From assembly GCF_022179465.1 (NCBI RefSeq), contig NZ_BPQV01000008.1, positions 62,001-126,000 of the forward strand: a stretch of 64,000 nucleotides of DNA, read 5' to 3'. The position numbers and the translations under genes were made by a program. Under the pieces are notes generated by a model. The model was not told where the DNA came from. It saw nothing but the letters and a program-made list of their open reading frames with translations, and did not search any database. Positions 1-64,000 of the stretch are shown piece by piece. The stretch is from Methylobacterium organophilum. GTDB lineage: Bacteria; Pseudomonadota; Alphaproteobacteria; Rhizobiales; Beijerinckiaceae. How positions within the stretch are numbered: the first letter of the stretch is position 1; the number at the start of each line of letters is the position of its first letter.

Positions 1-129
1 GGCGGGGGCCGCCTCCGGCGCGGCCTCGGGGGCGGCTTCCGGCGCCGCGTCCTGGGCGAGGGCCGGCCCGGCGAGGGCGAGGCTCAGGCTCAGCAGGGCG
101 GCGCGGGCGGACAGGAGATGCGACGGCAT
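1..129 (-). CDS. Secreted Ala/Pro/Glu-repeat protein, N-terminal fragment
   Basis: Only the first 43 codons lie in the window; the rest runs off the left edge. The fragment starts at an ATG (complement of 127-129). It has a typical Sec signal: a basic N-terminus (MPSHLLSARAA), a Leu/Ala hydrophobic core, and a GPALAQ cleavage region ending near residue 26. The mature part begins with D and then repeats AAPE at least three times, so the exported protein starts with a low-complexity acidic, proline-rich linker. Nothing visible identifies the family. It is transcribed away from the thiol peroxidase gene, and the two share a 275-bp upstream region. Confidence 0.7.
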   Translation of the reverse strand, partial: MPSHLLSARAALLSLSLALAGPALAQDAAPEAAPEAAPEAAPA

Positions 130-404
130 GCGGGACGGCCTCTCGAGCACGGGATGGTCACGTTTTCCCGCGCCGCCTAGCTCCGCAGGCGCGACGATGC
201 AATCGCACCCTCGACGGTTTTCCCGCTGTTGTGTCCTGTTCGACCGGTCTACTCTGGAATGTCTCCAAGCAATGCCGCCTACTCAGGCTTGCGCAATCCT
301 CCCGGTCCGCAGACAAAGGCCGCTACAACTGAACAATGCACGATCCTGCACTTGCCGATCCTTGGAAGAGCGGCGATGCAGGACGGCCGTGAGAAGGGCC
401 CGAC
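130..404. other. Divergent intergenic region
   Basis: This stretch separates two divergent genes and should hold both promoters. I see no gene in it. One small pattern is a direct repeat TGCAC-N5-TGCAC at 337-351, about 55 bp upstream of the peroxidase start, with one helical turn between copies. No clear sigma70 hexamers were recognised. Confidence 0.4.
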
Positions 405-896
405 ATGCGCGACATCTACGCCTTCGCCCCCCGGGACGCGGCGGGCGAGCCCCATGCCCTCGACCGCTACCGCGGCAAGGTGCTCCTGATCGTCAACACC
501 GCCTCGAAATGCGGCTTCACCCCGCAATACGAGGGGCTGGAGGCCCTGTGGCGGCGCTACGGCGCGGCGGGGCTGGTGGTGCTCGGCCTGCCCTGCAACC
601 AGTTCGGCGCCCAGGAGCCGGGTGATGCGGCGGAGATCGCGCAGTTCTGCTCCCTCACCTACGACGTCACCTTCCCCGTCCTCGCCAAGGTGGCGGTGAA
701 CGGCGACGGGGCCGAGCCGCTCTACGAGCACCTGAAGCGGGAGAAGGCGGGGCTGCTCGGCACCCGGGCGATCAAGTGGAACTTCACCAAGTTCCTGGTC
801 GGCCGCGACGGGACGGTGCTCGCCCGTTTCGGCCCCCGGACGAAGCCCGCCGCGCTCACGGACGCCATCGAGACAGCCCTCGCCGCGCCGGCCTGA
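405..896 (+). CDS. Glutathione peroxidase-family thiol peroxidase
   Basis: A complete 163-residue member of the GPx family, which reduces hydrogen or lipid peroxides in the cytoplasm. The peroxidatic residue is cysteine (Cys36 in NTASKCGFTPQY), not selenocysteine. Gln66 (LPCNQFG) and the Trp125-Asn126 pair (KWNFTKF) complete the catalytic tetrad. Cys82 (FCSLTYDVTFP) sits where the resolving cysteine of thioredoxin-dependent GPx enzymes lies, so thioredoxin is a likelier reductant than glutathione; this is inference from the family. There is no signal peptide. Length is normal for bacterial BsaA/BtuE-type enzymes. An ATG start at 405 follows a GAGAAGG-type ribosome site. It stands alone, with a small secreted-protein gene 76 bp downstream. 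Confidence 0.93.
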   Translation: MRDIYAFAPRDAAGEPHALDRYRGKVLLIVNTASKCGFTPQYEGLEALWRRYGAAGLVVLGLPCNQFGAQEPGDAAEIAQFCSLTYDVTFPVLAKVAVNGDGAEPLYEHLKREKAGLLGTRAIKWNFTKFLVGRDGTVLARFGPRTKPAALTDAIETALAAPA

Positions 897-972
897 GGCC
901 CGGAGGCCCGCCGGAACGGTTCAGCTCGCGCGCTCGTTTGCTTCCGTACGAACGACAGCCAGGAGTTGATCC

Positions 973-1212
973 ATGCGCCTGACGCTTCCCCTTGCCGCGG
1001 CCCTCATGGCCGCGGCTGCCCCGGCGCTCGCCCAGACCACGATCATCGAGCGCGACGAGCCCGCCGTGGTCGTGCGCGATCGCCCCGCCGCGGTGATCGA
1101 GCGCCGCGACGTCGAGGTCCCGCCCCGCGTCGGCGGCTGCGAGCGCACCACCGTGACCCGCGAGAACGACGACGGGGACCGCGAGACGGTCCAGAAGGAG
1201 CGCTGCGACTGA
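973..1212 (+). CDS. Small secreted protein of unknown function
   Basis: A 79-residue protein with a clear Sec signal peptide (MRLTLPLAAALMAAAAPALAQ, cleavage after about residue 21). The mature part is about 58 residues, strongly charged, with alternating Glu/Arg and Val pairs (VVVRD, VIERRDVEV). There are two cysteines, one in GGCERTT and one three residues from the end (ERCD), which could form a disulfide in the periplasm. An AGGAG motif lies 8 bp before the ATG. I do not recognise the family. It resembles short periplasmic proteins common in Methylobacterium genomes. Confidence 0.7.
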   Translation: MRLTLPLAAALMAAAAPALAQTTIIERDEPAVVVRDRPAAVIERRDVEVPPRVGGCERTTVTRENDDGDRETVQKERCD

Positions 1213-1322
1213 GCGCGCATCGCTTTGCCACGCCCATCCTTACCGATGCGCGCGAACCGCCCCCGGGCGCCGCATCGTCCGGACCCATCGCGCCCCGGGC
1301 GGAGCGCCCGCGACGAACGAGC

Positions 1323-1351
1323 TTGAAAACGTTTTCATGCGTTTCTGGTAT
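1323..1351 (+). promoter_or_regulatory. Candidate promoter overlapped by a perfect 14-bp palindrome
   Basis: TTGAAA at 1323-1328 and TGGTAT at 1346-1351 are separated by 17 bp, a plausible sigma70 promoter. The perfect palindrome TGAAAACGTTTTCA covers 1324-1337, on top of the -35 box. Its AAACGTTT core is typical of operators for LacI/GalR-family regulators. Transcription would start near 1358 and end at the terminator at 1473-1503. The regulator is unknown and no LacI-family gene is in the window. Confidence 0.45.
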
Positions 1352-1357
1352 GCCAGG

Positions 1358-1503
1358 TACGCGCGGAACCGGTTTGTGCGGCGCAGCGTGAGGTGGCAGA
1401 AGGTCGTCACCCACCGCCGCGATGGCGTCGCGACGGTGTGCCCTTCATTGGGCGTTTCCTCCCTAGACTTCGGGCCGCTCCTTCGTGGAGCGGCCTCTTT
1501 TAT
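1358..1503 (+). ncRNA. Candidate small RNA with intrinsic terminator
   Basis: There is no convincing protein between 1213 and 1586, yet the stretch has a promoter-like element with an operator palindrome (1323-1351) and a strong rho-independent terminator (1473-1503). The implied transcript is about 145 nt. Just before the terminator it carries a single-stranded UUCCUCCCUAG segment. CCUCCC is complementary to the Shine-Dalgarno sequence, and such motifs are a known feature of alphaproteobacterial trans-acting sRNAs (AbcR-type and CcsR-type). A 58-codon ORF (1337-1513) overlaps it but reads straight through the terminator hairpin. This is inference; no known RNA family was matched. Confidence 0.4.
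1473..1503 (+). terminator. Rho-independent terminator
   Basis: Perfect 9-bp stem GGCCGCTCC (1473-1481) with GGAGCGGCC (1487-1495), loop TTCGT, followed by the T-rich tract TCTTTTAT. It points rightward, while the next gene on the right (1587-2687) is on the other strand. It therefore ends a rightward transcript from the 1213-1470 region or from the small secreted-protein gene. Confidence 0.8.
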
Positions 1504-1586
1504 GTCTGGGTAGCCCCGCCACCGGATCTCCCCCTCTTCTTCTAGGAACGCGCGACCACCGCCGCGTCATCCCGAGACAGGGGCTC

Positions 1587-2687
1587 CTAAGCTTCGAGCC
1601 GGTCCGCCACATCCTCTGCCAGCGAGAGCGAGGCCGTCAGCCCCGGGCTCTCGATGCCGAAGAGATGCACCAGCCCCGTCAGGCCGTGCTCCGCGGGACC
1701 CTCGATCCTGAAATCGGCGGCCGGCGCCTCCGGGCCGGTGAGCTTCGGGCGGATGCCCGCATAATCCGGAACCAGGGCGCCCTCCGGCAGGCCGGGCCAG
1801 TAGCGCCGGATCGCCGCCGCGAAGGAGGCCGCCCGGGCTGGATCGACGGCATAGTCCACCTGCGCCGGATCGACGGTGTCGAGCCATTCCACATCGGGGC
1901 CGAAGCGCATGCGCCCGGCGAGATCGAGGGTGAGATGCGTGCCGAGGCCGCCCACCACCGGCGCCGGATAGATCAGCCGCGAGAAGGCGGGCCTGGCGGC
2001 GCAGCCGAAATAGTTGCCCTTGGCCAGCACCAGGGGCGGCACCCGCTCCTGCGGAAACCCCTCCACCGCCCGGGCCAGGGCCTGCGCGCCGAGCCCGGCG
2101 GCGTTCACCACGGCATCGACGGCGAGCGTCTCCTCCCCGAAGCGCAGGCGCCAACCGGCGCCCTCGGGGCCGAGCCCGTCGATGCGCGTGCGGAGGGCGA
2201 GCACGCCGCCGGCCGCCTCGAGGTCGCCCTGGAGCGCCAGCATCAGGGCATGGCTGTCGACGATGCCGGTCTCCGGCGACTCGAGGGCGGCGACGCAGGC
2301 GAGGTTCGGCTCGCGGGCGCGGGCCTCGGCGCCCGCGATCAGGCGCAGGCCCTCGACGCCGTTGGCGCGGCCCTTCTCCAGGATGGATTCGAGGGTCGCG
2401 ACCTCCGCCTCCCCCGTCGCCACGATGAGCTTGCCGCAGCGGCGATGGGGCACGCCGTGGCTCGCGCAGAAGGCGTAGAGCCGGCGGCGGCCTTCCACGC
2501 AGTGGCGGGCGCGGAGGGAACCGGCGGGGTAGTACATCCCGGCATGGATCACCTCGGAGCTGCGGGAGGAGATGCCGGTGCCGATCGCCTCCGCCGCCTC
2601 GGCCACGATCACCGCATGGCCGCGCCGGGCCAGCGCCCGCCCGACGGCGAGCCCGACCACCCCCGCTCCGACGACCAGAACCTCCAT
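1587..2687 (-). CDS. FAD-dependent oxidoreductase, L-2-hydroxyglutarate oxidase-like
   Basis: A 366-residue protein of the DAO/GlpO flavoprotein fold. It opens directly with the FAD dinucleotide-binding motif (EVLVVGAGVVGLAVGRALA, Gly7-x-Gly9-x-x-Gly12) and an acidic residue at the end of beta-2. The segment SSRSSEVIHAGMYYP (about residues 40-54) is the signature stretch of L-2-hydroxyglutarate dehydrogenases (LhgO/L2HGDH). Near the C-terminus FGIESPGLTASLSLAEDVA is the usual second FAD contact region. The ATG at 2687 was chosen because the Rossmann motif starts at residue 2. A longer reading frame continues upstream but adds only low-complexity sequence. The substrate is probably a 2-hydroxyacid, but the family also includes amino-acid dehydrogenases. 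It is a single gene, convergent with the sRNA region. Confidence 0.85.
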   Translation of the reverse strand: MEVLVVGAGVVGLAVGRALARRGHAVIVAEAAEAIGTGISSRSSEVIHAGMYYPAGSLRARHCVEGRRRLYAFCASHGVPHRRCGKLIVATGEAEVATLESILEKGRANGVEGLRLIAGAEARAREPNLACVAALESPETGIVDSHALMLALQGDLEAAGGVLALRTRIDGLGPEGAGWRLRFGEETLAVDAVVNAAGLGAQALARAVEGFPQERVPPLVLAKGNYFGCAARPAFSRLIYPAPVVGGLGTHLTLDLAGRMRFGPDVEWLDTVDPAQVDYAVDPARAASFAAAIRRYWPGLPEGALVPDYAGIRPKLTGPEAPAADFRIEGPAEHGLTGLVHLFGIESPGLTASLSLAEDVADRLEA

Positions 2688-2957
2688 CACGCGCGATCCG
2701 ATGCTGTTGGGCCTGCTCACCGGCCGATCATCGGCCAGATAGACGAGAACCGCAGAGGCGGCACCTTGCGTGAGCACTTGGGCCCCTGCCGCCATCCCAC
2801 GCCGCACGGGCCGCATGCATACCGGGAATTGGCGCAATGCAGCACCGAGGCTAGAAGGGCAGGATCCGCAATCGACCGTGACCGGCCCGAATCGGCCGGC
2901 CCGTGCCGGCGCTCCCCGCCCGGCCCTCACGCTCCGGCTTCCTCAAGGCCCCGCCCC
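2688..2957. other. Divergent intergenic region, no gene seen
   Basis: 270 bp between the flavoprotein and the helicase, which point away from each other, so both promoters should be here. No ORF with coding character and no strong hairpin was recognised. The segment around 2813-2860 is somewhat AT-richer than its surroundings and is the most likely promoter area. Confidence 0.4.
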
Positions 2958-4649
2958 GTGCCGTTCCCGACTCTTCCGGCCCCGCTCGCGCGGGCGCTCG
3001 CCGATCGCAACTATGCCGAGCCCACGCCGGTGCAGCAGGCCGTGCTCGACACGGAGGCCGGCCGCGACCTGCTCGTCTCCGCCCAGACCGGCTCGGGCAA
3101 GACGGTGGCCTTCGGCCTCGCCATCGCCGAGACCCTGCTCGCGGGCGCCGAGACCCTGCCGCCCCCCGACGCGCCCCTGGCGCTCGCCATCGCCCCGACC
3201 CGGGAGCTCGCCCTGCAGGTGCAGCGGGAGCTGTCCTGGCTCTACGCCGCCACCGGCGCCCGCGTGGTCGCCAATGTCGGCGGCATGGATCCGCGCAAGG
3301 AGGCCCGGGCGCTCGATGCCGGCGCCCATATCGTGGTCGGGACGCCGGGCCGCATCCGCGACCATCTGGAGCGCGGGCGCCTGCGCACGGAGGCCCTGCG
3401 CGCCGTCGTCCTCGACGAGGCCGACGAGATGCTCGACATGGGCTTCCGCGAGGATCTCGAATTCATCCTCTCGGCCACGCCCTCCGAGCGGCGCACGCTC
3501 CTGTTCTCCGCCACCCTGCCGAAGCTGATCGTGGCGCTGGCCGAGCGCTACCAGCGCGATGCCCTGCGGCTGGCCGTGGCCGGCGAGACCCGGGGGCATG
3601 CCGACATCGCCTACCGGGCGGTGCGCGTGCTGCCGCGGGAGATCGAGCACGCGGTGGTCAACGTGCTGCGCTACGTCGATGCGCCGACCTCCATCGTCTT
3701 CTGCAACACCCGCGACGGCGTGCGCCATCTCCAGGCCTCGCTCAACGAGCGCGGCTTCTCGGCGGTGGCGCTCTCGGGCGAGCTCGGCCAGGGCGAGCGC
3801 AACGCCGCGCTCCAAGCCCTGCGCGACGGCCGCGCCCGGGTCTGCGTCGCGACGGACGTCGCCGCCCGCGGCATCGACCTGCCGGGCCTCGACCTCGTGA
3901 TCCATGCCGACCTGCCCCACGACGCGGAGGTGATGCAGCACCGCTCCGGCCGCACCGGCCGGGCCGGCCGCAAGGGCACCAGCGTGCTGCTGGTGCCCCC
4001 GGCCCGGCGCCGGCGCGCGGAGCAGATGTTCGCCATCGCCAAGGTGAACCCCTCCTGGAGCGGGCCGCCCACGGCCGACGAGATCCGCGGCCTCGACCGG
4101 GAGCGCATGCTCGCCGACCCGCTGCTCACCGAGCCGGTCTCGGAGGAGGACAAGGACTGGGCCGAGGCGCTGCTCGCCAACCTCGCGCCGGAGGTGCTCG
4201 CCGGGGCGCTCGCCCGGATCTACCGCTCCCGCATCCCCGTGCCGGAGGAGGTGACCGAGCTCGCCGCCGACCCGCCGCGGCGGGAGCGCACCGCCCTGGA
4301 GCGCGACCAGGCCCTGGCCCTCGGCGCGCCGCGGGTGGGCGAGGACGGCCCCTCCGCCTGGTTCCGGCTCAATCTCGGCAAGCGCGACAATGCCGAGCCG
4401 CGCCGCCTGCTGCCGATGCTGACCCGGCGCGGCCAGATCGGCCGCGGCGATATCGGCGCGATCCGCATCTTCGAGCGCGAGACCAAGTTCGAGATCCGCG
4501 GCAGCGCGGCCGCCGCCTTCGCCGAGGCCTTCCGGCACCGCGGCTCGGACGACCTGCAGATCGAGCGCGTCCCCGGCGACGAGTCGCCCCCGCCCAAGAA
4601 GCACAAGAGCCCCCGGGCGACCAAGCACGCCCGCCGCGCGGGCAAGTAG
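2958..4649 (+). CDS. DEAD-box ATP-dependent RNA helicase with DbpA-type C-terminal domain
   Basis: A 563-residue superfamily 2 RNA helicase acting on structured RNA in the cytoplasm (ribosome assembly or mRNA decay). All core motifs are present in order: Q-motif region (YAEPTPVQQAVL), Walker A AQTGSGKT (residues 42-49), PTREL, GTPGR, DEADEM, SAT, and in the second RecA domain ATDVAARGIDLPGLDLVIHADLP and HRSGRTGRAGRKG. The last ~75 residues (WFRLNLGKRDNAEPRRLL to the Lys-rich end) match the DbpA/CsdA RNA-binding domain. The tail KKHKSPRATKHARRAGK is very basic. A GTG start at 2958 fits best: the reading frame is open far upstream, but the family normally starts just before the Q-motif. It is close to DeaD/CsdA or DbpA; the sequence alone does not separate these. 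Confidence 0.92.
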   Translation: MPFPTLPAPLARALADRNYAEPTPVQQAVLDTEAGRDLLVSAQTGSGKTVAFGLAIAETLLAGAETLPPPDAPLALAIAPTRELALQVQRELSWLYAATGARVVANVGGMDPRKEARALDAGAHIVVGTPGRIRDHLERGRLRTEALRAVVLDEADEMLDMGFREDLEFILSATPSERRTLLFSATLPKLIVALAERYQRDALRLAVAGETRGHADIAYRAVRVLPREIEHAVVNVLRYVDAPTSIVFCNTRDGVRHLQASLNERGFSAVALSGELGQGERNAALQALRDGRARVCVATDVAARGIDLPGLDLVIHADLPHDAEVMQHRSGRTGRAGRKGTSVLLVPPARRRRAEQMFAIAKVNPSWSGPPTADEIRGLDRERMLADPLLTEPVSEEDKDWAEALLANLAPEVLAGALARIYRSRIPVPEEVTELAADPPRRERTALERDQALALGAPRVGEDGPSAWFRLNLGKRDNAEPRRLLPMLTRRGQIGRGDIGAIRIFERETKFEIRGSAAAAFAEAFRHRGSDDLQIERVPGDESPPPKKHKSPRATKHARRAGK

Positions 4650-4801
4650 AGCCCGCGCACTCAGCCCCGACGCCTTCGCGAGCGGAAACGGTCGCTTCGC
4701 CCTCTTGGGGCGGAGCCGACGCGCGCCCTCTCCGGAGGGGGCGCCGCCGCTGGGTTGCTTCGCGGGTGCCTGAAACGGCGAGCGGCGCGCGCGCCGCCCC
4801 G
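4650..4801. other. Hairpin-rich convergent intergenic region
   Basis: 152 bp between two convergent stop codons. It holds several GC-rich inverted segments, for example GCCCTC...GAGGGGGC around 4727-4743 and an alternating GC palindrome near 4782-4799. These could serve as bidirectional terminators although no long T-tract follows. No gene is visible. Confidence 0.4.
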
Positions 4802-5743
4802 TCAGTTTTCGTCGCTCTGGCCGCCGAACAGGTTGCCGACCGCCTTCACGCCGTCGCTGAGGGCGCGGGCGCCGGGGATCTTCACGCCGAGGAGCTCGGG
4901 CTCGTCCGGGGCCGCCGGGGCGTGGCTGGCGGCCTCGCCGGGGGGCTGGGCGGCGGCGACGGCCTTGGTCGCGGGCTTCTTGTTGGCAGGCGGCGCCGGC
5001 TGCGCGGCGGCGGCCTTCTTCGGCGCGGGTGTCGCCGCGGCGGGCTTCTCGGCGGAGGGCAGCGAGACGAAGGTGCTCGGCCGCTCGTCCTTCGCCTTCA
5101 CGGTCTCGGACTTGGCCGGGGCGATGAGCTTGGCGGTGCGGGCCGGCGTCACGGCGGGCGCGGCCGCCTCGCCCGCGCCGACCATGGCGGCATTGGCGAT
5201 GGGCAGCGGCGGGCGGGCGGCGGGCGCGGCGGGACGCGGCTTCTCCGCGGCCAGCTTCGCAGGGGCAACGGGCTTGGAGGCCTCGGCCTTGGGCGCCTCG
5301 GCCACGGGCTTCGCGGCCTCGACCGGCGGCTTCGGCGCCTCGGCCACGGGCTTGGGCGCTTCGGGAACGGGCTTCGGCGCCTCGGCCCGGACCGGGAGCG
5401 GCGCGGCGGCGGGCACCGGCGCGGCCTGCGGGGCCTCGGCCCGGATGCTGTCGGGGCTCGGCAGCGAGACGGCCGGCTGGTCCTTGGCCGTGCCGTCCTT
5501 CGCGGCCAGGGCGGGCACGCCGTCCTTCAGGTCCGGCCAGCTCGCGGCGACGGCGCCGTTGCGGGCGGCGCGGGCGCGGGGATCGGCCAGGTCCGAGAAG
5601 AAGCTGAAGGCCCCGACGGAGAAGGCGAGCAGGCCGAGGCCGGCGATGCCGCCGAGGACGAACAGGCCGGTCTTGCGGCCGGCGGCGGCCGGGGCGCGCT
5701 CCTCGGCGGCGCGGGTCTCGGAAGGATGGAGGGCGACCGTCAT
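4802..5743 (-). CDS. Single-pass membrane protein with long Pro/Ala/Lys-rich periplasmic region
   Basis: A 313-residue protein of unknown function. Residues 1-24 are cytoplasmic (ending AAAGRKTG). One transmembrane helix follows (about 25-48, GLFVLGGIAGLGLLAFSVGAFSFF). The rest is exported. Roughly residues 105-280 are low complexity, dominated by repeats such as EAPKPV and PKAEAS, as in the periplasm-spanning linkers of TonB and TolA. The last ~30 residues (ELLGVKIPGARALSDGVKAVGNLFGG) look like a small ordered amphipathic end. The ATG at 5743 was preferred to an in-frame ATG at 5866, because it puts a normal short N-terminus before the helix. It lacks the TonB C-terminal fold, so energy transduction should not be assumed. 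Confidence 0.7.
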   Translation of the reverse strand: MTVALHPSETRAAEERAPAAAGRKTGLFVLGGIAGLGLLAFSVGAFSFFSDLADPRARAARNGAVAASWPDLKDGVPALAAKDGTAKDQPAVSLPSPDSIRAEAPQAAPVPAAAPLPVRAEAPKPVPEAPKPVAEAPKPPVEAAKPVAEAPKAEASKPVAPAKLAAEKPRPAAPAARPPLPIANAAMVGAGEAAAPAVTPARTAKLIAPAKSETVKAKDERPSTFVSLPSAEKPAAATPAPKKAAAAQPAPPANKKPATKAVAAAQPPGEAASHAPAAPDEPELLGVKIPGARALSDGVKAVGNLFGGQSDEN

Positions 5744-6235
5744 GAGGTCGGGCTTTCGAGCGTTGATCGTCACGACGAAGCGACCCTGACAATGCGGCGG
5801 CAAGATGTCGGAAGGACCGGCGACAGTGATGAGGAGTCGCGTTCCCCCACGAATCTGATGAAGCACATGGGTTTAAGATCTGGTCACCGGACGTGACTTC
5901 ACACGTCCCAAGCTGGCTCAATCCGAAGACTCTGGCAGGACTCGAACACCCCGACTCGGGCGACGCGTCCCGCCCGGAGGCGCCCCCTCGCCCGGGCAAG
6001 GTGGCCCGCCGGCGCTTCGAGAACCTCCCGGACAGGGGCACGACAATAAGAGATTCCTCAGTGCAGCTCGAGGCCCCAGCCGGGCTAGCAAGATGGACTT
6101 TCGGCGACCAATCGGCCACGCTGCCCGGCCGACGCGAAACGCCTTCCATTCGAGCCGCTTAACCGTGACCGCACCCCGCACGGCCGCTTCCCGACCCGGC
6201 GATCCGGCCCGCAAGCGGGGCTGAGGGAGGCGGCG
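5744..6235. other. 492-bp intergenic region without a recognised gene
   Basis: This is the upstream region of both the Pro-rich membrane protein and the sensor kinase gene. The only structure noted is a perfect 7-bp inverted repeat, GGACGTG (5889-5895) and CACGTCC (5902-5908), with a 6-bp spacer; it could be an operator. The stretch GGACTCGAACACC near 5938 superficially resembles a tRNA T-arm, but no cloverleaf can be formed around it. The reading frames that cross this region have no coding character. Confidence 0.4.
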
Positions 6236-7723
6236 ATGGGCCAGAGGCCGGATCACGACGCCTTCGAGGCCGCGCGCCAGGAGCGGCCCCCGGCCACCCG
6301 GGGCGCCCTGCCCTTCTGGGCCGGGCTGTCCACGCGGATGCGGCTGATCCTGGTGGTGCTCGCCATCGACCTGGTCGCGGCCATCGCCACCTGCGGGGTC
6401 ATCGTGCTCAACGCCCGACAGGCGGTGAAGGTGGAGATGCGCGCCTCCCTCGCCACCGTCGAGCCCCTCGTCTCGGACACGATCCGCCTGGCCCGGGCGC
6501 CCAGCCCCGAGAGCCTGCTCCACACCCTGGATCTGCGCTTCCAGACCCTGCGCCACGTCCGCGTCGCCGTGTTCGACGCCGCCGGCCAGCGGGTGACCAT
6601 CGACGAGCCAGGGCTGCGCCGCCGCCCGCGGGAGGCGCCGCACTGGTTCGTGCAGCTGATCGCGCCGCCGGTGGAGCAGCATCAGGTGCCGATCGTGGCC
6701 GGCGGGGCGACCATCGGCACGGCCCGCATCACCACCGAGCCGGGCGACGAGATCGAGGAGAGCTGGGACGACGCCGTCTCCCTGTCGCTGGCGAGCCTGC
6801 TCCTCAACGTCGCGGTTCTGGCCGCGCTCTACCTCGCCTTCGGGCGGCTGCTGAAGCCGCTGCACGGCCTCGCCGAAGGGCTGACCCAGCTGGAGCGGCA
6901 CGACTACACCGCCCGCCTCGACCCGCCGACCTCCCGCGAGCTCGCGGTGATCACCGAGCGCTTCAACAGCGTGGCCGGGGCGCTGAGCGAGGCCCGCTCC
7001 GCCAACAACCGCCTGAACCGGCAGCTCCTGACCGCCCAGGACGACGAGCGCCGCCGCACCGCCCTGGAATTGCACGACGAGTTCGGGCCCTGCCTGTTCG
7101 CCCTCGAGGCCAATGCCGCCTCCGTGGCCCGGCTCGCCCAGGCCCCGGAGCCCGACCGCGCCAAGCTCGCGGCCCGGGCCGGCGACATCGCCGGCATCGT
7201 CGGGCAGGTGCAGACGCTCAACCGCGACCTGCTCAACCGCCTGCGCCCCCACGCCCTGGGCGAGGTCCCCCTGCCGCAATGCCTCGACCTGCTCCTGCGG
7301 GATTTTTCCCGCCGGCATCCGGGCACGCGCTTCGAGGGCCATTTCGAGGATCTCGGCCGCGGCTACGGCGACGTCGTCGACCTCACCGTGTTCCGCTGCA
7401 TCCAGGAGAGCATGACCAACGCCGTGCGTCACGGCGCCGCCCGCCATGTCCGCGCCGAGGCCGGCGAGACGGCGCGGGGGCTGACGGTGAGCGTGCGGGA
7501 CGACGGCAGCGGCCTCGCCCCCGACCACCGCACCGGCCTCGGCCTCTCCGGCATGCGCGAGCGCGTGGAGGCCCTCGGCGGCAGCTTCACCCTTGACAAT
7601 GCCGCGCCGGGAACCGTTGTCCGGATCACGATCCCGATCGATCCGGAGCGGGGCGAGGACCAGGCCGCCGGACACCCGGCCCCGGCCGCGACGCCCTCTC
7701 TCGAGACGAAGCCCGCGACATGA
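6236..7723 (+). CDS. NarL-family sensor histidine kinase (HisKA_3), MoxY-like
   Basis: A 495-residue membrane sensor kinase. TM1 (about residues 36-62) and TM2 (about 181-204) flank a ~120-residue periplasmic domain that resembles the LapD/MoxY N-terminal sensor. A HAMP-like linker (GRLLKPLHGLAEGL) follows TM2. The HisKA_3 dimerisation helix contains ERRRTALELHDEFGPCLFAL with phospho-acceptor His280. The ATPase domain has RCIQESMTNAVRHGAA (N box) and DDGSGLAPDHRTGLGLSGMRERVEALGG (G boxes). The ATG follows GGGAGGCGGCG. Its stop overlaps the start of the response regulator (ATGA), so the two are translationally coupled. MoxY/MxbD-type systems control methanol oxidation in methylotrophs, but the target of this one is unknown. 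Confidence 0.9.
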   Translation: MGQRPDHDAFEAARQERPPATRGALPFWAGLSTRMRLILVVLAIDLVAAIATCGVIVLNARQAVKVEMRASLATVEPLVSDTIRLARAPSPESLLHTLDLRFQTLRHVRVAVFDAAGQRVTIDEPGLRRRPREAPHWFVQLIAPPVEQHQVPIVAGGATIGTARITTEPGDEIEESWDDAVSLSLASLLLNVAVLAALYLAFGRLLKPLHGLAEGLTQLERHDYTARLDPPTSRELAVITERFNSVAGALSEARSANNRLNRQLLTAQDDERRRTALELHDEFGPCLFALEANAASVARLAQAPEPDRAKLAARAGDIAGIVGQVQTLNRDLLNRLRPHALGEVPLPQCLDLLLRDFSRRHPGTRFEGHFEDLGRGYGDVVDLTVFRCIQESMTNAVRHGAARHVRAEAGETARGLTVSVRDDGSGLAPDHRTGLGLSGMRERVEALGGSFTLDNAAPGTVVRITIPIDPERGEDQAAGHPAPAATPSLETKPAT

Positions 7724-8409
7724 CTGCGCTTGCGATGAAGACCCCCGCCGACTCCCTCGCCAAGGGCACCCCCGCCGAGACCGTGCTCGTGATCGACGAT
7801 CATCCGATCGTCCTCCAGGGCTGCCGCCGCGTGCTGGAGGATGCCGGCATCGAGAGCGTGGCCGAGGCGACCGGCACGGTCGCCGGCTACCGCCTGTTCC
7901 ACCGCCTGCGCCCGAAGGTCGTGATCTGCGACCTCACCTTCCAGGGCAGCGGATTGGCCGGCCTCGCCCTGATCCGCCGCATGCGCGCCGTGGAGCCGGG
8001 CACGCGGGTGCTCGTGTTCTCGATGCACAACGACCCGGTCATCGTCTCGCGCGCCCTCGAAGCCGGGGCGCTCGGCTACGTGCTCAAGGACCACGCCTCC
8101 AACGAGCTGTTCCAGGCCTTCGAGCAGGTGCGCAAGGGCGAGGTCTTCCTCGACCGCCGGCTCGCCACCGAGGTGGCGATGCTGCGGGCCGACCCGCGCC
8201 GCACCCCCGAATCCCAGCTCACCCCCCGCGAGCAGCAGATCCTGGCCCGCCTCGCCCAGGGCAAGTCCTACGGCGCGATCGCGGCCGACCTCTCGGTCAG
8301 CTACAAGACCGTCACCAATGCCTGCTCGCAGATGCGCCAGAAACTCGGCGTGCGCACCCTGGCCGAGCTGATCCACGTGGCCGTGACCCAGGCGCAGCGG
8401 CAGGGGTGA
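7720..8409 (+). CDS. NarL/LuxR-family response regulator
   Basis: A 229-residue cytoplasmic DNA-binding regulator, the partner of the overlapping sensor kinase. Its receiver domain (about residues 21-140) has the acidic pair in VIDDHP, phospho-acceptor Asp71 (VVICDLTFQG), Ser in VFSMHN at the Thr/Ser switch position, and Lys in YVLKDHA. The C-terminal LuxR-type helix-turn-helix (about 164-225) reads LTPREQQILARLAQGKSYGAIAADLSVSYKTVTNACSQMRQKLGVRTLAEL. Two differences from the usual NarL pattern stand out: YKTVTNACSQMRQKLG replaces the common KTVxxHxxxIxxKLG, so the recognition helix lacks the usual His. Confidence 0.93.
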   Translation: MTALAMKTPADSLAKGTPAETVLVIDDHPIVLQGCRRVLEDAGIESVAEATGTVAGYRLFHRLRPKVVICDLTFQGSGLAGLALIRRMRAVEPGTRVLVFSMHNDPVIVSRALEAGALGYVLKDHASNELFQAFEQVRKGEVFLDRRLATEVAMLRADPRRTPESQLTPREQQILARLAQGKSYGAIAADLSVSYKTVTNACSQMRQKLGVRTLAELIHVAVTQAQRQG

Positions 8410-8661
8410 GACGTCGCCTCCGGTTGCGTAGAGGGGGTCGAGCGCCTTTCCTTCCCCTCTGGGGAAGGTGGCCGCGAAGCGGACGGACGAGGCGGCACCG
8501 AAGTACCCGGCATCGAGCGCGGCGCGCGCCTCCACCGCGCTCCGCGCGGTCCCCCCTCGCCCAGAGGGCGAGGAGAGGCCCGCACGGTCTTCTGTTCATG
8601 CGGGTCGCGGAGGCGAAACCCTCATCCGGGACCGTGGGCACGGTCCCGGACTCTGCCGACC
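8410..8661. repeat. Convergent intergenic region with palindromic elements
   Basis: 252 bp between the response regulator and guaB, which converge. It contains CCTTCCCCTCTGGGGAAGG (8448-8466), a GC-rich segment CTCGCCCAGAGGGCGAG (about 8557-8573), and the perfect 12-bp inverted repeat TCCGGGACCGTG (8625-8636) / CACGGTCCCGGA (8639-8650) with a 2-bp loop. Their arrangement resembles the dispersed intergenic palindromes common in Rhizobiales. The last one probably acts as a terminator for one or both genes. No T-tract follows and no gene is present. Confidence 0.5.
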
Positions 8662-10229
<1,568 letters not shown>

Positions 10230-10385
10230 ACGCGACCTTCCCGCACGCAAAGGCGGCAAGCCCGCTGCACAGGGGGAAAACGACGGGTCAGCCCTGCATT
10301 CCCGGAAGGGAGGTGGGCGCGCTCATACCAGCCCGTCCCGCCCGGGCGCCCCGTTCCCGAATAAGAGCCGCCGGGCCGCGAAGGG

Positions 10386-11267
10386 CTACGGCAGGCCGCC
10401 GGCCGGGCCCTTGTCCGTCCATTCGGGCGGCAGGCCGATATAGTCGCCGATGATGCCGTCGACGCCCGGCGCCCGGCCGAAAGCCTCGCAGTCCGGGTCG
10501 AGGGGCGCCTCGCCGAGGGTGGTGATGCGGACGCGGTCGTAGCTCGGGATGCCGAGGGGCGCCTTGAACGGGTCGACGCCGTTGACGAGGTAGGAGCCGA
10601 AATCCTGGCCGAACTCGCCGGCGAGGTCGTAGGCGTCGCTGACCGCGGAGAAGCGGGCCTGGTTGGTGAAGGCGTTGGCCGCGCCGCCCCAGATCATGGC
10701 CGCGCGCTGGCGGTTGCGGGCGTCGAGCACCTCCGCCTCCACCGTGAGGCTGCCGAGGCCGATCGGCACCCGCGGCACCGGCACCTTGCCGATCGCGTCG
10801 GCGAAGCCGATGCCGACCTGCCCGGCGATGGTGATCGCCGCCGAGAGCCCGACCGTGGAGCCCGCCGCCGGCACGTTGGTGAGATCGACCCGCGAGATGG
10901 TCGAGCGCACGGTGAGGTCCGCCTTGCCGTGGCTGACCACGTCGTATTTCAGCGAGAGCTCGTAGCAGAGCGCCCGGTCGGCGGCATTGGCGACGAGCTT
11001 GCGCTCGGCCGGCGTCAGGCCCGGGCGGGAGACGGTCTCGGGGAAGGCGGTGGGGATGATGCGCACCGTGCGGGCGCGGGACACCACCGGATAGTCGATG
11101 AACAGCCTGGCCTCGGAGGCGACCTCGTCGCTCGCCACGAGGCGCGCGGCGCTCGACAGGCTGCGCCCGTCCGTCAGCACGACGTCGCCGCAGCCCGACA
11201 GGGCGAGCGCCAGGCCCACGGCCAGGCCCGCGGCGCGACAGAAGGAGCGGGTGTGTTCGAGCCGCAC
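10386..11267 (-). CDS. DUF3313-like outer-membrane lipoprotein
   Basis: A 293-residue predicted lipoprotein when read from the GTG at 11267: basic start (VRLEHTRSFCR), hydrophobic core (AAGLAVGLALA) and lipobox LSGC with the lipid-modified Cys about residue 25. The mature part contains a repeated beta-rich pattern (RTVRIIPTAFPETVSR, DLTVRSTISRVDLTNV, GSLTVEAEVLDARNRQRAAMIWG) typical of DUF3313 proteins, whose role is unknown. The reading frame stays open to an upstream ATG at 11360, but that start would bury the signal peptide behind 31 residues, so the GTG is favoured. The last residues (YIGLPPEWTDKGPAGG) suggest an exposed C-terminus. The family call comes from pattern similarity only. Confidence 0.65.
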   Translation of the reverse strand: MRLEHTRSFCRAAGLAVGLALALSGCGDVVLTDGRSLSSAARLVASDEVASEARLFIDYPVVSRARTVRIIPTAFPETVSRPGLTPAERKLVANAADRALCYELSLKYDVVSHGKADLTVRSTISRVDLTNVPAAGSTVGLSAAITIAGQVGIGFADAIGKVPVPRVPIGLGSLTVEAEVLDARNRQRAAMIWGGAANAFTNQARFSAVSDAYDLAGEFGQDFGSYLVNGVDPFKAPLGIPSYDRVRITTLGEAPLDPDCEAFGRAPGVDGIIGDYIGLPPEWTDKGPAGGLP

Positions 11268-11565
11268 GGACAGCCTGTCTCTTTCGCGGGATTTTTTCAG
11301 GGCCGGCGCGGGGGCACCGGCTCCGGGCGGCGCCTCGCCGGAGCCAGGCCCCTCGATCACGCCATCGTGAGCTTAACCACAAGCCCGTGATCCGCGGAAG
11401 CGGCAGCGCAGGGCAGCGTGAACCATCGGTTTGCGCATGTGACTGATCCGCCACGAAAAACCGGCTACGTCCGAAACGCGTCTTTCATCCCGCGAGACTT
11501 TCACGCAGCCGCCGGGGGGCGTACGGGCTTGCAACCCACGGGCCTCGAACGGCCTTTCGCTCCCG

Positions 11566-13038
11566 ATGCGTCCCGCCCAGATCGTCCCCCTCGTCGTCGC
11601 CACCGCGCTCTTCATGGAGAACACCGATTCCACGGTGATCGCCACGGCGCTGCCGGCCATCGCCAAGAGCCTCGGCGAGGACCCGATCGCCCTGAAGCTG
11701 GCGCTCACCGCCTATCTCGTGAGCCTCGCGATCTTCATCCCCGTCTCCGGCTGGGCGGCCGACCGCTGGGGGGCGCGCAACGTGTTCCGCGCGGCGCTCT
11801 GCGTGTTCATGGCGGGCTCCCTCGCCTGCGCGGGGGCCGGGTCCCTGGCCGGCTTCGTGGGCGCGCGCTTCCTGCAGGGGATCGGCGGGGCGATGATGGT
11901 GCCGGTCGGGCGCCTGGTGATCCTGCGCAGCGTGCCGAAATCCGAGCTCGTCGGGGCGCTGGCCTACCTGACCATCCCCGCCCTGATCGGGCCGATCATC
12001 GGCCCGCCGCTCGGGGGCTTCATCACCACCTATTTCGACTGGCGCTGGATCTTCTTCATCAACATCCCGATCGGGCTCGCCGGCCTCCTGCTCGCGACCC
12101 TGTTTTTCGAGGACCTGCGCGAGGACGAGCGCCCGCCCCTCGACGGCCTGGGCTTCCTGCTCTCCGGGGCGGGGCTCGCGAGCCTGATGCTCGGGCTCGC
12201 CTCGACCGGGCGGCATCTCCTGCCGGATTGGGTGTCCTGGGCCTGCATCGCCGCCGGCGCGGGGCTGATCGGGCTCTACCTGCGCCATTCCCGGCGGGTG
12301 GCGCATCCGGTGATCCGGCTCGACCTCCTGCGCCACGCCACCTTCCGGGCGGCGGTGACCGGCGGCTCGCTGTTCCGTATCGGCACGGGGGCGATCCCCT
12401 TCCTGCTGCCGCTGATGCTGCAGATCGGCTTCGGGCTCGATCCCCTGCGCTCCGGCCTGATCACCTTCGCCGCGGCCGCCGGCGCCATGCTGATCAAGAT
12501 CGTCGGCCCCCGCATCCTGCGGGCCTACGGCTTCCGCCGGGTGATGGTGGCCAACGCCCTGATCGCCTCGGCCTTCCTCGCCGCCAACGGGCTGTTCACG
12601 GCGCAGACGCCGCACGGGATCATCGTGGCGGTGCTGCTCGTCGGCGGCTGCGTGCGCTCGCTGCAATTCACCTGCGTGAACGCCATCGCCTATGCCGACC
12701 TGGAGCAGAGGGAGATGAGCGCGGCGACCAGCCTCGCCAGCGTGGCGCAGCAGATCTCCTTGAGCCTCGGCGTGACCCTCGGCGCCCTGGCGCTGGAGGG
12801 CACGGCGGCCTGGCACGGCCATGCCGGCCTCACGGCGGACGACTTCCCCCTCGCCTTTCTCGCGGTGGCGCTGATCTCGGCGGGCTCGTTCTTCGTGTTC
12901 CGCAGCCTCGCGCCGGAAGCGGGCGACGAGGTCTCCGGTCACAGGATCGCGGTGGTGCGCCCCGCCGACGGCGCGCCCGCGACCCTGGCCCCGCTCACGC
13001 CGCCGCCCGGGCCGGAGCGCGGCCGGGGGCACGCTTAG
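11566..13038 (+). CDS. MFS multidrug-type transporter (DHA2/EmrB-like)
   Basis: A 490-residue inner-membrane permease with about 14 hydrophobic helices, the DHA2 (drug:H+ antiporter-2) layout. The acidic residues near TM1 (ALFMENTDSTVIATALPAIAKSLG) and the loop GWAADRWGARNVFRAA after TM2 match the MFS DRxGRR motif region. GGFITTYFDWRWIFFINIPIG is the conserved TM5-TM6 turn of EmrB-type exporters. The last ~55 residues are cytoplasmic and proline-rich. The final 44 bp overlap the 3' end of the convergent DoxX gene. No EmrA-like partner is adjacent, so it probably works alone. The substrate is unknown. Confidence 0.88.
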   Translation: MRPAQIVPLVVATALFMENTDSTVIATALPAIAKSLGEDPIALKLALTAYLVSLAIFIPVSGWAADRWGARNVFRAALCVFMAGSLACAGAGSLAGFVGARFLQGIGGAMMVPVGRLVILRSVPKSELVGALAYLTIPALIGPIIGPPLGGFITTYFDWRWIFFINIPIGLAGLLLATLFFEDLREDERPPLDGLGFLLSGAGLASLMLGLASTGRHLLPDWVSWACIAAGAGLIGLYLRHSRRVAHPVIRLDLLRHATFRAAVTGGSLFRIGTGAIPFLLPLMLQIGFGLDPLRSGLITFAAAAGAMLIKIVGPRILRAYGFRRVMVANALIASAFLAANGLFTAQTPHGIIVAVLLVGGCVRSLQFTCVNAIAYADLEQREMSAATSLASVAQQISLSLGVTLGALALEGTAAWHGHAGLTADDFPLAFLAVALISAGSFFVFRSLAPEAGDEVSGHRIAVVRPADGAPATLAPLTPPPGPERGRGHA

Positions 13039-13510
13039 CCCCGCCCGCCTTGGCGCCGGAGCGCGGGGCCGCCTTGGCCGGGGCGCGGGCCGGCGCGGAT
13101 CCGCCGCGGCGCAGGCCCTGCCAGCTCCAGGCGCCGGGGCCGGTCATCGCATACATCAGGAAGGCGCCGGCGAGCCCGAGATCGGCGAGCAGGAAGCTGC
13201 GCTCCACCACGGCGCTGCCGCCGGCATAGAGCCAGAACGGGTGCAGCAGCCCCGCCATCGCCGCCACGAAGCCGGCCATGGCGAAGCCGGTGATCCGCGG
13301 CATCACCCCGAGGACGACCGCGAGCGGGCCGAACACCTGGACGACCACCGCCGCGGTGGCGACGGCGTTGGGCGCGGGCATGCCGGCACTGGCCAGGGTG
13401 AGCGCGAAGCCCGAGACGTTGAGCGCCCGGGCGATCCCCGTCGGCAGCAGGGCCGCCGCCATCAGCAGCCGCGAGGCGAGGAGCACGCCGTTCTGGGCAC
13501 GACCGGTCAC
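12995..13510 (-). CDS. DoxX-family membrane protein with basic Ala-rich tail
   Basis: A 171-residue inner-membrane protein. Four hydrophobic helices fill residues 8-130 (LLASRLLMAAALLPTGIARAL; AVVVQVFGPLAVVLGVM; FAMAGFVAAMAGLLHPFWLYAGG; SFLLADLGLAGAFLMYAMTG), the DoxX layout. DoxX relatives act with thiosulfate:quinone oxidoreductase or in redox stress, but most are uncharacterised. The last ~35 residues are a Lys/Arg/Pro/Ala tail (APAKAAPRSGAKAGGAKRAPGRAP). The end of this tail is encoded antisense to the end of the MFS gene: the two coding regions share 12995-13038. Confidence 0.82.
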   Translation of the reverse strand: MTGRAQNGVLLASRLLMAAALLPTGIARALNVSGFALTLASAGMPAPNAVATAAVVVQVFGPLAVVLGVMPRITGFAMAGFVAAMAGLLHPFWLYAGGSAVVERSFLLADLGLAGAFLMYAMTGPGAWSWQGLRRGGSAPARAPAKAAPRSGAKAGGAKRAPGRAPARAAA

Positions 13511-13589
13511 GAGGGCAACTCCGCGCAGGATGAGGCGGATGTCAGGCTTGCGCGCAGGCGTTGAAGGAGCGGTTAAGCCTTCCGCGTCC

Positions 13590-14894
13590 TCAACCGGAAA
13601 CGCCCGCCCGAAACAGTTTCCCGCGCTCCGTCCACAGCACGACGAGGAAGGCCGCGCCGCCGAGCACGGCGTAGCCGAGGCCGACCGGCATCACCGTGCC
13701 GTCGAAGGTCTGGCCGATGATCGCGCCGCCCGCCGCCCCGAGCAGGGTCGTGTAGAAGCCGAGGAAGGAGGAGGCGGTGCCCGCCACCGCCCCGAGGGGC
13801 TGCAGCGCCAGGGCGTTGAAGTTCGGCATGGCGAAGCTGATCATGAACTGGTTGGCGCAGAGCACCGCCATGAACAGCCACAGGGGCGGGTGGCCATGAT
13901 AGACGAGCCCGATGCCGACCTGCACCAGGGCGACCGCGGTGAAGGCGATGACGCCGGCATGGGACAGGGTGCGCATGCCGAGCCGCTGCACCACCCGGGC
14001 ATTGACGAGGGTGGCCGCGCCCATGGCGCCCGCCACCGCCGCGAAGGCGAGCGGGAACAGCCCGCCGAGATGATAGAGCCCGGAATCGAAGACCTGCTCG
14101 GCCGAGCCGACATAGCCCATGATGCAGCCGGTGAGCAGGCCGAGCGCCGTGGCGTAGCCCACGGCAACGCGGGTGCGCAGGGTGATCTTCACCGCCTCCC
14201 AGGTCGCCTTCAGCGAGAGCGGCCGCCTGTATTCGGGATGCAGGGTCTCCGGCATGCGTGTCGTGAACCAGACGACGAGCAGACCCGAGAGCGCCAGCAT
14301 CGACACGAAGACCCAGTGCCAGGAGCCGAGGAGCAGCATGGTCGAGCCGATCGCCGGGGCGATCATCGGCACGATCAGGAACACCATCATGATGAGCGAC
14401 ATCACGCTCGCCATCTGCCGGCCGGCGAAGCGGTCGCGCACGATGGCGGTGGAGAGCACCCGTCCCCCGGCGGCGCCCACGCCCTGCACCACCCGCGCCG
14501 CGAGCAGCCAGCCATAGGTCGGCGCCACCATCGCCGCGAGGCAGGCGACGACGTAGATCGCGAGGCTCGCGAGCAGCACGCGCCGCCGCCCCAGGGCGTC
14601 CGAGACCGGGCCGTAGACGATCTGCCCCACCGCGAAGCCGATCATGTAGACATAGACGAGGAGTTGCAGGTGGTTGGGATCGGCCACGCCGAAGCGCTCG
14701 CGGATCGCCGGGAAGGCCGGCAGCAGGTTGTCGATCGACATGGCGGTGACCGCCATCATCAGGGCGACGATGGCGACGAACTCGCCGAAGCGGGGCCCGT
14801 CCCAGGGCGGCGCCCCGGCCGGATCCCCGGGGGAGACCGGGTTGCCGGGGGGAAGGACGGGACGGCCGGGCGCGGGCCGGAAGGGTGCGGTCAC
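13590..14894 (-). CDS. MFS drug-resistance transporter, Bcr/CflA family
   Basis: A 434-residue inner-membrane exporter with 12 predicted helices. MTAMSIDNLLPAFPAIRERFGV after TM1 and IVYGPVSDALGRRRVLLASL are the typical Bcr/CflA motifs (the latter is motif A, GxxxDxxGRR). ARVVQGVGAAGGRVLSTAIVRDRF is the conserved TM4 region. The frame is open from an ATG at 14963, but that codon lies inside a perfect 11-bp hairpin (14957-14980) that looks like the terminator of the preceding gene. The GTG at 14894 is therefore the more likely start. The substrate is unknown; homologues export bicyclomycin, sulfonamides or chloramphenicol. Confidence 0.87.
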   Translation of the reverse strand: MTAPFRPAPGRPVLPPGNPVSPGDPAGAPPWDGPRFGEFVAIVALMMAVTAMSIDNLLPAFPAIRERFGVADPNHLQLLVYVYMIGFAVGQIVYGPVSDALGRRRVLLASLAIYVVACLAAMVAPTYGWLLAARVVQGVGAAGGRVLSTAIVRDRFAGRQMASVMSLIMMVFLIVPMIAPAIGSTMLLLGSWHWVFVSMLALSGLLVVWFTTRMPETLHPEYRRPLSLKATWEAVKITLRTRVAVGYATALGLLTGCIMGYVGSAEQVFDSGLYHLGGLFPLAFAAVAGAMGAATLVNARVVQRLGMRTLSHAGVIAFTAVALVQVGIGLVYHGHPPLWLFMAVLCANQFMISFAMPNFNALALQPLGAVAGTASSFLGFYTTLLGAAGGAIIGQTFDGTVMPVGLGYAVLGGAAFLVVLWTERGKLFRAGVSG

Positions 14895-14956
14895 GGGCGG
14901 TGCTTTCGCGGCGAACGAGGCCGGTTCGGACGGAAACGGGGGGCGGAACGAAGAGA

Positions 14957-15023
14957 GCCGCATCCGGCCCCGGATGCGGCGTCACGATGGGAGAACGTCC
15001 TTCTCCCGGAAACGCCCGGGAGA
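14957..15023 (-). terminator. Two tandem hairpins after the 15035-15616 gene
   Basis: Reading leftward, TCTCCCGG (15002-15009) pairs with CCGGGAGA (15016-15023). GCCGCATCCGG (14957-14967) then pairs perfectly with CCGGATGCGGC (14970-14980). On the minus strand the second hairpin is followed by TCTCTTCGTTCC, a modest T-rich tail. This explains termination between the secreted-protein gene and the MFS gene, and argues against the ATG at 14963. Confidence 0.6.
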
Positions 15024-15034
15024 GAAGCGCGGCG

Positions 15035-15616
15035 TTATTCCTGGCCCTGCCCCTCGCCCATCACGGCGGCGAGCGTGTCGTAGTTCCTCGTGACCAGGGC
15101 GATGTTGCCCTCCGAGGGCTGGGAGGGCTCGCCCTGGGCGAGCGCCTGCCTCAGTTCCTTGAGCGCCGCGGCCTTGTCCTTGGCGGGCATGGCCTTGTCG
15201 GCCTCGACGGCCGCGATCTGCTTCCTGAGGAGCGGCGCCACGCCGACATAGGCCTTCGTCTCCGGATCGACCCCGTCGAGCACCGCCTCGACGCTGTCGG
15301 CCGCCCCCTGGAAATCGTCGAGGCCGGCAAAGCCGTTCTTCTTCACGATGGCCTCGACCGCGGCCTTGGCCTTGGGATCGGGCTTCTCGCCGTCGCCGGC
15401 GGAGGAGACCTTGGCGAGCTCGCCCTGCGCGGCGACGATCCCGTCGATCTGCGCCTGGGTCAGCGCGACCTCCTTGGGCGGCGCGGGGGCCTTGGCCGGC
15501 GCCGCCGCGGCCCTGGATTGGGCCCAGGCCGCCGAGCCCGCGAGAAGCGCGGAGGCGGGGGCGAGGCTCCCGGCCGCGAGGGCGGCAGCGAGCAGGATGC
15601 GCGCGGTGGTCGTCAT
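15035..15616 (-). CDS. Secreted helical protein of unknown function
   Basis: A 193-residue exported protein. Residues 1-33 form a long Sec signal (TTTARILLAAALAAGSLAPASALLAGSAAWAQS). After a short Ala/Pro linker the mature part is mostly Ala/Lys/Glu/Asp helices with no cysteine: VALTQAQIDGIVAAQGELAKV, DPKAKAAVEAIVKKNGFAGLDDFQGAADSVEAVLDGVDPETKAYVG, and a charged Lys/Ala stretch before a Gln-rich end. The pattern of short amphipathic helices recalls small periplasmic proteins of Rhizobiales, but I do not recognise the family. ATG start at 15616; a long open frame continues upstream without coding character. It diverges from the hydrolase gene at 15824. Confidence 0.72.
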   Translation of the reverse strand: MTTTARILLAAALAAGSLAPASALLAGSAAWAQSRAAAAPAKAPAPPKEVALTQAQIDGIVAAQGELAKVSSAGDGEKPDPKAKAAVEAIVKKNGFAGLDDFQGAADSVEAVLDGVDPETKAYVGVAPLLRKQIAAVEADKAMPAKDKAAALKELRQALAQGEPSQPSEGNIALVTRNYDTLAAVMGEGQGQE

Positions 15617-15823
15617 GGATCTGCCTCTGCTGTCGGTTCCACGTGCAGGAGGCTGGCGGGCGCTCCGAAGGACACCGCACCGACCAGCCAGGGTTGCGTG
15701 CCACCCGCTCGGGGCGAAACCGTGATCCGGACCGGGATGGCGGGCGCCCCCTTGCCGGCACCGTGCCGAAGCGCACATCCCGTCTCGGGGCGCCTCGGAC
15801 GAAGACCGGAGGATCGGAGGCCC

Positions 15824-17518
15824 GTGACCCATGCCCCCTGCCTGCTCCGCCTGGCCCTGTCCCTCCTCCTGCCGGCGCTGCCGATGACGGCGCGGGCCGC
15901 GGGAGACGACACCGCCCCCGAGACCCGGGCGGCGGCCTTGGTCGAGCCCTACCGGGAGGCGGGGCTGATGTCGGGCGTGGTCCTGGTGGCGCGGGACGGC
16001 AAACCGCTGTTCCGGCAGGCCTATGGGCTCGCCGACCGGGAATGGGGCATCGCCAACACCCCCGACACGCATTTCCGCATCGGCTCGCTCACCAAGCAAT
16101 TCACCGCCGCCGCCATCCTGCTCCTCGCGGAGGCCGGCCAACTCACCCTCGACGATCCCGTGGCGCGCTTCCTGCCCGATCTGCCTCCGGCCTGGGCCCA
16201 GGTGCGGCTGCGCCACCTGCTCGGGCACACATCGGGCATCGTCAACTACACGGCCATGCCGGACTACCTCGCCACCACGGCGCGGCTGGAGCCGCCGCCG
16301 CGGGCGATCCTCGCCAGCGTGGCGAAGGAGGCCCTGCTCTTCGCGCCGGGTACGCGGGTCGAGTACAGCAACACCAATTACCTGCTGCTCGGCCTGGTGA
16401 TCGAGGCCGCCTCCGGCGCGCCCTATCCCCGCTACCTCGCCGAGCATGTCCTGGCGCCGGCCGGGCTCACGCAGACCGGCTACGACGACCTCTCCGCCGT
16501 GCTGCCCCGGCGCGCCCGGGGCTACCGCTTCTGGCACGGGCAATGGCGCAACGCCCCGCCGCTTCCCGTGGGCGCGGCCTATGCGGCGGGCGGCCTCTAT
16601 TCCACCGTGGACGACCTGCTCGCCTGGGACGAGGCCCTGTTCGGCGGGCGGGTGATCTCCCAAACCTCGCTTGCCGCCATGGGCGAGGATGGCGGCCGGG
16701 GCTACGGCTTCGGCTGGTATATCGGCACGGCGCATGGCCAGCGGCTCTGGTCCCATGCCGGCATGGTCTCGGGCTTCCTCGCCCAGACCGACTACTACCC
16801 GGAAGCGCGGCTCGCGGTGATCGTGCTCGCCAACAACGAGAACGCCCCGGCCCAGACCCTCGCCCGGGCGCTCGCCGCTCCGTTCCTCGGGCTGGCGGAC
16901 GCGCCCGAGCCCCTCGCCCTCGAAGACCTGATCCTCGACCGCTATGCCGGCACCTACCGGCTCGGGCCGCGCTTCTTCCTGACCCTGACCCGCGGCGCGC
17001 GCGGCCTCCTCGTCCAGGCGACGGGCCAGCCGGCCTTCCCCTTCCTGCCGGAGAGCGACCGCACCTTCGCCTGCACCGCCCTCGGCGCCCGCATCACCAT
17101 GGACACCGAGCCCGACGGGCGGCCCAACGGGCTGGTGTGGCACCAGCACGGCCAGGACCAGATCGCGATCCGGGTCGAGCCGCAGGAGGCGGAGGCGGCC
17201 CTGGCGCCGCCGCGGGAGGTCCCGGTCGATCCCGCCCGGCTCGCCGCCCATCTCGGCCGCTACGACCTCGCCGGGCAGCGCCTCACGGTGACGCAGGAGG
17301 GCGGGCGCTTGCAAATCCAGCTCGCGGGGCAGCCGCGCTTCCCGCTTTATCCGGAGGGCGCGGAGGCCTTCTTCCTCAAGGAGGTCGATGCGCGGATCCG
17401 CTTCGAGGTCGATGCCGTCGGCCGGACCACGGGGCTGAGTCTCACCCAGAACGGGCGCGTCACGCCGGCCCGGCGCCTCGAGGAAAGCGCCCCGCCGGAG
17501 CCCGGCCGCGGCCATTGA
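15824..17518 (+). CDS. Secreted beta-lactamase-family serine hydrolase with two C-terminal repeats
   Basis: A 564-residue exported enzyme of the class C beta-lactamase / DD-peptidase fold (clan S12). It has a signal peptide (to about ARAAG, residue 27). The catalytic SxxK is Ser88-Leu-Thr-Lys91 (FRIGSLTKQFT), the YxN motif is in VEYSNTNYLLLG, and the third motif is HAGMVSGF. After the catalytic domain come two similar beta modules, one starting YAGTYRLGPRFFLTLTRG and one starting LGRYDLAGQRLTVTQEG; both then run through a QPxFPxxPE stretch. These resemble tandem DUF3471-type lipocalin-like repeats. The GTG at 15824 was chosen because ATCGGAGG lies 4 bp upstream and the signal peptide begins there. 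Substrate unknown: esterase, D-aminopeptidase or peptidoglycan enzyme are all possible. Confidence 0.87.
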   Translation: MTHAPCLLRLALSLLLPALPMTARAAGDDTAPETRAAALVEPYREAGLMSGVVLVARDGKPLFRQAYGLADREWGIANTPDTHFRIGSLTKQFTAAAILLLAEAGQLTLDDPVARFLPDLPPAWAQVRLRHLLGHTSGIVNYTAMPDYLATTARLEPPPRAILASVAKEALLFAPGTRVEYSNTNYLLLGLVIEAASGAPYPRYLAEHVLAPAGLTQTGYDDLSAVLPRRARGYRFWHGQWRNAPPLPVGAAYAAGGLYSTVDDLLAWDEALFGGRVISQTSLAAMGEDGGRGYGFGWYIGTAHGQRLWSHAGMVSGFLAQTDYYPEARLAVIVLANNENAPAQTLARALAAPFLGLADAPEPLALEDLILDRYAGTYRLGPRFFLTLTRGARGLLVQATGQPAFPFLPESDRTFACTALGARITMDTEPDGRPNGLVWHQHGQDQIAIRVEPQEAEAALAPPREVPVDPARLAAHLGRYDLAGQRLTVTQEGGRLQIQLAGQPRFPLYPEGAEAFFLKEVDARIRFEVDAVGRTTGLSLTQNGRVTPARRLEESAPPEPGRGH

Positions 17519-17749
17519 CCGCCCGGGCTCGCCAGTCGCGATCATCAGGAGTAGACATCGCCACCGCAGGTGGAGACCTGACCTTGGAACCTTTCCGATC
17601 TTACAAGGAAATCATCAGATCTTCCCGCGACTTGCCGCGCTGCAAAACCGATTTGGCCTAAAGTCCACCTTGATCTGGCCCCTCGATCGGCCTCCTCTCC
17701 CGCGGAAAGCCGTCCACCGGCCATTCAAGAACGCCATGGAGGAAACGCG
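17519..17749. other. Upstream region of the aldehyde dehydrogenase gene
   Basis: 231 bp with no gene. The part from 17590 to 17670 is AT-richer than the flanks and probably holds the aldehyde dehydrogenase promoter. No TGGCAC-N5-TTGC sigma54 site was found, although many related acetaldehyde dehydrogenase genes are sigma54-controlled. Confidence 0.4.
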
Positions 17750-19273
17750 ATGAACAAGCCGGAATTTCTCGCCGACGCCAAGACGAAGTCGCCCTTCTCG
17801 GCCCGCTACGACAACTTCATCGGCGGCCAGTGGGTCGCGCCGGTCGCCGGCCGCTACTTCGAGAACACCTCCCCGATCACCGGCAAGGTGGTCTGCGAGG
17901 TCGCCCGCTCCGACGCGCAGGACATCGAGAAGGCGCTGGACGCCGCGCATGCCGCCAAGGAAGCCTGGGGCCGCACCGCCCCGGCCGAGCGCGCCCGCAT
18001 CCTCAACAAGATCGCCGACCGGATGGAGGAGAACCTCGATCTGATCGCGCTGGCCGAGACCTGGGACAACGGCAAGCCGATCCGCGAGACCATGGCCGCC
18101 GACATCCCGCTCGCCATCGACCATTGGCGCTACTTCGCCAGCTGCGTGCGGGCGCAGGAAGGCGCGATCTCCGAGATCGACCACGACACGGTTGCCTATC
18201 ACTTCCACGAGCCGCTCGGCGTCGTCGGCCAGATCATCCCGTGGAACTTCCCGATCCTGATGGCCGTCTGGAAGCTGGCGCCCGCCCTCGCCGCCGGCAA
18301 CTGCGTGGTGCTGAAGCCCGCCGAGCAGACCCCGGCCTCGATCCTGGTGGTGCTGGAGCTGATCGGCGACCTGCTGCCCCCGGGCGTGGTCAACGTCGTC
18401 AACGGCTTCGGCCTGGAGGCCGGCAAGCCGCTCGCCTCGAACCCGCGCATCGCCAAGATCGCCTTCACCGGTGAGACGACCACCGGCCGCCTCATCATGC
18501 AATACGCCTCGCAGAACCTGATCCCGGTGACGCTGGAGCTGGGCGGCAAGTCGCCGAACATCTTCTTCGCCGACGTGGCCAACGAGGACGACGACTTCTT
18601 CGACAAGGCCCTCGAGGGCTTCACCATGTTCGCCCTCAACCAGGGCGAGGTCTGCACCTGCCCCAGCCGCGCGCTGGTGCACGAATCGATCTACGACCGC
18701 TTCATCGAGCGCGCCGTCAAGCGCGTCGAGGCGATCACGCAAGGGAGCCCCCTCGACCCGGCGACCATGATCGGCGCCCAGGCCTCCTCGGAGCAGCTCG
18801 AGAAGATCCTGAGCTACGTCGATATCGGCAAGCAGGAGGGCGCCGAATGCCTCACCGGCGGTGAGCGCGGCACCCGCGAGGGCGATCTGGCCGGCGGCTT
18901 CTACATGAAGCCGACCGTGTTCAAGGGCCACAACAAGATGCGGATCTTCCAGGAGGAGATCTTCGGCCCGGTCCTCTCGGTGACGACCTTCAAGGACGAC
19001 GCCGAGGCGCTCTCCATCGCCAACGACACACTCTACGGCCTCGGCGCCGGCGTCTGGACCCGCGACGGGACCCGCGCCTACCGCTTCGGCCGGGCGATCC
19101 AGGCCGGCCGCGTCTGGACGAACTGCTACCACGCCTACCCGGCCCACGCGGCCTTCGGCGGCTACAAGCAGTCCGGCATCGGCCGCGAGACGCACAAGAT
19201 GATGCTCGACCATTACCAGCAGACCAAGAACCTGCTGGTGTCCTACTCCCCGAAGAAGCTCGGCTTCTTCTGA
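17750..19273 (+). CDS. NAD-dependent aldehyde dehydrogenase (AcoD/ExaC/AldB type)
   Basis: A 507-residue cytoplasmic enzyme that oxidises short aldehydes (acetaldehyde in characterised relatives) to the acid. The NAD-binding region includes [36 protein letters not shown]. The general base is in LELGGKSPN, and the nucleophile is Cys302 in [11 protein letters not shown]. The GEVCTCPSR form is specific to the AcoD/ExaC group. [12 protein letters not shown] near the C-terminus is also typical. Strong ribosome site GGAGGA 8 bp before the ATG. A classical terminator follows at 19301-19326, and a DUF779 gene lies directly beyond it; the same pairing is common in other genomes. The gene probably serves growth on ethanol or detoxification. 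Confidence 0.95.
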
Positions 19274-19300
19274 GAGACCTCAGACCCGAGACGACCTCGA

Positions 19301-19326
19301 CCCCGGCCGCAAGGCCGGGGTTTTTT
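19301..19326 (+). terminator. Rho-independent terminator
   Basis: Perfect 8-bp stem CCCCGGCC (19301-19308) / GGCCGGGG (19313-19320), tetraloop GCAA, then six T. It ends the aldehyde dehydrogenase transcript and may partly uncouple it from the DUF779 gene that follows. Confidence 0.92.
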
Positions 19327-19403
19327 GTCGAAGGGCGCGGCGGCGTGGAACTTTCCGCCCCGAGGCTCAGATGAGGACGAGACGCCAGTCAGGGAGACGC
19401 AGC

Positions 19404-19844
19404 ATGACCGAACAGGCTCCTCCGGCGGCCGAGGCCGTCGATCCCGTCACCGCCGAGCAGGCCGACACGGCCGGCACGCCCCTGCGGGTGACCGCGACCC
19501 CCGCGGCCCTGGAGCTGATCGCGGAGCTGAAGGCGGATTACGGGCCGGTGATGTTCCACCAGTCCGGCGGCTGCTGCGACGGCTCCTCGCCGATGTGCTA
19601 CCCGGTGGGCGACTTCCTCACCAGCGACGCCGACGTGCATCTCGGCCAGGTCGGCGGCGCGGATTTCTTCATCTCGCGCTCGCAGTTCGAGGTCTGGAAG
19701 CACACCCACATCATCCTCGACGTGGTGCCCGGCCGCGGCGGCATGTTCTCCCTGGAGAACGGCCGCGAGAAGCGCTTCCACATCCGCTCGCGCCTGTTCA
19801 GCCAGGCCGAGAACGAGGCCCTGGCCGGCGCCTGCCGGATCTGA
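19404..19844 (+). CDS. DUF779 protein, aldehyde dehydrogenase partner
   Basis: A 146-residue cytoplasmic protein of the DUF779 family. The hallmark is the cysteine cluster HQSGGCCDGSSPMC (about residues 53-66). It is followed by VHLGQVGGADFFISRSQFEVWKHTHIILDVVPGRGGMFSLENG, also typical. The residues before position ~35 are a variable Ala/Glu/Thr extension. The ATG at 19404 has an AGGGAGA ribosome site; an upstream in-frame ATG at 19371 has none. DUF779 genes very often sit beside AcoD/ExaC-type aldehyde dehydrogenases, but their function is not established. The Cys cluster suggests metal binding or protection of the thiol enzyme; that is inference. Confidence 0.88.
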   Translation: MTEQAPPAAEAVDPVTAEQADTAGTPLRVTATPAALELIAELKADYGPVMFHQSGGCCDGSSPMCYPVGDFLTSDADVHLGQVGGADFFISRSQFEVWKHTHIILDVVPGRGGMFSLENGREKRFHIRSRLFSQAENEALAGACRI

Positions 19845-19857
19845 CCTCCGCGCGAAG

Positions 19858-19898
19858 GCCGCACCTCTCCGTCCTCGCTGGAGGAGGAGAGGTGCGGC
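19858..19898. terminator. Strong bidirectional hairpin between convergent genes
   Basis: A perfect 13-bp stem, GCCGCACCTCTCC (19858-19870) with GGAGAGGTGCGGC (19886-19898). It encloses a second 5-bp stem TCCTC/GAGGA with tetraloop GCTG. It sits exactly between the DUF779 stop and the stop of the convergent flavoenzyme. No T-tract follows on either strand. Confidence 0.65.
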
Positions 19899-19914
19899 TC
19901 CGCCGGAAGGCGCC

Positions 19915-21210
19915 TCAGGCGCGGCCGCTGACGCTGGCGGCGGTGATCTCGGAGATCTTGGTGGCGCCGACCTGGCGCATGATCGTCTCGAACTCCCGCT
20001 GCATGATGGTCAGCACGGTCTCGACGCCGGGCTGGCCGAAGGCGGCGAGGCCCCAGCAATAGGGCCGGCCGATGCAGACCGCGGTGGCGCCCAGGGCGAG
20101 GCCCTTGAGCACGTCGGTGCCGCGGCGGAAGCCGCTGTCCACCAGCACCGGGATCTTGCCGTTCACCGCCGCGACCACCTCCGGCAGGGCGCCGATGGTC
20201 GATTGCAGGCTCTCCTCGGCCCGGCCGCCGTGGTTGGAGACGATCAGGCCGTCGACGCCGTGGGTCAGGGCGAGCTTGGCATCCTCACCGGTGACGATGC
20301 CCTTGAGGACGAGCTTGCCCTTCACGATGCCGCGCAGGCGCTTCACGTAGTCCCAGGTCATGCCGGTGCCGTAGAGGTTCGTCACCTTCGACACGTCGAG
20401 GCCGTCGAACATCGGCTTGCGGCTGACCTCGTTCTTGAAGCCCGGCGTGTGGCAATCCGTGCAGGTGCGGGTGTCGAGGCGGCGGGCGCGGAACAGGGTC
20501 TCGGTGTTGCGGCCGCCCTGGCGGTCGACGGTGAGCACGATGGCCGGAGCGCCCGCGGCCTCGGCGCGCTTCACCAGGGCCTCGGTCACCGCCCAGTCGT
20601 CGGTCGGGTAGAGCATGTACCAGACCGGCGCGCCGCGCTCCTTGATCACGTCCTCGATGGCGGTGCTGCCCACCGTCGAGAGGATCATCTGGTGGCCCTT
20701 GGCCTTGGCCGCGCGGGCGACCGCCGCCTCGGCCTCGGGGTGGAAGGCGCCCTGGCTGCTGACGGGGGCCAGCGCGATCGGGCTCGCCCAGGTCTCGCCG
20801 AAGATCTTCACGCTGGTGTCGATCTTGCGGGCATCGATCAGGCGGCGCACCCGGATGCGGATGTGGTCGAAGCCGTCACGGTTCGCCTTCAGCGTGGCGT
20901 CCGAATCGACGCCGCTGGCGAGGTAGCCGAAATGGGCCGGGGGCAGCGCCTTCTTGGCGGCCGGCTCGAAATCGAACACGTCGAGCGCCTGGTTCGGCTG
21001 GTCGATGATCTCGCCGACATTGCCGGGCGACTGGCGCAGCACGTCGTAGCTCTGAGCCAGGGCGCCGCCGCCGAGCAGGGAGGCGCCGCCGAGGGCACCG
21101 GCCGCGCCGGGCAGCACGACCGGGCTCGCCGCCAGGAATTCGAGGAACTTGCGACGATTGAAGACCTTCCGGTCCTCGATCTCCTGCATCAGTCGCACGT
21201 TCTCGGTCAT
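19915..21210 (-). CDS. Tat-exported FMN-dependent alpha-hydroxyacid dehydrogenase with a CxxCH motif
   Basis: A 431-residue member of the LldD / glycolate oxidase family (2-hydroxyacid to 2-oxoacid). The N-terminus NRRKFLEFLAASPVVLPGAAGALGGASLL is a twin-arginine signal, so the folded flavoprotein should be sent to the periplasm, unlike classic membrane-associated LldD. The TIM barrel carries ASPIALAPVSSQGAFHPEAE, VLTVDRQGGRN, KLVLKGIVTGEDA, VSNHGGRAEES (catalytic His) and LVDSGFRRGTDVLKGLALGA. The usual GGRQLD is GGRAEES here. Between the barrel strands lies Cys250-Thr-Asp-Cys253-His254, the sequence of a c-type heme site. ATG at 21210; upstream in-frame residues have no signal character. 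It is a single gene with an inverted repeat in its upstream region. Confidence 0.88.
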   Translation of the reverse strand: MTENVRLMQEIEDRKVFNRRKFLEFLAASPVVLPGAAGALGGASLLGGGALAQSYDVLRQSPGNVGEIIDQPNQALDVFDFEPAAKKALPPAHFGYLASGVDSDATLKANRDGFDHIRIRVRRLIDARKIDTSVKIFGETWASPIALAPVSSQGAFHPEAEAAVARAAKAKGHQMILSTVGSTAIEDVIKERGAPVWYMLYPTDDWAVTEALVKRAEAAGAPAIVLTVDRQGGRNTETLFRARRLDTRTCTDCHTPGFKNEVSRKPMFDGLDVSKVTNLYGTGMTWDYVKRLRGIVKGKLVLKGIVTGEDAKLALTHGVDGLIVSNHGGRAEESLQSTIGALPEVVAAVNGKIPVLVDSGFRRGTDVLKGLALGATAVCIGRPYCWGLAAFGQPGVETVLTIMQREFETIMRQVGATKISEITAASVSGRA

Positions 21211-21611
21211 CGGCCTGCCTTTCTCCACTATTCTCGGTCGGCGGCCATAACAGCTTTGCTGCGCTGCGCAAGAGATTTTGTGCAGCGCAATATATCGCAT
21301 TGGAGTGATTATAATTCAGATCTCGAACGCGAGAATTGCGTCGGCTGGCGCATTCTTCGCAAAAGCATCTTCTAATTGTATTTCAGAGCGAGAAACAATC
21401 TGAAGAGACATTTCCCGAGAATTGTGCGGGCGGCGGGAGATCTGTCCCGGCAGGCTGGTGAGAGGCTGGCCGTGGCCCACCCGGTCCGGAACGACGGCGG
21501 CGGCACCGGTGGTTCTCGACGATGCGCGACGGCGGCCGGCGCGATCGGAGCGGCGACCATGGCCGGCCACCGGAAACGACCGCCCGAGCCGGGGCTCGGG
21601 CGGGAATCGGC
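21211..21611. other. 401-bp AT-richer intergenic region
   Basis: This lies between the start of the flavoenzyme and the end of soxG, both leftward. The part 21230-21400 is clearly AT-richer than the window and should carry the flavoenzyme promoter. I see no gene in it; the reading frames that cross it are not coding. The inverted repeat at 21260-21289 is listed separately. Confidence 0.45.
21260..21289 (-). promoter_or_regulatory. Imperfect inverted repeat upstream of the flavoenzyme gene
   Basis: TGCGCTGCGCAA (21260-21271) and TTGTGCAGCGCA (21278-21289) are inverted copies matching at 11 of 12 positions, with a 6-bp spacer. They lie 50-80 bp upstream of the ATG at 21210, a good position for an operator. 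The regulator is not identifiable here; FadR/LldR-type GntR regulators of related genes use other motifs. Confidence 0.45.
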
Positions 21612-22217
21612 TCAGGCCACGACCTCGCAGCCGAATTCGGCGGAGGAATCCGCGAGCCAGGACCAGAAGCTGCCGGCGAAGCTGCGCGCGACGGCGATGT
21701 CGTAAACCGGGGCCTCGCTCACCTGCCAGAGCTGCGCGCCGATATGGGCGATGCTGGTGACCGCCGCGTGGCCGGCGTGGAAGGCGCGGGGATGCAGGTC
21801 CAGGGACACGCCCTTGGCGAGCGCCACCCGGGCATCGCGCCCGGAGACGCGGACCACGGCGCGGCCGTCCGACTGGTCGGTGACCGAGGCGATGCCGGCC
21901 AGCGCCGCCGGCAGCGCCGCGAAGGCGTCGCGGTCCTCGGCCACGGCGAGCCACTGGCCCGGGCCGGACCAGACCAGACCGGTCGTCCCCGTGAACAGCG
22001 TCCGGCCCAGTCCGGGCAGGTCGAGCCGGAGGGTCTCGCGGATCTTCTCCGCCAGCGCGGCCTCCTGGCCGTCCGCGACGAGGATCGTGGCGAGGCCGAG
22101 ATGGTCGCGCAGGGTCAGGCGGACACCGGCCTCGCCGGTGGAGCGCCCGAGCCGTCCGGCCTTGGCAGAGCCGGCCCAGGCGCTGCGGGGCCGCCAAGTG
22201 TTCGCGATCTCAGGCAC
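21612..22217 (-). CDS. soxG: Sarcosine oxidase gamma subunit
   Basis: A 201-residue subunit of the heterotetrameric sarcosine oxidase. The gamma subunit has a fold related to the glycine-cleavage T-protein and holds the complex together without cofactors of its own. Recognisable stretches are LGRTLFTGTTGLVWSGPGQWLAVAED, VTDQSDGRAVVRVSGRDARVALAKGVSLDLHPRAFHAGHAAVTSIAHIGAQLWQ and ARSFAGSFWSWLADSSAEFG at the end, as in SoxG proteins. Its start overlaps the soxA stop by 8 bp, which implies translational coupling. It is the last gene of soxB-soxD-soxA-soxG; glyA and the formyl-THF deformylase gene (purU) that often follow are absent here. Confidence 0.9.
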   Translation of the reverse strand: MPEIANTWRPRSAWAGSAKAGRLGRSTGEAGVRLTLRDHLGLATILVADGQEAALAEKIRETLRLDLPGLGRTLFTGTTGLVWSGPGQWLAVAEDRDAFAALPAALAGIASVTDQSDGRAVVRVSGRDARVALAKGVSLDLHPRAFHAGHAAVTSIAHIGAQLWQVSEAPVYDIAVARSFAGSFWSWLADSSAEFGCEVVA

Positions 22218-25200
22218 GCAGCTTCTCCTCCTTCGGGTCCACGAAGACGGGCGGGCAGATCTCGACCTCGATGTCGCCGCCGCGGACGGGATCGTAGGCC
22301 CGCACCCGCTCGCCGATGCGCGCCGGCCCGCGCTTGATCAGGCCGATCCCGATCCAGTGGCCGAGGCTCGGGGAATGGGCCACCGAGGTCATGTAGCCCT
22401 CGTCCGCCTCCAGGCTCGGGCTCGCGCCGAGGGCCAGGAAATGGGCGCCGGCGCGCAGGCGCTGGCTCGGATCGACCGGCTTGAAGCCGACGAGCGTCGG
22501 ACGGTCCGGCTCGGTCAGGCCCGCGCGCTCCTTCAGCAGGCGGCCGACATAGTCCTTCTTCTTCGCGAGCATGCCGCCCAGGCCGAGGTCCCGGGCCGTG
22601 GTCTGGCCGTTGATCTCGGCACCGGCCGCGTGGCCCTTCTCGATGCGCATCACCGAGAGCGCCTCGGTGCCGTAGGGAATGATGCCGTGGGGCGCGCCCG
22701 CGGCCAGGATCGCCTCCCAGGCGGCCTCGCCATAGGCCGCCGGCACCGCGATCTCGTAGGCGAGCTCGCCGGAGAAGGAGATGCGGAACAGCCGCGCCGG
22801 GATGCCGCCGCCCACCGTGATCTCGGCGCTGGCCAGGAACGGGAAGGCCTCGTTGGAGAGGTCGAAGCCCGGATCGACCACGGCGCGCAGGGTGTCGCGG
22901 GAACGGGGGCCGGCCACCGCGAACTGGGCCCATTGCTCGCTCACCGTGGCGAGCTGCACGTCGAGCTCCGGCCAGAGCCACTGCCGGCAGAATTCGAGGT
23001 GCTGCATCACCTTGGCCGCGTGGGCGGTCGAGGCCGTCATCACGAAGTGGCGCTCGGCGAGCCGGGCGATGGTGCCGTCGTCGAGGACCAGGCCGTCCTC
23101 CCGCAGGAGCAGGGCGTAGCGGGCCTTGCCGATGGCGAGCGTGCCGAAGGGGTTGGCGCAGACCTTCTCGATGAAGGCGAGGGCGTCGCGGCCCTGGATG
23201 TCGATCTTGCCGAAGGTGCTGACGTCGCACAGCCCCACCTGGCTGCGCACGGTCGTGACCTCGCGGTTCACGGTCTCCAGCCAGTCGGTCTCCCCGGCCT
23301 TCGGGAAATAGGCCGCGCGCAGCCACTGCCCGACCTCGACGAAGACGGCGCCCTGCCGCTCCGCCCAGGCATGGGACGGGGTGTGCCGCGTGGCGCGGAA
23401 CGCCTTGCCGCGGTGATGGCCGGCCAGCGCCCCGATCGCCACTGGGGTGAAGGGCGGGCGGAACACGGTGGTGCCCACCGCCGGGATCGGCTTGCCCGTC
23501 AGCTCCGCCATGATCGACAGGCCGGCGAGGTTCGAGGTCTTGCCCTGATCGGTCGCCATGCCGAGGGTGGTGTAGCGCTTCAGGAGCTCGACCGCGCGAA
23601 AGCCCTCGCGATGGGCGAGCTCCACGTCGGTGGCGGCCACGTCGTTCTGGAAATCGACGAAGGCCTTGCCCTTCGGCTTCGGTACCCGCCAGAGCGGGAC
23701 ATGGCCGAGATGCTCGGGATCCGTCGTCGGCGTCGGAGCGGCCGCGGCGGTGAAGCCGCAGGCCTCGGCCGCCGCGCGGCCGGCTTCGGCGCCCGTCTCC
23801 AGGGCCTCGGAGAGGCTGAAGCGTCCGGCGGCGGCACCCGCCGCGACGAAGCCGGAGGGCAGCGTGCCCGGCACGAAGGCGTGGACCGCCTCGTTCCAGA
23901 CCGGCTTGCGGGAGAGATGCGAGTCGAGATGGACGATCGGGTTCCAGCCATTGGCCATGGCGAGCCCGTCGCAGGGGATCGTCAGGGCGTGGCCCGCCGC
24001 ATCGACGACCTCGATGCCGGTGAGCCCCAGCCGCCCCTTGGTGCCGGCGACGTAGCCGCCCAGGAACACCCGGGCACCGGCGGACTCGGCCGCGCGGCGC
24101 AGCTCCGGCGACACCTCGGTGCGGGTGTCGATCACCGCGGCGAGGCGCCCGCCCGCGGCGGCGATGTCGGCCACCGTGCGCCAGCCGTCGTCGCTGGAGG
24201 TGAAGACGGCGAGGTTGCGGCCCGGCAACACGGCGTAACGGTTGAGATAGGTCCGCACCGCGCCGGCGAGCATCACGCCCGGCCGGTCGTTGCCGCCGAA
24301 GACGTGGGGACGCTCGAGGGCGCCGGCGGCGAGCACCGCGCGCTTGGCCGTGATCCGCCAGGAGCGCTGGCGCGGCTGGTGCGCGGGCGGCACCGGCAGG
24401 TGGTCGGAGACGCGCTCGACCGCGCCATAGGCGCCGTGGTCGTAGACGCCGAACAGGGTGGTGCGCGGCATCAGCCGCACCTCGGGCAGGCTCTCCAGCT
24501 CGGCGATGACGGCGGCGGCCCATTCGGCGGCCGGGCGGCCGTCGATCTCCCGCCGCTCGGCGAGCAGCCGGCCGCCCAGCGCGAAGTCCTCGTCGACCAG
24601 GATGACCCGGGCGCCGGCCCGGCCCGCGGCGAGCGCCGCCGAGAGACCGGCCGCCCCGCCGCCGATCACGAGCAGGTCGCAATGGGCGTAGGCCCGCTCG
24701 TAATGGTCGGGATCGGGGGCGTCGGCCGCGCGGCCGAGGCCTGCGGCGCGGCGGATCATCGGCTCGTAGAGCTTCTCCCAGAGGGAGGACGGCCACATGA
24801 AGGTCTTGTAGTAGAAGCCCGCGGCGAAGATCGGCGCGGCCAGGGCGTTCACCTCCAGGGCGTCGTAGCGCAGGGAGGGCCAGCGATTCTGGCTCGCCGC
24901 CTCGAGATCCTGATACAGCTCCGCCACCGTGGCGCGGGTGTTGGGCTCGCGCCGGGCGCCCGAGCGCAGCTCGACCAGGGCGTTCGGCTCCTCCGAGCCC
25001 GCACTCAGGATGCCGCGGGGGCGGTGATACTTGAACGAGCGCCCGACCAGCCGCACGCCGTTGGCGAGCAGCGCCGAGGCCAGCGTGTCGCCCTGGAAGC
25101 CGGTGAAGGTCTTGCCGTCGAAGGTGAAGTCGAGGGCACGGCGCCGGTCGATGGCCCCGCCGGTCGCCCGGCGGAAGGGCTGGGTCGTTGCCGCCCGAAC

Positions 25201-25239
25201 CGGGGCAGCCGGCGGAAAATCGGGGGTCTTCTCAAGCAT
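22210..25239 (-). CDS. soxA: Sarcosine oxidase alpha subunit
   Basis: A 1009-residue subunit. Residues ~20-110 form a [2Fe-2S]-ferredoxin-like fold (LDFTFDGKTFTGFQGDTLASALLANGVRLVGRSFKYHRPRGI). The NAD(P)-binding Rossmann region follows (HCDLLVIGGGAAGLSAALAAGRAGARVILVDE), as in the alpha subunit that binds NAD+. The C-terminal ~380 residues are a glycine-cleavage T-protein/aminomethyltransferase domain (EVGQWLRAAYFP, VGLCDVSTFGKIDIQGRDALAFIEKV), which binds tetrahydrofolate and takes up the methyl-derived one-carbon unit. ATG at 25239; its start overlaps soxD by 8 bp. The enzyme converts sarcosine to glycine, H2O2 and 5,10-methylene-THF, feeding directly into one-carbon metabolism. Confidence 0.95.
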   Translation of the reverse strand: MLEKTPDFPPAAPVRAATTQPFRRATGGAIDRRRALDFTFDGKTFTGFQGDTLASALLANGVRLVGRSFKYHRPRGILSAGSEEPNALVELRSGARREPNTRATVAELYQDLEAASQNRWPSLRYDALEVNALAAPIFAAGFYYKTFMWPSSLWEKLYEPMIRRAAGLGRAADAPDPDHYERAYAHCDLLVIGGGAAGLSAALAAGRAGARVILVDEDFALGGRLLAERREIDGRPAAEWAAAVIAELESLPEVRLMPRTTLFGVYDHGAYGAVERVSDHLPVPPAHQPRQRSWRITAKRAVLAAGALERPHVFGGNDRPGVMLAGAVRTYLNRYAVLPGRNLAVFTSSDDGWRTVADIAAAGGRLAAVIDTRTEVSPELRRAAESAGARVFLGGYVAGTKGRLGLTGIEVVDAAGHALTIPCDGLAMANGWNPIVHLDSHLSRKPVWNEAVHAFVPGTLPSGFVAAGAAAGRFSLSEALETGAEAGRAAAEACGFTAAAAPTPTTDPEHLGHVPLWRVPKPKGKAFVDFQNDVAATDVELAHREGFRAVELLKRYTTLGMATDQGKTSNLAGLSIMAELTGKPIPAVGTTVFRPPFTPVAIGALAGHHRGKAFRATRHTPSHAWAERQGAVFVEVGQWLRAAYFPKAGETDWLETVNREVTTVRSQVGLCDVSTFGKIDIQGRDALAFIEKVCANPFGTLAIGKARYALLLREDGLVLDDGTIARLAERHFVMTASTAHAAKVMQHLEFCRQWLWPELDVQLATVSEQWAQFAVAGPRSRDTLRAVVDPGFDLSNEAFPFLASAEITVGGGIPARLFRISFSGELAYEIAVPAAYGEAAWEAILAAGAPHGIIPYGTEALSVMRIEKGHAAGAEINGQTTARDLGLGGMLAKKKDYVGRLLKERAGLTEPDRPTLVGFKPVDPSQRLRAGAHFLALGASPSLEADEGYMTSVAHSPSLGHWIGIGLIKRGPARIGERVRAYDPVRGGDIEVEICPPVFVDPKEEKLRA

Positions 25240-25534
25240 GGTCGGCGCTCCCTGCCTGCGCCGCGGCGCACTGCCGGGCCGCGTCCCGGGCCGGGACGAC
25301 ATCGGTGATCGCGTGGGTGCGGGTGTCGCGGGTCACGACGAGCCAGGAGCGGCAGCCGGCGGCGTGGTACCAGAGCTCGCGGGTCTCTCCGGCGACGTTG
25401 TCGCGCAGATAGACATAGTCGTGCATGGCTTCGGCGGTGGCTTCGAGGCCGTCCGGCCTGACCGGGGCGGCGTCGCCGAGATAGCTGAACTCGCCGTTGT
25501 CGCGCTCCCCGCAATAGGGGCATCGGATGCGCAT
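25232..25534 (-). CDS. soxD: Sarcosine oxidase delta subunit
   Basis: A 100-residue zinc-binding subunit. The four zinc ligands seen in characterised enzymes are all present: Cys5 and Cys8 (RCPYCGERD), His57 and Cys61 (ELWYHAAGCRSWLVVTRD). The middle LRDNVAGE stretch is also typical. It has no catalytic role of its own and stabilises the alpha-beta-gamma-delta complex. It lies 55 bp after soxB, with a strong hairpin in the gap, and overlaps soxA by 8 bp. The frame stays open upstream, but the family starts exactly at MRIRCPYCG (ATG at 25534). Confidence 0.95.
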   Translation of the reverse strand: MRIRCPYCGERDNGEFSYLGDAAPVRPDGLEATAEAMHDYVYLRDNVAGETRELWYHAAGCRSWLVVTRDTRTHAITDVVPARDAARQCAAAQAGSADHA

Positions 25535-25560
25535 GGCTCTTCGTCCTGTTGAAGACACGC

Positions 25561-25580
25561 CCCTCCCCGCCCGGGGAGGG
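25561..25580 (-). repeat. Intercistronic hairpin between soxB and soxD
   Basis: A perfect 9-bp stem CCCTCCCCG (25561-25569) / CGGGGAGGG (25572-25580) with a 2-bp loop, located 10 bp after the soxB stop. No T-tract follows, so readthrough is likely. It may protect the soxB message end or lower expression of soxDAG relative to soxB. Confidence 0.55.
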
Positions 25581-25589
25581 AACATCAGA

Positions 25590-26840
25590 TCAGTGCAGGT
25601 TGGGCTGGGCGCCCATGCCCTTCTCGTCGATGATCCGGCCGGTGGCGAAGCGGTCGAGCCGGAAGGCGGCGCTGACCGGATGCGGCTCGTCCCGGGCGAT
25701 GGTGTGGGCGAAGCAGAAGCCCGCCGCCGGCGTCGCCTTGAAGCCGCCGTAGCACCAGCCGGCATTGAGATAGAGGCCGTCGATCGGGGTGCGGTCGATG
25801 ATCGGCGAGCCGTCCATCGACATGTCCATGATGCCGCCCCAGTGGCGCAGGAGCCGCAGGCGGCCGAGCCCCGGCCAGAGCGCCATGCCGCCCTCCATCA
25901 CGTCCTCGATGGTCGCGAGGTTGCCGCGCTGGGCGTAGGAATTGTAGCCGTCGATGTCGCCGCCGAAGACGAGGCCGCCCTTGTCGGACTGGCTGACGTA
26001 GAAATGGCCGGCGCCGAAGGTCATCACGCAATCGATGAGCGGCTTCACGCCCTCGCTGACGAAGGCCTGCAGCACGTGGCTCTCGATCGGCAGGCGCAGG
26101 CCCGCCATGGCCGCGAGCAGCGAGGAGGAGCCCGCCACCGACAGGGCCACCTTCCTGGCGCCGATGAAGCCCCGGCTCGTCTCGACGCCGGTGACGCGGC
26201 CGTTCTCGCGGCGGATGCCGGTCACGGCGCAGTTCTGGACGATGTCGACGCCGCGCTGGTCGGCGGCGCGGGCATAGCCCCAGGCCACCGCGTCGTGGCG
26301 CACGGTGCCGCCGCGCCGCTGCAGCAGGCCGCCCTTCACGGGGAAGCGGGCATTCTCGAAATCGATGAAGGGCACCATGCCCCGCACCTGCTCCCGGTCG
26401 AGCAGCTCGGCATCGATGCCGGCCATGCGCATGGCATTGCCGCGGCGGGCATAGGCGTCGCGCTGGCCGTCGGTATGGTACAGGTTCAGCACGCCGCGCT
26501 GGCTGACCATGGCGTTGTAGTTGATGTCCCGCTCCAGGCCCTCCCAGAGCTTCATCGAATGCTCGTAGAAGGGGATGTTGCCGGGCAGGCCGTAATTCGA
26601 GCGGATGATCGTGGTGTTGCGGCCGACATTGCCGGAGCCGACATGGCTCTTCTCCAGCACGGCGACGTTGGTGATGCCGTGCTCCTTGGCCAGGTAATAG
26701 GCCGTCGCGAGCCCGTGGCCGCCGCCGCCGACGATGACCACGTCGTAGTCGGAGCGCGGCCCCACATCGCGCCACTGGGGCTTCCAGTCCCGCTGCCCGC
26801 GCAGGGCCTGGCCCAGCACGCTGAACACCGAATAGCGCAT
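25590..26840 (-). CDS. soxB: Sarcosine oxidase beta subunit
   Basis: A 416-residue catalytic subunit, the normal length. The FAD motif DYDVVIVGGGGHGLATAYYLAKEHGITNVAVLEK begins at residue 31. GSGNVGRNTTIIRSNY is a family signature. His182 in GTVRHDAVAWGYA is at the position that carries the covalent FMN in characterised enzymes. The C-terminal MDMSMDGSPIIDRTPIDGLYLNAGWCYGGFKATPAAG is also diagnostic. ATG at 26840 rather than 26882, because SoxB proteins begin MRYSVFSL-like. It is the first gene of the operon; the promoter must lie in the 131-bp gap shared with the divergent GlxA-type regulator gene. Confidence 0.96.
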   Translation of the reverse strand: MRYSVFSVLGQALRGQRDWKPQWRDVGPRSDYDVVIVGGGGHGLATAYYLAKEHGITNVAVLEKSHVGSGNVGRNTTIIRSNYGLPGNIPFYEHSMKLWEGLERDINYNAMVSQRGVLNLYHTDGQRDAYARRGNAMRMAGIDAELLDREQVRGMVPFIDFENARFPVKGGLLQRRGGTVRHDAVAWGYARAADQRGVDIVQNCAVTGIRRENGRVTGVETSRGFIGARKVALSVAGSSSLLAAMAGLRLPIESHVLQAFVSEGVKPLIDCVMTFGAGHFYVSQSDKGGLVFGGDIDGYNSYAQRGNLATIEDVMEGGMALWPGLGRLRLLRHWGGIMDMSMDGSPIIDRTPIDGLYLNAGWCYGGFKATPAAGFCFAHTIARDEPHPVSAAFRLDRFATGRIIDEKGMGAQPNLH

Positions 26841-26931
26841 CGCGCCCGTTCCCGTCTTCGCGGGGGACCAGCCCCCGATCACGACGGCGAGTATGTCAGA
26901 GCCACGAGGGCCGGGCTTGCTTTCCGCGACA

Positions 26932-26958
26932 CGATTCCGGCAAATCCCGCCGAAATCG
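26932..26958 (+). promoter_or_regulatory. Inverted repeat between soxB and the GlxA-type regulator
   Basis: CGATTCCGGC (26932-26941) and GCCGAAATCG (26949-26958) are inverted copies matching at 9 of 10 positions, with a 7-bp spacer. They end 13 bp before the regulator ATG. This is well placed for autoregulation; control of soxB, 90 bp away, is also possible. AraC-type regulators usually bind direct repeats, so the link is inference. Confidence 0.4.
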
Positions 26959-26971
26959 CGGGGTCCCGACC

Positions 26972-27961
26972 ATGGCCGCTCTCACGCTGAACGGGGCCGG
27001 CAGCCGCCCCCTCGCCGTCGGCTTCGTGCTGCTGCCGGGCTTCCCGCTGATGTCCTACGCCTCGGCGGTGGAGCCGCTGCGGGCGGCCAACACCCTGTCG
27101 GGCCGCAACCTCTATCGCTGGTGGCATGCGGCGCCAGGGGACGCCCCGGTCCAGGCCTCGAACGGCGTCGCCATCCTGCCCGACGTGAAGGTCGGGGCCC
27201 TCGACCTCGACGCGGACTGGGTGCTCGTCTGCGCCGGCGGCAACCCGGCGGCCTTCGCCGATCCCGGCCTGACCGCCTGGCTGCGCCGGCTCGCCCGCGC
27301 CGGGCTGGTGATCGGCGGCATCTCCGGCGGCCCCTATCTGCTCGCCCGGGCGGGCCTCCTCGACGGGCGCCGCTGCACCCTGCACTGGGAGCACATCCCC
27401 GCCTTCCAGGAGAGCTTTCCGAAGGCGGAGGTGGTGCGCTCCCTCTTCGAGATCGCCGGGGACCGGGTCACTTGCTCCGGCGGCACCGCCGCCCTCGACA
27501 TGATGCTGACCCTGATCGGGCGCGACCACGGGCCGAAGCTCGCCGCGGGGGTGAGCGACTGGTTCCTGCACGACCAGATCCGCCAGGGGCCGGACCCGCA
27601 GCGCATGGACCTGCAGGCCCGCACCGGCATCCGCGACGCCCGCCTGCTGCGGGTCCTGGCGGCGATGGAGGGGCATCTCGAGGCGCCCCTCTCCCGCGAG
27701 GCCCTGGCCGCCCTCGGCCGGGTCTCGACGCGCCAGCTCGAACGGCTGTTCCGGGATCTGCTCGGCACCGGGCTGCACCGGCACTATCTCGGGCTGCGCC
27801 TCGCCCAGGCGCAGCGCCTGCGCCGGGAGAGCCCGCTCACCGCCGCCGAGATCGCGGCGGCCACGGGCTTCTCCAGCGCCGACGAGCTGTCCCGGGCGGA
27901 GCGGCGGGAGCGGCGGCGGGCGGAGTCGGACCGGCTGGTGAAGGCCACGGCGCCGGAGTAA
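26972..27961 (+). CDS. GlxA-family AraC-type regulator, probable sarcosine regulator
   Basis: A 329-residue regulator with an N-terminal DJ-1/PfpI-like ligand domain (about residues 12-195: AVGFVLLPGFPLMSYASAVEPLRAAN, GGISGGPYLLARAGLLDGRRCTLHWEH, VTCSGGTAALDMMLTLI) and a C-terminal AraC region. GlxA-type proteins such as GbdR and SouR control glycine betaine and sarcosine catabolism, and this gene faces soxBDAG, so that is its likely job. The first helix-turn-helix is good (ALGRVSTRQLERLFRDLLGTGLHRHYLGLRLAQAQRLR). The second is not: after IAAATGFSSADELSRA the usual F-x4-G-x-x-P-x-x-Y-R segment is replaced by an Arg/Glu-rich stretch and the protein ends. I found no frameshift that restores it. 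Confidence 0.88.
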   Translation: MAALTLNGAGSRPLAVGFVLLPGFPLMSYASAVEPLRAANTLSGRNLYRWWHAAPGDAPVQASNGVAILPDVKVGALDLDADWVLVCAGGNPAAFADPGLTAWLRRLARAGLVIGGISGGPYLLARAGLLDGRRCTLHWEHIPAFQESFPKAEVVRSLFEIAGDRVTCSGGTAALDMMLTLIGRDHGPKLAAGVSDWFLHDQIRQGPDPQRMDLQARTGIRDARLLRVLAAMEGHLEAPLSREALAALGRVSTRQLERLFRDLLGTGLHRHYLGLRLAQAQRLRRESPLTAAEIAAATGFSSADELSRAERRERRRAESDRLVKATAPE

Positions 27962-27990
27962 AGGGGCACGGCTCAACCTCCCGGCCTCCG

Positions 27991-28776
27991 ATGCTCGTCC
28001 TGCGTTCCCTCGCCTTCAACCTCTGCTTCTACGTCGTCACCACGGCGCTCGCGCTCCTCGCCCTGCCGGCGCTCGCCGCGCGCAAGGGGGTGATCCGGGT
28101 GGCGCAGTTCTGGGGCGGGACCGTGGTCTTCCTGCTGCGGGTCGTCGCCGGCACGCGGGTGGAGTTCCGAGGGCTGGAGAACATCCCGAAGGGGCCGCTG
28201 CTCGTCGCCGCCAAGCACCAATCGGCGCTGGAGACCCTGGCGCTGACCACGCCCTTCGAGGACTTCGCCTACGTGCTCAAGCGCGAGCTGATGTGGATCC
28301 CGGTGATCGGCTGGTATCTCGGCCGCGGCGGCATGGTGCCGATCGACCGCTCCAAGGGCGCCAAGACCATGGCCGCGCTGAACGCCGCGGCGTCGGCCGC
28401 CATCGCGGAGGGCCGCCAGCTCATCATCTTCCCCGAGGGCACCCGCCGCCCCGCCGGGGCGCCCCCGGCCTACAAGCAGGGCGCCTCGCATCTCTACACG
28501 ACGCTGAACGTGCCCTGCCTGCCGGTCGCCCTCAACACCGGCCTGTACTGGCGCCGCCGGGGCTTTCGCCGCATGCCCGGCACCACGGTGATCGAGTTCC
28601 TGCCGCCGATCCCGCCGGGCCTGCCGCGGGCGGCCTTCCTGAAGGAGCTGGAGCACCGGATCGAGACCGCCTCGGAAGCCCTGTTCAACGAGGGCCGGGC
28701 CGACCTCGCCCGCCGGGGCCATCCCGTCGCCGTCGCCATGGCAGGCTCGGTGCCGGAGACCTCGGGCACGCTGTGA
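27991..28776 (+). CDS. Lysophospholipid acyltransferase (PlsC family)
   Basis: A 261-residue inner-membrane enzyme that acylates lysophosphatidic acid (or another lysolipid) in phospholipid synthesis. An N-terminal hydrophobic region spans residues ~8-55. The acyltransferase block I is KHQSALET, that is HX4E rather than the textbook HX4D; this variant is usual in Rhizobiales as far as I recall. Block II is GGMVPIDRSKG, block III IIFPEGTRRPAG, block IV VALNTGLYWRRRG. ATG at 27991, 30 bp after the regulator stop, so co-transcription is possible although the functions differ. A strong hairpin follows at 28815-28846. Confidence 0.9.
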   Translation: MLVLRSLAFNLCFYVVTTALALLALPALAARKGVIRVAQFWGGTVVFLLRVVAGTRVEFRGLENIPKGPLLVAAKHQSALETLALTTPFEDFAYVLKRELMWIPVIGWYLGRGGMVPIDRSKGAKTMAALNAAASAAIAEGRQLIIFPEGTRRPAGAPPAYKQGASHLYTTLNVPCLPVALNTGLYWRRRGFRRMPGTTVIEFLPPIPPGLPRAAFLKELEHRIETASEALFNEGRADLARRGHPVAVAMAGSVPETSGTL

Positions 28777-28814
28777 CCGTGACGTCCGCCTGATCGGAGC
28801 GGGTCGCGCCGAGT

Positions 28815-28846
28815 CCCCCCTCGCCCCGCTTGCGGGGAGAGGGGGG
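28815..28846. terminator. Hairpin between convergent plsC-like gene and metW
   Basis: CCCCCCTC (28815-28822) pairs with GAGGGGGG (28839-28846), and CCCCGC (28824-28829) with GCGGGG (28832-28837), with one G-A mismatch and a TT loop: 14 bp in all. It lies between two convergent genes and has no T-tract, so it is a candidate bidirectional terminator or transcript-end stabiliser. Confidence 0.55.
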
Positions 28847-28928
28847 CCGAGTTCGGTTCGATCGACTCGCCCAGACCCGCGTCAGCCCCGCATCGCGGCA
28901 AGAGCGGATGACGAGGACCCGGCCGGCC

Positions 28929-29621
28929 TCACCCCGGCTTCGCGCCCCGGCGCAGCAGGAACACGCCCTGCGCGCCCATCAGGTTCCAGAACCACCAGGG
29001 CATCGAGAAGCGCATCGGCCGGCCGCGGGTGTCGAGGGCCGTCGCCTTCTCGATGCGGGCGCCGAGGAGGCGGCACAGGCCGACGAAGTCGCGGATCGTG
29101 CAGAAATGGATGTTCTGGGTCTCGTACCAGGCCTCGGGCATGAAATCCGTGACCGGCATGCGCCCGCGCAGGGCGATCTCCGAGCGCACCCGCCAATGCC
29201 CGAAATTCGGGAAGGAGATGATGACCTGCCGGCCGATCCGCAGAAGGTGCTCCAGCACGATGCGGGGATTGCGGGTCGCCTGGATGGTCTGGGACAGGAC
29301 CACCACATCGAAGGCATCGTCGGGATAGTTGGCGAGGTCGGTGTCCGCATCCCCCTGGATCACCGAGAGGCCGCGGGCGAGGCAGGCATTCACCCCCTCC
29401 CGCGACAGCTCGATGCCGCGCCCGTCGACCCCGCGGCGGTCGCGCAGGAGGGCGAGCAGCGAGCCGTCGCCGCAGCCGATATCGAGCACCCGGGCGCCGG
29501 CGGGCACGAGGCCGAGCACCACGATGTGGTCGACGCGGGCGCCGGCCTCGCCCGCCCTGGGCAGGCCCTCGGCCGCCTCCCAGGGCGCGCCGGAGGCCGC
29601 ATCGGTGAGGATGTCGCTCAT
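28929..29621 (-). CDS. metW: MetW, methionine biosynthesis protein
   Basis: A 230-residue member of the MetW family, which has a SAM-dependent methyltransferase fold. The SAM motif is ARVLDIGCGDGSLLALLRDRRGVDGRGIELS (about residues 41-75). DAFDVVVLSQTIQATRNP and VIISFPNFGHWRVRSEIALRGRMPVT are characteristic of MetW. It works with MetX in homoserine acylation in bacteria that carry the pair; its exact biochemical role is less clear. ATG at 29621, 38 bp after the metX stop, so metX-metW form an operon. Confidence 0.93.
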   Translation of the reverse strand: MSDILTDAASGAPWEAAEGLPRAGEAGARVDHIVVLGLVPAGARVLDIGCGDGSLLALLRDRRGVDGRGIELSREGVNACLARGLSVIQGDADTDLANYPDDAFDVVVLSQTIQATRNPRIVLEHLLRIGRQVIISFPNFGHWRVRSEIALRGRMPVTDFMPEAWYETQNIHFCTIRDFVGLCRLLGARIEKATALDTRGRPMRFSMPWWFWNLMGAQGVFLLRRGAKPG

Positions 29622-29659
29622 GCCGCTGATGCCGCTCCTCGCGCTCCCTTCGCCCGCGC

Positions 29660-30868
29660 TCACAGGCCCCGCGCCCGCGCCGCGGCCTCGATGAAGCCCC
29701 GGGCGGCGGAGAACATCGCCGGCTCGTCGAGCAGGAAGGCGTCGTGGCCCTTGTCGCTCTCGATCTCGACGAAGGCGACCGGCGCGGCGACCGCGTTGAG
29801 CGCGTGCACGATCGCCCGGGAATCGGCAGAGGGGAACAGCCAGTCGGAGGTGAAGGACATCACGCAGAACCGGGTGCTCTTCGAGCCGCGGAAGGCGTTG
29901 GCGAGCACGCCGCCATGGTCCTCGGCGAGGTCGAAATAGTCCATCGCCCGGGTCAGGTAGAGATAGGCGTTGGCGTCGAAGCGCTCCACGAAGGTGAGGC
30001 CCTGGTGGCGCAGGTAGCTCTCGATCTGGAAGTCGGCGTCGAAGGAGAAGGTCGGGGCCGAGCGGTCCTGGAAGCGGCGGCCGAACTTGCGGTGCAGGGC
30101 CGGCTCCGACAGGTAGGTGATGTGGGCGCCCATGCGCGCGACGCCGAGCCCCTTGGCCGGCCGCGTGCCCGCCTCCAGGTAGCGCCCGCCCGCCCAGGCG
30201 GGATCGGCCATGATCGCCTGCCGGCCGACCTCGTGGAAGGCGATGTTCTGGGCCGAGTGGCGCGCGCCCGTCGCGATCGGCATGGCGGCGAAGACCCGCT
30301 CGGGGAAGAGCGAGGCCCATTGCAGCACCTGCATCCCGCCCATGGAGCCGCCGATGCACAGGAACAGGTCGGGGATGCCGAGCCGGTCGAGCAGCATCGC
30401 CTGGGCCCGGACCATGTCGCGGATGGTCACGACGGGGAAGTCGAGGCCGTAGGCGCAGCCGGTGACCGGATTGACGGAGGCCGGCCCCGTCGAGCCCATG
30501 CAGGAGCCGATGACGTTGGAGCAGACGACGAAATAGCGGTCGGTGTCGATCGGCTTGCCCGGGCCGACCAGGGTCTCCCACCAGCCGCCCTTGCCGGTGA
30601 CCGGGTGGCGATGGGCGAAATGCTGGTCGCCGGTGAGCGCGTGGCAGATCAGCACCGCGTTGGAGCGGTCCGCGTTGAGGGTGCCAGCGGTCTGGTAGGC
30701 GACCTGGAACGGGGCGAGCGTCAGGCCGGAATCCATGGCGAGCGGCTCGTCGCGCGAGAACAGCGCGACCGGGCTCGTCGGCTCCAGGGCCTGCGAGGTC
30801 TCGGAGCCGCCGCGGGGCCGGCCGGCCTCGGGCGAGATCCCGGCATCGGGAGCGAGGGTGTTGTCCAT
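29660..30868 (-). CDS. metX: Homoserine O-acyltransferase (MetX)
   Basis: A 402-residue alpha/beta-hydrolase enzyme that transfers an acetyl or succinyl group to homoserine in methionine synthesis. The nucleophile elbow is [15 protein letters not shown], the entrance motif [14 protein letters not shown], and the catalytic His is in [13 protein letters not shown]. An N-terminal ~30-residue extension precedes the catalytic domain. ATG at 30868 rather than 30952. MetX enzymes in Proteobacteria are often succinyltransferases despite the name; the sequence was not analysed finely enough to decide. The upstream gap (30869-31166) was checked for a SAM-II riboswitch and none could be confirmed. Confidence 0.93.
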
Positions 30869-31166
30869 CGTGCGTCCGGGGGCCGCCCTTTCGCGAACCA
30901 GGCCGCCGCGTCCGGCCGCGTGGCGCGCACCGAAGCGGAACGATACGGGCACCCGGTCGCCTCGGCTTGCGGCGGGGCGAGCCCTTGCAGGTAATCGCTC
31001 CCCCAGCGAGCGTCAACGAAACTCGATGCCGCCCCGGGTGGGCGCTGGCCCCGGGCGGATACGGCGCCCGCGAGGGGGCGACGCTTTTCCCGAAGGCGGC
31101 GGCTCCCCGCGGGGCCGAAATGCTGTAGACGATCCCGTTTCCGAGCAAGACCGCCATCGACCGATC

Positions 31167-32267
31167 ATGTCCGCCGCCTCCCGCCCCGTCCCCCGCCCCG
31201 GCGTCCTCACCATCGAGGCCTACGTGCCCGGCAAGAGCGCCGCGCCCGGCCACGCCAAGGTCTACAAGCTCTCCTCCAACGAGACGCCCCTCGGGCCGAG
31301 CCCGAAGGCGGTCGAGGCCTATGCGGCGGCGGCGGGCCAGCTCGCCCTCTACCCGGACGGGACCGCCGCGCCTCTGCGCGCGGCGATCGGGGCGCGCTAC
31401 GGCATCGACCCGGCCCGCATCGTCTGCGGCGCCGGCTCGGACGAATTGCTGACGCTCCTGTCCCTCGCCTATGTCGGCCCGGGCGACGAGGGCATCTTCA
31501 GCGAGCACGGCTTCCTGGTCTACCGCATCGCCATCCTGACGGCGGGGGGCACCCCCGTGGTCGTGCCGGAGCGCGACCTCACCGCGGATGTCGACGCGAT
31601 CCTCGCCGCCGTCACGCCGCGCACGAAGATCGTCTACCTCGCCAACCCCAACAATCCGACGGGCACCTACCTGCCCTTCGACGAAATCCGCCGCCTGCAG
31701 GCCGGGCTGCCGCCCCAGGTCCTCCTCGTCCTCGACGGGGCCTACGCGGAATACGTGCGGGCCAACGACTACACCGCCGGGCTGGAACTGGCGCTGGAGG
31801 CGGGCAACGTCGTGATGACGCGCACCTTCTCGAAGATCCACGGCCTCGCCGCCCAGCGCATCGGCTGGATGGTCGGCCCGGCGGAGGTGGTGGATGCGCT
31901 CAACCGCATCCGCGGCCCGTTCAACCTGTCCTCCGGGGGCATCGCCGCGGGCGCGGCGGCGATCGCCGACGAGGCGCATGTCGCCGCCGCCGTGGCCCAT
32001 AACGACGAATGGCTCGCCTGGCTCACCCGGGAGGTCGAGGGGCTCGGCCTCGCCGTCACGCCGAGCGTCGGCAACTTCCTGCTCGTCCACTTCCCCGAGA
32101 CGCCCGGCCGCACCGCCTCCGAGGCCGACGCGCATCTCACCAGCCAAGGCGTGATCGTGCGGCGGGTCGCCTCCTACGGCCTGCCCAACGCCCTGCGCGT
32201 CACGGTGGGCAGCGCGGAGGCGAACCGGGCCTTCGTGACAGCGCTGACCGGCTTCCTGCGGGGCTGA
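31167..32267 (+). CDS. hisC: Histidinol-phosphate aminotransferase
   Basis: A 366-residue class I/II PLP aminotransferase. Features: [19 protein letters not shown] at the N-terminus, [13 protein letters not shown] (phosphate cup), [24 protein letters not shown] (Asp-x-x-Tyr PLP contacts), and [15 protein letters not shown] with the Schiff-base Lys. ATG at 31167. In alphaproteobacteria this HisC type next to tyrC often has dual use, as histidinol-phosphate and aromatic aminotransferase. The tyrC start lies 4 bp after its stop, so both are made from one message. Confidence 0.93.
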
Positions 32268-32271
32268 GGCG

Positions 32272-33186
32272 GTGGGGATCGTCGTCGAACGGCTCGCCGT
32301 CGTCGGGCTCGGCCTGATCGGCTCCTCGATCGCCCGGGGCGCGCGCACCTTCGGGCTCGCGCGGCAGATCGTGGCGATCGACCGCGACCCGGCCGTGGTC
32401 GAGCGGGTTCGCGCCCTCGGCCTCGCCGATCACGCCACCGGGGATCTGGCCGAGGGCGTGGCCGAGGCCGATCTCGTCGTCCTCTGCGTGCCGGTCGGCG
32501 CCATCGGCAGCGTCGCCGCCGCACTCGCGCCGCACCTGAAGCCAGGCGCCGTGCTCTCGGATGTGGGCTCGGTGAAGGCCGCCGTGGTCGCCGCGGCGGC
32601 CCCGCACCTGAAGCCGGACAATCCCTTCGTGCCGGCCCATCCGGTGGCGGGCACGGAGCATTCGGGGCCGGATGCGGGCTTCGCGACCCTGTTCGCCAAC
32701 CGCTGGTGCATCCTGACGCCGCCGGAGGGCACGGAGGCGGCGGCGATCGACCGGGTCCAGGCCTTCTGGCAGGGGCTCGGCGCCATCACCGAGACCATGA
32801 GCCCGGAGCACCACGACCTCGTGCTCGCCATCACGAGCCACGTGCCGCACCTGATCGCCTACAACATCGTCGGCACCGCCGCCGATCTCGAGGCGGTCAC
32901 CCGCTCCGAGGTGATCAAGTTCTCCGCCGGCGGCTTCCGCGACTTCACCCGGATCGCGGCCTCCGACCCGACCATGTGGCGGGACATCTTCCTCGCCAAC
33001 AAGGAGGCGGTGCTGGAGATGCTCGGGCGCTTCAACGAGGACCTCGCGGCGCTTGCCCGTGCCATCCGCTGGGGTGACGGCGACGCCCTGCACGCCCTGT
33101 TCACCCGCACCCGCGAGATCCGACGCGGCATCGTCGCCATGGGCCAGGAGACGGCGGAGCCGGATTTCGGGCGGCGCAAAAGTTGA
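32272..33186 (+). CDS. tyrC: Prephenate/arogenate dehydrogenase family protein
   Basis: A 304-residue NAD(P)-dependent enzyme of tyrosine synthesis. The Rossmann motif is VERLAVVGLGLIGSSIARGARTFGLARQIVAIDRD (GxGxxG). The substrate-domain signatures are SDVGSVKAAVV, PAHPVAGTEHSGPDAGFATLFANRWCILTP, MSPEHHDLVLAITSHVPHLIAYNIVGTA and FRDFTRIAASDPTMWRDIFLANKEAVLEML. The last motif is typical of cyclohexadienyl (TyrC/TyrA) enzymes. The start codon is GTG at 32272, 4 bp after hisC, so initiation probably depends on hisC translation. No chorismate mutase or ACT domain is fused. Confidence 0.93.
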   Translation: MGIVVERLAVVGLGLIGSSIARGARTFGLARQIVAIDRDPAVVERVRALGLADHATGDLAEGVAEADLVVLCVPVGAIGSVAAALAPHLKPGAVLSDVGSVKAAVVAAAAPHLKPDNPFVPAHPVAGTEHSGPDAGFATLFANRWCILTPPEGTEAAAIDRVQAFWQGLGAITETMSPEHHDLVLAITSHVPHLIAYNIVGTAADLEAVTRSEVIKFSAGGFRDFTRIAASDPTMWRDIFLANKEAVLEMLGRFNEDLAALARAIRWGDGDALHALFTRTREIRRGIVAMGQETAEPDFGRRKS

Positions 33187-33471
33187 CACCGGCGGCTGTC
33201 AAAGTCGCCAGCCGATTTGCCCAACGCGCCACGGCTGCCCAAGCCGTCCAGGATCGATCACACAAAAGCGATCAAAGATCACCTGCGCGGCAGGTGCGAC
33301 GCATGGACTTACTTTGTGCAATAGTATACCAATACGATTAACGTAGATTCTTCACATGTGTTTACCCGCGCTTCCGTTCATGGAATCAGCGGCCGATCCG
33401 GAAGGGGCGCGGGGGCGCGCCGCCATGCTCGGCAGGCGGGGGAGCCGGACGACCTAACGGAAGGCCCGCGC
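33187..33471. other. Intergenic region upstream of the NsrR-type gene
   Basis: 285 bp. CACCTGC (33280-33286) and GCAGGTG (33290-33296) form a short perfect hairpin, possibly the end of the tyrC message. The stretch 33297-33360 is the AT-richest here and includes GTATACCAATAC (33324-33335, GTAT and ATAC inverted); it should hold the regulator's promoter and perhaps its operator. No gene is visible. Confidence 0.45.
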
Positions 33472-33954
33472 GTGCGTCTCTCGCTCTACACGGATTTCGC
33501 ATTGCGGCTGCTGATGTATCTCGCCGGGCAGCCGCCGGAAGCTTGGGCGACCACGCCGGAAGTGGCGCGCGTCTTCGGCATCTCCGCCCATCATCTGCAG
33601 AAATCGGCACAGGGTCTCGTGCGCGCCGGGTTCGTCCAGGCGCGCCAGGGCCGCTCCGGTGGCCTGCGCCTGGCCAAGCCCGTCGGCGAGATCCGCCTGG
33701 GCGCGGTCGTGGCGGAACTGGAGGGCAGCGGCTGCCTGATCGATTGCGAGCGCGGGCCCTGTCCGCTGGCGGGCCATTGCGCCCTGAAGCACGCGATCGA
33801 CAACGCCGAGCGCAGCTTCCTGCGCGAACTCGACCGCTTCACCCTGGCGGACGTCACCGCGGGGCGCACCGGGGACGCGGTCCGCAGCTTGTCCAGCCGG
33901 ACGTCGGGGCCGCTGGCCGCGGAGATGCCGCCCCCGATGCCCGCCGTTCAGTAA
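33472..33954 (+). CDS. nsrR: NsrR-type Rrf2 transcriptional regulator
   Basis: A 160-residue iron-sulfur repressor that senses nitric oxide in characterised relatives. Its winged helix is at the N-terminus (VRLSLYTDFALRLLMYLA; TTPEVARVFGISAHHLQKSAQGLVRAGFVQARQGRSGGLRLA). Asp8, the unusual non-cysteine ligand of NsrR, is present. The cluster cysteines are Cys92, Cys97 and Cys103 (DCERGPCPLAGHC), with a further Cys88. GTG start at 33472, because the Rrf2 fold starts there; the open frame upstream is not coding. No target such as hmp or a norB gene is nearby. The last 7 bp overlap the convergent DUF2125 gene. Confidence 0.88.
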   Translation: MRLSLYTDFALRLLMYLAGQPPEAWATTPEVARVFGISAHHLQKSAQGLVRAGFVQARQGRSGGLRLAKPVGEIRLGAVVAELEGSGCLIDCERGPCPLAGHCALKHAIDNAERSFLRELDRFTLADVTAGRTGDAVRSLSSRTSGPLAAEMPPPMPAVQ

Positions 33955-35060
33955 AGCGGCGGCAGCACCACGTTCGGCACCGCGAAGGGGCCGAGGAACA
34001 GCCGCCCATCCGCGAGCTTCACCGGCGGCAGCGGCGCCAGGGCCGGGTCGCCCTTGGCGGAGGCGCCGTTGCCCTCCGGCCCGGCTCCCGCCTCGCCCTG
34101 CCCGCGCTGCAGGCCGCCGAGGAAGCGGCCGACGAGATTGCCGATCAGGGCGCCCTTCTCCGCGCCGAGGCGCTGGCCCATGATCTGGCCGACCAGCGCA
34201 TCGAGCCCCGCCGCGCGCACGTCGAACCGGCCGGCCGGGCGATGCGCCTCGTCCAGGCCGACCGCGCCGTTGGCCTGCAGGCGGCGGTCGCCCTTCTCCA
34301 GGGAGCCGAGGGCGAGGTCGAGGCGCCCGCCGGCCTGCCGCCAGATCTCCAGCTCGTGGGCGATCGTCCCGGTGCCGAGGCGGGTGGCCTGCTCCAGGGT
34401 CGCGTCGAGGGCGACGCTGGCCGGCTCCGCATTGCCGACCACCGCGTCGAGCTGCGGGAAGCGGCCGTTCGCGAGGCGCAGGCTGATATCGACGGCGCCC
34501 TCGCTCTCGAAGCGGCCGGGCGTCGGGCGGGCATGCAGCTCCAGATGCCGGGCGGCGAAATCGACCGGCCCCGGGGCGCCCCCGCGCACGCTGCCCTTCG
34601 GCTGATCGACGACGAGGGAGGCGCGCACGAAGCCGCTGGTGGAGCCGTGGAAGCTGCCTTCGAGGGACGTCCAGGTCACGTCGCCGACGAGGTCGCCCTG
34701 CTCCGCATGGAACGGGCCGGCGACCTCGATCAGCCCGTGCATCGGCTGGTAGACCTGCACGACCGCGGTGAGGGGGCCGACGCGGAACCCGCCATCGGAC
34801 CGGGCGAGCGTCACGGCGCTGCAGCGCAGTTCCAGGCGGAAGGGATAACCGGTGACGGAGCGGTCGGCGCAGGTCCAGTTCCGGCCCCCGGCGGCCTCGC
34901 GGGCGAGCCAGGCGTCGATCTCCTGCACGGCACGGCCGCGCATCCAGAACCAGAGCCCGGACCAGGCGACGGCGAGGATGACGAGGAGGATGAAGGGAAG
35001 GAACAGGCCGAGGCGCGAGCGGGGCTTTCCGGCCCCGGGACCCTGCGAAGTCTGCGCCAT
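33948..35060 (-). CDS. DUF2125 membrane-anchored protein
   Basis: A 370-residue protein of the DUF2125 family, found in Alphaproteobacteria and uncharacterised. One transmembrane helix (about residues 20-42, LGLFLPFILLVILAVAWSGLWFW) anchors it; the rest is periplasmic. NWTCADRSVTGYPFRLELRCSAVTL has the conserved C...GYPFRLELRC pattern of the family, with two cysteines that could pair. The beta-rich remainder resembles AsmA-like lipid-groove proteins; that likeness is inference. ATG at 35060. It converges with nsrR and overlaps it by 7 bp, so the two cannot share a message. Confidence 0.85.
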   Translation of the reverse strand: MAQTSQGPGAGKPRSRLGLFLPFILLVILAVAWSGLWFWMRGRAVQEIDAWLAREAAGGRNWTCADRSVTGYPFRLELRCSAVTLARSDGGFRVGPLTAVVQVYQPMHGLIEVAGPFHAEQGDLVGDVTWTSLEGSFHGSTSGFVRASLVVDQPKGSVRGGAPGPVDFAARHLELHARPTPGRFESEGAVDISLRLANGRFPQLDAVVGNAEPASVALDATLEQATRLGTGTIAHELEIWRQAGGRLDLALGSLEKGDRRLQANGAVGLDEAHRPAGRFDVRAAGLDALVGQIMGQRLGAEKGALIGNLVGRFLGGLQRGQGEAGAGPEGNGASAKGDPALAPLPPVKLADGRLFLGPFAVPNVVLPPLY

Positions 35061-35192
35061 CCGATCGTCCCCGCTTCCCTCAAGGCCGCCGTGTTTGACG
35101 ACCGCGGGGCGGCAAGGCAAGGGCGACGGTGCGGCGACCGCACGAAGCGCGACCGCAGGTCGCGAGCGCCGCGGGCAGGGGGCGGAGTCTTG

Positions 35193-35564
35193 TCAGGCGT
35201 TCCCGGCCGGCTCCCGCCGCAGGTCGGCGACGATGGCGCGGCGCTCGTCGTCGGTCTCCGCGAGGCGGTGGACATGCATCTCCGTGGCGCCGCTCTGGCG
35301 CGCCCGGGCGAGCCAGTTGCGCACCAGATGCTCCCGGGGGCTCACGCCCATGGAGGCCACGGAGACCGGCTCCGCCACGCCGGCATCGTCCCGGCGGACG
35401 GCGATCATCACGGCCTCGCCCATCTCCAGGAGATCGGGCTCGACGAGCTCGTGGATGCCCACGACGTAGCGGCGTCCGGAGCGGCCGCGCCACGCGCTCA
35501 GCGCCAGGGCGGGGGTCCCGCGCAGCCCGGCGGTGCTTCTCAAACGTTCCTCGCGCACGTCCAT
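35193..35564 (-). CDS. Uncharacterised protein behind a LexA-controlled promoter
   Basis: A 123-residue cytoplasmic protein that I do not recognise. The core reads RRYVVGIHELVEPDLLEMGEAVMIAVRRDD, then VSVASMGVSPREHLVRNWLARARQSGATEMHVHRLAETDDERRAIVADLRRE: a beta-rich half followed by two charged helices. It has no cysteine, signal or membrane segment. ATG at 35564 was chosen because a promoter with an overlapping LexA box lies at 35625-35669; the in-frame ATG at 35669 would place its own start inside that promoter. It probably belongs to the SOS (DNA damage) regulon. The function is unknown. Confidence 0.68.
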   Translation of the reverse strand: MDVREERLRSTAGLRGTPALALSAWRGRSGRRYVVGIHELVEPDLLEMGEAVMIAVRRDDAGVAEPVSVASMGVSPREHLVRNWLARARQSGATEMHVHRLAETDDERRAIVADLRREPAGNA

Positions 35565-35624
35565 GCTCCGAGATCGGCCGCCTCTCAGGTCGCGCATCGC
35601 GCCCGTCCAGGACAGGGTCCGTTT

Positions 35625-35639
35625 GTTCCCCATATGTTC
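35625..35639 (-). promoter_or_regulatory. LexA (SOS) box
   Basis: GTTCCCCATATGTTC matches the alphaproteobacterial LexA consensus GTTC-N7-GTTC exactly. It lies immediately downstream of the -10 element of a leftward promoter and 61 bp before the ATG at 35564, where bound LexA would block transcription start. Confidence 0.75.
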
Positions 35640-35640
35640 T

Positions 35641-35669
35641 ACGCTAAACTTGGCTACAGGATACGTCAA
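35641..35669 (-). promoter_or_regulatory. Sigma70-type promoter of the LexA-box gene
   Basis: On the minus strand TTGACG (complement of 35664-35669) and TAGCGT (complement of 35641-35646) are separated by 17 bp. The -35 is close to ideal and the -10 is weak. The predicted start falls inside the LexA box at 35625-35639. Confidence 0.6.
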
Positions 35670-35711
35670 GGCGACCTGCCTCGACCTTCCCGGAGATGGG
35701 GAGTCCGGAGG

Positions 35712-35720
35712 TTATCCACA
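35712..35720 (+). promoter_or_regulatory. Single consensus DnaA box
   Basis: TTATCCACA matches the bacterial DnaA 9-mer consensus exactly. It lies in the 255-bp gap between the LexA-box gene and the RMF-like gene. There is only one copy, no AT-rich unwinding region and no replication genes nearby, so it is not an origin. It may titrate DnaA or be chance. Confidence 0.4.
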
Positions 35721-35819
35721 ACCGTTCCGCGCTCCGGGCGGCCCGTCGAAGTGTCGCAGCACACGGCGCAATTCGGCGCGCCGCACGGTAGGACGGGCCG
35801 CGCCGACGAAGTCGCCGCG

Positions 35820-36008
35820 TCAGCCCCGGTCGAGGGGCGGATCGGGGGCCTGGTCGGCCGGTTTCCCGTCGAAGCCTTCCATCCAGGCCCGCCGTTCCGG
35901 CGAATCGGCAGGATAGGGGCAGGCATCCTTCCGGCGGCCCTGCGCCCGGGCGCGGGCGCCCTCCGCGATCGCGTCCCGGGGCGGCGGGCGGGGTGTCGAG
36001 TCGCTCAT
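35820..36008 (-). CDS. Ribosome modulation factor-like small protein
   Basis: A 62-residue protein with the RMF-type pattern: an N-terminal Pro/Arg stretch, then AIAEGARARAQGRRKDACPYPADSPERRAWMEGFD. The G-x4-G-x5-CPY-x6-R-x-x-W-x-x-G arrangement is the signature of RMF and the related CrpP group. RMF dimerises 70S ribosomes in stationary phase in gammaproteobacteria. Alphaproteobacterial relatives are little studied, so ribosome hibernation is only inferred. The C-terminal tail KPADQAPDPPLDRG is disordered. ATG at 36008. The gene stands alone, 41 bp from the end of the GH3 gene. Confidence 0.75.
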   Translation of the reverse strand: MSDSTPRPPPRDAIAEGARARAQGRRKDACPYPADSPERRAWMEGFDGKPADQAPDPPLDRG

Positions 36009-36049
36009 GCCCGGGATCTAACGCGGCCCCCGCGCGCGGCCAGCGAGCC

Positions 36050-38278
36050 TCAGCGCCGCGCCTCGGCGCTGCCCGGCGGCCCGCGCCACCCGGTCTCGAC
36101 GTCGAAGGACGCGCTCTGCGTCGCGGCCGCGTCGGAGCCGACGAAGACCTCGTAGCCGCCCTCCTCGACGACGAGGGTGCCGTCCGCCTCGTGGTAGCCG
36201 AGATCCCGTGCCGCCACGCGGAAGGTCGCGGTCCCCGTCTCGCCGGGGGCGAGGTCGAGGGCGACGAGCCCCTTCAGCAGGCGCGAGGGCCGGCTGCGGG
36301 CGGCGACGGGCTGGTGCAGGTAGAGCTGCGCCACGGCGCGGCCGGCCCGGGCGCCGGTGTTCGTCACCGGCACCTTCACCTCCAGGACCGGATCGAACCG
36401 GGCACCGACGCCGACATGCGGCGTCTCGATCTCCGGCTTGCCATAGGCGAACCGCGTGTAGGTGAGGCCATAGCCGAAGGGGAAGAGCGGCAGCGGCGAC
36501 TCGTCGGCATAGCCCATGGTCCAGCGGGTGCCGGGCACGTGCGGGCGCCCGCCCGGGCGGCCGTCATAGGTGAGCGGCAATTGGCCGACGGTGCGCGGCC
36601 AGCTGACCGGAAGGCGCCCCACCGGCGCGGCATCGCCGAACAGCACGTCGGCGAGCGCAGGCCCGCCCTCGATCCCGGGGATCCAGGCCATCATCACGGC
36701 GCGGGCGCGGTCGAGGGCCTCGCGCAGCTCCACCGGGCGCCCGCCGGTGACGATCAGGGCGACGGGCTTGCCGGTGGCCGCGACCCGGGCGAGCAACTCC
36801 TGCTGCCGTCCCTCCATGGTCAGGTAGGCCCGGGAGGACCCTTCGCCGGAGCGGTCGCGCCCCTCCCCCATCACCGCGATCACCAGATCGGCCTGCCCCG
36901 CCGCCGCGACGGCCTCGGCGAAGCCCGCATCGCTCGCGCAGGCGCGGTCGCAGCCCGGGGCGACGTCGAGGGTGATTCCGGCCGCGGCAGCCCGCGCCTC
37001 GAGGGCGGCGCGGTAGGTCACCGCATCCTCGGGCTTGCCGGCGCCCTCGTGCGGGCCGACCTGGTCCCAGGCGGAATCCGCGAAGGGGCCGACGAGGGCG
37101 ATGCGCCGCACCCGCTTCGGATCAATCGGGAGCAGGTCGCCCTCGTTCTTGAGCAGGACGAAACTCGACCGGGCCATCTCGCGGGCGAGCGCCCGGGTCT
37201 CGGGCCGGAGCAGTTTGGCATCGGCGCTGGCGGGGTCGACCACCGGCTTGTCGAACAGGCCGAGGCCGAATTTCAACTTCAGCACCCGCCGCACGGCCTC
37301 GTCGACCTGCGCCTCGGCGATCCGGCCGGCGCGCACCTCCTCGGGCAGGTGGCGCACGAACAGGCCGCTCGTCATGTCCATGTCGACGCCGGCGAGGAAG
37401 GCCTTGCGGGTCGCCTCCGCGCCGTCGCGGGCAACGCCGTGGGCGATCAGCCCGCTCACCGCCTGCCAGTCGGCCACGACGAGGCCCTTGAAGCCGAATT
37501 CGCGGCGCAGGACCTGGGTGAGTAGCGTGGCATCCGCCGTGGCCGGCAGCCCGTTCAGGCTGGTGAGCGCGGTCATCACCGAATCCGCGCCCGCGCGGAT
37601 GCCGGCCCGGAAGGGCGGAAAATGGGTGTCGTAGAGCTCGGTCGGGGCGATCCAGGTGGCGTCGTAGTCGCGCCCGCCGAGCACGGCGCTGTAGCCCGCG
37701 AAATGCTTGAGCGTGCTGGCGAGCCCGCCATCGCGAAACCCCTCGACCTGCGCCTCGGTGAAGCGGCTCGTCAGCCAGGTGTCCTCGCCCGTGCCCTCCG
37801 CGACCCGGCCCCAGCGCAGGTCGCGCCCCACGTCGGCCATGGGGGAGAAGGTCCAGTTCACGCCGATGGCGGCGGCCTCGCGGGCCTCCGCCGCGGCGGC
37901 GCGGCGCATCAGGCCGGGATCGAAGCTCGCGGCCATGCCGATCGGCAGGGGGAAGATCGTCCGGTAGCCGTGGACGATGTCGAGCCCGACCAGCAGGGGG
38001 ATGCCGAGGCGGGAAGCCCGGGCCTTGGCATCGATGCCCGCCACGAGCTGCGGATTGTTGAAGTTGATGACCGCGCCGACCTCGCCGCGGGCCGCGCTCT
38101 CGGGATCGAAGCCGGGCTCCAGGGAGATCAGGTTGAGCTGGCCCGCCTTCTCCTCCAAGGTCATCTTGGCGAGAAGCGCATCGATCCGCGCCTCGACCGT
38201 CTCGGCGCGGGCCGCGCCGCAGACGAGGACAAGGGCGGCGGCGATGCGCGCGCCGGCCCGGAAAGCACCCCCGCCCAT
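36050..38278 (-). CDS. bglX: Periplasmic GH3 beta-glucosidase (BglX-like)
   Basis: A 742-residue exported glycoside hydrolase family 3 enzyme that removes beta-linked glucose from oligosaccharides. Signal peptide to about residue 25 (ALVLVCGAARAE). The N-terminal barrel holds MTLEEKAGQLNL, GLDIVHGYRTIFPLPIGMAASFDP, GVNWTFSPMADVGRDLRWGRVAEGTGEDTWL, STLKHFAGYSAVLGGRDYD and the nucleophile Asp in LVVADWQAVSGL. The second domain has VLLKNEGDLLPI and LFPFGYGLTYTRF. A fibronectin-III-like module ends the protein (VKVPVTNTGARAGRAVAQLYL). The length is close to E. coli BglX. ATG at 38278; the longer open frame upstream is antisense to other sequence. It is a single gene with no sugar transporter adjacent. 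Confidence 0.94.
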   Translation of the reverse strand: MGGGAFRAGARIAAALVLVCGAARAETVEARIDALLAKMTLEEKAGQLNLISLEPGFDPESAARGEVGAVINFNNPQLVAGIDAKARASRLGIPLLVGLDIVHGYRTIFPLPIGMAASFDPGLMRRAAAAEAREAAAIGVNWTFSPMADVGRDLRWGRVAEGTGEDTWLTSRFTEAQVEGFRDGGLASTLKHFAGYSAVLGGRDYDATWIAPTELYDTHFPPFRAGIRAGADSVMTALTSLNGLPATADATLLTQVLRREFGFKGLVVADWQAVSGLIAHGVARDGAEATRKAFLAGVDMDMTSGLFVRHLPEEVRAGRIAEAQVDEAVRRVLKLKFGLGLFDKPVVDPASADAKLLRPETRALAREMARSSFVLLKNEGDLLPIDPKRVRRIALVGPFADSAWDQVGPHEGAGKPEDAVTYRAALEARAAAAGITLDVAPGCDRACASDAGFAEAVAAAGQADLVIAVMGEGRDRSGEGSSRAYLTMEGRQQELLARVAATGKPVALIVTGGRPVELREALDRARAVMMAWIPGIEGGPALADVLFGDAAPVGRLPVSWPRTVGQLPLTYDGRPGGRPHVPGTRWTMGYADESPLPLFPFGYGLTYTRFAYGKPEIETPHVGVGARFDPVLEVKVPVTNTGARAGRAVAQLYLHQPVAARSRPSRLLKGLVALDLAPGETGTATFRVAARDLGYHEADGTLVVEEGGYEVFVGSDAAATQSASFDVETGWRGPPGSAEARR

Positions 38279-38418
38279 GGTCTCGTCGTCTCCCCTCGCC
38301 GGGCCCTTCGGGGCATCGCGGCCTGATCTGTCACGCGCCGAAGCTTCGGGCACGGCGCCTGAACGCGCCATGACGGAGCGAAGGCGGCTTTTCCGCGGCA
38401 GCGCGCCTCGTCCGGTCG

Positions 38419-39591
38419 TCAGGCCGCGAGCCGCTCCCCCAGCGGGCAGGCGGCGACGACCCGGTCGCGGCCCGCCCGCTTGGCGCTGTAGAGCGCGTCG
38501 TCGGCGGCGCGCAGCATCGCCTCGAAGGCGGCCTGCTCCCCGGCCCGCGCGGTGGCGAGCCCGATGCTGGTCTGGATCCGGAGGTCGCGATAGGCCGGCA
38601 CGTCGATGGCGGCGAGCACGGCACGGAACCGGTCCGCGAGCCGCATCGCCGGCTCGGTCGCCATGTCCGGCACCACGCAGGCGAATTCCTCGCCGCCCAT
38701 GCGCCCGAAGGCGGCACCGGCCGGCAGCAGTGCCTGGATCGCGTGGCAGAAGCCGGCGAGCACGCCGTCGCCGACCGCATGGCCGTAGGTGTCGTTGATC
38801 GCCTTGAAGTGGTCGAGGTCGAACAGCAGCAGCACGCAGGGCCGGTCGCGCGCGGCGAGGAGCTTCTCCGCCCGGACCACGAAGGCGCGGCGGTTCGGCA
38901 CGCCGGTGAGGGGATCGGTCTCGGCGGCGAGGCGCTGCTCGTGCTCCGCCCGTTCCTTGGTGAGCGCCATGAACACGAAGGCGATCGCCACCGTGAACAG
39001 CGTCCCACCGAAGCAGACGACCGCGAACCAGGGGGATTCCATCGCATTCGTGTCGGCGGGCATCGTCGGCCCCAGGGCGATCGGGATGCGCAGCCAATAG
39101 AGGGCGGCGTAGGCGGCCAGGATCGTCATGGCCGGCCAGCGCGAGACCAGCGCCTCACTGCGGCCCCGCCACAGGGTGTAGGCGCCGAGCGCGCAGAACG
39201 CCCCGGCGAAGACGGAGATGAAGATCACCCGCGCCGACAGCGAGGCCATGAAGTCCGGCCAGAGGCAGGCGAGGCTCCAGAGGCAGCCCACCGCCGCCGC
39301 GACGCCGTAGCGGGGCGGCCGGTGCTGGAAGGCGCGCACGCCGCACCAGATCAGCCCGTAGGCGCCGAGCATGAGGGCGTTGCCGAGGCCGATCGAGAGC
39401 GCGTCGGAGATCACGTTGCGCAGGGAGAGAAGCGCCGCGCCGGCCGCGCCCAGGAGATGCGCCACGCCCCAGATCGCCAGGGCGCGGGTGTGGCGGGCCT
39501 GGCTCCAGGACAGCAGGAACAGCACGCCCACCACGGCGGTGACGGCGACCGTCATCAGGAGCAGGGTCGGCGTGTCGAGACGCATCGGCAT
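38419..39591 (-). CDS. Membrane-bound diguanylate cyclase
   Basis: A 390-residue protein. Residues 1-215 hold about six to seven hydrophobic helices with no recognised sensor domain. The GGDEF domain (about 228-385) begins AAETDPLTGVPNRRAF and has FDLDHFKAINDTYGHAVGDGVL and the active site RMGGEEFACV (GGEEF variant, catalytically competent in the family). The RxxD inhibitory site normally five residues before GGEEF is absent (LPAGAAFGRM), so product feedback inhibition is not expected. It makes cyclic-di-GMP. The AT-rich island upstream (39640-39800) contains nested palindromes. Confidence 0.9.
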   Translation of the reverse strand: MPMRLDTPTLLLMTVAVTAVVGVLFLLSWSQARHTRALAIWGVAHLLGAAGAALLSLRNVISDALSIGLGNALMLGAYGLIWCGVRAFQHRPPRYGVAAAVGCLWSLACLWPDFMASLSARVIFISVFAGAFCALGAYTLWRGRSEALVSRWPAMTILAAYAALYWLRIPIALGPTMPADTNAMESPWFAVVCFGGTLFTVAIAFVFMALTKERAEHEQRLAAETDPLTGVPNRRAFVVRAEKLLAARDRPCVLLLFDLDHFKAINDTYGHAVGDGVLAGFCHAIQALLPAGAAFGRMGGEEFACVVPDMATEPAMRLADRFRAVLAAIDVPAYRDLRIQTSIGLATARAGEQAAFEAMLRAADDALYSAKRAGRDRVVAACPLGERLAA

Positions 39592-39677
39592 CCGGAGCGG
39601 GAAGACGCACAGCTTGGTTGCGTCGCTGACGTGTTAGCGCGAAGCCGAAAACAGATCGTTTAAGCGGCCGTGCCGGC

Positions 39678-39707
39678 CGCGCCGATGATTATAGACGGAT
39701 CGGCGCG
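39678..39707 (-). repeat. Perfect 9-bp inverted repeat upstream of the diguanylate cyclase
   Basis: CGCGCCGAT (39678-39686) and ATCGGCGCG (39699-39707) with a 12-bp AT-rich spacer, 87-116 bp upstream of the cyclase ATG. It could be an operator, or part of the end of the lepA transcript (stop at 39863, read leftward). Confidence 0.4.
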
Positions 39708-39744
39708 ACCCAATTATCGACTCGGACTAGGGCTGGTCCGTGAA

Positions 39745-39783
39745 GATTTTACCCCGAATAACCGAATATTCGTGATTAAAATC
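39745..39783 (-). repeat. Nested AT-rich palindromes downstream of lepA
   Basis: GATTTTA (39745-39751) and TAAAATC (39777-39783) are inverted copies that enclose the perfect 10-bp palindrome CGAATATTCG (39763-39772). A further GATTTTA follows near 39802. This is the AT-richest block of the window, within the 271-bp gap 39592-39862. There is no gene in the gap. Confidence 0.5.
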
Positions 39784-39862
39784 ATCGGATCGAATACGGG
39801 ATTTTATCGCGGCGCATGACGATCCGGCGGCATGCCGCGTCGCGAGCAAGTGGACGCAGCCC

Positions 39863-41668
<1,806 letters not shown>

Positions 41669-41816
41669 CGGGGTCTCCGGCGCTGACACGGCGGCCCGTC
41701 CCAGGGGCTGGCGCGGCGCACGGCAGGTCTGAAGGGAACGGTCGGGGGCGGGAGATAGCAGCGGCGGGCAGGCGCGCCAAGGCGCCCCTGCCCCGAGGGA
41801 CCCACAATCAGGGCGT

Positions 41817-44789
41817 TCAGAGCAATACGACGTTCGCCGCGATCTCGGGGGAAGCGGTGGTCGTGAGCTCGTCGAGCACCCGGCAGGCGAGGCCGTGGGC
41901 GACCCGGCAGGCGGAAAGGGCGGCGGCCGCCGAGGCCTCGTCGCCGGCCTGGGCGAGCTGGTCATGGGCCTCGGCCAGGTCGAGGAAGCCGAGCTGGCGG
42001 GCCCCCACGGCGATGGCGGGCGAGCGGGCGCGCAGCATCACCTCGTCGCCCTGGACGAGATCGAGCAGGGTGACGAAGCCGCCGACGAAGCCGCGCACCT
42101 CGCCCGGGTCGAACTGGGTGCAGAGCCGGTCGTAGACGGTGCGGTCGAACACGGCGGGGGGCGCGGGCGCGTCGCTCGCCGCATCGACCAGCATCAGCGA
42201 GGACAGGCTGGCATAGACCGCGGCGCAGAGGGTGTGCCGGTCGAAGGGCTTGGCGACATGGGCGTCCATGCCCGCCTCGCGCAGGGCGCGCACCTGATCG
42301 GGCATGACATTGGCCGTCATGGCGATGATCGGGATCCGCCGGGCCGGATGCTGAAGGGCCCGGATGCGGCGGGTCGCGGTCATGCCGTCCATGCCCGGCA
42401 TCTGCACATCCATCAGGACGAGATCGTAGTTGCGCTGCTGGACCGCAGCGAGGGCGTCGACCCCGTCGGACACCACGTCGACGGCGAAGCCGGCCCGCTC
42501 CAGGATGGCGCGCACGATCTCCTGATTGACGAGATGATCCTCGGCGACGAGCAGCCGCGCCGATCCGGGCCTGCCGGGCGTCGCGGCCTCGACCGGCACG
42601 GGATCCGGCGCCTGGGCCACCACCGGCAGGCCGAGGCTGAAGGCGTAGCGGGAGGCGCCCTTGGCCGCCTCGAGCTGGCCGCCCATCAGGGCGACGAGGC
42701 GGCGGGCGATGGTGACGCCGAGCCCGCCATGATCCTTCGAGACGACCTGGCCGCCGTCGCCGGTCAGGACGAAGGCGAGGCGGCTCTCCCCCCCGGGGCC
42801 GGGCCGATGCTGCACCGAGAGGGTGACGAGGCCGCCCCGGCGCGCCCGCACCATCGCGGTCAGAAGGCTCCGGAGGATCTGGTTCAGGCGGCGCTCGTCC
42901 CCCATCACGAGGGGCGGCAGGCGGTCCGCGCCGTTGAGGCCGAGGCTGACGCCCTTGCGCGCCGCCATGCCGCGCACCTGGGCGACGACGTGATCGAGCA
43001 TGCGGGCCAGGGCGAAGGGCATCGGGTCGAGCTGGATGTCGCCGGCCTCGACCCGGGCGAAATCGAGGATGTCGTCCACGGCCGCCTGCATCGCGGCGGC
43101 GGCCTCGGCGACGAAGCCGACATAGCGGCGCTGCTCGGAGGACAGGGGCTCGGATTCCGCCAGAAGCTCGCCGATGCCGGAGATCGTGGCCAGGGGCGTC
43201 CGGATCTCCTGGCTCACCACGGCCAGGAAATCCGTCTTCGCGCGGCTCGCATTCTCGGCCTTGGCCTGGGCGAGTTCGGCGGTGTCCCGCGCGATGCGCA
43301 GGGCCTCGGCCTGCTCCTGCCGCTCCGTGACGTCGCGCAGGACCGAGACGATGTTCGGCGGCGCGCCGTCCGTGGTGGCGACGAGGCTGCTGGCGCATTC
43401 CACCCAGATCCAGCGGCCGTCCTTCCGCTTGGCGCGGAACAGCGTGGTCACGCAGGGCCGCGCCGGCGAGAGCGTCAGGTCGCCGCCCCGGATCTCGGCG
43501 AGATCGTCGGGATGGATCACCTCCTCGAGCGGCATCGTGCGGGCGTAATCCGGATGGAAGCCGAAGACGCGCTCGCAGGAGGGCGAGACGTAGCCGATCT
43601 CCAAGGCGCCCTGCTGCCGCAGGACGATGACGTCGGCCAGGTTCTCCGCGAGCACCTCGTAGCGGAGCCGGCTCGCCTCCACCTCCCGGGTCCGCTCGGC
43701 GACGCGCTCCTCCAGGGTCGCGTGCGCGGCGGCGATCGCCCGGCGTTGCTCCTCGAGAAGCTGCGAGGCATCGACCAGGGCGCGCCCGACCGCGTTCGAT
43801 TCCGAAAGGTAGAGGGGCGGAAGCTCGACCTTCTCGCCGCGTCCGATCGCCCGGGCCGCCGCCACCAGGGCCTCCGCGCCCGCCGTAATCCGGCGCGCCC
43901 AGCGCCACGCGATCCCGCCGCCGATCCCGCACAGGACGAAACCGAGCCCCAGGAAGAGAAACATCGAATCGCTGAGGGGCTTCTCGAGGGCCGCACGGTC
44001 GACGCCGGTGAGGATCGTCCAGCCCGACAGGTCGGACTTCACCTGATAGCCCACGACGCCGTCGCCGAAGGGAGAGAGGGAGGCGACCGGCTCGCGGGCG
44101 ACATCCTCCGCCGCGAGCTTCGTCTGCTCGATCCAGGCCTCGGCGATCCGCGCACCGGGCGTCATCGCGATGACGTGCCCCTCGCCGTCGAGGATAGCCG
44201 CCGAGAACGGCTCGGCGATGCCCTGGCGGTCGAGGAGATGCTCGAGATGCTCGAGCCGCCGGGTGACGGAGAGGTAGCTCCGAACCACCCCGTCCCGCAC
44301 GACAGGCACGTTGACGCCGATGATCCGCCGGCCGGACAGCGCGCTGATCAGCAGCCCGGACACCACGGGCTTTCCGTCAGGTCGAAGGCTCGCCTCGAGC
44401 TTGGGCCGCGCCACGACGGGCATGGGCTCGCCGGGAGGGACGCGCGTGTTGACGAGCTGGCGGCCGCCCAGCTCCGTCAGGGTGATCGTGTCGGCACCGC
44501 TCTCGATCAGCGTCAGGAAGCGGGCATGGAGCTCGGCGAAGTCGCGCCGATCGATCGCCGGAGAATGGGCGAGCGCCCGGGCGACGCCCGCCAGTTCCGC
44601 GAGATCGCGCTCGATCGCCTCCCTGAGGCGCTCGCCGGCCATGTGCACGACCGTGCCGAGCCGCGCGCGCTCGCTCTCGACATACCAGCGCGTCGCGACC
44701 GCGGTCATCAGCACGAGCGGCAGGACGAGCGCCAGGGCGAATTTCGCGAAGGATGCGACGAGGGACCTGCCCCGCTTCACACCTGCCAT
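41817..44789 (-). CDS. Hybrid histidine kinase-like protein with degenerate kinase and HPt domains
   Basis: A 990-residue membrane protein (from the ATG at 44789; an ATG at 44855 would add 22). Order: TM1 (about 14-32), large periplasmic sensor of PDC/Cache type, TM2 (about 293-313), linker coiled coil, PAS with PAC (about 375-500), kinase-like region, receiver, HPt-like end. In the HisKA H-box the histidine is replaced: [16 protein letters not shown], Gln527. The ATPase region lacks the N-box Asn ([17 protein letters not shown]), and its G1 is LTGDGGQVV, not DTGxG. The receiver is intact (AEDHLVN, phospho-acceptor Asp794 in [17 protein letters not shown]). In the C-terminal HPt-like domain the expected His is Leu. 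So it probably cannot autophosphorylate and may act as a signal-controlled receiver or phosphate sink. Confidence 0.88.
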
Positions 44790-44885
44790 GATCCCGAAAC
44801 CCGCCGCCCCTGACCCCTGGAAGACACGCCGTTCTAATCCGGCAGAGGTTTCCAATGGGTAGCGGGCGGCCCTGCGGGCGGCGGA

Positions 44886-45695
44886 CTATCCACCCCGCGC
44901 CGCTGCGGCCATCGCCACCAGGATACGGCGCAGACCACCCATATCCGAGACGGGCTCGGGATAGGTCACGCGCGCACTCCGCTCGCCCGAGACGAGGTCG
45001 AGCCCCTCCGGGTCGAGCCCGGTCAGCGTCCAGGCCGCGCCCGCCTCCCCCTGCCCCGCCGCGTAGAGGGCGAGGGCATCGGCGTGGTCCGCGTTCATGT
45101 GGGCGACGGCGCCGCGCTCGCCCGCGACGAGCCCTTCCGCGCCGGTGAGATCCAGGAGGAGTTCCTCCGGCTTCAGGGTCGCCGCCTTGGCGAAGCCGCC
45201 GTTGAGATGGCCGGCGGACGGCCTCAGGGCGAAGAAGCCGAAATCGGGGAAGTCCGCGTAGAGGGCGGCCTTGGGATGGCGGGCAAGGAAGCGCTCCCGG
45301 GCCCGCGGCTCGGCGACGGGCTCGGCCCGGCCCGTCACCGTCAGGCGCGGATGGGCCAGGGGATCGCCCTTGCCGCCGGCGGAGAAGAGCAGCGAGGCGC
45401 GCGGATCCTTCAACAGGTTTCGCGTATGCGCCGAGAGCCGGGAGAGCAGCAGCAGCGGCGTGCCGTCGACATCGGTCGCGATGGTCACGAGCGAGGCGAA
45501 GGGCGTGCCGTCCGCAGCATCGAGGGTGGCGAGGGCGCCGGAGCGCACGCTGCGCAGCAGCCTGCGGGCGAGGCCGACCGCGTCGAAGGGTGCCTGCGCT
45601 GCGGGAAACGGCTCCGCCGGCCCCCTCGCCGGCGGCCCGGCGGGGACCTCCGCGGCCGTCGCCGGCCCCGCCGCATCGGCGTTCTCGTCCTGCAT
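44886..45695 (-). CDS. HugZ-like pyridoxamine-phosphate-oxidase fold protein with DUF2470 domain
   Basis: A 269-residue cytoplasmic protein. After a ~40-residue Ala/Pro-rich lead, the split-barrel flavin-reductase-like domain begins GLARRLLRSVRSGALATLDAADGTPFASLVTIATDVDGTPLLLLSRLSAHTRNLLKDPRASLLF. The C-terminal DUF2470 part has GAVAHMNADHADALALYA, with the conserved HMNxDHxDAL. This two-domain form is found in HugZ-type heme-handling proteins (heme degradation) and in plant and bacterial relatives of unknown role. ATG at 45695; the frame continues upstream without coding character. It diverges from chvI across a 306-bp gap (45696-46001) in which no gene or clear operator is visible. Confidence 0.85.
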   Translation of the reverse strand: MQDENADAAGPATAAEVPAGPPARGPAEPFPAAQAPFDAVGLARRLLRSVRSGALATLDAADGTPFASLVTIATDVDGTPLLLLSRLSAHTRNLLKDPRASLLFSAGGKGDPLAHPRLTVTGRAEPVAEPRARERFLARHPKAALYADFPDFGFFALRPSAGHLNGGFAKAATLKPEELLLDLTGAEGLVAGERGAVAHMNADHADALALYAAGQGEAGAAWTLTGLDPEGLDLVSGERSARVTYPEPVSDMGGLRRILVAMAAAARGG

Positions 45696-46001
45696 GGTCG
45701 TGCTCTCCCGGGTTCTCTCGGGACAGCATAGCGCGCGGGCCGGGCCGGGGCACCGATGGCCTTCGCCGCAGCCTGCCGAGGCCGTCGCGAGGCGCCCGCG
45801 TTCCGTGGTCGTTACGGCCAAGCTCTGCCGCCCGCTCGCTTTTTTCCCACGATGGTCGTAAAGGACGGAGCTTTCGTCACGCGGCGGAGCCCGATCCAAG
45901 GGGCTTGCGGTCGCGTGCACGCCAGCCCAAGCATGGGGCCGGCCGGAGGGCGGACGATCGCGACAAGATCCGCCGCCGGGCCGCCGAGCCAGGGAACGCG
46001 C

Positions 46002-46709
46002 ATGCCGACCATCGCCCTCGTCGACGACGATCGCAATATCCTCACCTCCGTCTCGATCGCCCTGGAAACGGAAGGGTACCGGATCCAGACCTATACCGAC
46101 GGTGCCTCGGCGCTCGACGGGCTTCGGCAATCCCCGCCGGATCTCGCGATCTTCGACATCAAGATGCCGCGCATGGACGGGATGGAGCTTCTCCGACGCC
46201 TGCGGCAGAAATCGGACCTTCCCGTGATCTTCCTCACCTCGAAGGACGAGGAGATCGACGAGTTGTTCGGCCTGAAGATGGGCGCGGACGACTTCATCCA
46301 TAAGCCGTTCTCGCAGCGCCTCCTCGTCGAGCGCGTGAAGGCGGTGCTGCGCCGCTTCGCGCCCAAGGACACCGCCAACCCGGCCGCCCGCGAGGCGGAT
46401 GCCGCCCGCTCCCTGGAGCGCGGCGCCCTGATGATGGACCCGGAGCGGCACACCTGCACCTGGAAGGGCGAGCCGGTGACGCTGACCGTGACCGAGTTCC
46501 TGATCCTGCAGGCCCTCGCCCAGCGCCCCGGCGTCGTGAAGAGCCGCAACGCCCTCATGGACGCGGCCTATGACGATCAGGTCTATGTCGACGACCGCAC
46601 CATCGACAGCCACATCAAGCGGCTGCGCAAGAAGTTCAAGGTGACCGACCAGAGCTTCGACATGATCGAGACGCTCTACGGCGTCGGCTACCGCTTCAAG
46701 GAAACCTGA
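46002..46709 (+). CDS. chvI: ChvI response regulator
   Basis: A 235-residue OmpR/PhoB-type regulator. Receiver: [20 protein letters not shown], phospho-acceptor Asp52 ([12 protein letters not shown]), [32 protein letters not shown]. The winged-helix DNA-binding domain ends [54 protein letters not shown]. The sequence [19 protein letters not shown] is nearly invariant in ChvI proteins of Rhizobiales. It controls envelope, acid and host-interaction genes in Agrobacterium and Sinorhizobium. ATG at 46002 after CCAGGGAACG. chvG follows 46 bp downstream. Confidence 0.95.
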
Positions 46710-46755
46710 TTTCCAGAACCGGCGTTTCCGACCCCGGATTCCACCGGCGGCCGGT

Positions 46756-48639
46756 GTGCCGCGAGAGACCGACGGAGCGATGCTCGCCCCTTTCTTCCAT
46801 TCCGATCCCGACAGGAACCGGTCCGGGCTGCGCAAGCTTCTGCGCGGCGTCGCGTTTCCTCTCTCCGCCCCTCCCCTGTCCTGGCTCGGCGACCTGTGGA
46901 ACGCCATCGGCGCCCGCGCCTCGTCGAGCCTCACCCGCCGCATCGTCGTCCTCAACCTCGTCGGGCTGATCGTCCTGCTCGTCGGGTTCCTGTACCTGAA
47001 CCAGTTCCGCCAGGGGCTGATCCAGGCCCGGGTGCAGAGCCTGCTGATCCAGGGCGAGATCATCGCAGGCGCCATCGCCGCCCAGGCCTCCGTCGACACG
47101 GACGCGATCCGCATCGACCCCGACCGGCTGCTGCAGCTCCAGGCGGGCGAGCCCAAGGACAGCGCGGAGGACGACGCCGCCTCCCTCGACTTCTCCCTGA
47201 ACCCGGAGAAGGCGGCGCCCCTGCTGCGCCGCCTGGTGACGCCGACCGGCAACCGCGCCCGGATCTACGACCGGGAGGGCGGCCTCCTGTTCGACACCCG
47301 CACCCTCTCCGCGCGGGGGGAGAGCGCCCGCTCGGATTCCGCCCTGACGCCCCGGCGGCAGAAGCCGAACTTCCTGGAGAAGACCTTCGACTTCGTGCAG
47401 GGCCGCATCTTCGGCCTGATCCCCGGGGACCGCTCGTCCCAGAGCGAGGAGATCGGCCCGCAGAACGGGCGCACCCTGCGCGAGGTGCAGGCGGCTCTGT
47501 CCGGCTCCCGGGGCACGATCGTGCGCCGCAACGAGCTCGGCGAGACCATCGTCTCGGTGGCCGTGCCGATCCAGCGCGCCGGCGCGGTGCGGGGCGCCCT
47601 GATGGTCTCGACCCCCGGCGGCGACATCGACCGGGTGATCGCCTCCGAGCGCTTCGGCCTGCTCCAGGTCTTCCTGATCGCCGCCGCGGTGATGCTGGTG
47701 CTCTCCTTCCTGCTCGCCGGCGCCATCGCCGGGCCGGTGCGGCGGCTGGCGGATGCCGCCGAGCGGGTGCGCCAGGGCATCAAGTCCCGCCAGGAGATCC
47801 CGGACTTCACCAACCGCACCGACGAGATCGGCCATCTCTCCGGAGCCCTGCGCGACATGACGCAGGCCCTCTACCGGCGCATCGACGCCATCGAGAGCTT
47901 CGCGGCGGACGTCTCCCACGAACTCAAGAACCCACTGACCTCCCTGCGCAGCGCCGTCGAGACCCTGCCGCTCGCCAAGAGCGACGAATCCCGCGGCCGG
48001 CTGATGGAGATCATCCAGCACGACGTGAAGCGCCTCGACCGGCTGATCAGCGACATCGCCGACGCCTCGCGCCTCGACGCCGAGCTCGCCCGGGCGGAGG
48101 CGCGGCGGGTCGACATGAAGCGCCTGCTCACCACCGTCGTCTCCGTGGCCAACGAGCGGCGGCGGGCGAACACGGCCCTGATCCAGCTCGACATCGACAA
48201 GCCGCCCGCGGATATCGAGGACCCGTTCCGCATCATCGGCCACGACAGCCGGCTCGGGCAGGTCGTGAACAACCTCCTCGACAATGCCCGCTCCTTCTCG
48301 CCCCCCGGGGCCAAGGTGCGCGTCGCCCTGGTCCGCCTGCGCGGCACGATCGAGTTCATCGTGGAGGATGAGGGGCCGGGCATCCCCGAACACGCCCTGG
48401 AGCGGATCTTCGAGCGCTTCTACACCGACCGGCCGCAGCAGGGCTTCGGCCAGAATTCCGGCCTCGGCCTCTCGATCTCCCGGCAGATCGTGCAGGCCCA
48501 TCGCGGCACCATCCGCGCCGAGAACCGGCCCGGTCCGGCCGACGAGGAGGGCAAGCCGACCGTGCGCGGCGCCCGCTTCATCGTGCGCCTGCCCCCTGCC
48601 CCGCGGGCCGACCGCTACGCCGCCGACGAGGCGGCCTGA
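46756..48639 (+). CDS. chvG: ChvG sensor histidine kinase
   Basis: A 627-residue inner-membrane sensor. TM1 (about residues 62-82, RIVVLNLVGLIVLLVGFLYL) and TM2 (about 300-325) enclose the ChvG-type periplasmic sensor. HAMP follows (GPVRRLADAAERVRQGIK), then the HisKA box FAADVSHELKNPLTSLRSA with His388. The ATPase domain has VVNNLLDNARSFSPPG (N), VEDEGPGIPEHALERIFERFYTDRP (G1/F) and NSGLGLSISRQIVQAHRG (G2). The GTG at 46756 is the longest start; an ATG at 46780 is an alternative. In rhizobia the periplasmic repressor ExoR binds ChvG; no exoR is in the window. It sits upstream of hprK and the phosphotransferase genes, the standard alphaproteobacterial order. Confidence 0.95.
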   Translation: MPRETDGAMLAPFFHSDPDRNRSGLRKLLRGVAFPLSAPPLSWLGDLWNAIGARASSSLTRRIVVLNLVGLIVLLVGFLYLNQFRQGLIQARVQSLLIQGEIIAGAIAAQASVDTDAIRIDPDRLLQLQAGEPKDSAEDDAASLDFSLNPEKAAPLLRRLVTPTGNRARIYDREGGLLFDTRTLSARGESARSDSALTPRRQKPNFLEKTFDFVQGRIFGLIPGDRSSQSEEIGPQNGRTLREVQAALSGSRGTIVRRNELGETIVSVAVPIQRAGAVRGALMVSTPGGDIDRVIASERFGLLQVFLIAAAVMLVLSFLLAGAIAGPVRRLADAAERVRQGIKSRQEIPDFTNRTDEIGHLSGALRDMTQALYRRIDAIESFAADVSHELKNPLTSLRSAVETLPLAKSDESRGRLMEIIQHDVKRLDRLISDIADASRLDAELARAEARRVDMKRLLTTVVSVANERRRANTALIQLDIDKPPADIEDPFRIIGHDSRLGQVVNNLLDNARSFSPPGAKVRVALVRLRGTIEFIVEDEGPGIPEHALERIFERFYTDRPQQGFGQNSGLGLSISRQIVQAHRGTIRAENRPGPADEEGKPTVRGARFIVRLPPAPRADRYAADEAA

Positions 48640-48648
48640 GGCTGCCCC

Positions 48649-49158
48649 ATGCTGCGCGAGCCCGATGCCGACGCGACGACGATCCACGGGAATTGCGTGC
48701 TCCTGGGCGAGGCCGGGATCCTGATCCGCGGCGAGTCGGGGGCGGGCAAGTCGGCGCTCTGCCTCGCCCTGATCGACGAGGCGGAGCGCGACCGCCTCCA
48801 TGCCCGGCTCGTGGCCGACGACCGCGTGCGGCTCACCCGCCGCCACGGGCGCCTGATCGCCCGGCCGCATCCGGCGCTGGCCGGCCGGATCGAGCTGCGC
48901 GGCCTCGGCATCCGCACCCTGCCGACCCATGCGGAGGCGGCCGTGCTGCGCCTCGTGGTGGATCTCGTCCCGCATCGGCCGCGGATGCCGGAGACGGCGG
49001 AGGAGAAAACGGAGATCCTCGGCCTGCGGCTTCCCGTCCTCACGCTTGAACCGCGCCAGCCGGGCCCATACCTCATCCGTGAGGTGCTGCGGTCGATGAG
49101 CGTTGCCCGGCAGTCGCACCCCGGATCCGTTCTCGCGCGCAACGCCGCCGACCCATAG
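48649..49158 (+). CDS. hprK: HPr kinase/phosphorylase, short alphaproteobacterial form
   Basis: A 169-residue enzyme that phosphorylates HPr on its regulatory serine. It lacks the N-terminal ~130-residue domain of Firmicutes HprK, which is normal for this class. Walker A is GESGAGKS (residues 28-35), followed by LVADDRVRLTRRHGRLIARPHPALAGRIELRGLGIR with the HprK signature (ELRGLGI). ATG at 48649, 9 bp after chvG, so it is co-transcribed with chvIG. The partner Ser is conserved in the HPr gene downstream. The enzyme links the carbon/nitrogen phosphotransferase state to the ChvIG system. Confidence 0.93.
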   Translation: MLREPDADATTIHGNCVLLGEAGILIRGESGAGKSALCLALIDEAERDRLHARLVADDRVRLTRRHGRLIARPHPALAGRIELRGLGIRTLPTHAEAAVLRLVVDLVPHRPRMPETAEEKTEILGLRLPVLTLEPRQPGPYLIREVLRSMSVARQSHPGSVLARNAADP

Positions 49159-49191
49159 CGCCCCCAGAGCCGGCGTGGCATGGTGGGGTTG

Positions 49192-49214
49192 TTGCGACTA
49201 GTAAAAAGTCGCAA
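49192..49214 (+). promoter_or_regulatory. Perfect 8-bp inverted repeat before the EIIA gene
   Basis: TTGCGACT (49192-49199) and AGTCGCAA (49207-49214) with the 7-bp spacer AGTAAAA, in the 124-bp gap between hprK and the EIIA gene. It could be an operator or a short hairpin that ends the chvIG-hprK transcript. Confidence 0.5.
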
Positions 49215-49218
49215 TGGG

Positions 49219-49246
49219 TTGCGCTTGACCTTGCGCTGCACAAAAT
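49219..49246 (+). promoter_or_regulatory. Candidate promoter of the EIIA gene
   Basis: TTGCGC (49219-49224) and CAAAAT (49241-49246) are 16 bp apart, directly after the inverted repeat at 49192-49214. If used, the EIIA and HPr genes have their own promoter in addition to readthrough from chvIG-hprK. Confidence 0.35.
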
Positions 49247-49282
49247 GGCGGCTCCGCTCACAGGGCGTCGGAACGCGCTTCG

Positions 49283-49684
49283 ATGATTGGAATGGTGCTC
49301 GTCACCCACGGCCAGCTCGCGACCGAATTCAAGGCCGCGTTGGAACACGTGGTCGGCCGTCAGGACCAGATCGAGACGGTCACGATCGGGCCGGACGATG
49401 ATATGGAGTCGCGCCGTCGCGACATCATCTCCGCCGTCGGCCGCGTGAACTCCGGGAACGGGGTCGTGGTGCTGACCGACATGTTCGGCGGCACGCCCTC
49501 CAACCTCGCCCTGTCCTGCATGAATGGCGGCATGGTCGAGGTCGTGGCCGGCATCAACCTGCCGATGCTGATCAAGCTCGCCAGCGTGCGCGACGAGGAA
49601 ACCCTGAGCGAGGCCGTGCTGCACGCCCAGGAAGCTGGCCGGAAGTACATCAACGTCGCGTCGCGGGTTCTCGCCGGCAAGTAG
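49283..49684 (+). CDS. PTS EIIA component, mannose family
   Basis: A 133-residue EIIA domain of the mannose/sorbose family. The active-site His9 lies in MIGMVLVTHGQLA. VVVLTDMFGGTPSNLALSCM and EVVAGINLPMLIKLASVR are the other family signatures. It accepts phosphate from HPr. No mannose EIIB, EIIC or EIID is present in this region; Alphaproteobacteria generally use this EIIA in a regulatory, non-transport phosphotransferase chain. ATG at 49283. HPr follows 137 bp downstream. Confidence 0.93.
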   Translation: MIGMVLVTHGQLATEFKAALEHVVGRQDQIETVTIGPDDDMESRRRDIISAVGRVNSGNGVVVLTDMFGGTPSNLALSCMNGGMVEVVAGINLPMLIKLASVRDEETLSEAVLHAQEAGRKYINVASRVLAGK

Positions 49685-49821
49685 CCTGCGGGGAAGCGCA
49701 ACCGCCTTCCCTTCACGCCCCGCCTCGCCTAACCAGCAATGACAGCGCGGATGACGAGAGGCTGCGCGCCCGATGCCGGGCAACGGCAGGGGACGTCTTG
49801 CAGGGAACGGCACGGAAGGCG

Positions 49822-50145
49822 ATGAGCGAGAGCTTCGACAGCGACATCGAGCCGGAGCCCGAGGTTCCAGCGGGCGGCATCGCCAAGATCCTCCCCATCA
49901 TCAACCGCCGCGGCCTTCACGCCCGCGCCTCGGCGAAGTTCGTCCAGACCGTCGAGCGCTTCGACGCCACGGTCACCGTGACCCGGGCGGGCGAGACCGT
50001 GGGCGGCCGCTCGATCATGGGCCTGCTGACCCTCGGCGCCGCCCAGGGCACCACCATCGCCGTGGTGGCCGTGGGCGAGGATGCCGCGGACGCCCTCGCC
50101 GCGATCGAGGCCCTGCTGGCCAACCGCTTCGGCGAGGACGAGTAG
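49822..50145 (+). CDS. ptsH: HPr phosphocarrier protein
   Basis: A 107-residue HPr. The phosphorylated His33 lies in NRRGLHARASAKFVQ; regulatory Ser64 in GGRSIMGLLTLGAAQG is the target of HprK. The N-terminus carries ~18 extra residues (SESFDSDIEPEPEVPAGG) compared with enteric HPr, as is common in this group. ATG at 49822 with CGGAAGG ahead of it; the upstream TTG at 49798 is less likely. Enzyme I is not in the window; EI-Ntr (ptsP) elsewhere in the genome is the expected phosphate donor. ahcY, the usual next gene in rhizobia, is replaced here by a gene on the opposite strand. Confidence 0.95.
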   Translation: MSESFDSDIEPEPEVPAGGIAKILPIINRRGLHARASAKFVQTVERFDATVTVTRAGETVGGRSIMGLLTLGAAQGTTIAVVAVGEDAADALAAIEALLANRFGEDE

Positions 50146-50173
50146 TCCCGCCCGCGGCCCCGCCGGGCCTCGG

Positions 50174-51133
50174 TCAGCCGCCGATCAGGCGCATGCGGGC
50201 GGGCCGTGCCCCGGCATCGGCCTCGGGGGAGCGGCGCAGATCGAGACCGATCGTCTCCGCGCGGGGCGGCGCGTCCTGCCGCCCGATCGTGCGCCAGGTG
50301 ATGCGCGCGCCCGGCGCGCCGAGCCGAATCGCAGCCCGGACCACCCGGCCCTCCCGCTCGCCGAGTTCGACCTCCGCCTGGCCCCGCCGGGCGAACAGGC
50401 GCGTCACCACCCGCACCAGCGTGGAATCGGAGGGATCGGACAGGAGCGGCGTGTCGCTGGCCCTGGCATCGGCGAGCAGGAAGCGCTCGACGGCGTCGCG
50501 GATGGCCGGCCCCTCGGCCCGCTCGACCGTGGTCGGAATGGACGGCGGACGGAGATCCACGAAGCTGCTTTCCGGGATCCGCTTCGGCTGGGGGCGCTCG
50601 GCGAGGTCGAGCCGGGAATCGTCCCTCAGGGCGGCGACCAGGGCGCCACAGGCGCGCAGGCCCTCGAGGCGGAGCGTCGCCCGGGGACGGCTCGCCCGCA
50701 GGCGGGCGATCAGAGCTTCGAAGGCGGCGGCCGCCACCTCGGTCCTCACCGCCGGCTCGACCGGATGGGGCGCGAGCGGAGGCTGCCACAGGCGGATCAT
50801 CGAGCCGCCCCAGAACGGATGCGGCAGGAGAAGGGGCACCACGCCGCAGAGCGCCTCCGCACCGTCTTCCGCCGACGCGAACAGAAGGGCGAAGGTGACC
50901 TCGTCCGGGCCGGCGGCCCGGCTCGCGGCGCTGTGCAGGTAGTCGGGGTCGGCGAAGGGATCGGCCGCCGGCAGGCCATCGAAGAAGGCGCGCCAGGCAA
51001 CGAGATCGCCCTCGTCGAGCTCGCCCGGGCGGGCGAGCCGGACCCGCCAGTGCGCGGCGCGGAGGGCGACCGCGGCGGCGTTGGGACGCCGATCGGACAG
51101 GCCGCCCTGTATGATCGTGAAGCGCTTCGACAT
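50174..51133 (-). CDS. Uncharacterised protein, possibly GNAT/CelD-like
   Basis: A 319-residue cytoplasmic protein. The N-terminal half (WRVRLARPGELDEGDLVAWRAFFDGLPAADPFADPDYLHSAAS, VVPLLLPHPFWGGSMIRLWQPPLAPHP) recalls the start of CelD/BioF2-type GNAT acetyltransferases. The second half is Arg/Ala-rich with DLRPPSIPTTVERAEGPAIRDAVERFLLADARASDTPLL. I could not find a convincing acetyl-CoA-binding Q/RxxGxG/A motif. A real gene is likely, since its codon pattern matches its neighbours and the frame is intact for 320 codons. It is convergent with ptsH, 28 bp away. Confidence 0.6.
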   Translation of the reverse strand: MSKRFTIIQGGLSDRRPNAAAVALRAAHWRVRLARPGELDEGDLVAWRAFFDGLPAADPFADPDYLHSAASRAAGPDEVTFALLFASAEDGAEALCGVVPLLLPHPFWGGSMIRLWQPPLAPHPVEPAVRTEVAAAAFEALIARLRASRPRATLRLEGLRACGALVAALRDDSRLDLAERPQPKRIPESSFVDLRPPSIPTTVERAEGPAIRDAVERFLLADARASDTPLLSDPSDSTLVRVVTRLFARRGQAEVELGEREGRVVRAAIRLGAPGARITWRTIGRQDAPPRAETIGLDLRRSPEADAGARPARMRLIGG

Positions 51134-51244
51134 GTCGGCCCGTCCTGATCCGCTGCGCCGTCGTACCGTCCTGGGACAGTCCGAGGCTCCGGCCCGTGAG
51201 ATGCCGTTAACGGTTCAAGACCGGTGCCGCCGCGCCGGGCGGAA

Positions 51245-52381
51245 TCAGCCCCCCGGGATGGCCAGCGGGTTGTCGGTGAGGGCGGCACGGTCGGCGGTGT
51301 CGATGCGCGGGCGGCCGAGGAAGGCGTCCCAGAGCCGCGTGACGAAGGCGGCGTCGAGGTCGTGCACGATCAGGACGAGGCGCGAGCGCCGGTCCGGGTC
51401 GGGCCAGGTGTCGAGGGTGACGGGGCTGTGGACCACGTGCTGGACGCCGTGCACCACCACCGGCCGCTCCGGATCCTCGGCCAGGGCGACGAGCCCCTTC
51501 AGCCGCAGGATCTTCGGGCCGTGCGAGGCGCGCATCAGGTCGAGGAACATCTCCAGGGTTGCCCGGGGCACCGGCGCGTCGCTGACGAGATGGAAGGCCC
51601 GGATGCGCGCATCGTGGCGATTCACGTCATGGTGGTGATGGGCATGCCCGTGACCGTAATGATGCCCGTGGTGGTGGTGGCCGGGGTCGTCATGCCCCTC
51701 GATCTCCTCCTGCGCCGCGCCGAGCCAGGCCCGGACGTCGGCGGCCTTGCCGTCGACGCCGAAGAAGCCGCCGAGCAGGTTTTGCGCGGGCACGTCCGGC
51801 CCGTCGAGGCTGGCGGCCGGGTTGAGGCTTCGAAGCCGGCTCCGAAGCCCCGCCTCGTCGGCTTCGGGGAGATCCTTCTTGGTCACCACGAGATGGTCGG
51901 CGACCGCCGCCTGCCGCAGGGCCTCGGGATGCGCGTCGAGGGTCGCCATGCCGTTCACGGCATCCACGACGGTGACCACGCCCTGGAGGCGGAAGCGCAG
52001 GGCGAGATAAGGATGGTAGATCAGCGCGTGCAGGATCGGGGCGGGATCGGCGAGGCCGGTCGTCTCGATGACGACCCGGCGGAACGGCTTGATGCGGCCG
52101 TTGTCGCGCTTGCGCAGCAGGTCCTCGAGGGTCGCGATCAGGTCGCCGCGTACGGTGCAGCACAGGCAGCCGGCGCCGAGCAGGATCATGTCCTCGTCCA
52201 CCGTCTCGATCAGGAGGTGGTCGAGGCCGATCTCGCCGAACTCGTTGACGATCACCACCGTGTCGGCCAGCGCCGGATCGGCGAGCAGCCGGTTCAGGAG
52301 GGTGGTCTTGCCGGCCCCGAGAAAGCCGGTGAGGATGGTGAGCGGGATCGACGCCGGGCGGCCGGCGGGGGTGTCAGTCAT
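51245..52381 (-). CDS. CobW/COG0523 GTP-binding metallochaperone with His-rich loop
   Basis: A 378-residue G3E-family GTPase that handles zinc, cobalt or another metal in the cytoplasm. Walker A is LTGFLGAGKTTLLNRLL (about residues 16-32); VIVNEFGEIGLDHLLIE is the switch region. The metal-binding GAGCLCCTV motif and the VIETTGLADPAPIL and TKKDLPEAD segments are intact. About residues 257-282 form an insertion with 15 or more histidines (HHHHGHHYGHGHAHHHHD). The CobW C-terminal domain follows (AFHLVSDAPVPRATLEMFLD). ATG at 52381. No Zur box was recognised in the 99-bp gap upstream. Confidence 0.92.
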   Translation of the reverse strand: MTDTPAGRPASIPLTILTGFLGAGKTTLLNRLLADPALADTVVIVNEFGEIGLDHLLIETVDEDMILLGAGCLCCTVRGDLIATLEDLLRKRDNGRIKPFRRVVIETTGLADPAPILHALIYHPYLALRFRLQGVVTVVDAVNGMATLDAHPEALRQAAVADHLVVTKKDLPEADEAGLRSRLRSLNPAASLDGPDVPAQNLLGGFFGVDGKAADVRAWLGAAQEEIEGHDDPGHHHHGHHYGHGHAHHHHDVNRHDARIRAFHLVSDAPVPRATLEMFLDLMRASHGPKILRLKGLVALAEDPERPVVVHGVQHVVHSPVTLDTWPDPDRRSRLVLIVHDLDAAFVTRLWDAFLGRPRIDTADRAALTDNPLAIPGG

Positions 52382-52445
52382 CGGGCTTCCTGCCGCTGCG
52401 GCGACGTCTTCGCCGGCGAGACGTTCAGGTAAGCCCGATGGGGGC

Positions 52446-52477
52446 GAACGCAAAGGCCGCCGGCGCAGCCGGCGACC
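52446..52477 (-). terminator. Terminator of the DD-carboxypeptidase gene
   Basis: GGCCGCCGGC (52455-52464) pairs with GCCGGCGACC (52468-52477) at 9 of 10 positions around a GCA loop. On the minus strand it is followed by TTTGCGTTC. It lies directly after the carboxypeptidase stop and before the CobW gene. Confidence 0.6.
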
Positions 52478-52480
52478 GGC

Positions 52481-53920
52481 CTATTGCGCGGAGGCCTCGG
52501 TCTTCTTCTCGGCCTTCTTCTTGGGCTGCGGCTTCGTCGCGGCCTTCTCGGCGGCGGGCTTCTTGGACGCGCCCGGCTTGGCGGCATGGCCGTGGTCGAC
52601 CGAGGCGTAGGCGCTGGTCGTCGCCGGCACGGCGGGCTTCTTCTCAGCGATCTTCCTGGCGACCTTGGGGTCCGTCACCGCCGCGGCCCGGACCTTGGCC
52701 GCCTTCTCGGCCTTGGCCTGCCGGGCGGCCTCGCGGGCCGCCTCGCGCTTCTGGCGCGCCGCCTCGACCTTGGCGGTGCGGGCGGCCTTGGCCTGCTCCT
52801 CCTCGGCGGCGAGCAGGGCGGCGCTCTCGGCCTGGCTGCGGCCGGTCCAGACCGCGATCGGCTGCAGGGGCGCCCGCGGCGGCAGGGAGCGGCCGCGCAG
52901 GGCCGCGCCGTTCAGGGTGGCGAAGGCGAGCGGCGTGCCGCTCGGCTGGGTGGCGCCGAGGAGCTGGTTCGCCGCCGGGTCGGTCCCGGCCGCGGCGATG
53001 GCGCCCTGGCCCTCGTCGATGGGCATCGGCTTGCGACGGTCGCAGATATAGGGCCGCATGTCCGGCGGCTCGGCGACGCTGGAGGCGGGCAGGCCCTCCA
53101 GCGTCGGCGCCGTCCAGCCCGCCTGCTGGCCGAAGCCGTAATCGAACAGGTCGGCGGCTTTGAGGTCGCGCTCGCGGGCGCTCGGCTGGCCCATCACCAC
53201 GGTGATGATGCGCCGGCCGTTGCGGGTCGCGCTCGCCACCACGTTGAAGCCGCCCGAGCAGATGAAGCCGGTCTTCATCCCGTCGGCGCCGGCATAGCGC
53301 CCGAGCAGGCCGTTATGGTTGGCCATCACGGCCTTGCCGTACTGGATCGCCGAGATCGAGAAGAGGTCGCGGGATTCCGGGAAGTCGCGCATCAGGGCGC
53401 GGGCCAGGATCGCCATGTCGCGGGCGGAGGTCCATTGCCGCGGCTCGGGCAGGCCGTTCGGGTTGTACCAGCGGCTCTCGCGCATGCCGATGCGATGCGC
53501 CGTCTCGTTCATCATGTCGGCGAAGCCGTCGATGCTGCCGCCGAGATTCTCGCCGATCGCCCAGGCCACGTCGTTGGCCGACTTGACCATGATGATCTTC
53601 AGGGCGTTGTCGAGGGTCAGCTGGGTGCCCGGCTTGAAGCCCATCTTCGAGGGCGGCTCGGCCGCCGCGGCCGGGGAGATGGTGAGCAGGCTGTCGAGGG
53701 AGACCTTGCCCTGGCGCACGAGGTCGAGCGCCACGTAGGTGGTCATCAGCTTGGTGATCGAGGCCGGATACCAGGGATCGGTCGCGGCCTGGCTGTAGAG
53801 CACCTTGCCGGAATCGACCTCGACCACGAGGATCGGCGCCGTCACCGCCTGGGCGGAGCCGGCGAGCGCCGCCAGGGCGGCCATGCCGCCGATCAGCCGT
53901 CGAATCACGCGGTTCAGCAT
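52481..53920 (-). CDS. D-alanyl-D-alanine carboxypeptidase (PBP5/DacF type) with Lys/Ala-rich tail
   Basis: A 479-residue secreted peptidoglycan enzyme that trims the terminal D-Ala. Signal peptide to about residue 25. The active-site SxxK is Ser54-Ile-Thr-Lys57 (YPASITKLMT), the SxN motif is in MVKSANDVAWAIGE, and the KTG motif in GMKTGFICSGG. The catalytic domain ends near residue 270. About 200 further residues follow. The last ~110 are a Lys/Ala/Glu coiled-coil-like tail (EEEQAKAARTAKVEAARQKR and onward) ending in a poly-Lys/Pro region, in place of the amphipathic anchor helix of PBP5. The tail could bind the wall or membrane electrostatically; that is inference. ATG at 53920. Confidence 0.92.
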   Translation of the reverse strand: MLNRVIRRLIGGMAALAALAGSAQAVTAPILVVEVDSGKVLYSQAATDPWYPASITKLMTTYVALDLVRQGKVSLDSLLTISPAAAAEPPSKMGFKPGTQLTLDNALKIIMVKSANDVAWAIGENLGGSIDGFADMMNETAHRIGMRESRWYNPNGLPEPRQWTSARDMAILARALMRDFPESRDLFSISAIQYGKAVMANHNGLLGRYAGADGMKTGFICSGGFNVVASATRNGRRIITVVMGQPSARERDLKAADLFDYGFGQQAGWTAPTLEGLPASSVAEPPDMRPYICDRRKPMPIDEGQGAIAAAGTDPAANQLLGATQPSGTPLAFATLNGAALRGRSLPPRAPLQPIAVWTGRSQAESAALLAAEEEQAKAARTAKVEAARQKREAAREAARQAKAEKAAKVRAAAVTDPKVARKIAEKKPAVPATTSAYASVDHGHAAKPGASKKPAAEKAATKPQPKKKAEKKTEASAQ

Positions 53921-54131
53921 CGGGACCGTCTCGGTGGAGCAGGAAAGGCCAGCGGGCGGAGAAGGCGAACCCGCCGGAGGATCCCGATCATCAACGAATC
54001 CTCCGTGGCGAGAGCAAGGCGAATCCGCGCATCCCCCGGCAATCTTGGGCATATCCCCCCGGTTCCGGCCCGGACAAAGCCTTTTCCCGACAGAGTCCGG
54101 CGCCGCACCGAGCCCACGCCCGGCCCTCCCC

Positions 54132-56951
54132 TCAGGCCGACTTGCGCTCCCGCCCGGCACAGAACGCCATCACCTTCGCGAAGGAGATCGGCCGGCTGAA
54201 CAGGTAGCCCTGCGCCTCGGTGCAGCCCTCCTCGCGCAGATGGGCGAGCTGGACCGGCGTCTCGACGCCCTCGGCGGTCACGCGCATGCCGAGGCTGCGC
54301 CCCAGGCTGACGATCGCCCCGACGATGAGGCGCGAGCTCTCCGCGCCGTCGAGATTCTGCACGAAGCTCTGGTCGATCTTGATCTTGTCGAAGGGGAAGC
54401 TCTGCAGGTAGCTCAGCGAGGAATATCCGGTGCCGAAATCGTCCATCGCGATGCGCACGCCGAGGCGCTTGATCGCGTGCAGCGTGGCGAGGGTGCCGAC
54501 GCTGTTGGTCAGGAGCACCGATTCGGTGATCTCCAGTTCCAGGCGGTTCGGCGCCAGCCCGCTCTCGGCCAGGGCCGCCGTCACGGAGCGCACGAGATCG
54601 GCATTGCGGAACTGCACCGCGGAGACGTTGACCGCGACCGAGACGCCGGAGGGCAACCGGCGCGCCTCGGTGCAGGCCCGGCGCAGCACCCATTGCCCGA
54701 TCTCGCCGATCAGGCCGATCTCCTCGGCGAGCGGCACGAATTCCGCCGGCGAGACCGACCCGCGGCGGGGATGGTGCCAGCGCAGCAGCGCTTCGCAGCT
54801 GACCGGGCCTCCATGGGCGATGTCGACGATCGGCTGGTAGAGCAGCTCGAACTCGTTCCTGGCCAGCGCCTGGCGCAGATCGGCCTCCAGGGCGCGCCGC
54901 TTCTGCAATTCGATGTCCATCTCCGGCGCGAACAGGCGCCAGGCCCCGGCCTGATCCGATTTCGCGCGGTAGAGCGCCATGTCGGCGCTCTTCAGGAGTT
55001 TCTCGGGCTCGCTCCCGTGCTCCGGAGCCAGCACGATGCCGATGCTCACCCCGACGCTGACGGCGTGCCCGTCGATCAGGAAAGGGGTCTCGAAGGCAGC
55101 GGCGATGTGACGGGCGAGGCTGACCGCATCGGAGGCCGTGCCGGACTCCGCCTGAAGGATCGCGAATTCGTCGCCGCCGAGCCGTGCCACCGTGTCCCCG
55201 CTGCGCACGCACAGGCACAGGCGCTCAGCGACGCCTCTCAGGAGGCCGTCGCCCACGGGATGGCCGAAGGTGTCGTTGACTTCCTTGAAGCGGTCGAGAT
55301 CGAGGCAGAGGGCGGCGAAGCCCCGGCCCGAGGGAAGCCGGTGCGCCGCCTCGTTCAGGCGCTCGTTGAACACCATGCGGTTGGCGAGCCCCGTGAGGGC
55401 GTCGCTGCGCGCCAGGCTGACGATTCGGGCCTCGGCCTCGTAGCGCTCGGTCACGTCCTCGTAGGTCGCGATCCAGCCGCCCTCGCTCGTGCGCTTCTGA
55501 TCGACCGCGACGACGCAGGCCGAGTTGATCGCTTGGCAGGTCGTGCCGCCGCCCCCGCGCGCGAGAAGCTCGGCCTGCGCCGCGAAGAGCGCGTCCGCGG
55601 CCGGGGCCTCGCCCGCCGCAGGGCCGCTCACGATGGCGCGGACCTCCTCGAAGCTGGTCCCCGGCGGCAGGGCATCGAGGGAGATGCCGAAGATGTCAGC
55701 GAAGCGCCGGTTGACCACCAGCAGGCGGTCCTGCTCGTCGTAGAGGCAGAGCCCCTGGGACATGTTGTCGAGGGCGGCGTCGAGGCGGAGATTGATCGCC
55801 CGCAGGCGCGCCTCCTGCAGCTTGAGCAGGCTGATGTCGCTGCAGACGGCGACGATGCCGCCCTCCCGGGTCGCGCTCCGGCTGACCCGGAGCCAGCGGC
55901 CATCGGCGAGCTGGGTGTCGAAGGTCTCCTCCGGGCTGCCGGGCAAGGTCCGCAGGAAGGCCTTGGCCTGAGCGTGCTGCTCACTGCCGCCCGGCCCGTC
56001 GCCGCCGAGCTCCAGAAGATCGGCGGCCCGGTCATTGGCCAGGATCACGCGGCACCGGGCATCCGTGACGACGACGCCCTCGCCGAGCCCCTGGATGGCG
56101 TCGGCGAGCAGCACCTGCGCCGAGCGGCGCTGGTCCACTTCCCGGGCCATCATCACGGCGATGTTGCCGCGCATGCTGTCCATGGCTCTCAGGAGTTCGC
56201 CGACCTCGTCGCCGTGCCGCTCGGGGATCGCGACGCCGAGATCGCCAGCGGCGATCTGCGCGGCGACGCGGGAAGCCTCGGCCACCGGCCGGATGATCTG
56301 GCGCGAGAGCAGCCAGGTCACGAGGCCAGACAGGACGATCGCCAGAACGGTGGCCGCGAAGCTGATCTCGACCGCTTCGGTGACCAGGGCCCGGGCGCGC
56401 TGGCGATAGGTGAAGCCGTCACCGGCGGTGTAGTTGATCAGGAGATCGAGATGCTGCTCGGCCTTGGCCGCGAAGCCGTCGAGGCCCGTCGCCTCCTGTC
56501 CCTCCAGGGAGGCACGCCGCGCGGCGACCCAATCGGAGACCGCCCTGCGGACGAGCCCGGCCTCCCGGGCGGCCCGCTCGGATTGCGCACGCTCCGCCGC
56601 GACATCCAGATCCTCGCCGAAGGCTTTCAGGAGGTCCGCGATCTGGGCGTCGAGCTCTTCCCGCTCCGGTGGGCTGGCGCTTCGCAGGCGCCGGGTGAAG
56701 GCGAGCCGGATATTGGCGAAATCGGTGGCCGCCGCCCGGGCGTAGTTGATCGACATCAGGGAGCGGTCGAAGGTCTTGTTGACGAGATCGCCCGTGGTCT
56801 TGAGGCTCGATGCCCCGAAGGCGCCGAGCCCGGCGGTGATGACGCTGAGCGTGAGGAACGCGACCAGGATGCGCCCGCGGATCGAGGACGCGGCCCGCAA
56901 GACCGCGCGCAAGGCAGAGCCCGTCCGTCCCGTCGTCTTGGAAATCGTCAT
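54132..56951 (-). CDS. GGDEF-EAL protein with HAMP and PAS sensors
   Basis: A 939-residue inner-membrane enzyme of c-di-GMP metabolism. TM1 is at about residues 25-50. A four-helix-bundle periplasmic region like that of chemoreceptors follows (DLVNKTFDRSLMSINYARAAATDFANIRLAF), then TM2 (about 195-217) and HAMP. Two PAS domains follow (about 275-400 and 400-515). GGDEF (about 520-675) has RSGD at the inhibitory site, five residues before the active GGDEF (ARLGGDEFAIL). EAL (about 690-935) has CEALLRW, NVSAVQF, EITES, MDDFGTGYSSL, KIDQSF, AEGVE and QGYLFSRP, so both halves appear active. ATG at 56951. It faces the cupredoxin/peroxidase pair across 177 bp. Confidence 0.93.
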   Translation of the reverse strand: MTISKTTGRTGSALRAVLRAASSIRGRILVAFLTLSVITAGLGAFGASSLKTTGDLVNKTFDRSLMSINYARAAATDFANIRLAFTRRLRSASPPEREELDAQIADLLKAFGEDLDVAAERAQSERAAREAGLVRRAVSDWVAARRASLEGQEATGLDGFAAKAEQHLDLLINYTAGDGFTYRQRARALVTEAVEISFAATVLAIVLSGLVTWLLSRQIIRPVAEASRVAAQIAAGDLGVAIPERHGDEVGELLRAMDSMRGNIAVMMAREVDQRRSAQVLLADAIQGLGEGVVVTDARCRVILANDRAADLLELGGDGPGGSEQHAQAKAFLRTLPGSPEETFDTQLADGRWLRVSRSATREGGIVAVCSDISLLKLQEARLRAINLRLDAALDNMSQGLCLYDEQDRLLVVNRRFADIFGISLDALPPGTSFEEVRAIVSGPAAGEAPAADALFAAQAELLARGGGGTTCQAINSACVVAVDQKRTSEGGWIATYEDVTERYEAEARIVSLARSDALTGLANRMVFNERLNEAAHRLPSGRGFAALCLDLDRFKEVNDTFGHPVGDGLLRGVAERLCLCVRSGDTVARLGGDEFAILQAESGTASDAVSLARHIAAAFETPFLIDGHAVSVGVSIGIVLAPEHGSEPEKLLKSADMALYRAKSDQAGAWRLFAPEMDIELQKRRALEADLRQALARNEFELLYQPIVDIAHGGPVSCEALLRWHHPRRGSVSPAEFVPLAEEIGLIGEIGQWVLRRACTEARRLPSGVSVAVNVSAVQFRNADLVRSVTAALAESGLAPNRLELEITESVLLTNSVGTLATLHAIKRLGVRIAMDDFGTGYSSLSYLQSFPFDKIKIDQSFVQNLDGAESSRLIVGAIVSLGRSLGMRVTAEGVETPVQLAHLREEGCTEAQGYLFSRPISFAKVMAFCAGRERKSA

Positions 56952-57128
56952 GCCTGCCCGCTCGAGGCCGATCCGTCTAGAGTTGCACGCAATCGGTTAA
57001 GACAGACTTCATCGAAATCGCGCCGGCCGACGGGACGAATTTCGCCGCGAGAACGTTAAGCGCCCGACAACCGGGCCTCGGCATCCTGAGGACCGCGCCC
57101 ATACCGTGGCGCCGAACCGGATACGACC
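56952..57128. other. Divergent promoter region of the GGDEF-EAL and cupredoxin genes
   Basis: 177 bp with no gene. CGAAAT (57014-57019) and ATTTCG (57040-57045) are inverted, but the arms are short and far apart. No clear promoter hexamers were assigned. Confidence 0.35.
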
Positions 57129-57503
57129 ATGCGCAAGGCGCCTTCCTTCCTGGCTTTCCCGGTCGGCGCCCGCGCCCGGCCCGTCGCCCTGGCCGCGGGC
57201 GCGGCCCTCCTCACCGCGGGACTCGCCGCGGCGGCCGGCGCCGGAGCAGAGCATCTCGTCTCCCAGAAGGGGCGCCGATTCGATCCGGGGAGCCTTTCGA
57301 TCGCCCGGGGCGAGGCGCTCACCTTCGTCAACGACGACGGCGACCTCCTGCATCACGTCTATCTCGACGACCCCGCCTTCAGCTTCGACACCGGGGACCA
57401 GGAGCCCGGCAGCCGCAGCGTCATCGTGTTCCCGAAGGCGGGTCAGTTCACCGTGATGTGCGGGATCCACCCGCGCATGAAGCTCGCCGTACAGGTAAAA
57501 TAA
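57129..57503 (+). CDS. Amicyanin-like cupredoxin
   Basis: A 124-residue periplasmic blue copper protein. A Tat/Sec-type signal spans residues 1-40 (MRKAPSFLAFPVGARARPVALAAGAALLTAGLAAAAG). The mature domain starts with LVSQKGRRFDPGSLSIARGEALTFVNDDGDLLHHVYLDD. The copper ligands are His75 (or 76), Cys111, His114 and Met117. The C-x2-H-x2-M spacing (CGIHPRM) is the short amicyanin loop, not the longer plastocyanin loop. Amicyanin accepts electrons from methylamine dehydrogenase, but no mauA or mauB is in the window, so this is probably a carrier for another enzyme. The diheme peroxidase gene follows 142 bp downstream. Confidence 0.85.
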   Translation: MRKAPSFLAFPVGARARPVALAAGAALLTAGLAAAAGAGAEHLVSQKGRRFDPGSLSIARGEALTFVNDDGDLLHHVYLDDPAFSFDTGDQEPGSRSVIVFPKAGQFTVMCGIHPRMKLAVQVK

Positions 57504-57584
57504 TTCCGGAAGCCTGTATGCAAGATACCTGAAAATACTTTTTCGTGGCGAGCACAGACCCAGTCGAGGGGCGATCCCCATCTC

Positions 57585-57613
57585 TTGACGTCTTTACAAA
57601 GTCTCAAGACATT
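57585..57613 (+). promoter_or_regulatory. Candidate promoter of the diheme peroxidase gene
   Basis: TTGACG (57585-57590) and GACATT (57608-57613) are separated by 17 bp, 33 bp before the ATG at 57646. TCTTGA (57583-57588) and TCAAGA (57604-57609) are inverted copies that overlap both boxes, a possible operator. Confidence 0.35.
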
Positions 57614-57645
57614 CCCGACAACCTGTAGGCGTATCGGGGTCGGCA

Positions 57646-58695
57646 ATGGCGTGGATATTCGGACAGAGAGCCGCGGCGCTCCTGCTGGCCGCGGGCTTGG
57701 CCGGCCTCGCGGGCCCCTGCCTGCCCGAAGAGCGCCCCGCGATCCCGGCAGAGTACCGTCGCCCGGACGCGATTCCCTTCCCGGACAGCAACCCCTATTC
57801 GCAGGCCAAGGCCGAGCTCGGCCGCAGCCTGTTCTTCGATCCCCTGCTCTCGGGCTCGGGCGACCGCAGTTGCGCGAGTTGCCATCAGCCGGGGCTCGCC
57901 TGGAGCGACGGGCGCGCCCGCGCGGCCCGGTCCGATGCGGGCGAGATGGCGCTACACACGCCGTCCCTCCTCGACATCGCCTTCGCGGACGGCCCGCTCG
58001 GCTGGGACGGGAAGTTCCCGAGCCTTGAGACGGTCGCCTTCGCGCCGATCACCGCGCCGACGAACATGAACCTCTCCGAGGCCGCCCTGCTCGACCGGCT
58101 CGCGGCCCGGCCAGACTACACGGAGGCCTTCGCCGCGGCCTTCCCGGACGCCCGGCCCGCCATCGCTCGAAAGACCGTGGAGGAGGCGCTGGCCACCTTC
58201 GAGCGGTTGATCGTCTCCGGCCGTGCCCCCTTCGATGCCTGGGTCGCGGGCGATGCCGGCGCCATCAGCGACGCGGCCAAGCGCGGCTTCGGCCTCTTCA
58301 CCGGCAAGGCCCATTGCGCCGCCTGCCACAGCGGCTCGTCCTTCACCGACGGCTCCTTCCACGACATCGGCACGGCCTCGGGGGAGGGGATCGGCCGCGG
58401 CCGCTTCTTCCCGAACGCGCCCGCCCTGCGCTTCGCCTTCAAGACGCCGACCCTGCGCGACGTGGCCCGCCGGGGGGCCTACATGCATGACGGCTCGCTC
58501 GCGACCCTGTCCGAGGTGATCGACCTCTACGACCGCGGCGGCATCGACCGGCCGAGCCGGTCCCGGGACATCCGCCCCCTGGGCCTGACCGCACCGGAGA
58601 AGGCCGACCTCCTCGCCTTCCTCGACACGCTCAGCGGACCGGCGGAGTCCCACCCGGCGCTGGGTATCCTCGGCCCGCAGCCGCCCCGGCCCTGA
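57646..58695 (+). CDS. Diheme cytochrome c peroxidase / MauG-like protein
   Basis: A 349-residue periplasmic enzyme of the bacterial diheme peroxidase family. Signal peptide to about residue 24. Two c-heme sites: Cys76-x-x-Cys79-His80 (RSCASCHQPG) and Cys224-x-x-Cys227-His228 (HCAACHSGS). Between them lies GWDGKFPSLETVAFAPITAPTNMNLSEAALLDRL, typical of this family. After the second heme come FKTPTLRDVARRGAYMHDGSLATLSEVIDLYDRGG and LTAPEKADLLAFLDTL. It either reduces H2O2 with electrons from a cupredoxin or, like MauG, oxidises a protein cofactor. The neighbour cupredoxin is the obvious electron partner. The sixth-ligand residue was not assigned. Confidence 0.9.
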   Translation: MAWIFGQRAAALLLAAGLAGLAGPCLPEERPAIPAEYRRPDAIPFPDSNPYSQAKAELGRSLFFDPLLSGSGDRSCASCHQPGLAWSDGRARAARSDAGEMALHTPSLLDIAFADGPLGWDGKFPSLETVAFAPITAPTNMNLSEAALLDRLAARPDYTEAFAAAFPDARPAIARKTVEEALATFERLIVSGRAPFDAWVAGDAGAISDAAKRGFGLFTGKAHCAACHSGSSFTDGSFHDIGTASGEGIGRGRFFPNAPALRFAFKTPTLRDVARRGAYMHDGSLATLSEVIDLYDRGGIDRPSRSRDIRPLGLTAPEKADLLAFLDTLSGPAESHPALGILGPQPPRP

Positions 58696-58765
58696 CCTCA
58701 TCCACAGGCTGTGGAGGGAACGGAGCCGCGCCGGGCAGGACCTGTTGGCCCTGAAAGCCCCTCTT

Positions 58766-58927
58766 TTAACGGAACAGAGGCAGCCCGGCCCCGAGCAGGG
58801 CGAGGCCGGCCACGAGCAGAATACCACCACAGGTTTCAAAGGTTTCCGCTCGCGCCTTGGATCGCGGCGCGTAGCCGGCCAGGGCCACGCCGAGGCAGAG
58901 GCTCATCGCGCTGAGTGTTGCCGTCAT
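58766..58927 (-). CDS. 53-residue two-helix membrane protein
   Basis: A short gene. ATG at 58927 follows GGGGGAAGG, an excellent ribosome site, and the stop is TAA at 58766. The product has two hydrophobic segments: residues 1-18 (MTATLSAMSLCLGVALAG) and about 33-52 (CGGILLVAGLALLGAGLPLF). They are joined by a basic/polar turn (APRSKARAETFET). It would be a helical hairpin in the inner membrane. I do not recognise it. It converges with the peroxidase gene, 70 bp away. The strong ribosome site and clean TM topology support a real gene, but similarity evidence is missing. Confidence 0.55.
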   Translation of the reverse strand: MTATLSAMSLCLGVALAGYAPRSKARAETFETCGGILLVAGLALLGAGLPLFR

Positions 58928-59288
58928 GCCTTCCCCCGCGATGCTGCGGCCTGGATTGGAAGCCTACTCGCCGAACGCTTAAGCGAACACTGCCTTTCCG
59001 GGCAGACAACCGCTCGTACATGCCAAAATGGCTGACGAAGACGAAAGGTTGCGCTCGAGACCCCCGCCGTCCCGGCTCCGCGCCGATCACGATCCGCTCC
59101 CGAAAAGCACCCGCGCGAGCGCCCGCCTCTCCCCTTCCACCGACCACGGAGGGCCGGCAATCGGAGCATTTGCCGGACCGGATTAACCATTTCGTAAGAC
59201 AGGTTAACAATCCGTTCGCATCCGTACACGGAGTCTACGAAGATGGGTTCGCAGGTCATCAACCTGTGCACCAAGCTAGAGTCTCGCC
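58928..59288. other. 361-bp intergenic region
   Basis: This stretch lies between the small membrane-protein gene and the polytopic membrane-protein gene, so both promoters should be here. Its left part shows no convincing gene on either strand. The right part (59175-59240) is AT-richer and contains the CtrA-like site listed separately. Confidence 0.4.
59179..59214 (+). promoter_or_regulatory. CtrA-like site within a composite inverted repeat
   Basis: TTAACCATTTCGTAA (59183-59197) matches the alphaproteobacterial CtrA consensus TTAA-N7-TTAA at all but one base and contains the typical TTAACCAT half. It overlaps an inverted repeat: CGGATT (59179-59184) with AATCCG (59209-59214), and TTAACC (59183-59188) with GGTTAA (59202-59207). 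It ends 75 bp before the ATG at 59289. Confidence 0.45.
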
Positions 59289-60341
59289 ATGCGTCGTTGG
59301 GGTCGGTTACGGGTTCCGTCACTTCGTGCGGTGGGGCTCGCGCTTCCCTTCGGCCTCCTGGGCAGCGGCGCGGCCGAGGCCCACGTCAAATGGTTCTGCG
59401 CCTTCGACGTGGCGGGCCAGCCCCGGGGGCTGGAGCAGGTGCTCTGCGGCGATTTCGAGAAGCTCTGCGCCCTCGCCCTCACCTGCCTGATGGCGGGCTG
59501 CCTGATGGAGGGGACCGCGATCGGCCACGCCCTGCTCGATGCCCTCGACCGGGTGACGGCGCGGGTCCGGGCCGATACGAGTCTGCTCGTCCGCGCCGGC
59601 TGCGGCTTCTTCTTCGTCTCGCTGTGGAACCTCGACGGCGTGATCCTCACCCCCGAGCTGACCACCGAGGCCGACTGGATCCCGTGGCTGCAGCTCGCGA
59701 TCGCGGGCACGCTGATCTGGAAGCGGACCCTGCCCCTGGCCGCGGCCGGCATCGTCTTCCTGTTCGGCTTCGCCGTCTGGCATTACGGCGTCTTCCACCT
59801 CGCCGATTACCCGATCTTCCTCGGCATCGCCGCCTATCTCGCCCTGGTCGGGCTCGACCGCGACCTGTTCGGCCTGCGCCCGATCGACGTGGTGCGCTAC
59901 GCCGCCGCCGTGACCCTGATGTGGGCCTCGGTCGAGAAATGGGCCTACCCGCAATGGACCGACCCGCTGCTCGCGGCCAAGCCGGGCATGACCATGGGGG
60001 CGAGCGCCGAGACGTTCATGCGGGCCGCCGGCGTGATCGAGTTCACCCTCGCCTTCGCCCTGATCTGGACGCCCCTGGTGCGCCGGGCCTCCGCGATCAT
60101 CCTCGCCGCGGTCTTCCTCTCGGCGATCGGCGAGTTCGGCCGCATCGACGCGATCGGCCATTCGGGCATCATCGTCGTGCTGATCGCCATCGCCGCCGAC
60201 GATCTCCGCCAGCCGGTGCGCCTGCGCCATGCCCTGCTCACACCGATCGGCTACGGCTCGGCGCTGGCGACCTTCCTGGCGCTCTACTATGCCGGCCACG
60301 CCCTCCTCTACGGGCAGGCCTATACCGGCCCGGTGATCTGA
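59289..60341 (+). CDS. Polytopic membrane protein of unknown function
   Basis: A 350-residue inner-membrane protein. The N-terminus is a possible signal or first helix (VGLALPFGLLGSGAAEAHVKWFCAFDVAG). About eight more hydrophobic helices follow, including KLCALALTCLMAGCLMEG, LPLAAAGIVFLFGFAVWHYG, YPIFLGIAAYLALVGL, YAAAVTLMWASVEKWAYPQW and the C-terminal ALATFLALYYAGHALLYGQ. TLMWASVEKWAYPQWTDPLLA is reminiscent of DoxX-like or terminal-oxidase-associated membrane proteins, but I could not assign a family. Scattered His and Cys near the ends of helices could bind metal or heme. ATG at 59289; an in-frame earlier ATG was not found. Confidence 0.75.
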   Translation: MRRWGRLRVPSLRAVGLALPFGLLGSGAAEAHVKWFCAFDVAGQPRGLEQVLCGDFEKLCALALTCLMAGCLMEGTAIGHALLDALDRVTARVRADTSLLVRAGCGFFFVSLWNLDGVILTPELTTEADWIPWLQLAIAGTLIWKRTLPLAAAGIVFLFGFAVWHYGVFHLADYPIFLGIAAYLALVGLDRDLFGLRPIDVVRYAAAVTLMWASVEKWAYPQWTDPLLAAKPGMTMGASAETFMRAAGVIEFTLAFALIWTPLVRRASAIILAAVFLSAIGEFGRIDAIGHSGIIVVLIAIAADDLRQPVRLRHALLTPIGYGSALATFLALYYAGHALLYGQAYTGPVI

Positions 60342-60399
60342 TCCCGAAGCAGGGGAAGGCCGCCTCCGAGCCGGCCTCCCAGGGCCGTGAAAGCGGCCT

Positions 60400-61476
60400 A
60401 TGATCGCGGGCATGACGGAATCCGCCCGCTCCCCCCTCTGGCCAGGCGTGCCCCTGGCGCTCGCCGCCGCCCTGCTGTTCGGGGCGGCGGCGCCGTTCTC
60501 GAAGAGCCTGCTCGCCACGACGGATCCGCAGGCGCTCGCGGGCCTGCTCTATCTCGGGGCGGGCCTCGGGCTGGCCGCCCTGGCCGTCCTGCGGCACCGG
60601 CGCGGGGGACCGGCCCGCGAGGCGCCCCTGCGGCGCGCGGACGGGCCCTGGCTCGCGGCGATCGTGCTCGCGGGCGGCGTGGCCGGGCCGCTCCTGCTGA
60701 TGCTCGGGCTCGCCCGCACCTCCGCCGCCTCCGGCTCGCTGCTGCTGAACCTCGAGAGTCTGGCGACGCTCGCCATCGCCTGGATCGTCTACCGGGAGAA
60801 TGTCGACCGGCGGCTCCTCGTCGGCGCGGCGGCGATCCTGGCCGGGGCTCTGCTGCTCTCCTGGCAGGGGACCGGGATCGAGCCCGACACGGGCGGCCTC
60901 CTCGTCGCCGCCGCCTGCCTCGCCTGGGGCCTCGACAACAACCTGACGCGCAAGCTCTCCGCGGCCGATCCCGTGGCCATCGCCCTGGTGAAGGGGCTCG
61001 TGGCGGGCCTCGTCAATCTCGGATGCGCCCTCGCCCGCGGCGCCGCCCTGCCCTCCCCCGGGGGCATCGCGGCGGCGGGCCTCGTCGGCTTCCTCGGGAT
61101 CGGGGTGAGCCTGGTGCTGTTCGTGCACGCCCTGCGCCATCTCGGCGCCGCCCGGGCCGGGGCCTATTTCGCCCTGGCGCCCTTCATCGGCGCGCTGGTG
61201 GCCCTGGCCTGGCTGCGCGAGCCGGCGACGCCGCAGCTCGTCGCCGCGGGGCTGCTGATGGGGCTCGGCCTCTGGCTCCATCTCACCGAGCGGCACGCCC
61301 ACCTGCACGCGCACGAGGCGATGGAGCACGAGCACGCCCATGTGCACGACGCCCATCACCAGCACACGCATGACGGGCCGGTGACCGAGCCGCACAGCCA
61401 CTGGCACCGGCACGAGCCCCTACGGCACGCCCATGCCCATTACCCGGACCTGCACCACCGCCATCGTCACGGGTGA
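60400..61476 (+). CDS. EamA/DMT-family permease with a His-rich tail
   Basis: A 358-residue inner-membrane transporter of the drug/metabolite superfamily. It has ten helices in two EamA repeats (first half LWPGVPLALAAALLFGAAAPFSKSLLATTD to LVGAAAILAGALLLSW, second half GLLVAAACLAWGLDNNLTRKL to VAAGLLMGLGLWLHL). The last ~62 residues (from ERHAHLHAHE) are hydrophilic and contain about 23 histidines, mostly as HxH. Such tails bind Zn, Ni or Co and are typical of metal transporters, not of EamA permeases. Metal export or metal-gated transport is a reasonable guess. ATG at 60400 (ATG at 60412 also possible). It converges with dctA. Confidence 0.88.
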   Translation: MIAGMTESARSPLWPGVPLALAAALLFGAAAPFSKSLLATTDPQALAGLLYLGAGLGLAALAVLRHRRGGPAREAPLRRADGPWLAAIVLAGGVAGPLLLMLGLARTSAASGSLLLNLESLATLAIAWIVYRENVDRRLLVGAAAILAGALLLSWQGTGIEPDTGGLLVAAACLAWGLDNNLTRKLSAADPVAIALVKGLVAGLVNLGCALARGAALPSPGGIAAAGLVGFLGIGVSLVLFVHALRHLGAARAGAYFALAPFIGALVALAWLREPATPQLVAAGLLMGLGLWLHLTERHAHLHAHEAMEHEHAHVHDAHHQHTHDGPVTEPHSHWHRHEPLRHAHAHYPDLHHRHRHG

Positions 61477-61500
61477 AAAGGGGCGGCTCCGAGCCGCCCC
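61476..61500 (-). terminator. Terminator of dctA
   Basis: GGGGCGGCTC (61480-61489) and GAGCCGCCCC (61491-61500) form a perfect 10-bp stem. On the minus strand it is followed by TTTTCACCC, so it ends the leftward dctA transcript. The hairpin can also act on the rightward permease gene, whose stop is at 61476. Confidence 0.8.
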
Positions 61501-61511
61501 GTCCGCGCGGC

Positions 61512-62897
61512 TCACTGCGCCGCGACCACCTTCGGCGCGGTGCGCTCGTCGGCCGGCGCCTCGGGGGCGTGGTCCGAGATGTCGGTGCCGATGGCGAGGG
61601 GATGGGCCATCACCTCGTTGAGCTTGGCCTTGTCGAGCTCGCCCTCCCAGCGCGACACCACCACCGTGGCGACGCCGTTGCCGATGAGGTTGGTGAGGGC
61701 GCGGCACTCGGACATGAACTTGTCCACGCCCAGCACCAGCGTCATCGCGGCGACCGGGACGGGATTGCCCGGGATCGCGGCGAGCGTGGCGGCGAGCGTG
61801 ATGAAGCCCGCGCCCGTGACCCCCGAGGCGCCCTTCGAGGTCAGCATGGCGACGAGGAAGATCGTCGCGTACTGGCCGAAGCTGAGGTCCGCCCCCACCG
61901 CCTGCGCCAGGAACAGGGTGGTGAGCGTCATGTAGATGTTGGTGCCGTCGAGATTGAACGAGTAGCCGGTCGGGATGACGAGGCCGACGACCGAATCCGA
62001 GGCGCCCAGGCGCTTCATCTTGGTCATCATGTGCGGCAGCACCGTCTCGGAGGACGAGGTGCCGAGCACGATCAGGAGCTCGTCCTTGATGTAGGCGAGG
62101 AACTTGAAGATCGAGAAGCCAGAGAAGGCCGCAATAGCGCCGAGCACCACGAAGATGAACAGCAGCGAGGTGGTGTAGAAGGTGCCCACCAGCCAGGCGA
62201 GGTCGATGACCTTGCCGATGCCGTACTGGCCGATGGTGAAGGCCATGGCGCCGAAGGCGCCCAGCGGCGCGAGCTTCACCACGATGCCGATGATGCGGAA
62301 GAAGACCTGCCCCGCGGCGTCGATGCCGCGGGTAATGCCGGCGCCCTTCTCGCCCATGCCGGTCAGCACGACGCCCGTCAGGATCGCGATCAGCAGCACC
62401 TGCAGCAGGTCGCCGCTGGCGAAGGCGTCGAAGAAGCTCTTCGGGATGATCGCCAGGATGTGGGCGACCGTGGAATCGGCGGCCGCCTTGCTGGCGTAGC
62501 CCTCGACCGCCTTGGCATCGAGCTTGGTCGGATCGGCGGCGAAGCCGGCGCCCGGCTGGATCACCTCGCCGACGATGATGCCGATGAGCAGCGCGACGCT
62601 CGAGACCACCTCGAAATAGATCAGGGCCTTCAAGCCGACGCGGCCGACCTTCTTGAGGTCGCCGATCGAGGCGATGCCGTGGACGATGGTGCAGAAGATG
62701 ATCGGCGCGATCATCATCTTGATGAGCGCGATGAAGGCATCGCCGAGCCACTTCAGGGCCTTGCCCTGATCCGGATACAACCAGCCGACGAGAACGCCCA
62801 GCACGATCGCGATCAGAACCTGGATGTAGAGGACCCGATACCAAGGAAGAGGTGCCGCCGGCGCGGGCGCGGCGTCGTGCGTTAGGGATTGGGTCAT
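61512..62897 (-). CDS. dctA: C4-dicarboxylate transporter DctA
   Basis: A 461-residue proton/sodium-dependent symporter for succinate, fumarate and malate (DAACS family). Signatures: [65 protein letters not shown] (the SSS hairpin), [53 protein letters not shown] and [35 protein letters not shown] at 62897 with GAGGAAAC ahead of it. The dctBD regulators are not adjacent, and no sigma54 promoter was found upstream, although dctA is sigma54-dependent in rhizobia. A candidate operator lies at 62972-62992. Confidence 0.96.
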
Positions 62898-63322
62898 GTT
62901 TCCTCGCCGTGGCACGCTTGAGGCGCCGCCCTTATTCCCAAGGCGACTTGGACGCTAGCGGCTTTGCCACGACCGCTCAACGGTTGCTCGGTGGTTTGAC
63001 TTGAAGGTCACGCCCACTTGTCTGTCGAGAACGGGCAGGCGCCTCCTTTGCGCCACAATCGCTCGCGGCGCGCAGGAGAGGGGCAGGACGGGCGAGACCG
63101 CGGGATACGCACCCGAACGCCTCATTGCGCCGGGGGATGCACGGGCCTGGACCGGCGCCGGGCCAAGCGGGTCGCTTGAGGCGCGTGCGCTGTCCGGTGG
63201 CGGGCGGGCCTCGCTGGCGGGGCCGGCCGACTGTGCCTGAGCCGGCCCGGACGATCGCCCGGGCGCGGCTTCCTCCCGGCCTGAGCCCAGACCGGTCGTG
63301 ATCCGGGACAGAGCCCCGGGGA
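62898..63322. other. 425-bp intergenic region upstream of dctA
   Basis: This stretch contains the candidate dctA operator near its left end. The remainder to 63322 is GC-rich with no convincing gene; a 79-codon frame at 63001-63240 has no ribosome site and atypical composition. It also separates the end of the CYTH-domain gene. Confidence 0.4.
62972..62992 (-). promoter_or_regulatory. 21-bp imperfect palindrome upstream of dctA
   Basis: ACCG-nn-CAAC-G-GTTG-nn-CGGT: eight of ten bases in each arm are complementary around a single central base. It lies about 75 bp upstream of the dctA ATG, a common position for an activator or repressor site. The cognate regulator is unknown. Confidence 0.4.
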
Positions 63323-64000
63323 TCAGCCCTGCGTGCGGCGGGGACGCACGGTCCAGCGCTCGAAGGAGGCGGCGACGTCGTCCTCCGCCGGGGGCGGCTC
63401 GGGCGAGCGGGGCTGCTGCAGAGCTGCGCCGAGGGCCTGGGACAGGCTCTCGATCACGTCGTCGATGCGCGCATCCTGGCTGCCGTTGGGGTTCGCCGGC
63501 CTGGCCTCGCCCTTCGCCTCGGCGGAGGCGCCATTCTGCTCGACCATCCGCTTGAGGGCATCGACCGCGTTGTCGCCCTCCAGCGCCTTCGGGGCCTCGT
63601 CCGGCTTCGGCGCCTCGGGAGCGGCCTCCTCGGCGACGGTCACCGGTTCCGGCGGCGCCGCCTCGGCGGGCTCCGGCGCCGCGGCAGCCGCCTCCGCGGG
63701 CTGGGGCGGCTCGGGTGCCGGCGGGACGGCACTGGCCAGTTCCGCAGCCTTGGCTTCCGCCGGCTTCGGCGCTTCGAACGGCCGCGTGGATTCCGGAGGC
63801 TTGGGCGGGGCGGACGGGGGCGGAGCGGGCGGCGGCCGCAGGCCGAAGCGCGGCTCGATCAGGTCGAGCACCGCCTCGAGGGCGGCGTTGCTCAGGCTCA
63901 CCTCGCCGGGTCTCGGCGGGCCCTGGAGGGCGATGGCGGAACGCTCGTAGGCCGCGTCGCTCGAGACCTCCTGGCCGAACCAGACCGGCGGCAGGAAGCC
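63323..64000 (-). CDS. CYTH-domain protein with Pro/Ala/Glu-rich extension, C-terminal part
   Basis: The frame is open to the right edge, so the gene starts outside the window. The part nearest the edge reads LPPVWFGQEVSSDAAYERSAIALQGPPRPGE, the typical final segment of a CYTH (CyaB/thiamine triphosphatase) domain, where lPP-x-G-x-EVT-x-D-x-x-Y-x-N is conserved. It is followed by about 130 residues of Pro/Ala/Glu-rich linker (PPPSAPPKPPESTRPFEAPKPAEAK...) and a charged C-terminus with DAALKRM-like and DDVIESLSQALGAALQ helices. The GTG at 63901 could be mistaken for a start but lies inside the domain. The likely role is as a phosphohydrolase on a triphosphate; this is inference from the family. 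Confidence 0.6.
   Translation of the reverse strand, partial: GFLPPVWFGQEVSSDAAYERSAIALQGPPRPGEVSLSNAALEAVLDLIEPRFGLRPPPAPPPSAPPKPPESTRPFEAPKPAEAKAAELASAVPPAPEPPQPAEAAAAAPEPAEAAPPEPVTVAEEAAPEAPKPDEAPKALEGDNAVDALKRMVEQNGASAEAKGEARPANPNGSQDARIDDVIESLSQALGAALQQPRSPEPPPAEDDVAASFERWTVRPRRTQG

Follow-up and report, generated by a model that had tools for sequence, protein, structure and literature searches.

A degenerate hybrid histidine kinase upstream of lepA in Methylobacterium organophilum, with a retained receiver and stepwise loss of catalytic residues

The window, a stretch of 64,000 nucleotides from Methylobacterium organophilum, encodes a hybrid histidine kinase that lacks the phospho-accepting His of its H-box, key residues of its ATP site and the His of its C-terminal HPt-like tail and retains a complete receiver. 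Because the loss of the self-phosphorylating parts appears to be old and stepwise and the receiver is kept, this protein probably tunes the signaling of other kinases instead of starting its own.

Domain map and catalytic motifs

The kinase gene is a single frame with neither a stop nor a frameshift over 990 codons, uninterrupted as the earlier note had claimed. Because the DNA is 71.5% GC, an open frame is weak evidence; the opposite strand is likewise open over the same place, for 972 codons. The GC content of the three codon positions (0.756/0.483/0.923) displays a coding-like pattern, and the genome is rated 100% complete and 0.09% contaminated. The encoded domains are listed in Table 1. 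The PAS domain, previously described as intact together with a periplasmic sensor, is recognized as such, whereas the sensor gives only a weak dCache_1 match. The same-strand neighbor upstream is a PNPOx/DUF2470 gene, which we take to be HugZ-like.

Table 1. Features of the kinase locus in the window
Feature	Position	Strand	Details
lepA, conserved downstream neighbor of the kinase gene	39863..41668	-	
Degenerate hybrid histidine kinase gene	41817..44789	-	990 aa and stop
C-terminal HPt-like helical domain without its His	41820..42152	-	residues 880-990; alignment
Pro924, HPt His position	42018..42020	-	alignment
Receiver domain, intact	42216..42551	-	residues 747-858; PF00072, 100 bits
Asp794, receiver phospho-acceptor position	42408..42410	-	alignment
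Degenerate CA domain	42600..43022	-	residues 590-730; profile score and motif reading
HisKA/DHp domain	43041..43241	-	residues 517-583; PF00512, 57.4 bits
Thr531, H+4 of the HExxT phosphatase motif	43197..43199	-	Thr in 16/16 orthologues too
Gln527 codon CAG, H-box His position	43209..43211	-	His in 16/16 orthologues
PAS domain	43341..43592	-	residues 400-483; PF08447, 39.3 bits
Predicted transmembrane segment 2	43902..43979	-	residues ~271-296; hydropathy
dCache_1-like extracytoplasmic sensor, weak	44109..44627	-	residues 55-227; 31.5 bits, below the cut-off of 45
Predicted transmembrane segment 1	44679..44768	-	residues ~8-37; hydropathy
PNPOx/DUF2470 gene, upstream neighbor of the kinase gene	44886..45689	-	

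Residue 527, at the position of the H-box His, is Gln, the same residue and codon that the earlier note had read on the complement. The H-box of the window protein has the form QExxT, and alignment gives HExxT in all 16 orthologues. The N-box Asn, reported as gone, is indeed replaced, residue 645 being Ala. In the alignment, the CA domain is devoid of the Asp of DTGxG, of the F-box and of the ATP lid. The G1 motif has not vanished altogether, as had been thought: its Asp is absent, but a TGxG-like remnant, LTGDG, persists, as does the GLG of G2. The HATPase_c match scores 22.2 bits, under the Pfam cut-off of 26.4.

The receiver, which the same reading had called intact on account of Asp794 and its Lys, contains the acidic pair (E750 and D751), D794, T825 at the Thr/Ser position and K847. 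In the HPt-like tail the phospho-His is absent, as was claimed, but the residue in its place is Pro924 and not Leu. Among 11 related hybrid kinases aligned, nine possess this tail, and all nine have His in the Pro924 column. Judged by the features of an active hybrid kinase, the window protein has the receiver residues and lacks the H-box His, N-box Asn, G1 Asp, F-box and lid.

The window protein is not alone in this genome in lacking the H-box His. HisKA domains were read at 46 places, 40 of them over the curated cut-off; a sequence pattern flagged ten, which were then read by eye, and seven of these do have His. The residue is present at 43 of the 46 places and absent from the window protein, L134 and L142. 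L134 (contig C11, 1501-1704, minus strand) has Tyr at this position (SYELRSPL), as in DivL. L142 (contig C13, 61-2178, plus strand) is a second kinase with Gln for the H-box His; its N-box and G1 are intact, and it is PdhS-like (304.7 bits, under the cut-off of 2000). Its 23 relatives show His (16), Arg (4), Gln (1), Leu (1) or Gly (1) there. Because 7 of the 23 carry other residues, His seems to have been lost more than once among them.

Orthologues, order of the losses and gene history

The genus scan covered 112 genomes, with matches collected up to E = 1e-110, seven candidates scored per genome and the family defined by E below 1e-130. Matches of this quality are found in 17 genomes, the window genome included; the gene is missing from the remaining 95 and is thus optional in Methylobacterium/Methylorubrum. 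Four further matches in the genus, at 4e-118 to 1.1e-113, have intact motifs and lie far from lepA. In 15 of the 16 orthologue flanks, lepA follows the kinase gene on the same strand. In the 16th (G135), the contig stops inside the gene, and a 3' part adjoins lepA on a separate contig. With lepA downstream in all 16, the idea that these genes are mere paralogues was ruled out. Extra DNA of 1.2-1.5 kb separates the two genes in three carriers (L060, L062 and L063). The orthologues of G098 and G108 (L066 and L067) match well only from residue ~353-379, so their sensor part appears to differ, being either replaced or missing.

In the same genus, the hybrid kinases L002, L014, L049, L050 and L051 are intact: 35-40% identical to the window protein and with its PAS/HisKA/CA/REC order, they keep His, the N-box, DTGxG and the lid. 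L002 bears a tail with its His, whereas the other four show no tail in the alignment; these four are encoded far from lepA in their genomes. Beyond the genus, the searches covered 298 genomes of the family (from a larger group, with two candidates scored per genome) and 24 genomes of the same order, and two matches that extend into the sensor part were read. One of them (G313) encodes a kinase in which His, DTGIG, the receiver and the tail His are all intact; the other (G055) is a 764-aa kinase with the N-box Asn and no receiver match.

The loss of the catalytic parts, its order and the conservation of the receiver are apparent from the alignments. His is found at position 527 in all 16 orthologues, as are E528, T531 and P532, and the latter three are retained in 17/17 when the window protein is included. 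The N-box Asn position, 645, is occupied by D (9), V (4) or A (3). The 15 orthologues that reach the respective regions all lack the DTG of G1 and the tail His and all have the GLG of G2; five have a TGxG-like remnant. Receiver residues E750, D751, D794 and K847 are present in all 15, with T (8) or S (7) at position 825. HATPase_c scores are 21.5-41.8 bits in the six orthologues tested, far below the 107-114 bits of four intact paralogues. Because five of the six are above the Pfam cut-off, the CA fold is kept, and unusual ATP binding is possible.

The ATP-site and tail-His losses are common to all 15 orthologues that reach them and are for this reason most simply placed before the split of these lineages. 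His527 would have been lost later, in the window lineage, when the ATP site was already degenerate; to date, Gln527 is seen in this lineage only, which is represented by one genome. The earlier view of all the losses as one event gives way to a stepwise loss with His527 last. The earlier note had named His in the orthologues as the outcome that would speak against its reading and point to a recent mutation or a sequencing error. That outcome is found at position 527 (16/16); the tail His and the DTG of G1 are absent from 15/15.

In the careful kinase tree, the window protein, G076 (haplocladii) and the Methylorubrum group branch at the base in no clear order; in a quick tree they group together at 89. 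In a ChvG tree built from 48 genomes, the window forms a lineage of its own that falls into one set with G076 and the Methylorubrum group (18 rows, 98). Because the kinase tree allows the same, recent transfer of the window copy is not needed and was dropped as an explanation. The kinase tree rejects a grouping of the window with G085 and G135 (AU p 5e-9; the window branch is long). The lepA tree, unlike the other two, pairs the window with G085, which might reflect recombination at 39863-41668.

The DNA upstream of lepA was inspected in 39 of the 95 non-carriers, picked mostly for near lepA sequence, and contains the kinase gene in none of them; the kinase matches in those stretches are receiver-range matches over response regulators. 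In the ChvG tree, non-carriers are interspersed with carriers, suggesting that the gene is old and was lost on several occasions; it could also have entered the same lepA-upstream site by transfer. The PNPOx/DUF2470-lepA stretch (window positions 41669-45689) varies across the genus. It can be short or contain the kinase gene, another two-component pair (in 5 of the 39 non-carriers: L106, L108, L109, L113 and L116) or unidentified DNA (e.g., L104 and L105).

Selection on the family and on the window lineage

Overall dN/dS is 0.26-0.47 in 10 orthologue pairs (synonymous divergence, 0.10-0.78) versus 0.02-0.08 for lepA in 9 of these pairs; by this comparison, the kinase family is constrained yet fast-evolving. 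The domain values are 0-0.27 for DHp, 0.25-0.65 for CA and 0.15-0.56 for the receiver (9 pairs). DHp is the tightest domain in 6 of the 10 pairs and has a lower value than the receiver in 8 of the 9 pairs having both. The earlier claim that selection keeps a full-length protein incapable of autophosphorylation agrees with these ratios and with the family-wide loss of catalytic motifs, but does not extend to the loss of His527, a residue kept in 16/16 orthologues and lost in one genome. A recent wholesale pseudogene was ruled out as the full account, the ATP-site and tail-His losses being common to the orthologues and dN/dS below 0.5.

Comparisons of the window gene with three orthologues give dN/dS of 0.53-0.70 at a dS of 0.7-0.8, near saturation, and its branch in the kinase tree is long (0.67-0.71). 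The window protein alters 29 of the 169 columns that are invariant in the others, Gln527 and the N-box changes L640R and N641S among them, and differs from the majority at 437 of the 772 variable columns. Lineage changes were counted at columns fixed in seven relatives. The ratio of window-only to G076-only changes is 43:31 in the sensor, 14:12 in PAS, 10:4 in DHp, 16:5 in CA, 4:8 in the receiver and 13:5 in the tail. In the window lineage, no domain is kept better than the receiver. The contrast of DHp plus CA with the receiver has p 0.016 for the window versus G076, with small counts that were pooled after the domains were seen. With five other relatives, p is 0.024, 0.081, 0.066, 0.046 and 0.019; the six contrasts, 4 of them at p<0.05, have the window and the outgroup in common and are not independent. 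They suggest that the transmitter sped up in the window lineage while the receiver held.

Known pseudokinases and the proposed role

The window protein has precedents in RetS, DivL and CCNA_03265; the first two are the well-studied two-component pseudokinases found in print. The sensor of RetS from Pseudomonas aeruginosa is of the 7TMR type, whereas that of the window protein is a weak dCache_1 match with two hydrophobic peaks. In the available part of PMC5992135, the RetS transmitter cannot autophosphorylate, its receiver takes phosphate from the His of the partner, its H-box Thr serves phosphatase action, and its core inhibits the partner; the receiver Asp is essential for swarming and has a major part in biofilm control. 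Like RetS as portrayed there, the window protein is a membrane hybrid kinase with a degenerate HATPase and a retained receiver and H-box Thr, but RetS has HExxT and two receivers and the window protein has QExxT and one (PMC5992135, in part). The RetS-type degenerate HATPase without G-boxes has its counterpart in the absence of the G1 Asp, F-box and lid, with TGxG-like and GLG remnants. Unlike RetS, the window protein has an HPt-like tail without its His and a different sensor, and it is not known to have a GacS-like partner. Its H-box and architecture set it apart, and it is not assigned to the RetS family.

DivL of Caulobacter is, like the window protein, alphaproteobacterial, has its H-box His replaced and works without kinase activity (PMC4211667, in part). 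It has Tyr at this position, its N, G1, F and G2 boxes appear to be retained, and the available text describes no receiver (PMC4211667). The DivL-family combination of Tyr (Ala in one homologue) with retained CA motifs (PMC4211667, in part) is not seen here, the window protein having Gln and lost CA motifs. RetS and DivL are both among its solved relatives, but an intact paralogue used as a control retrieves both too, and membership in either family was not accepted on such matches. In the structure comparison of the window protein, the matches are filled by the receiver, with nothing on the CA domain or the tail. CCNA_03265 (CC_3162), a Caulobacter hybrid kinase, is said to lack the conserved His and keep the receiver Asp, a likeness to the window protein by description only (PMC11481889, in part). 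Its authors suggest phosphorylation by an HPt protein or in a mixed dimer as one possibility and also allow that a nearby His is the active one (PMC11481889, in part). The literature search found no description of a lepA-adjacent degenerate kinase family, and the parts of PMC9239204 examined contain nothing on degenerate kinases.

By analogy, the window protein may be a RetS-like modulatory pseudokinase, a reading to which we assign a probability of roughly 0.5 and in which phosphate acceptance, partner binding and phosphatase action are inferred. The membrane sensor and PAS would feed the DHp dimerization domain. The protein would start no phosphorelay, its ATPase module lacking residues that ATP binding and use require. 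Instead, a partner kinase (through its His) or an HPt protein would pass phosphoryl groups to Asp794, and their subsequent hydrolysis would lower or reroute the partner's signal. DHp may pair with that of the partner, and the conserved Thr531 may serve in dephosphorylation of the partner's receiver. In the 16 other orthologues, the H-box His could carry the partner's phosphate or serve the phosphatase, a role that would have been dropped in the window lineage. If a protein depends on its receiver, it could dispense with its own His, making such a loss possible. The earlier idea of a protein that does not phosphorylate itself and works via its receiver or a partner is in line with the absence of the ATP-site motifs and tail His from 15/15 orthologues and with the dN/dS of 0.26-0.47 in orthologue pairs. 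Orthologue flanks reveal no conserved partner gene beside the kinase gene. Several results speak against the RetS-like reading: five of the six orthologues tested pass the HATPase_c cut-off; DHp, rather than the receiver, is tighter by dN/dS in 8/9 pairs; the tail without His has no explanation in it; the window branch is long and the gene absent from 95/112 genomes; and the rate contrast has small counts and is post hoc and non-independent, with p<0.05 in 4/6.

The tight DHp would also suit a DivL-like conformational device, in which the Gln-bearing DHp docks onto a partner kinase or a response regulator and conveys its state through conformation, carrying out no phosphate chemistry itself, and the receiver is purely regulatory. 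DivL, with Tyr for His and a dispensable CA domain, reads DivK~P (PMC4211667, in part); moreover, E528, T531 and P532 are kept in 17/17 proteins, DHp is the tightest domain in 6/10 pairs, and a further HisKA domain of the window genome (L134) carries Tyr at this position. This explanation nevertheless seems rather unlikely. A pure shape device would not need the His that all 16 orthologues have, no domain of the window lineage is kept better than its receiver, and the N, G1, F and G2 boxes, most of them lost from the window protein, seem to be present in DivL (PMC4211667, in part). In another scheme, an active partner in a mixed dimer would phosphorylate the family's H-box His in trans, and the phosphate would then move to the receiver of the same protein; the window protein would have lost that step and would use the receiver only. 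The presence of His in 16/16 orthologues despite a degenerate ATP site in the 15 reaching it argues for this scheme, to which little credence is given, because the HExxT phosphatase motif includes His and offers another explanation for its conservation.

The long end branch, the near-saturated dN/dS of 0.53-0.70, the 29/169 changed invariant columns (with L640R and N641S in the N-box) and the 95/112 genomes without the gene could signify decay in the window lineage, the family working with His and this copy failing, with Gln527 as one of many tolerated changes. Decay is unlikely, given 990 codons without a stop or frameshift, the coding-like GC pattern, invariant columns that change far less than variable ones (29/169 versus 437/772) and a receiver that is not accelerated, although these signals span the whole branch and not only the time after the His loss. 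That Gln527 is a sequencing or assembly error is highly improbable: a single base would be enough, and the lineage has one genome, but that genome is complete and nearly free of contamination, 28 other changes fall at invariant columns, and the ATP-site loss is independent of Gln527.

If the RetS-like reading is extended, the family might represent a sensor pared down to a receiver carried by a switchable scaffold, which we regard as possible but doubtful. The ATPase and tail His would have been lost first, leaving a phosphate-taking modulator with a useful His, which one lineage then shed; what is left there would be a membrane receptor with signal-gated phosphate acceptance as its sole chemistry, perhaps with a His-independent phosphatase. 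The family offers a natural series with degenerate ATP sites, 16 members with His and one without, for asking which part of a dead hybrid kinase matters. If the Gln527 form works, His would be dispensable for the job.
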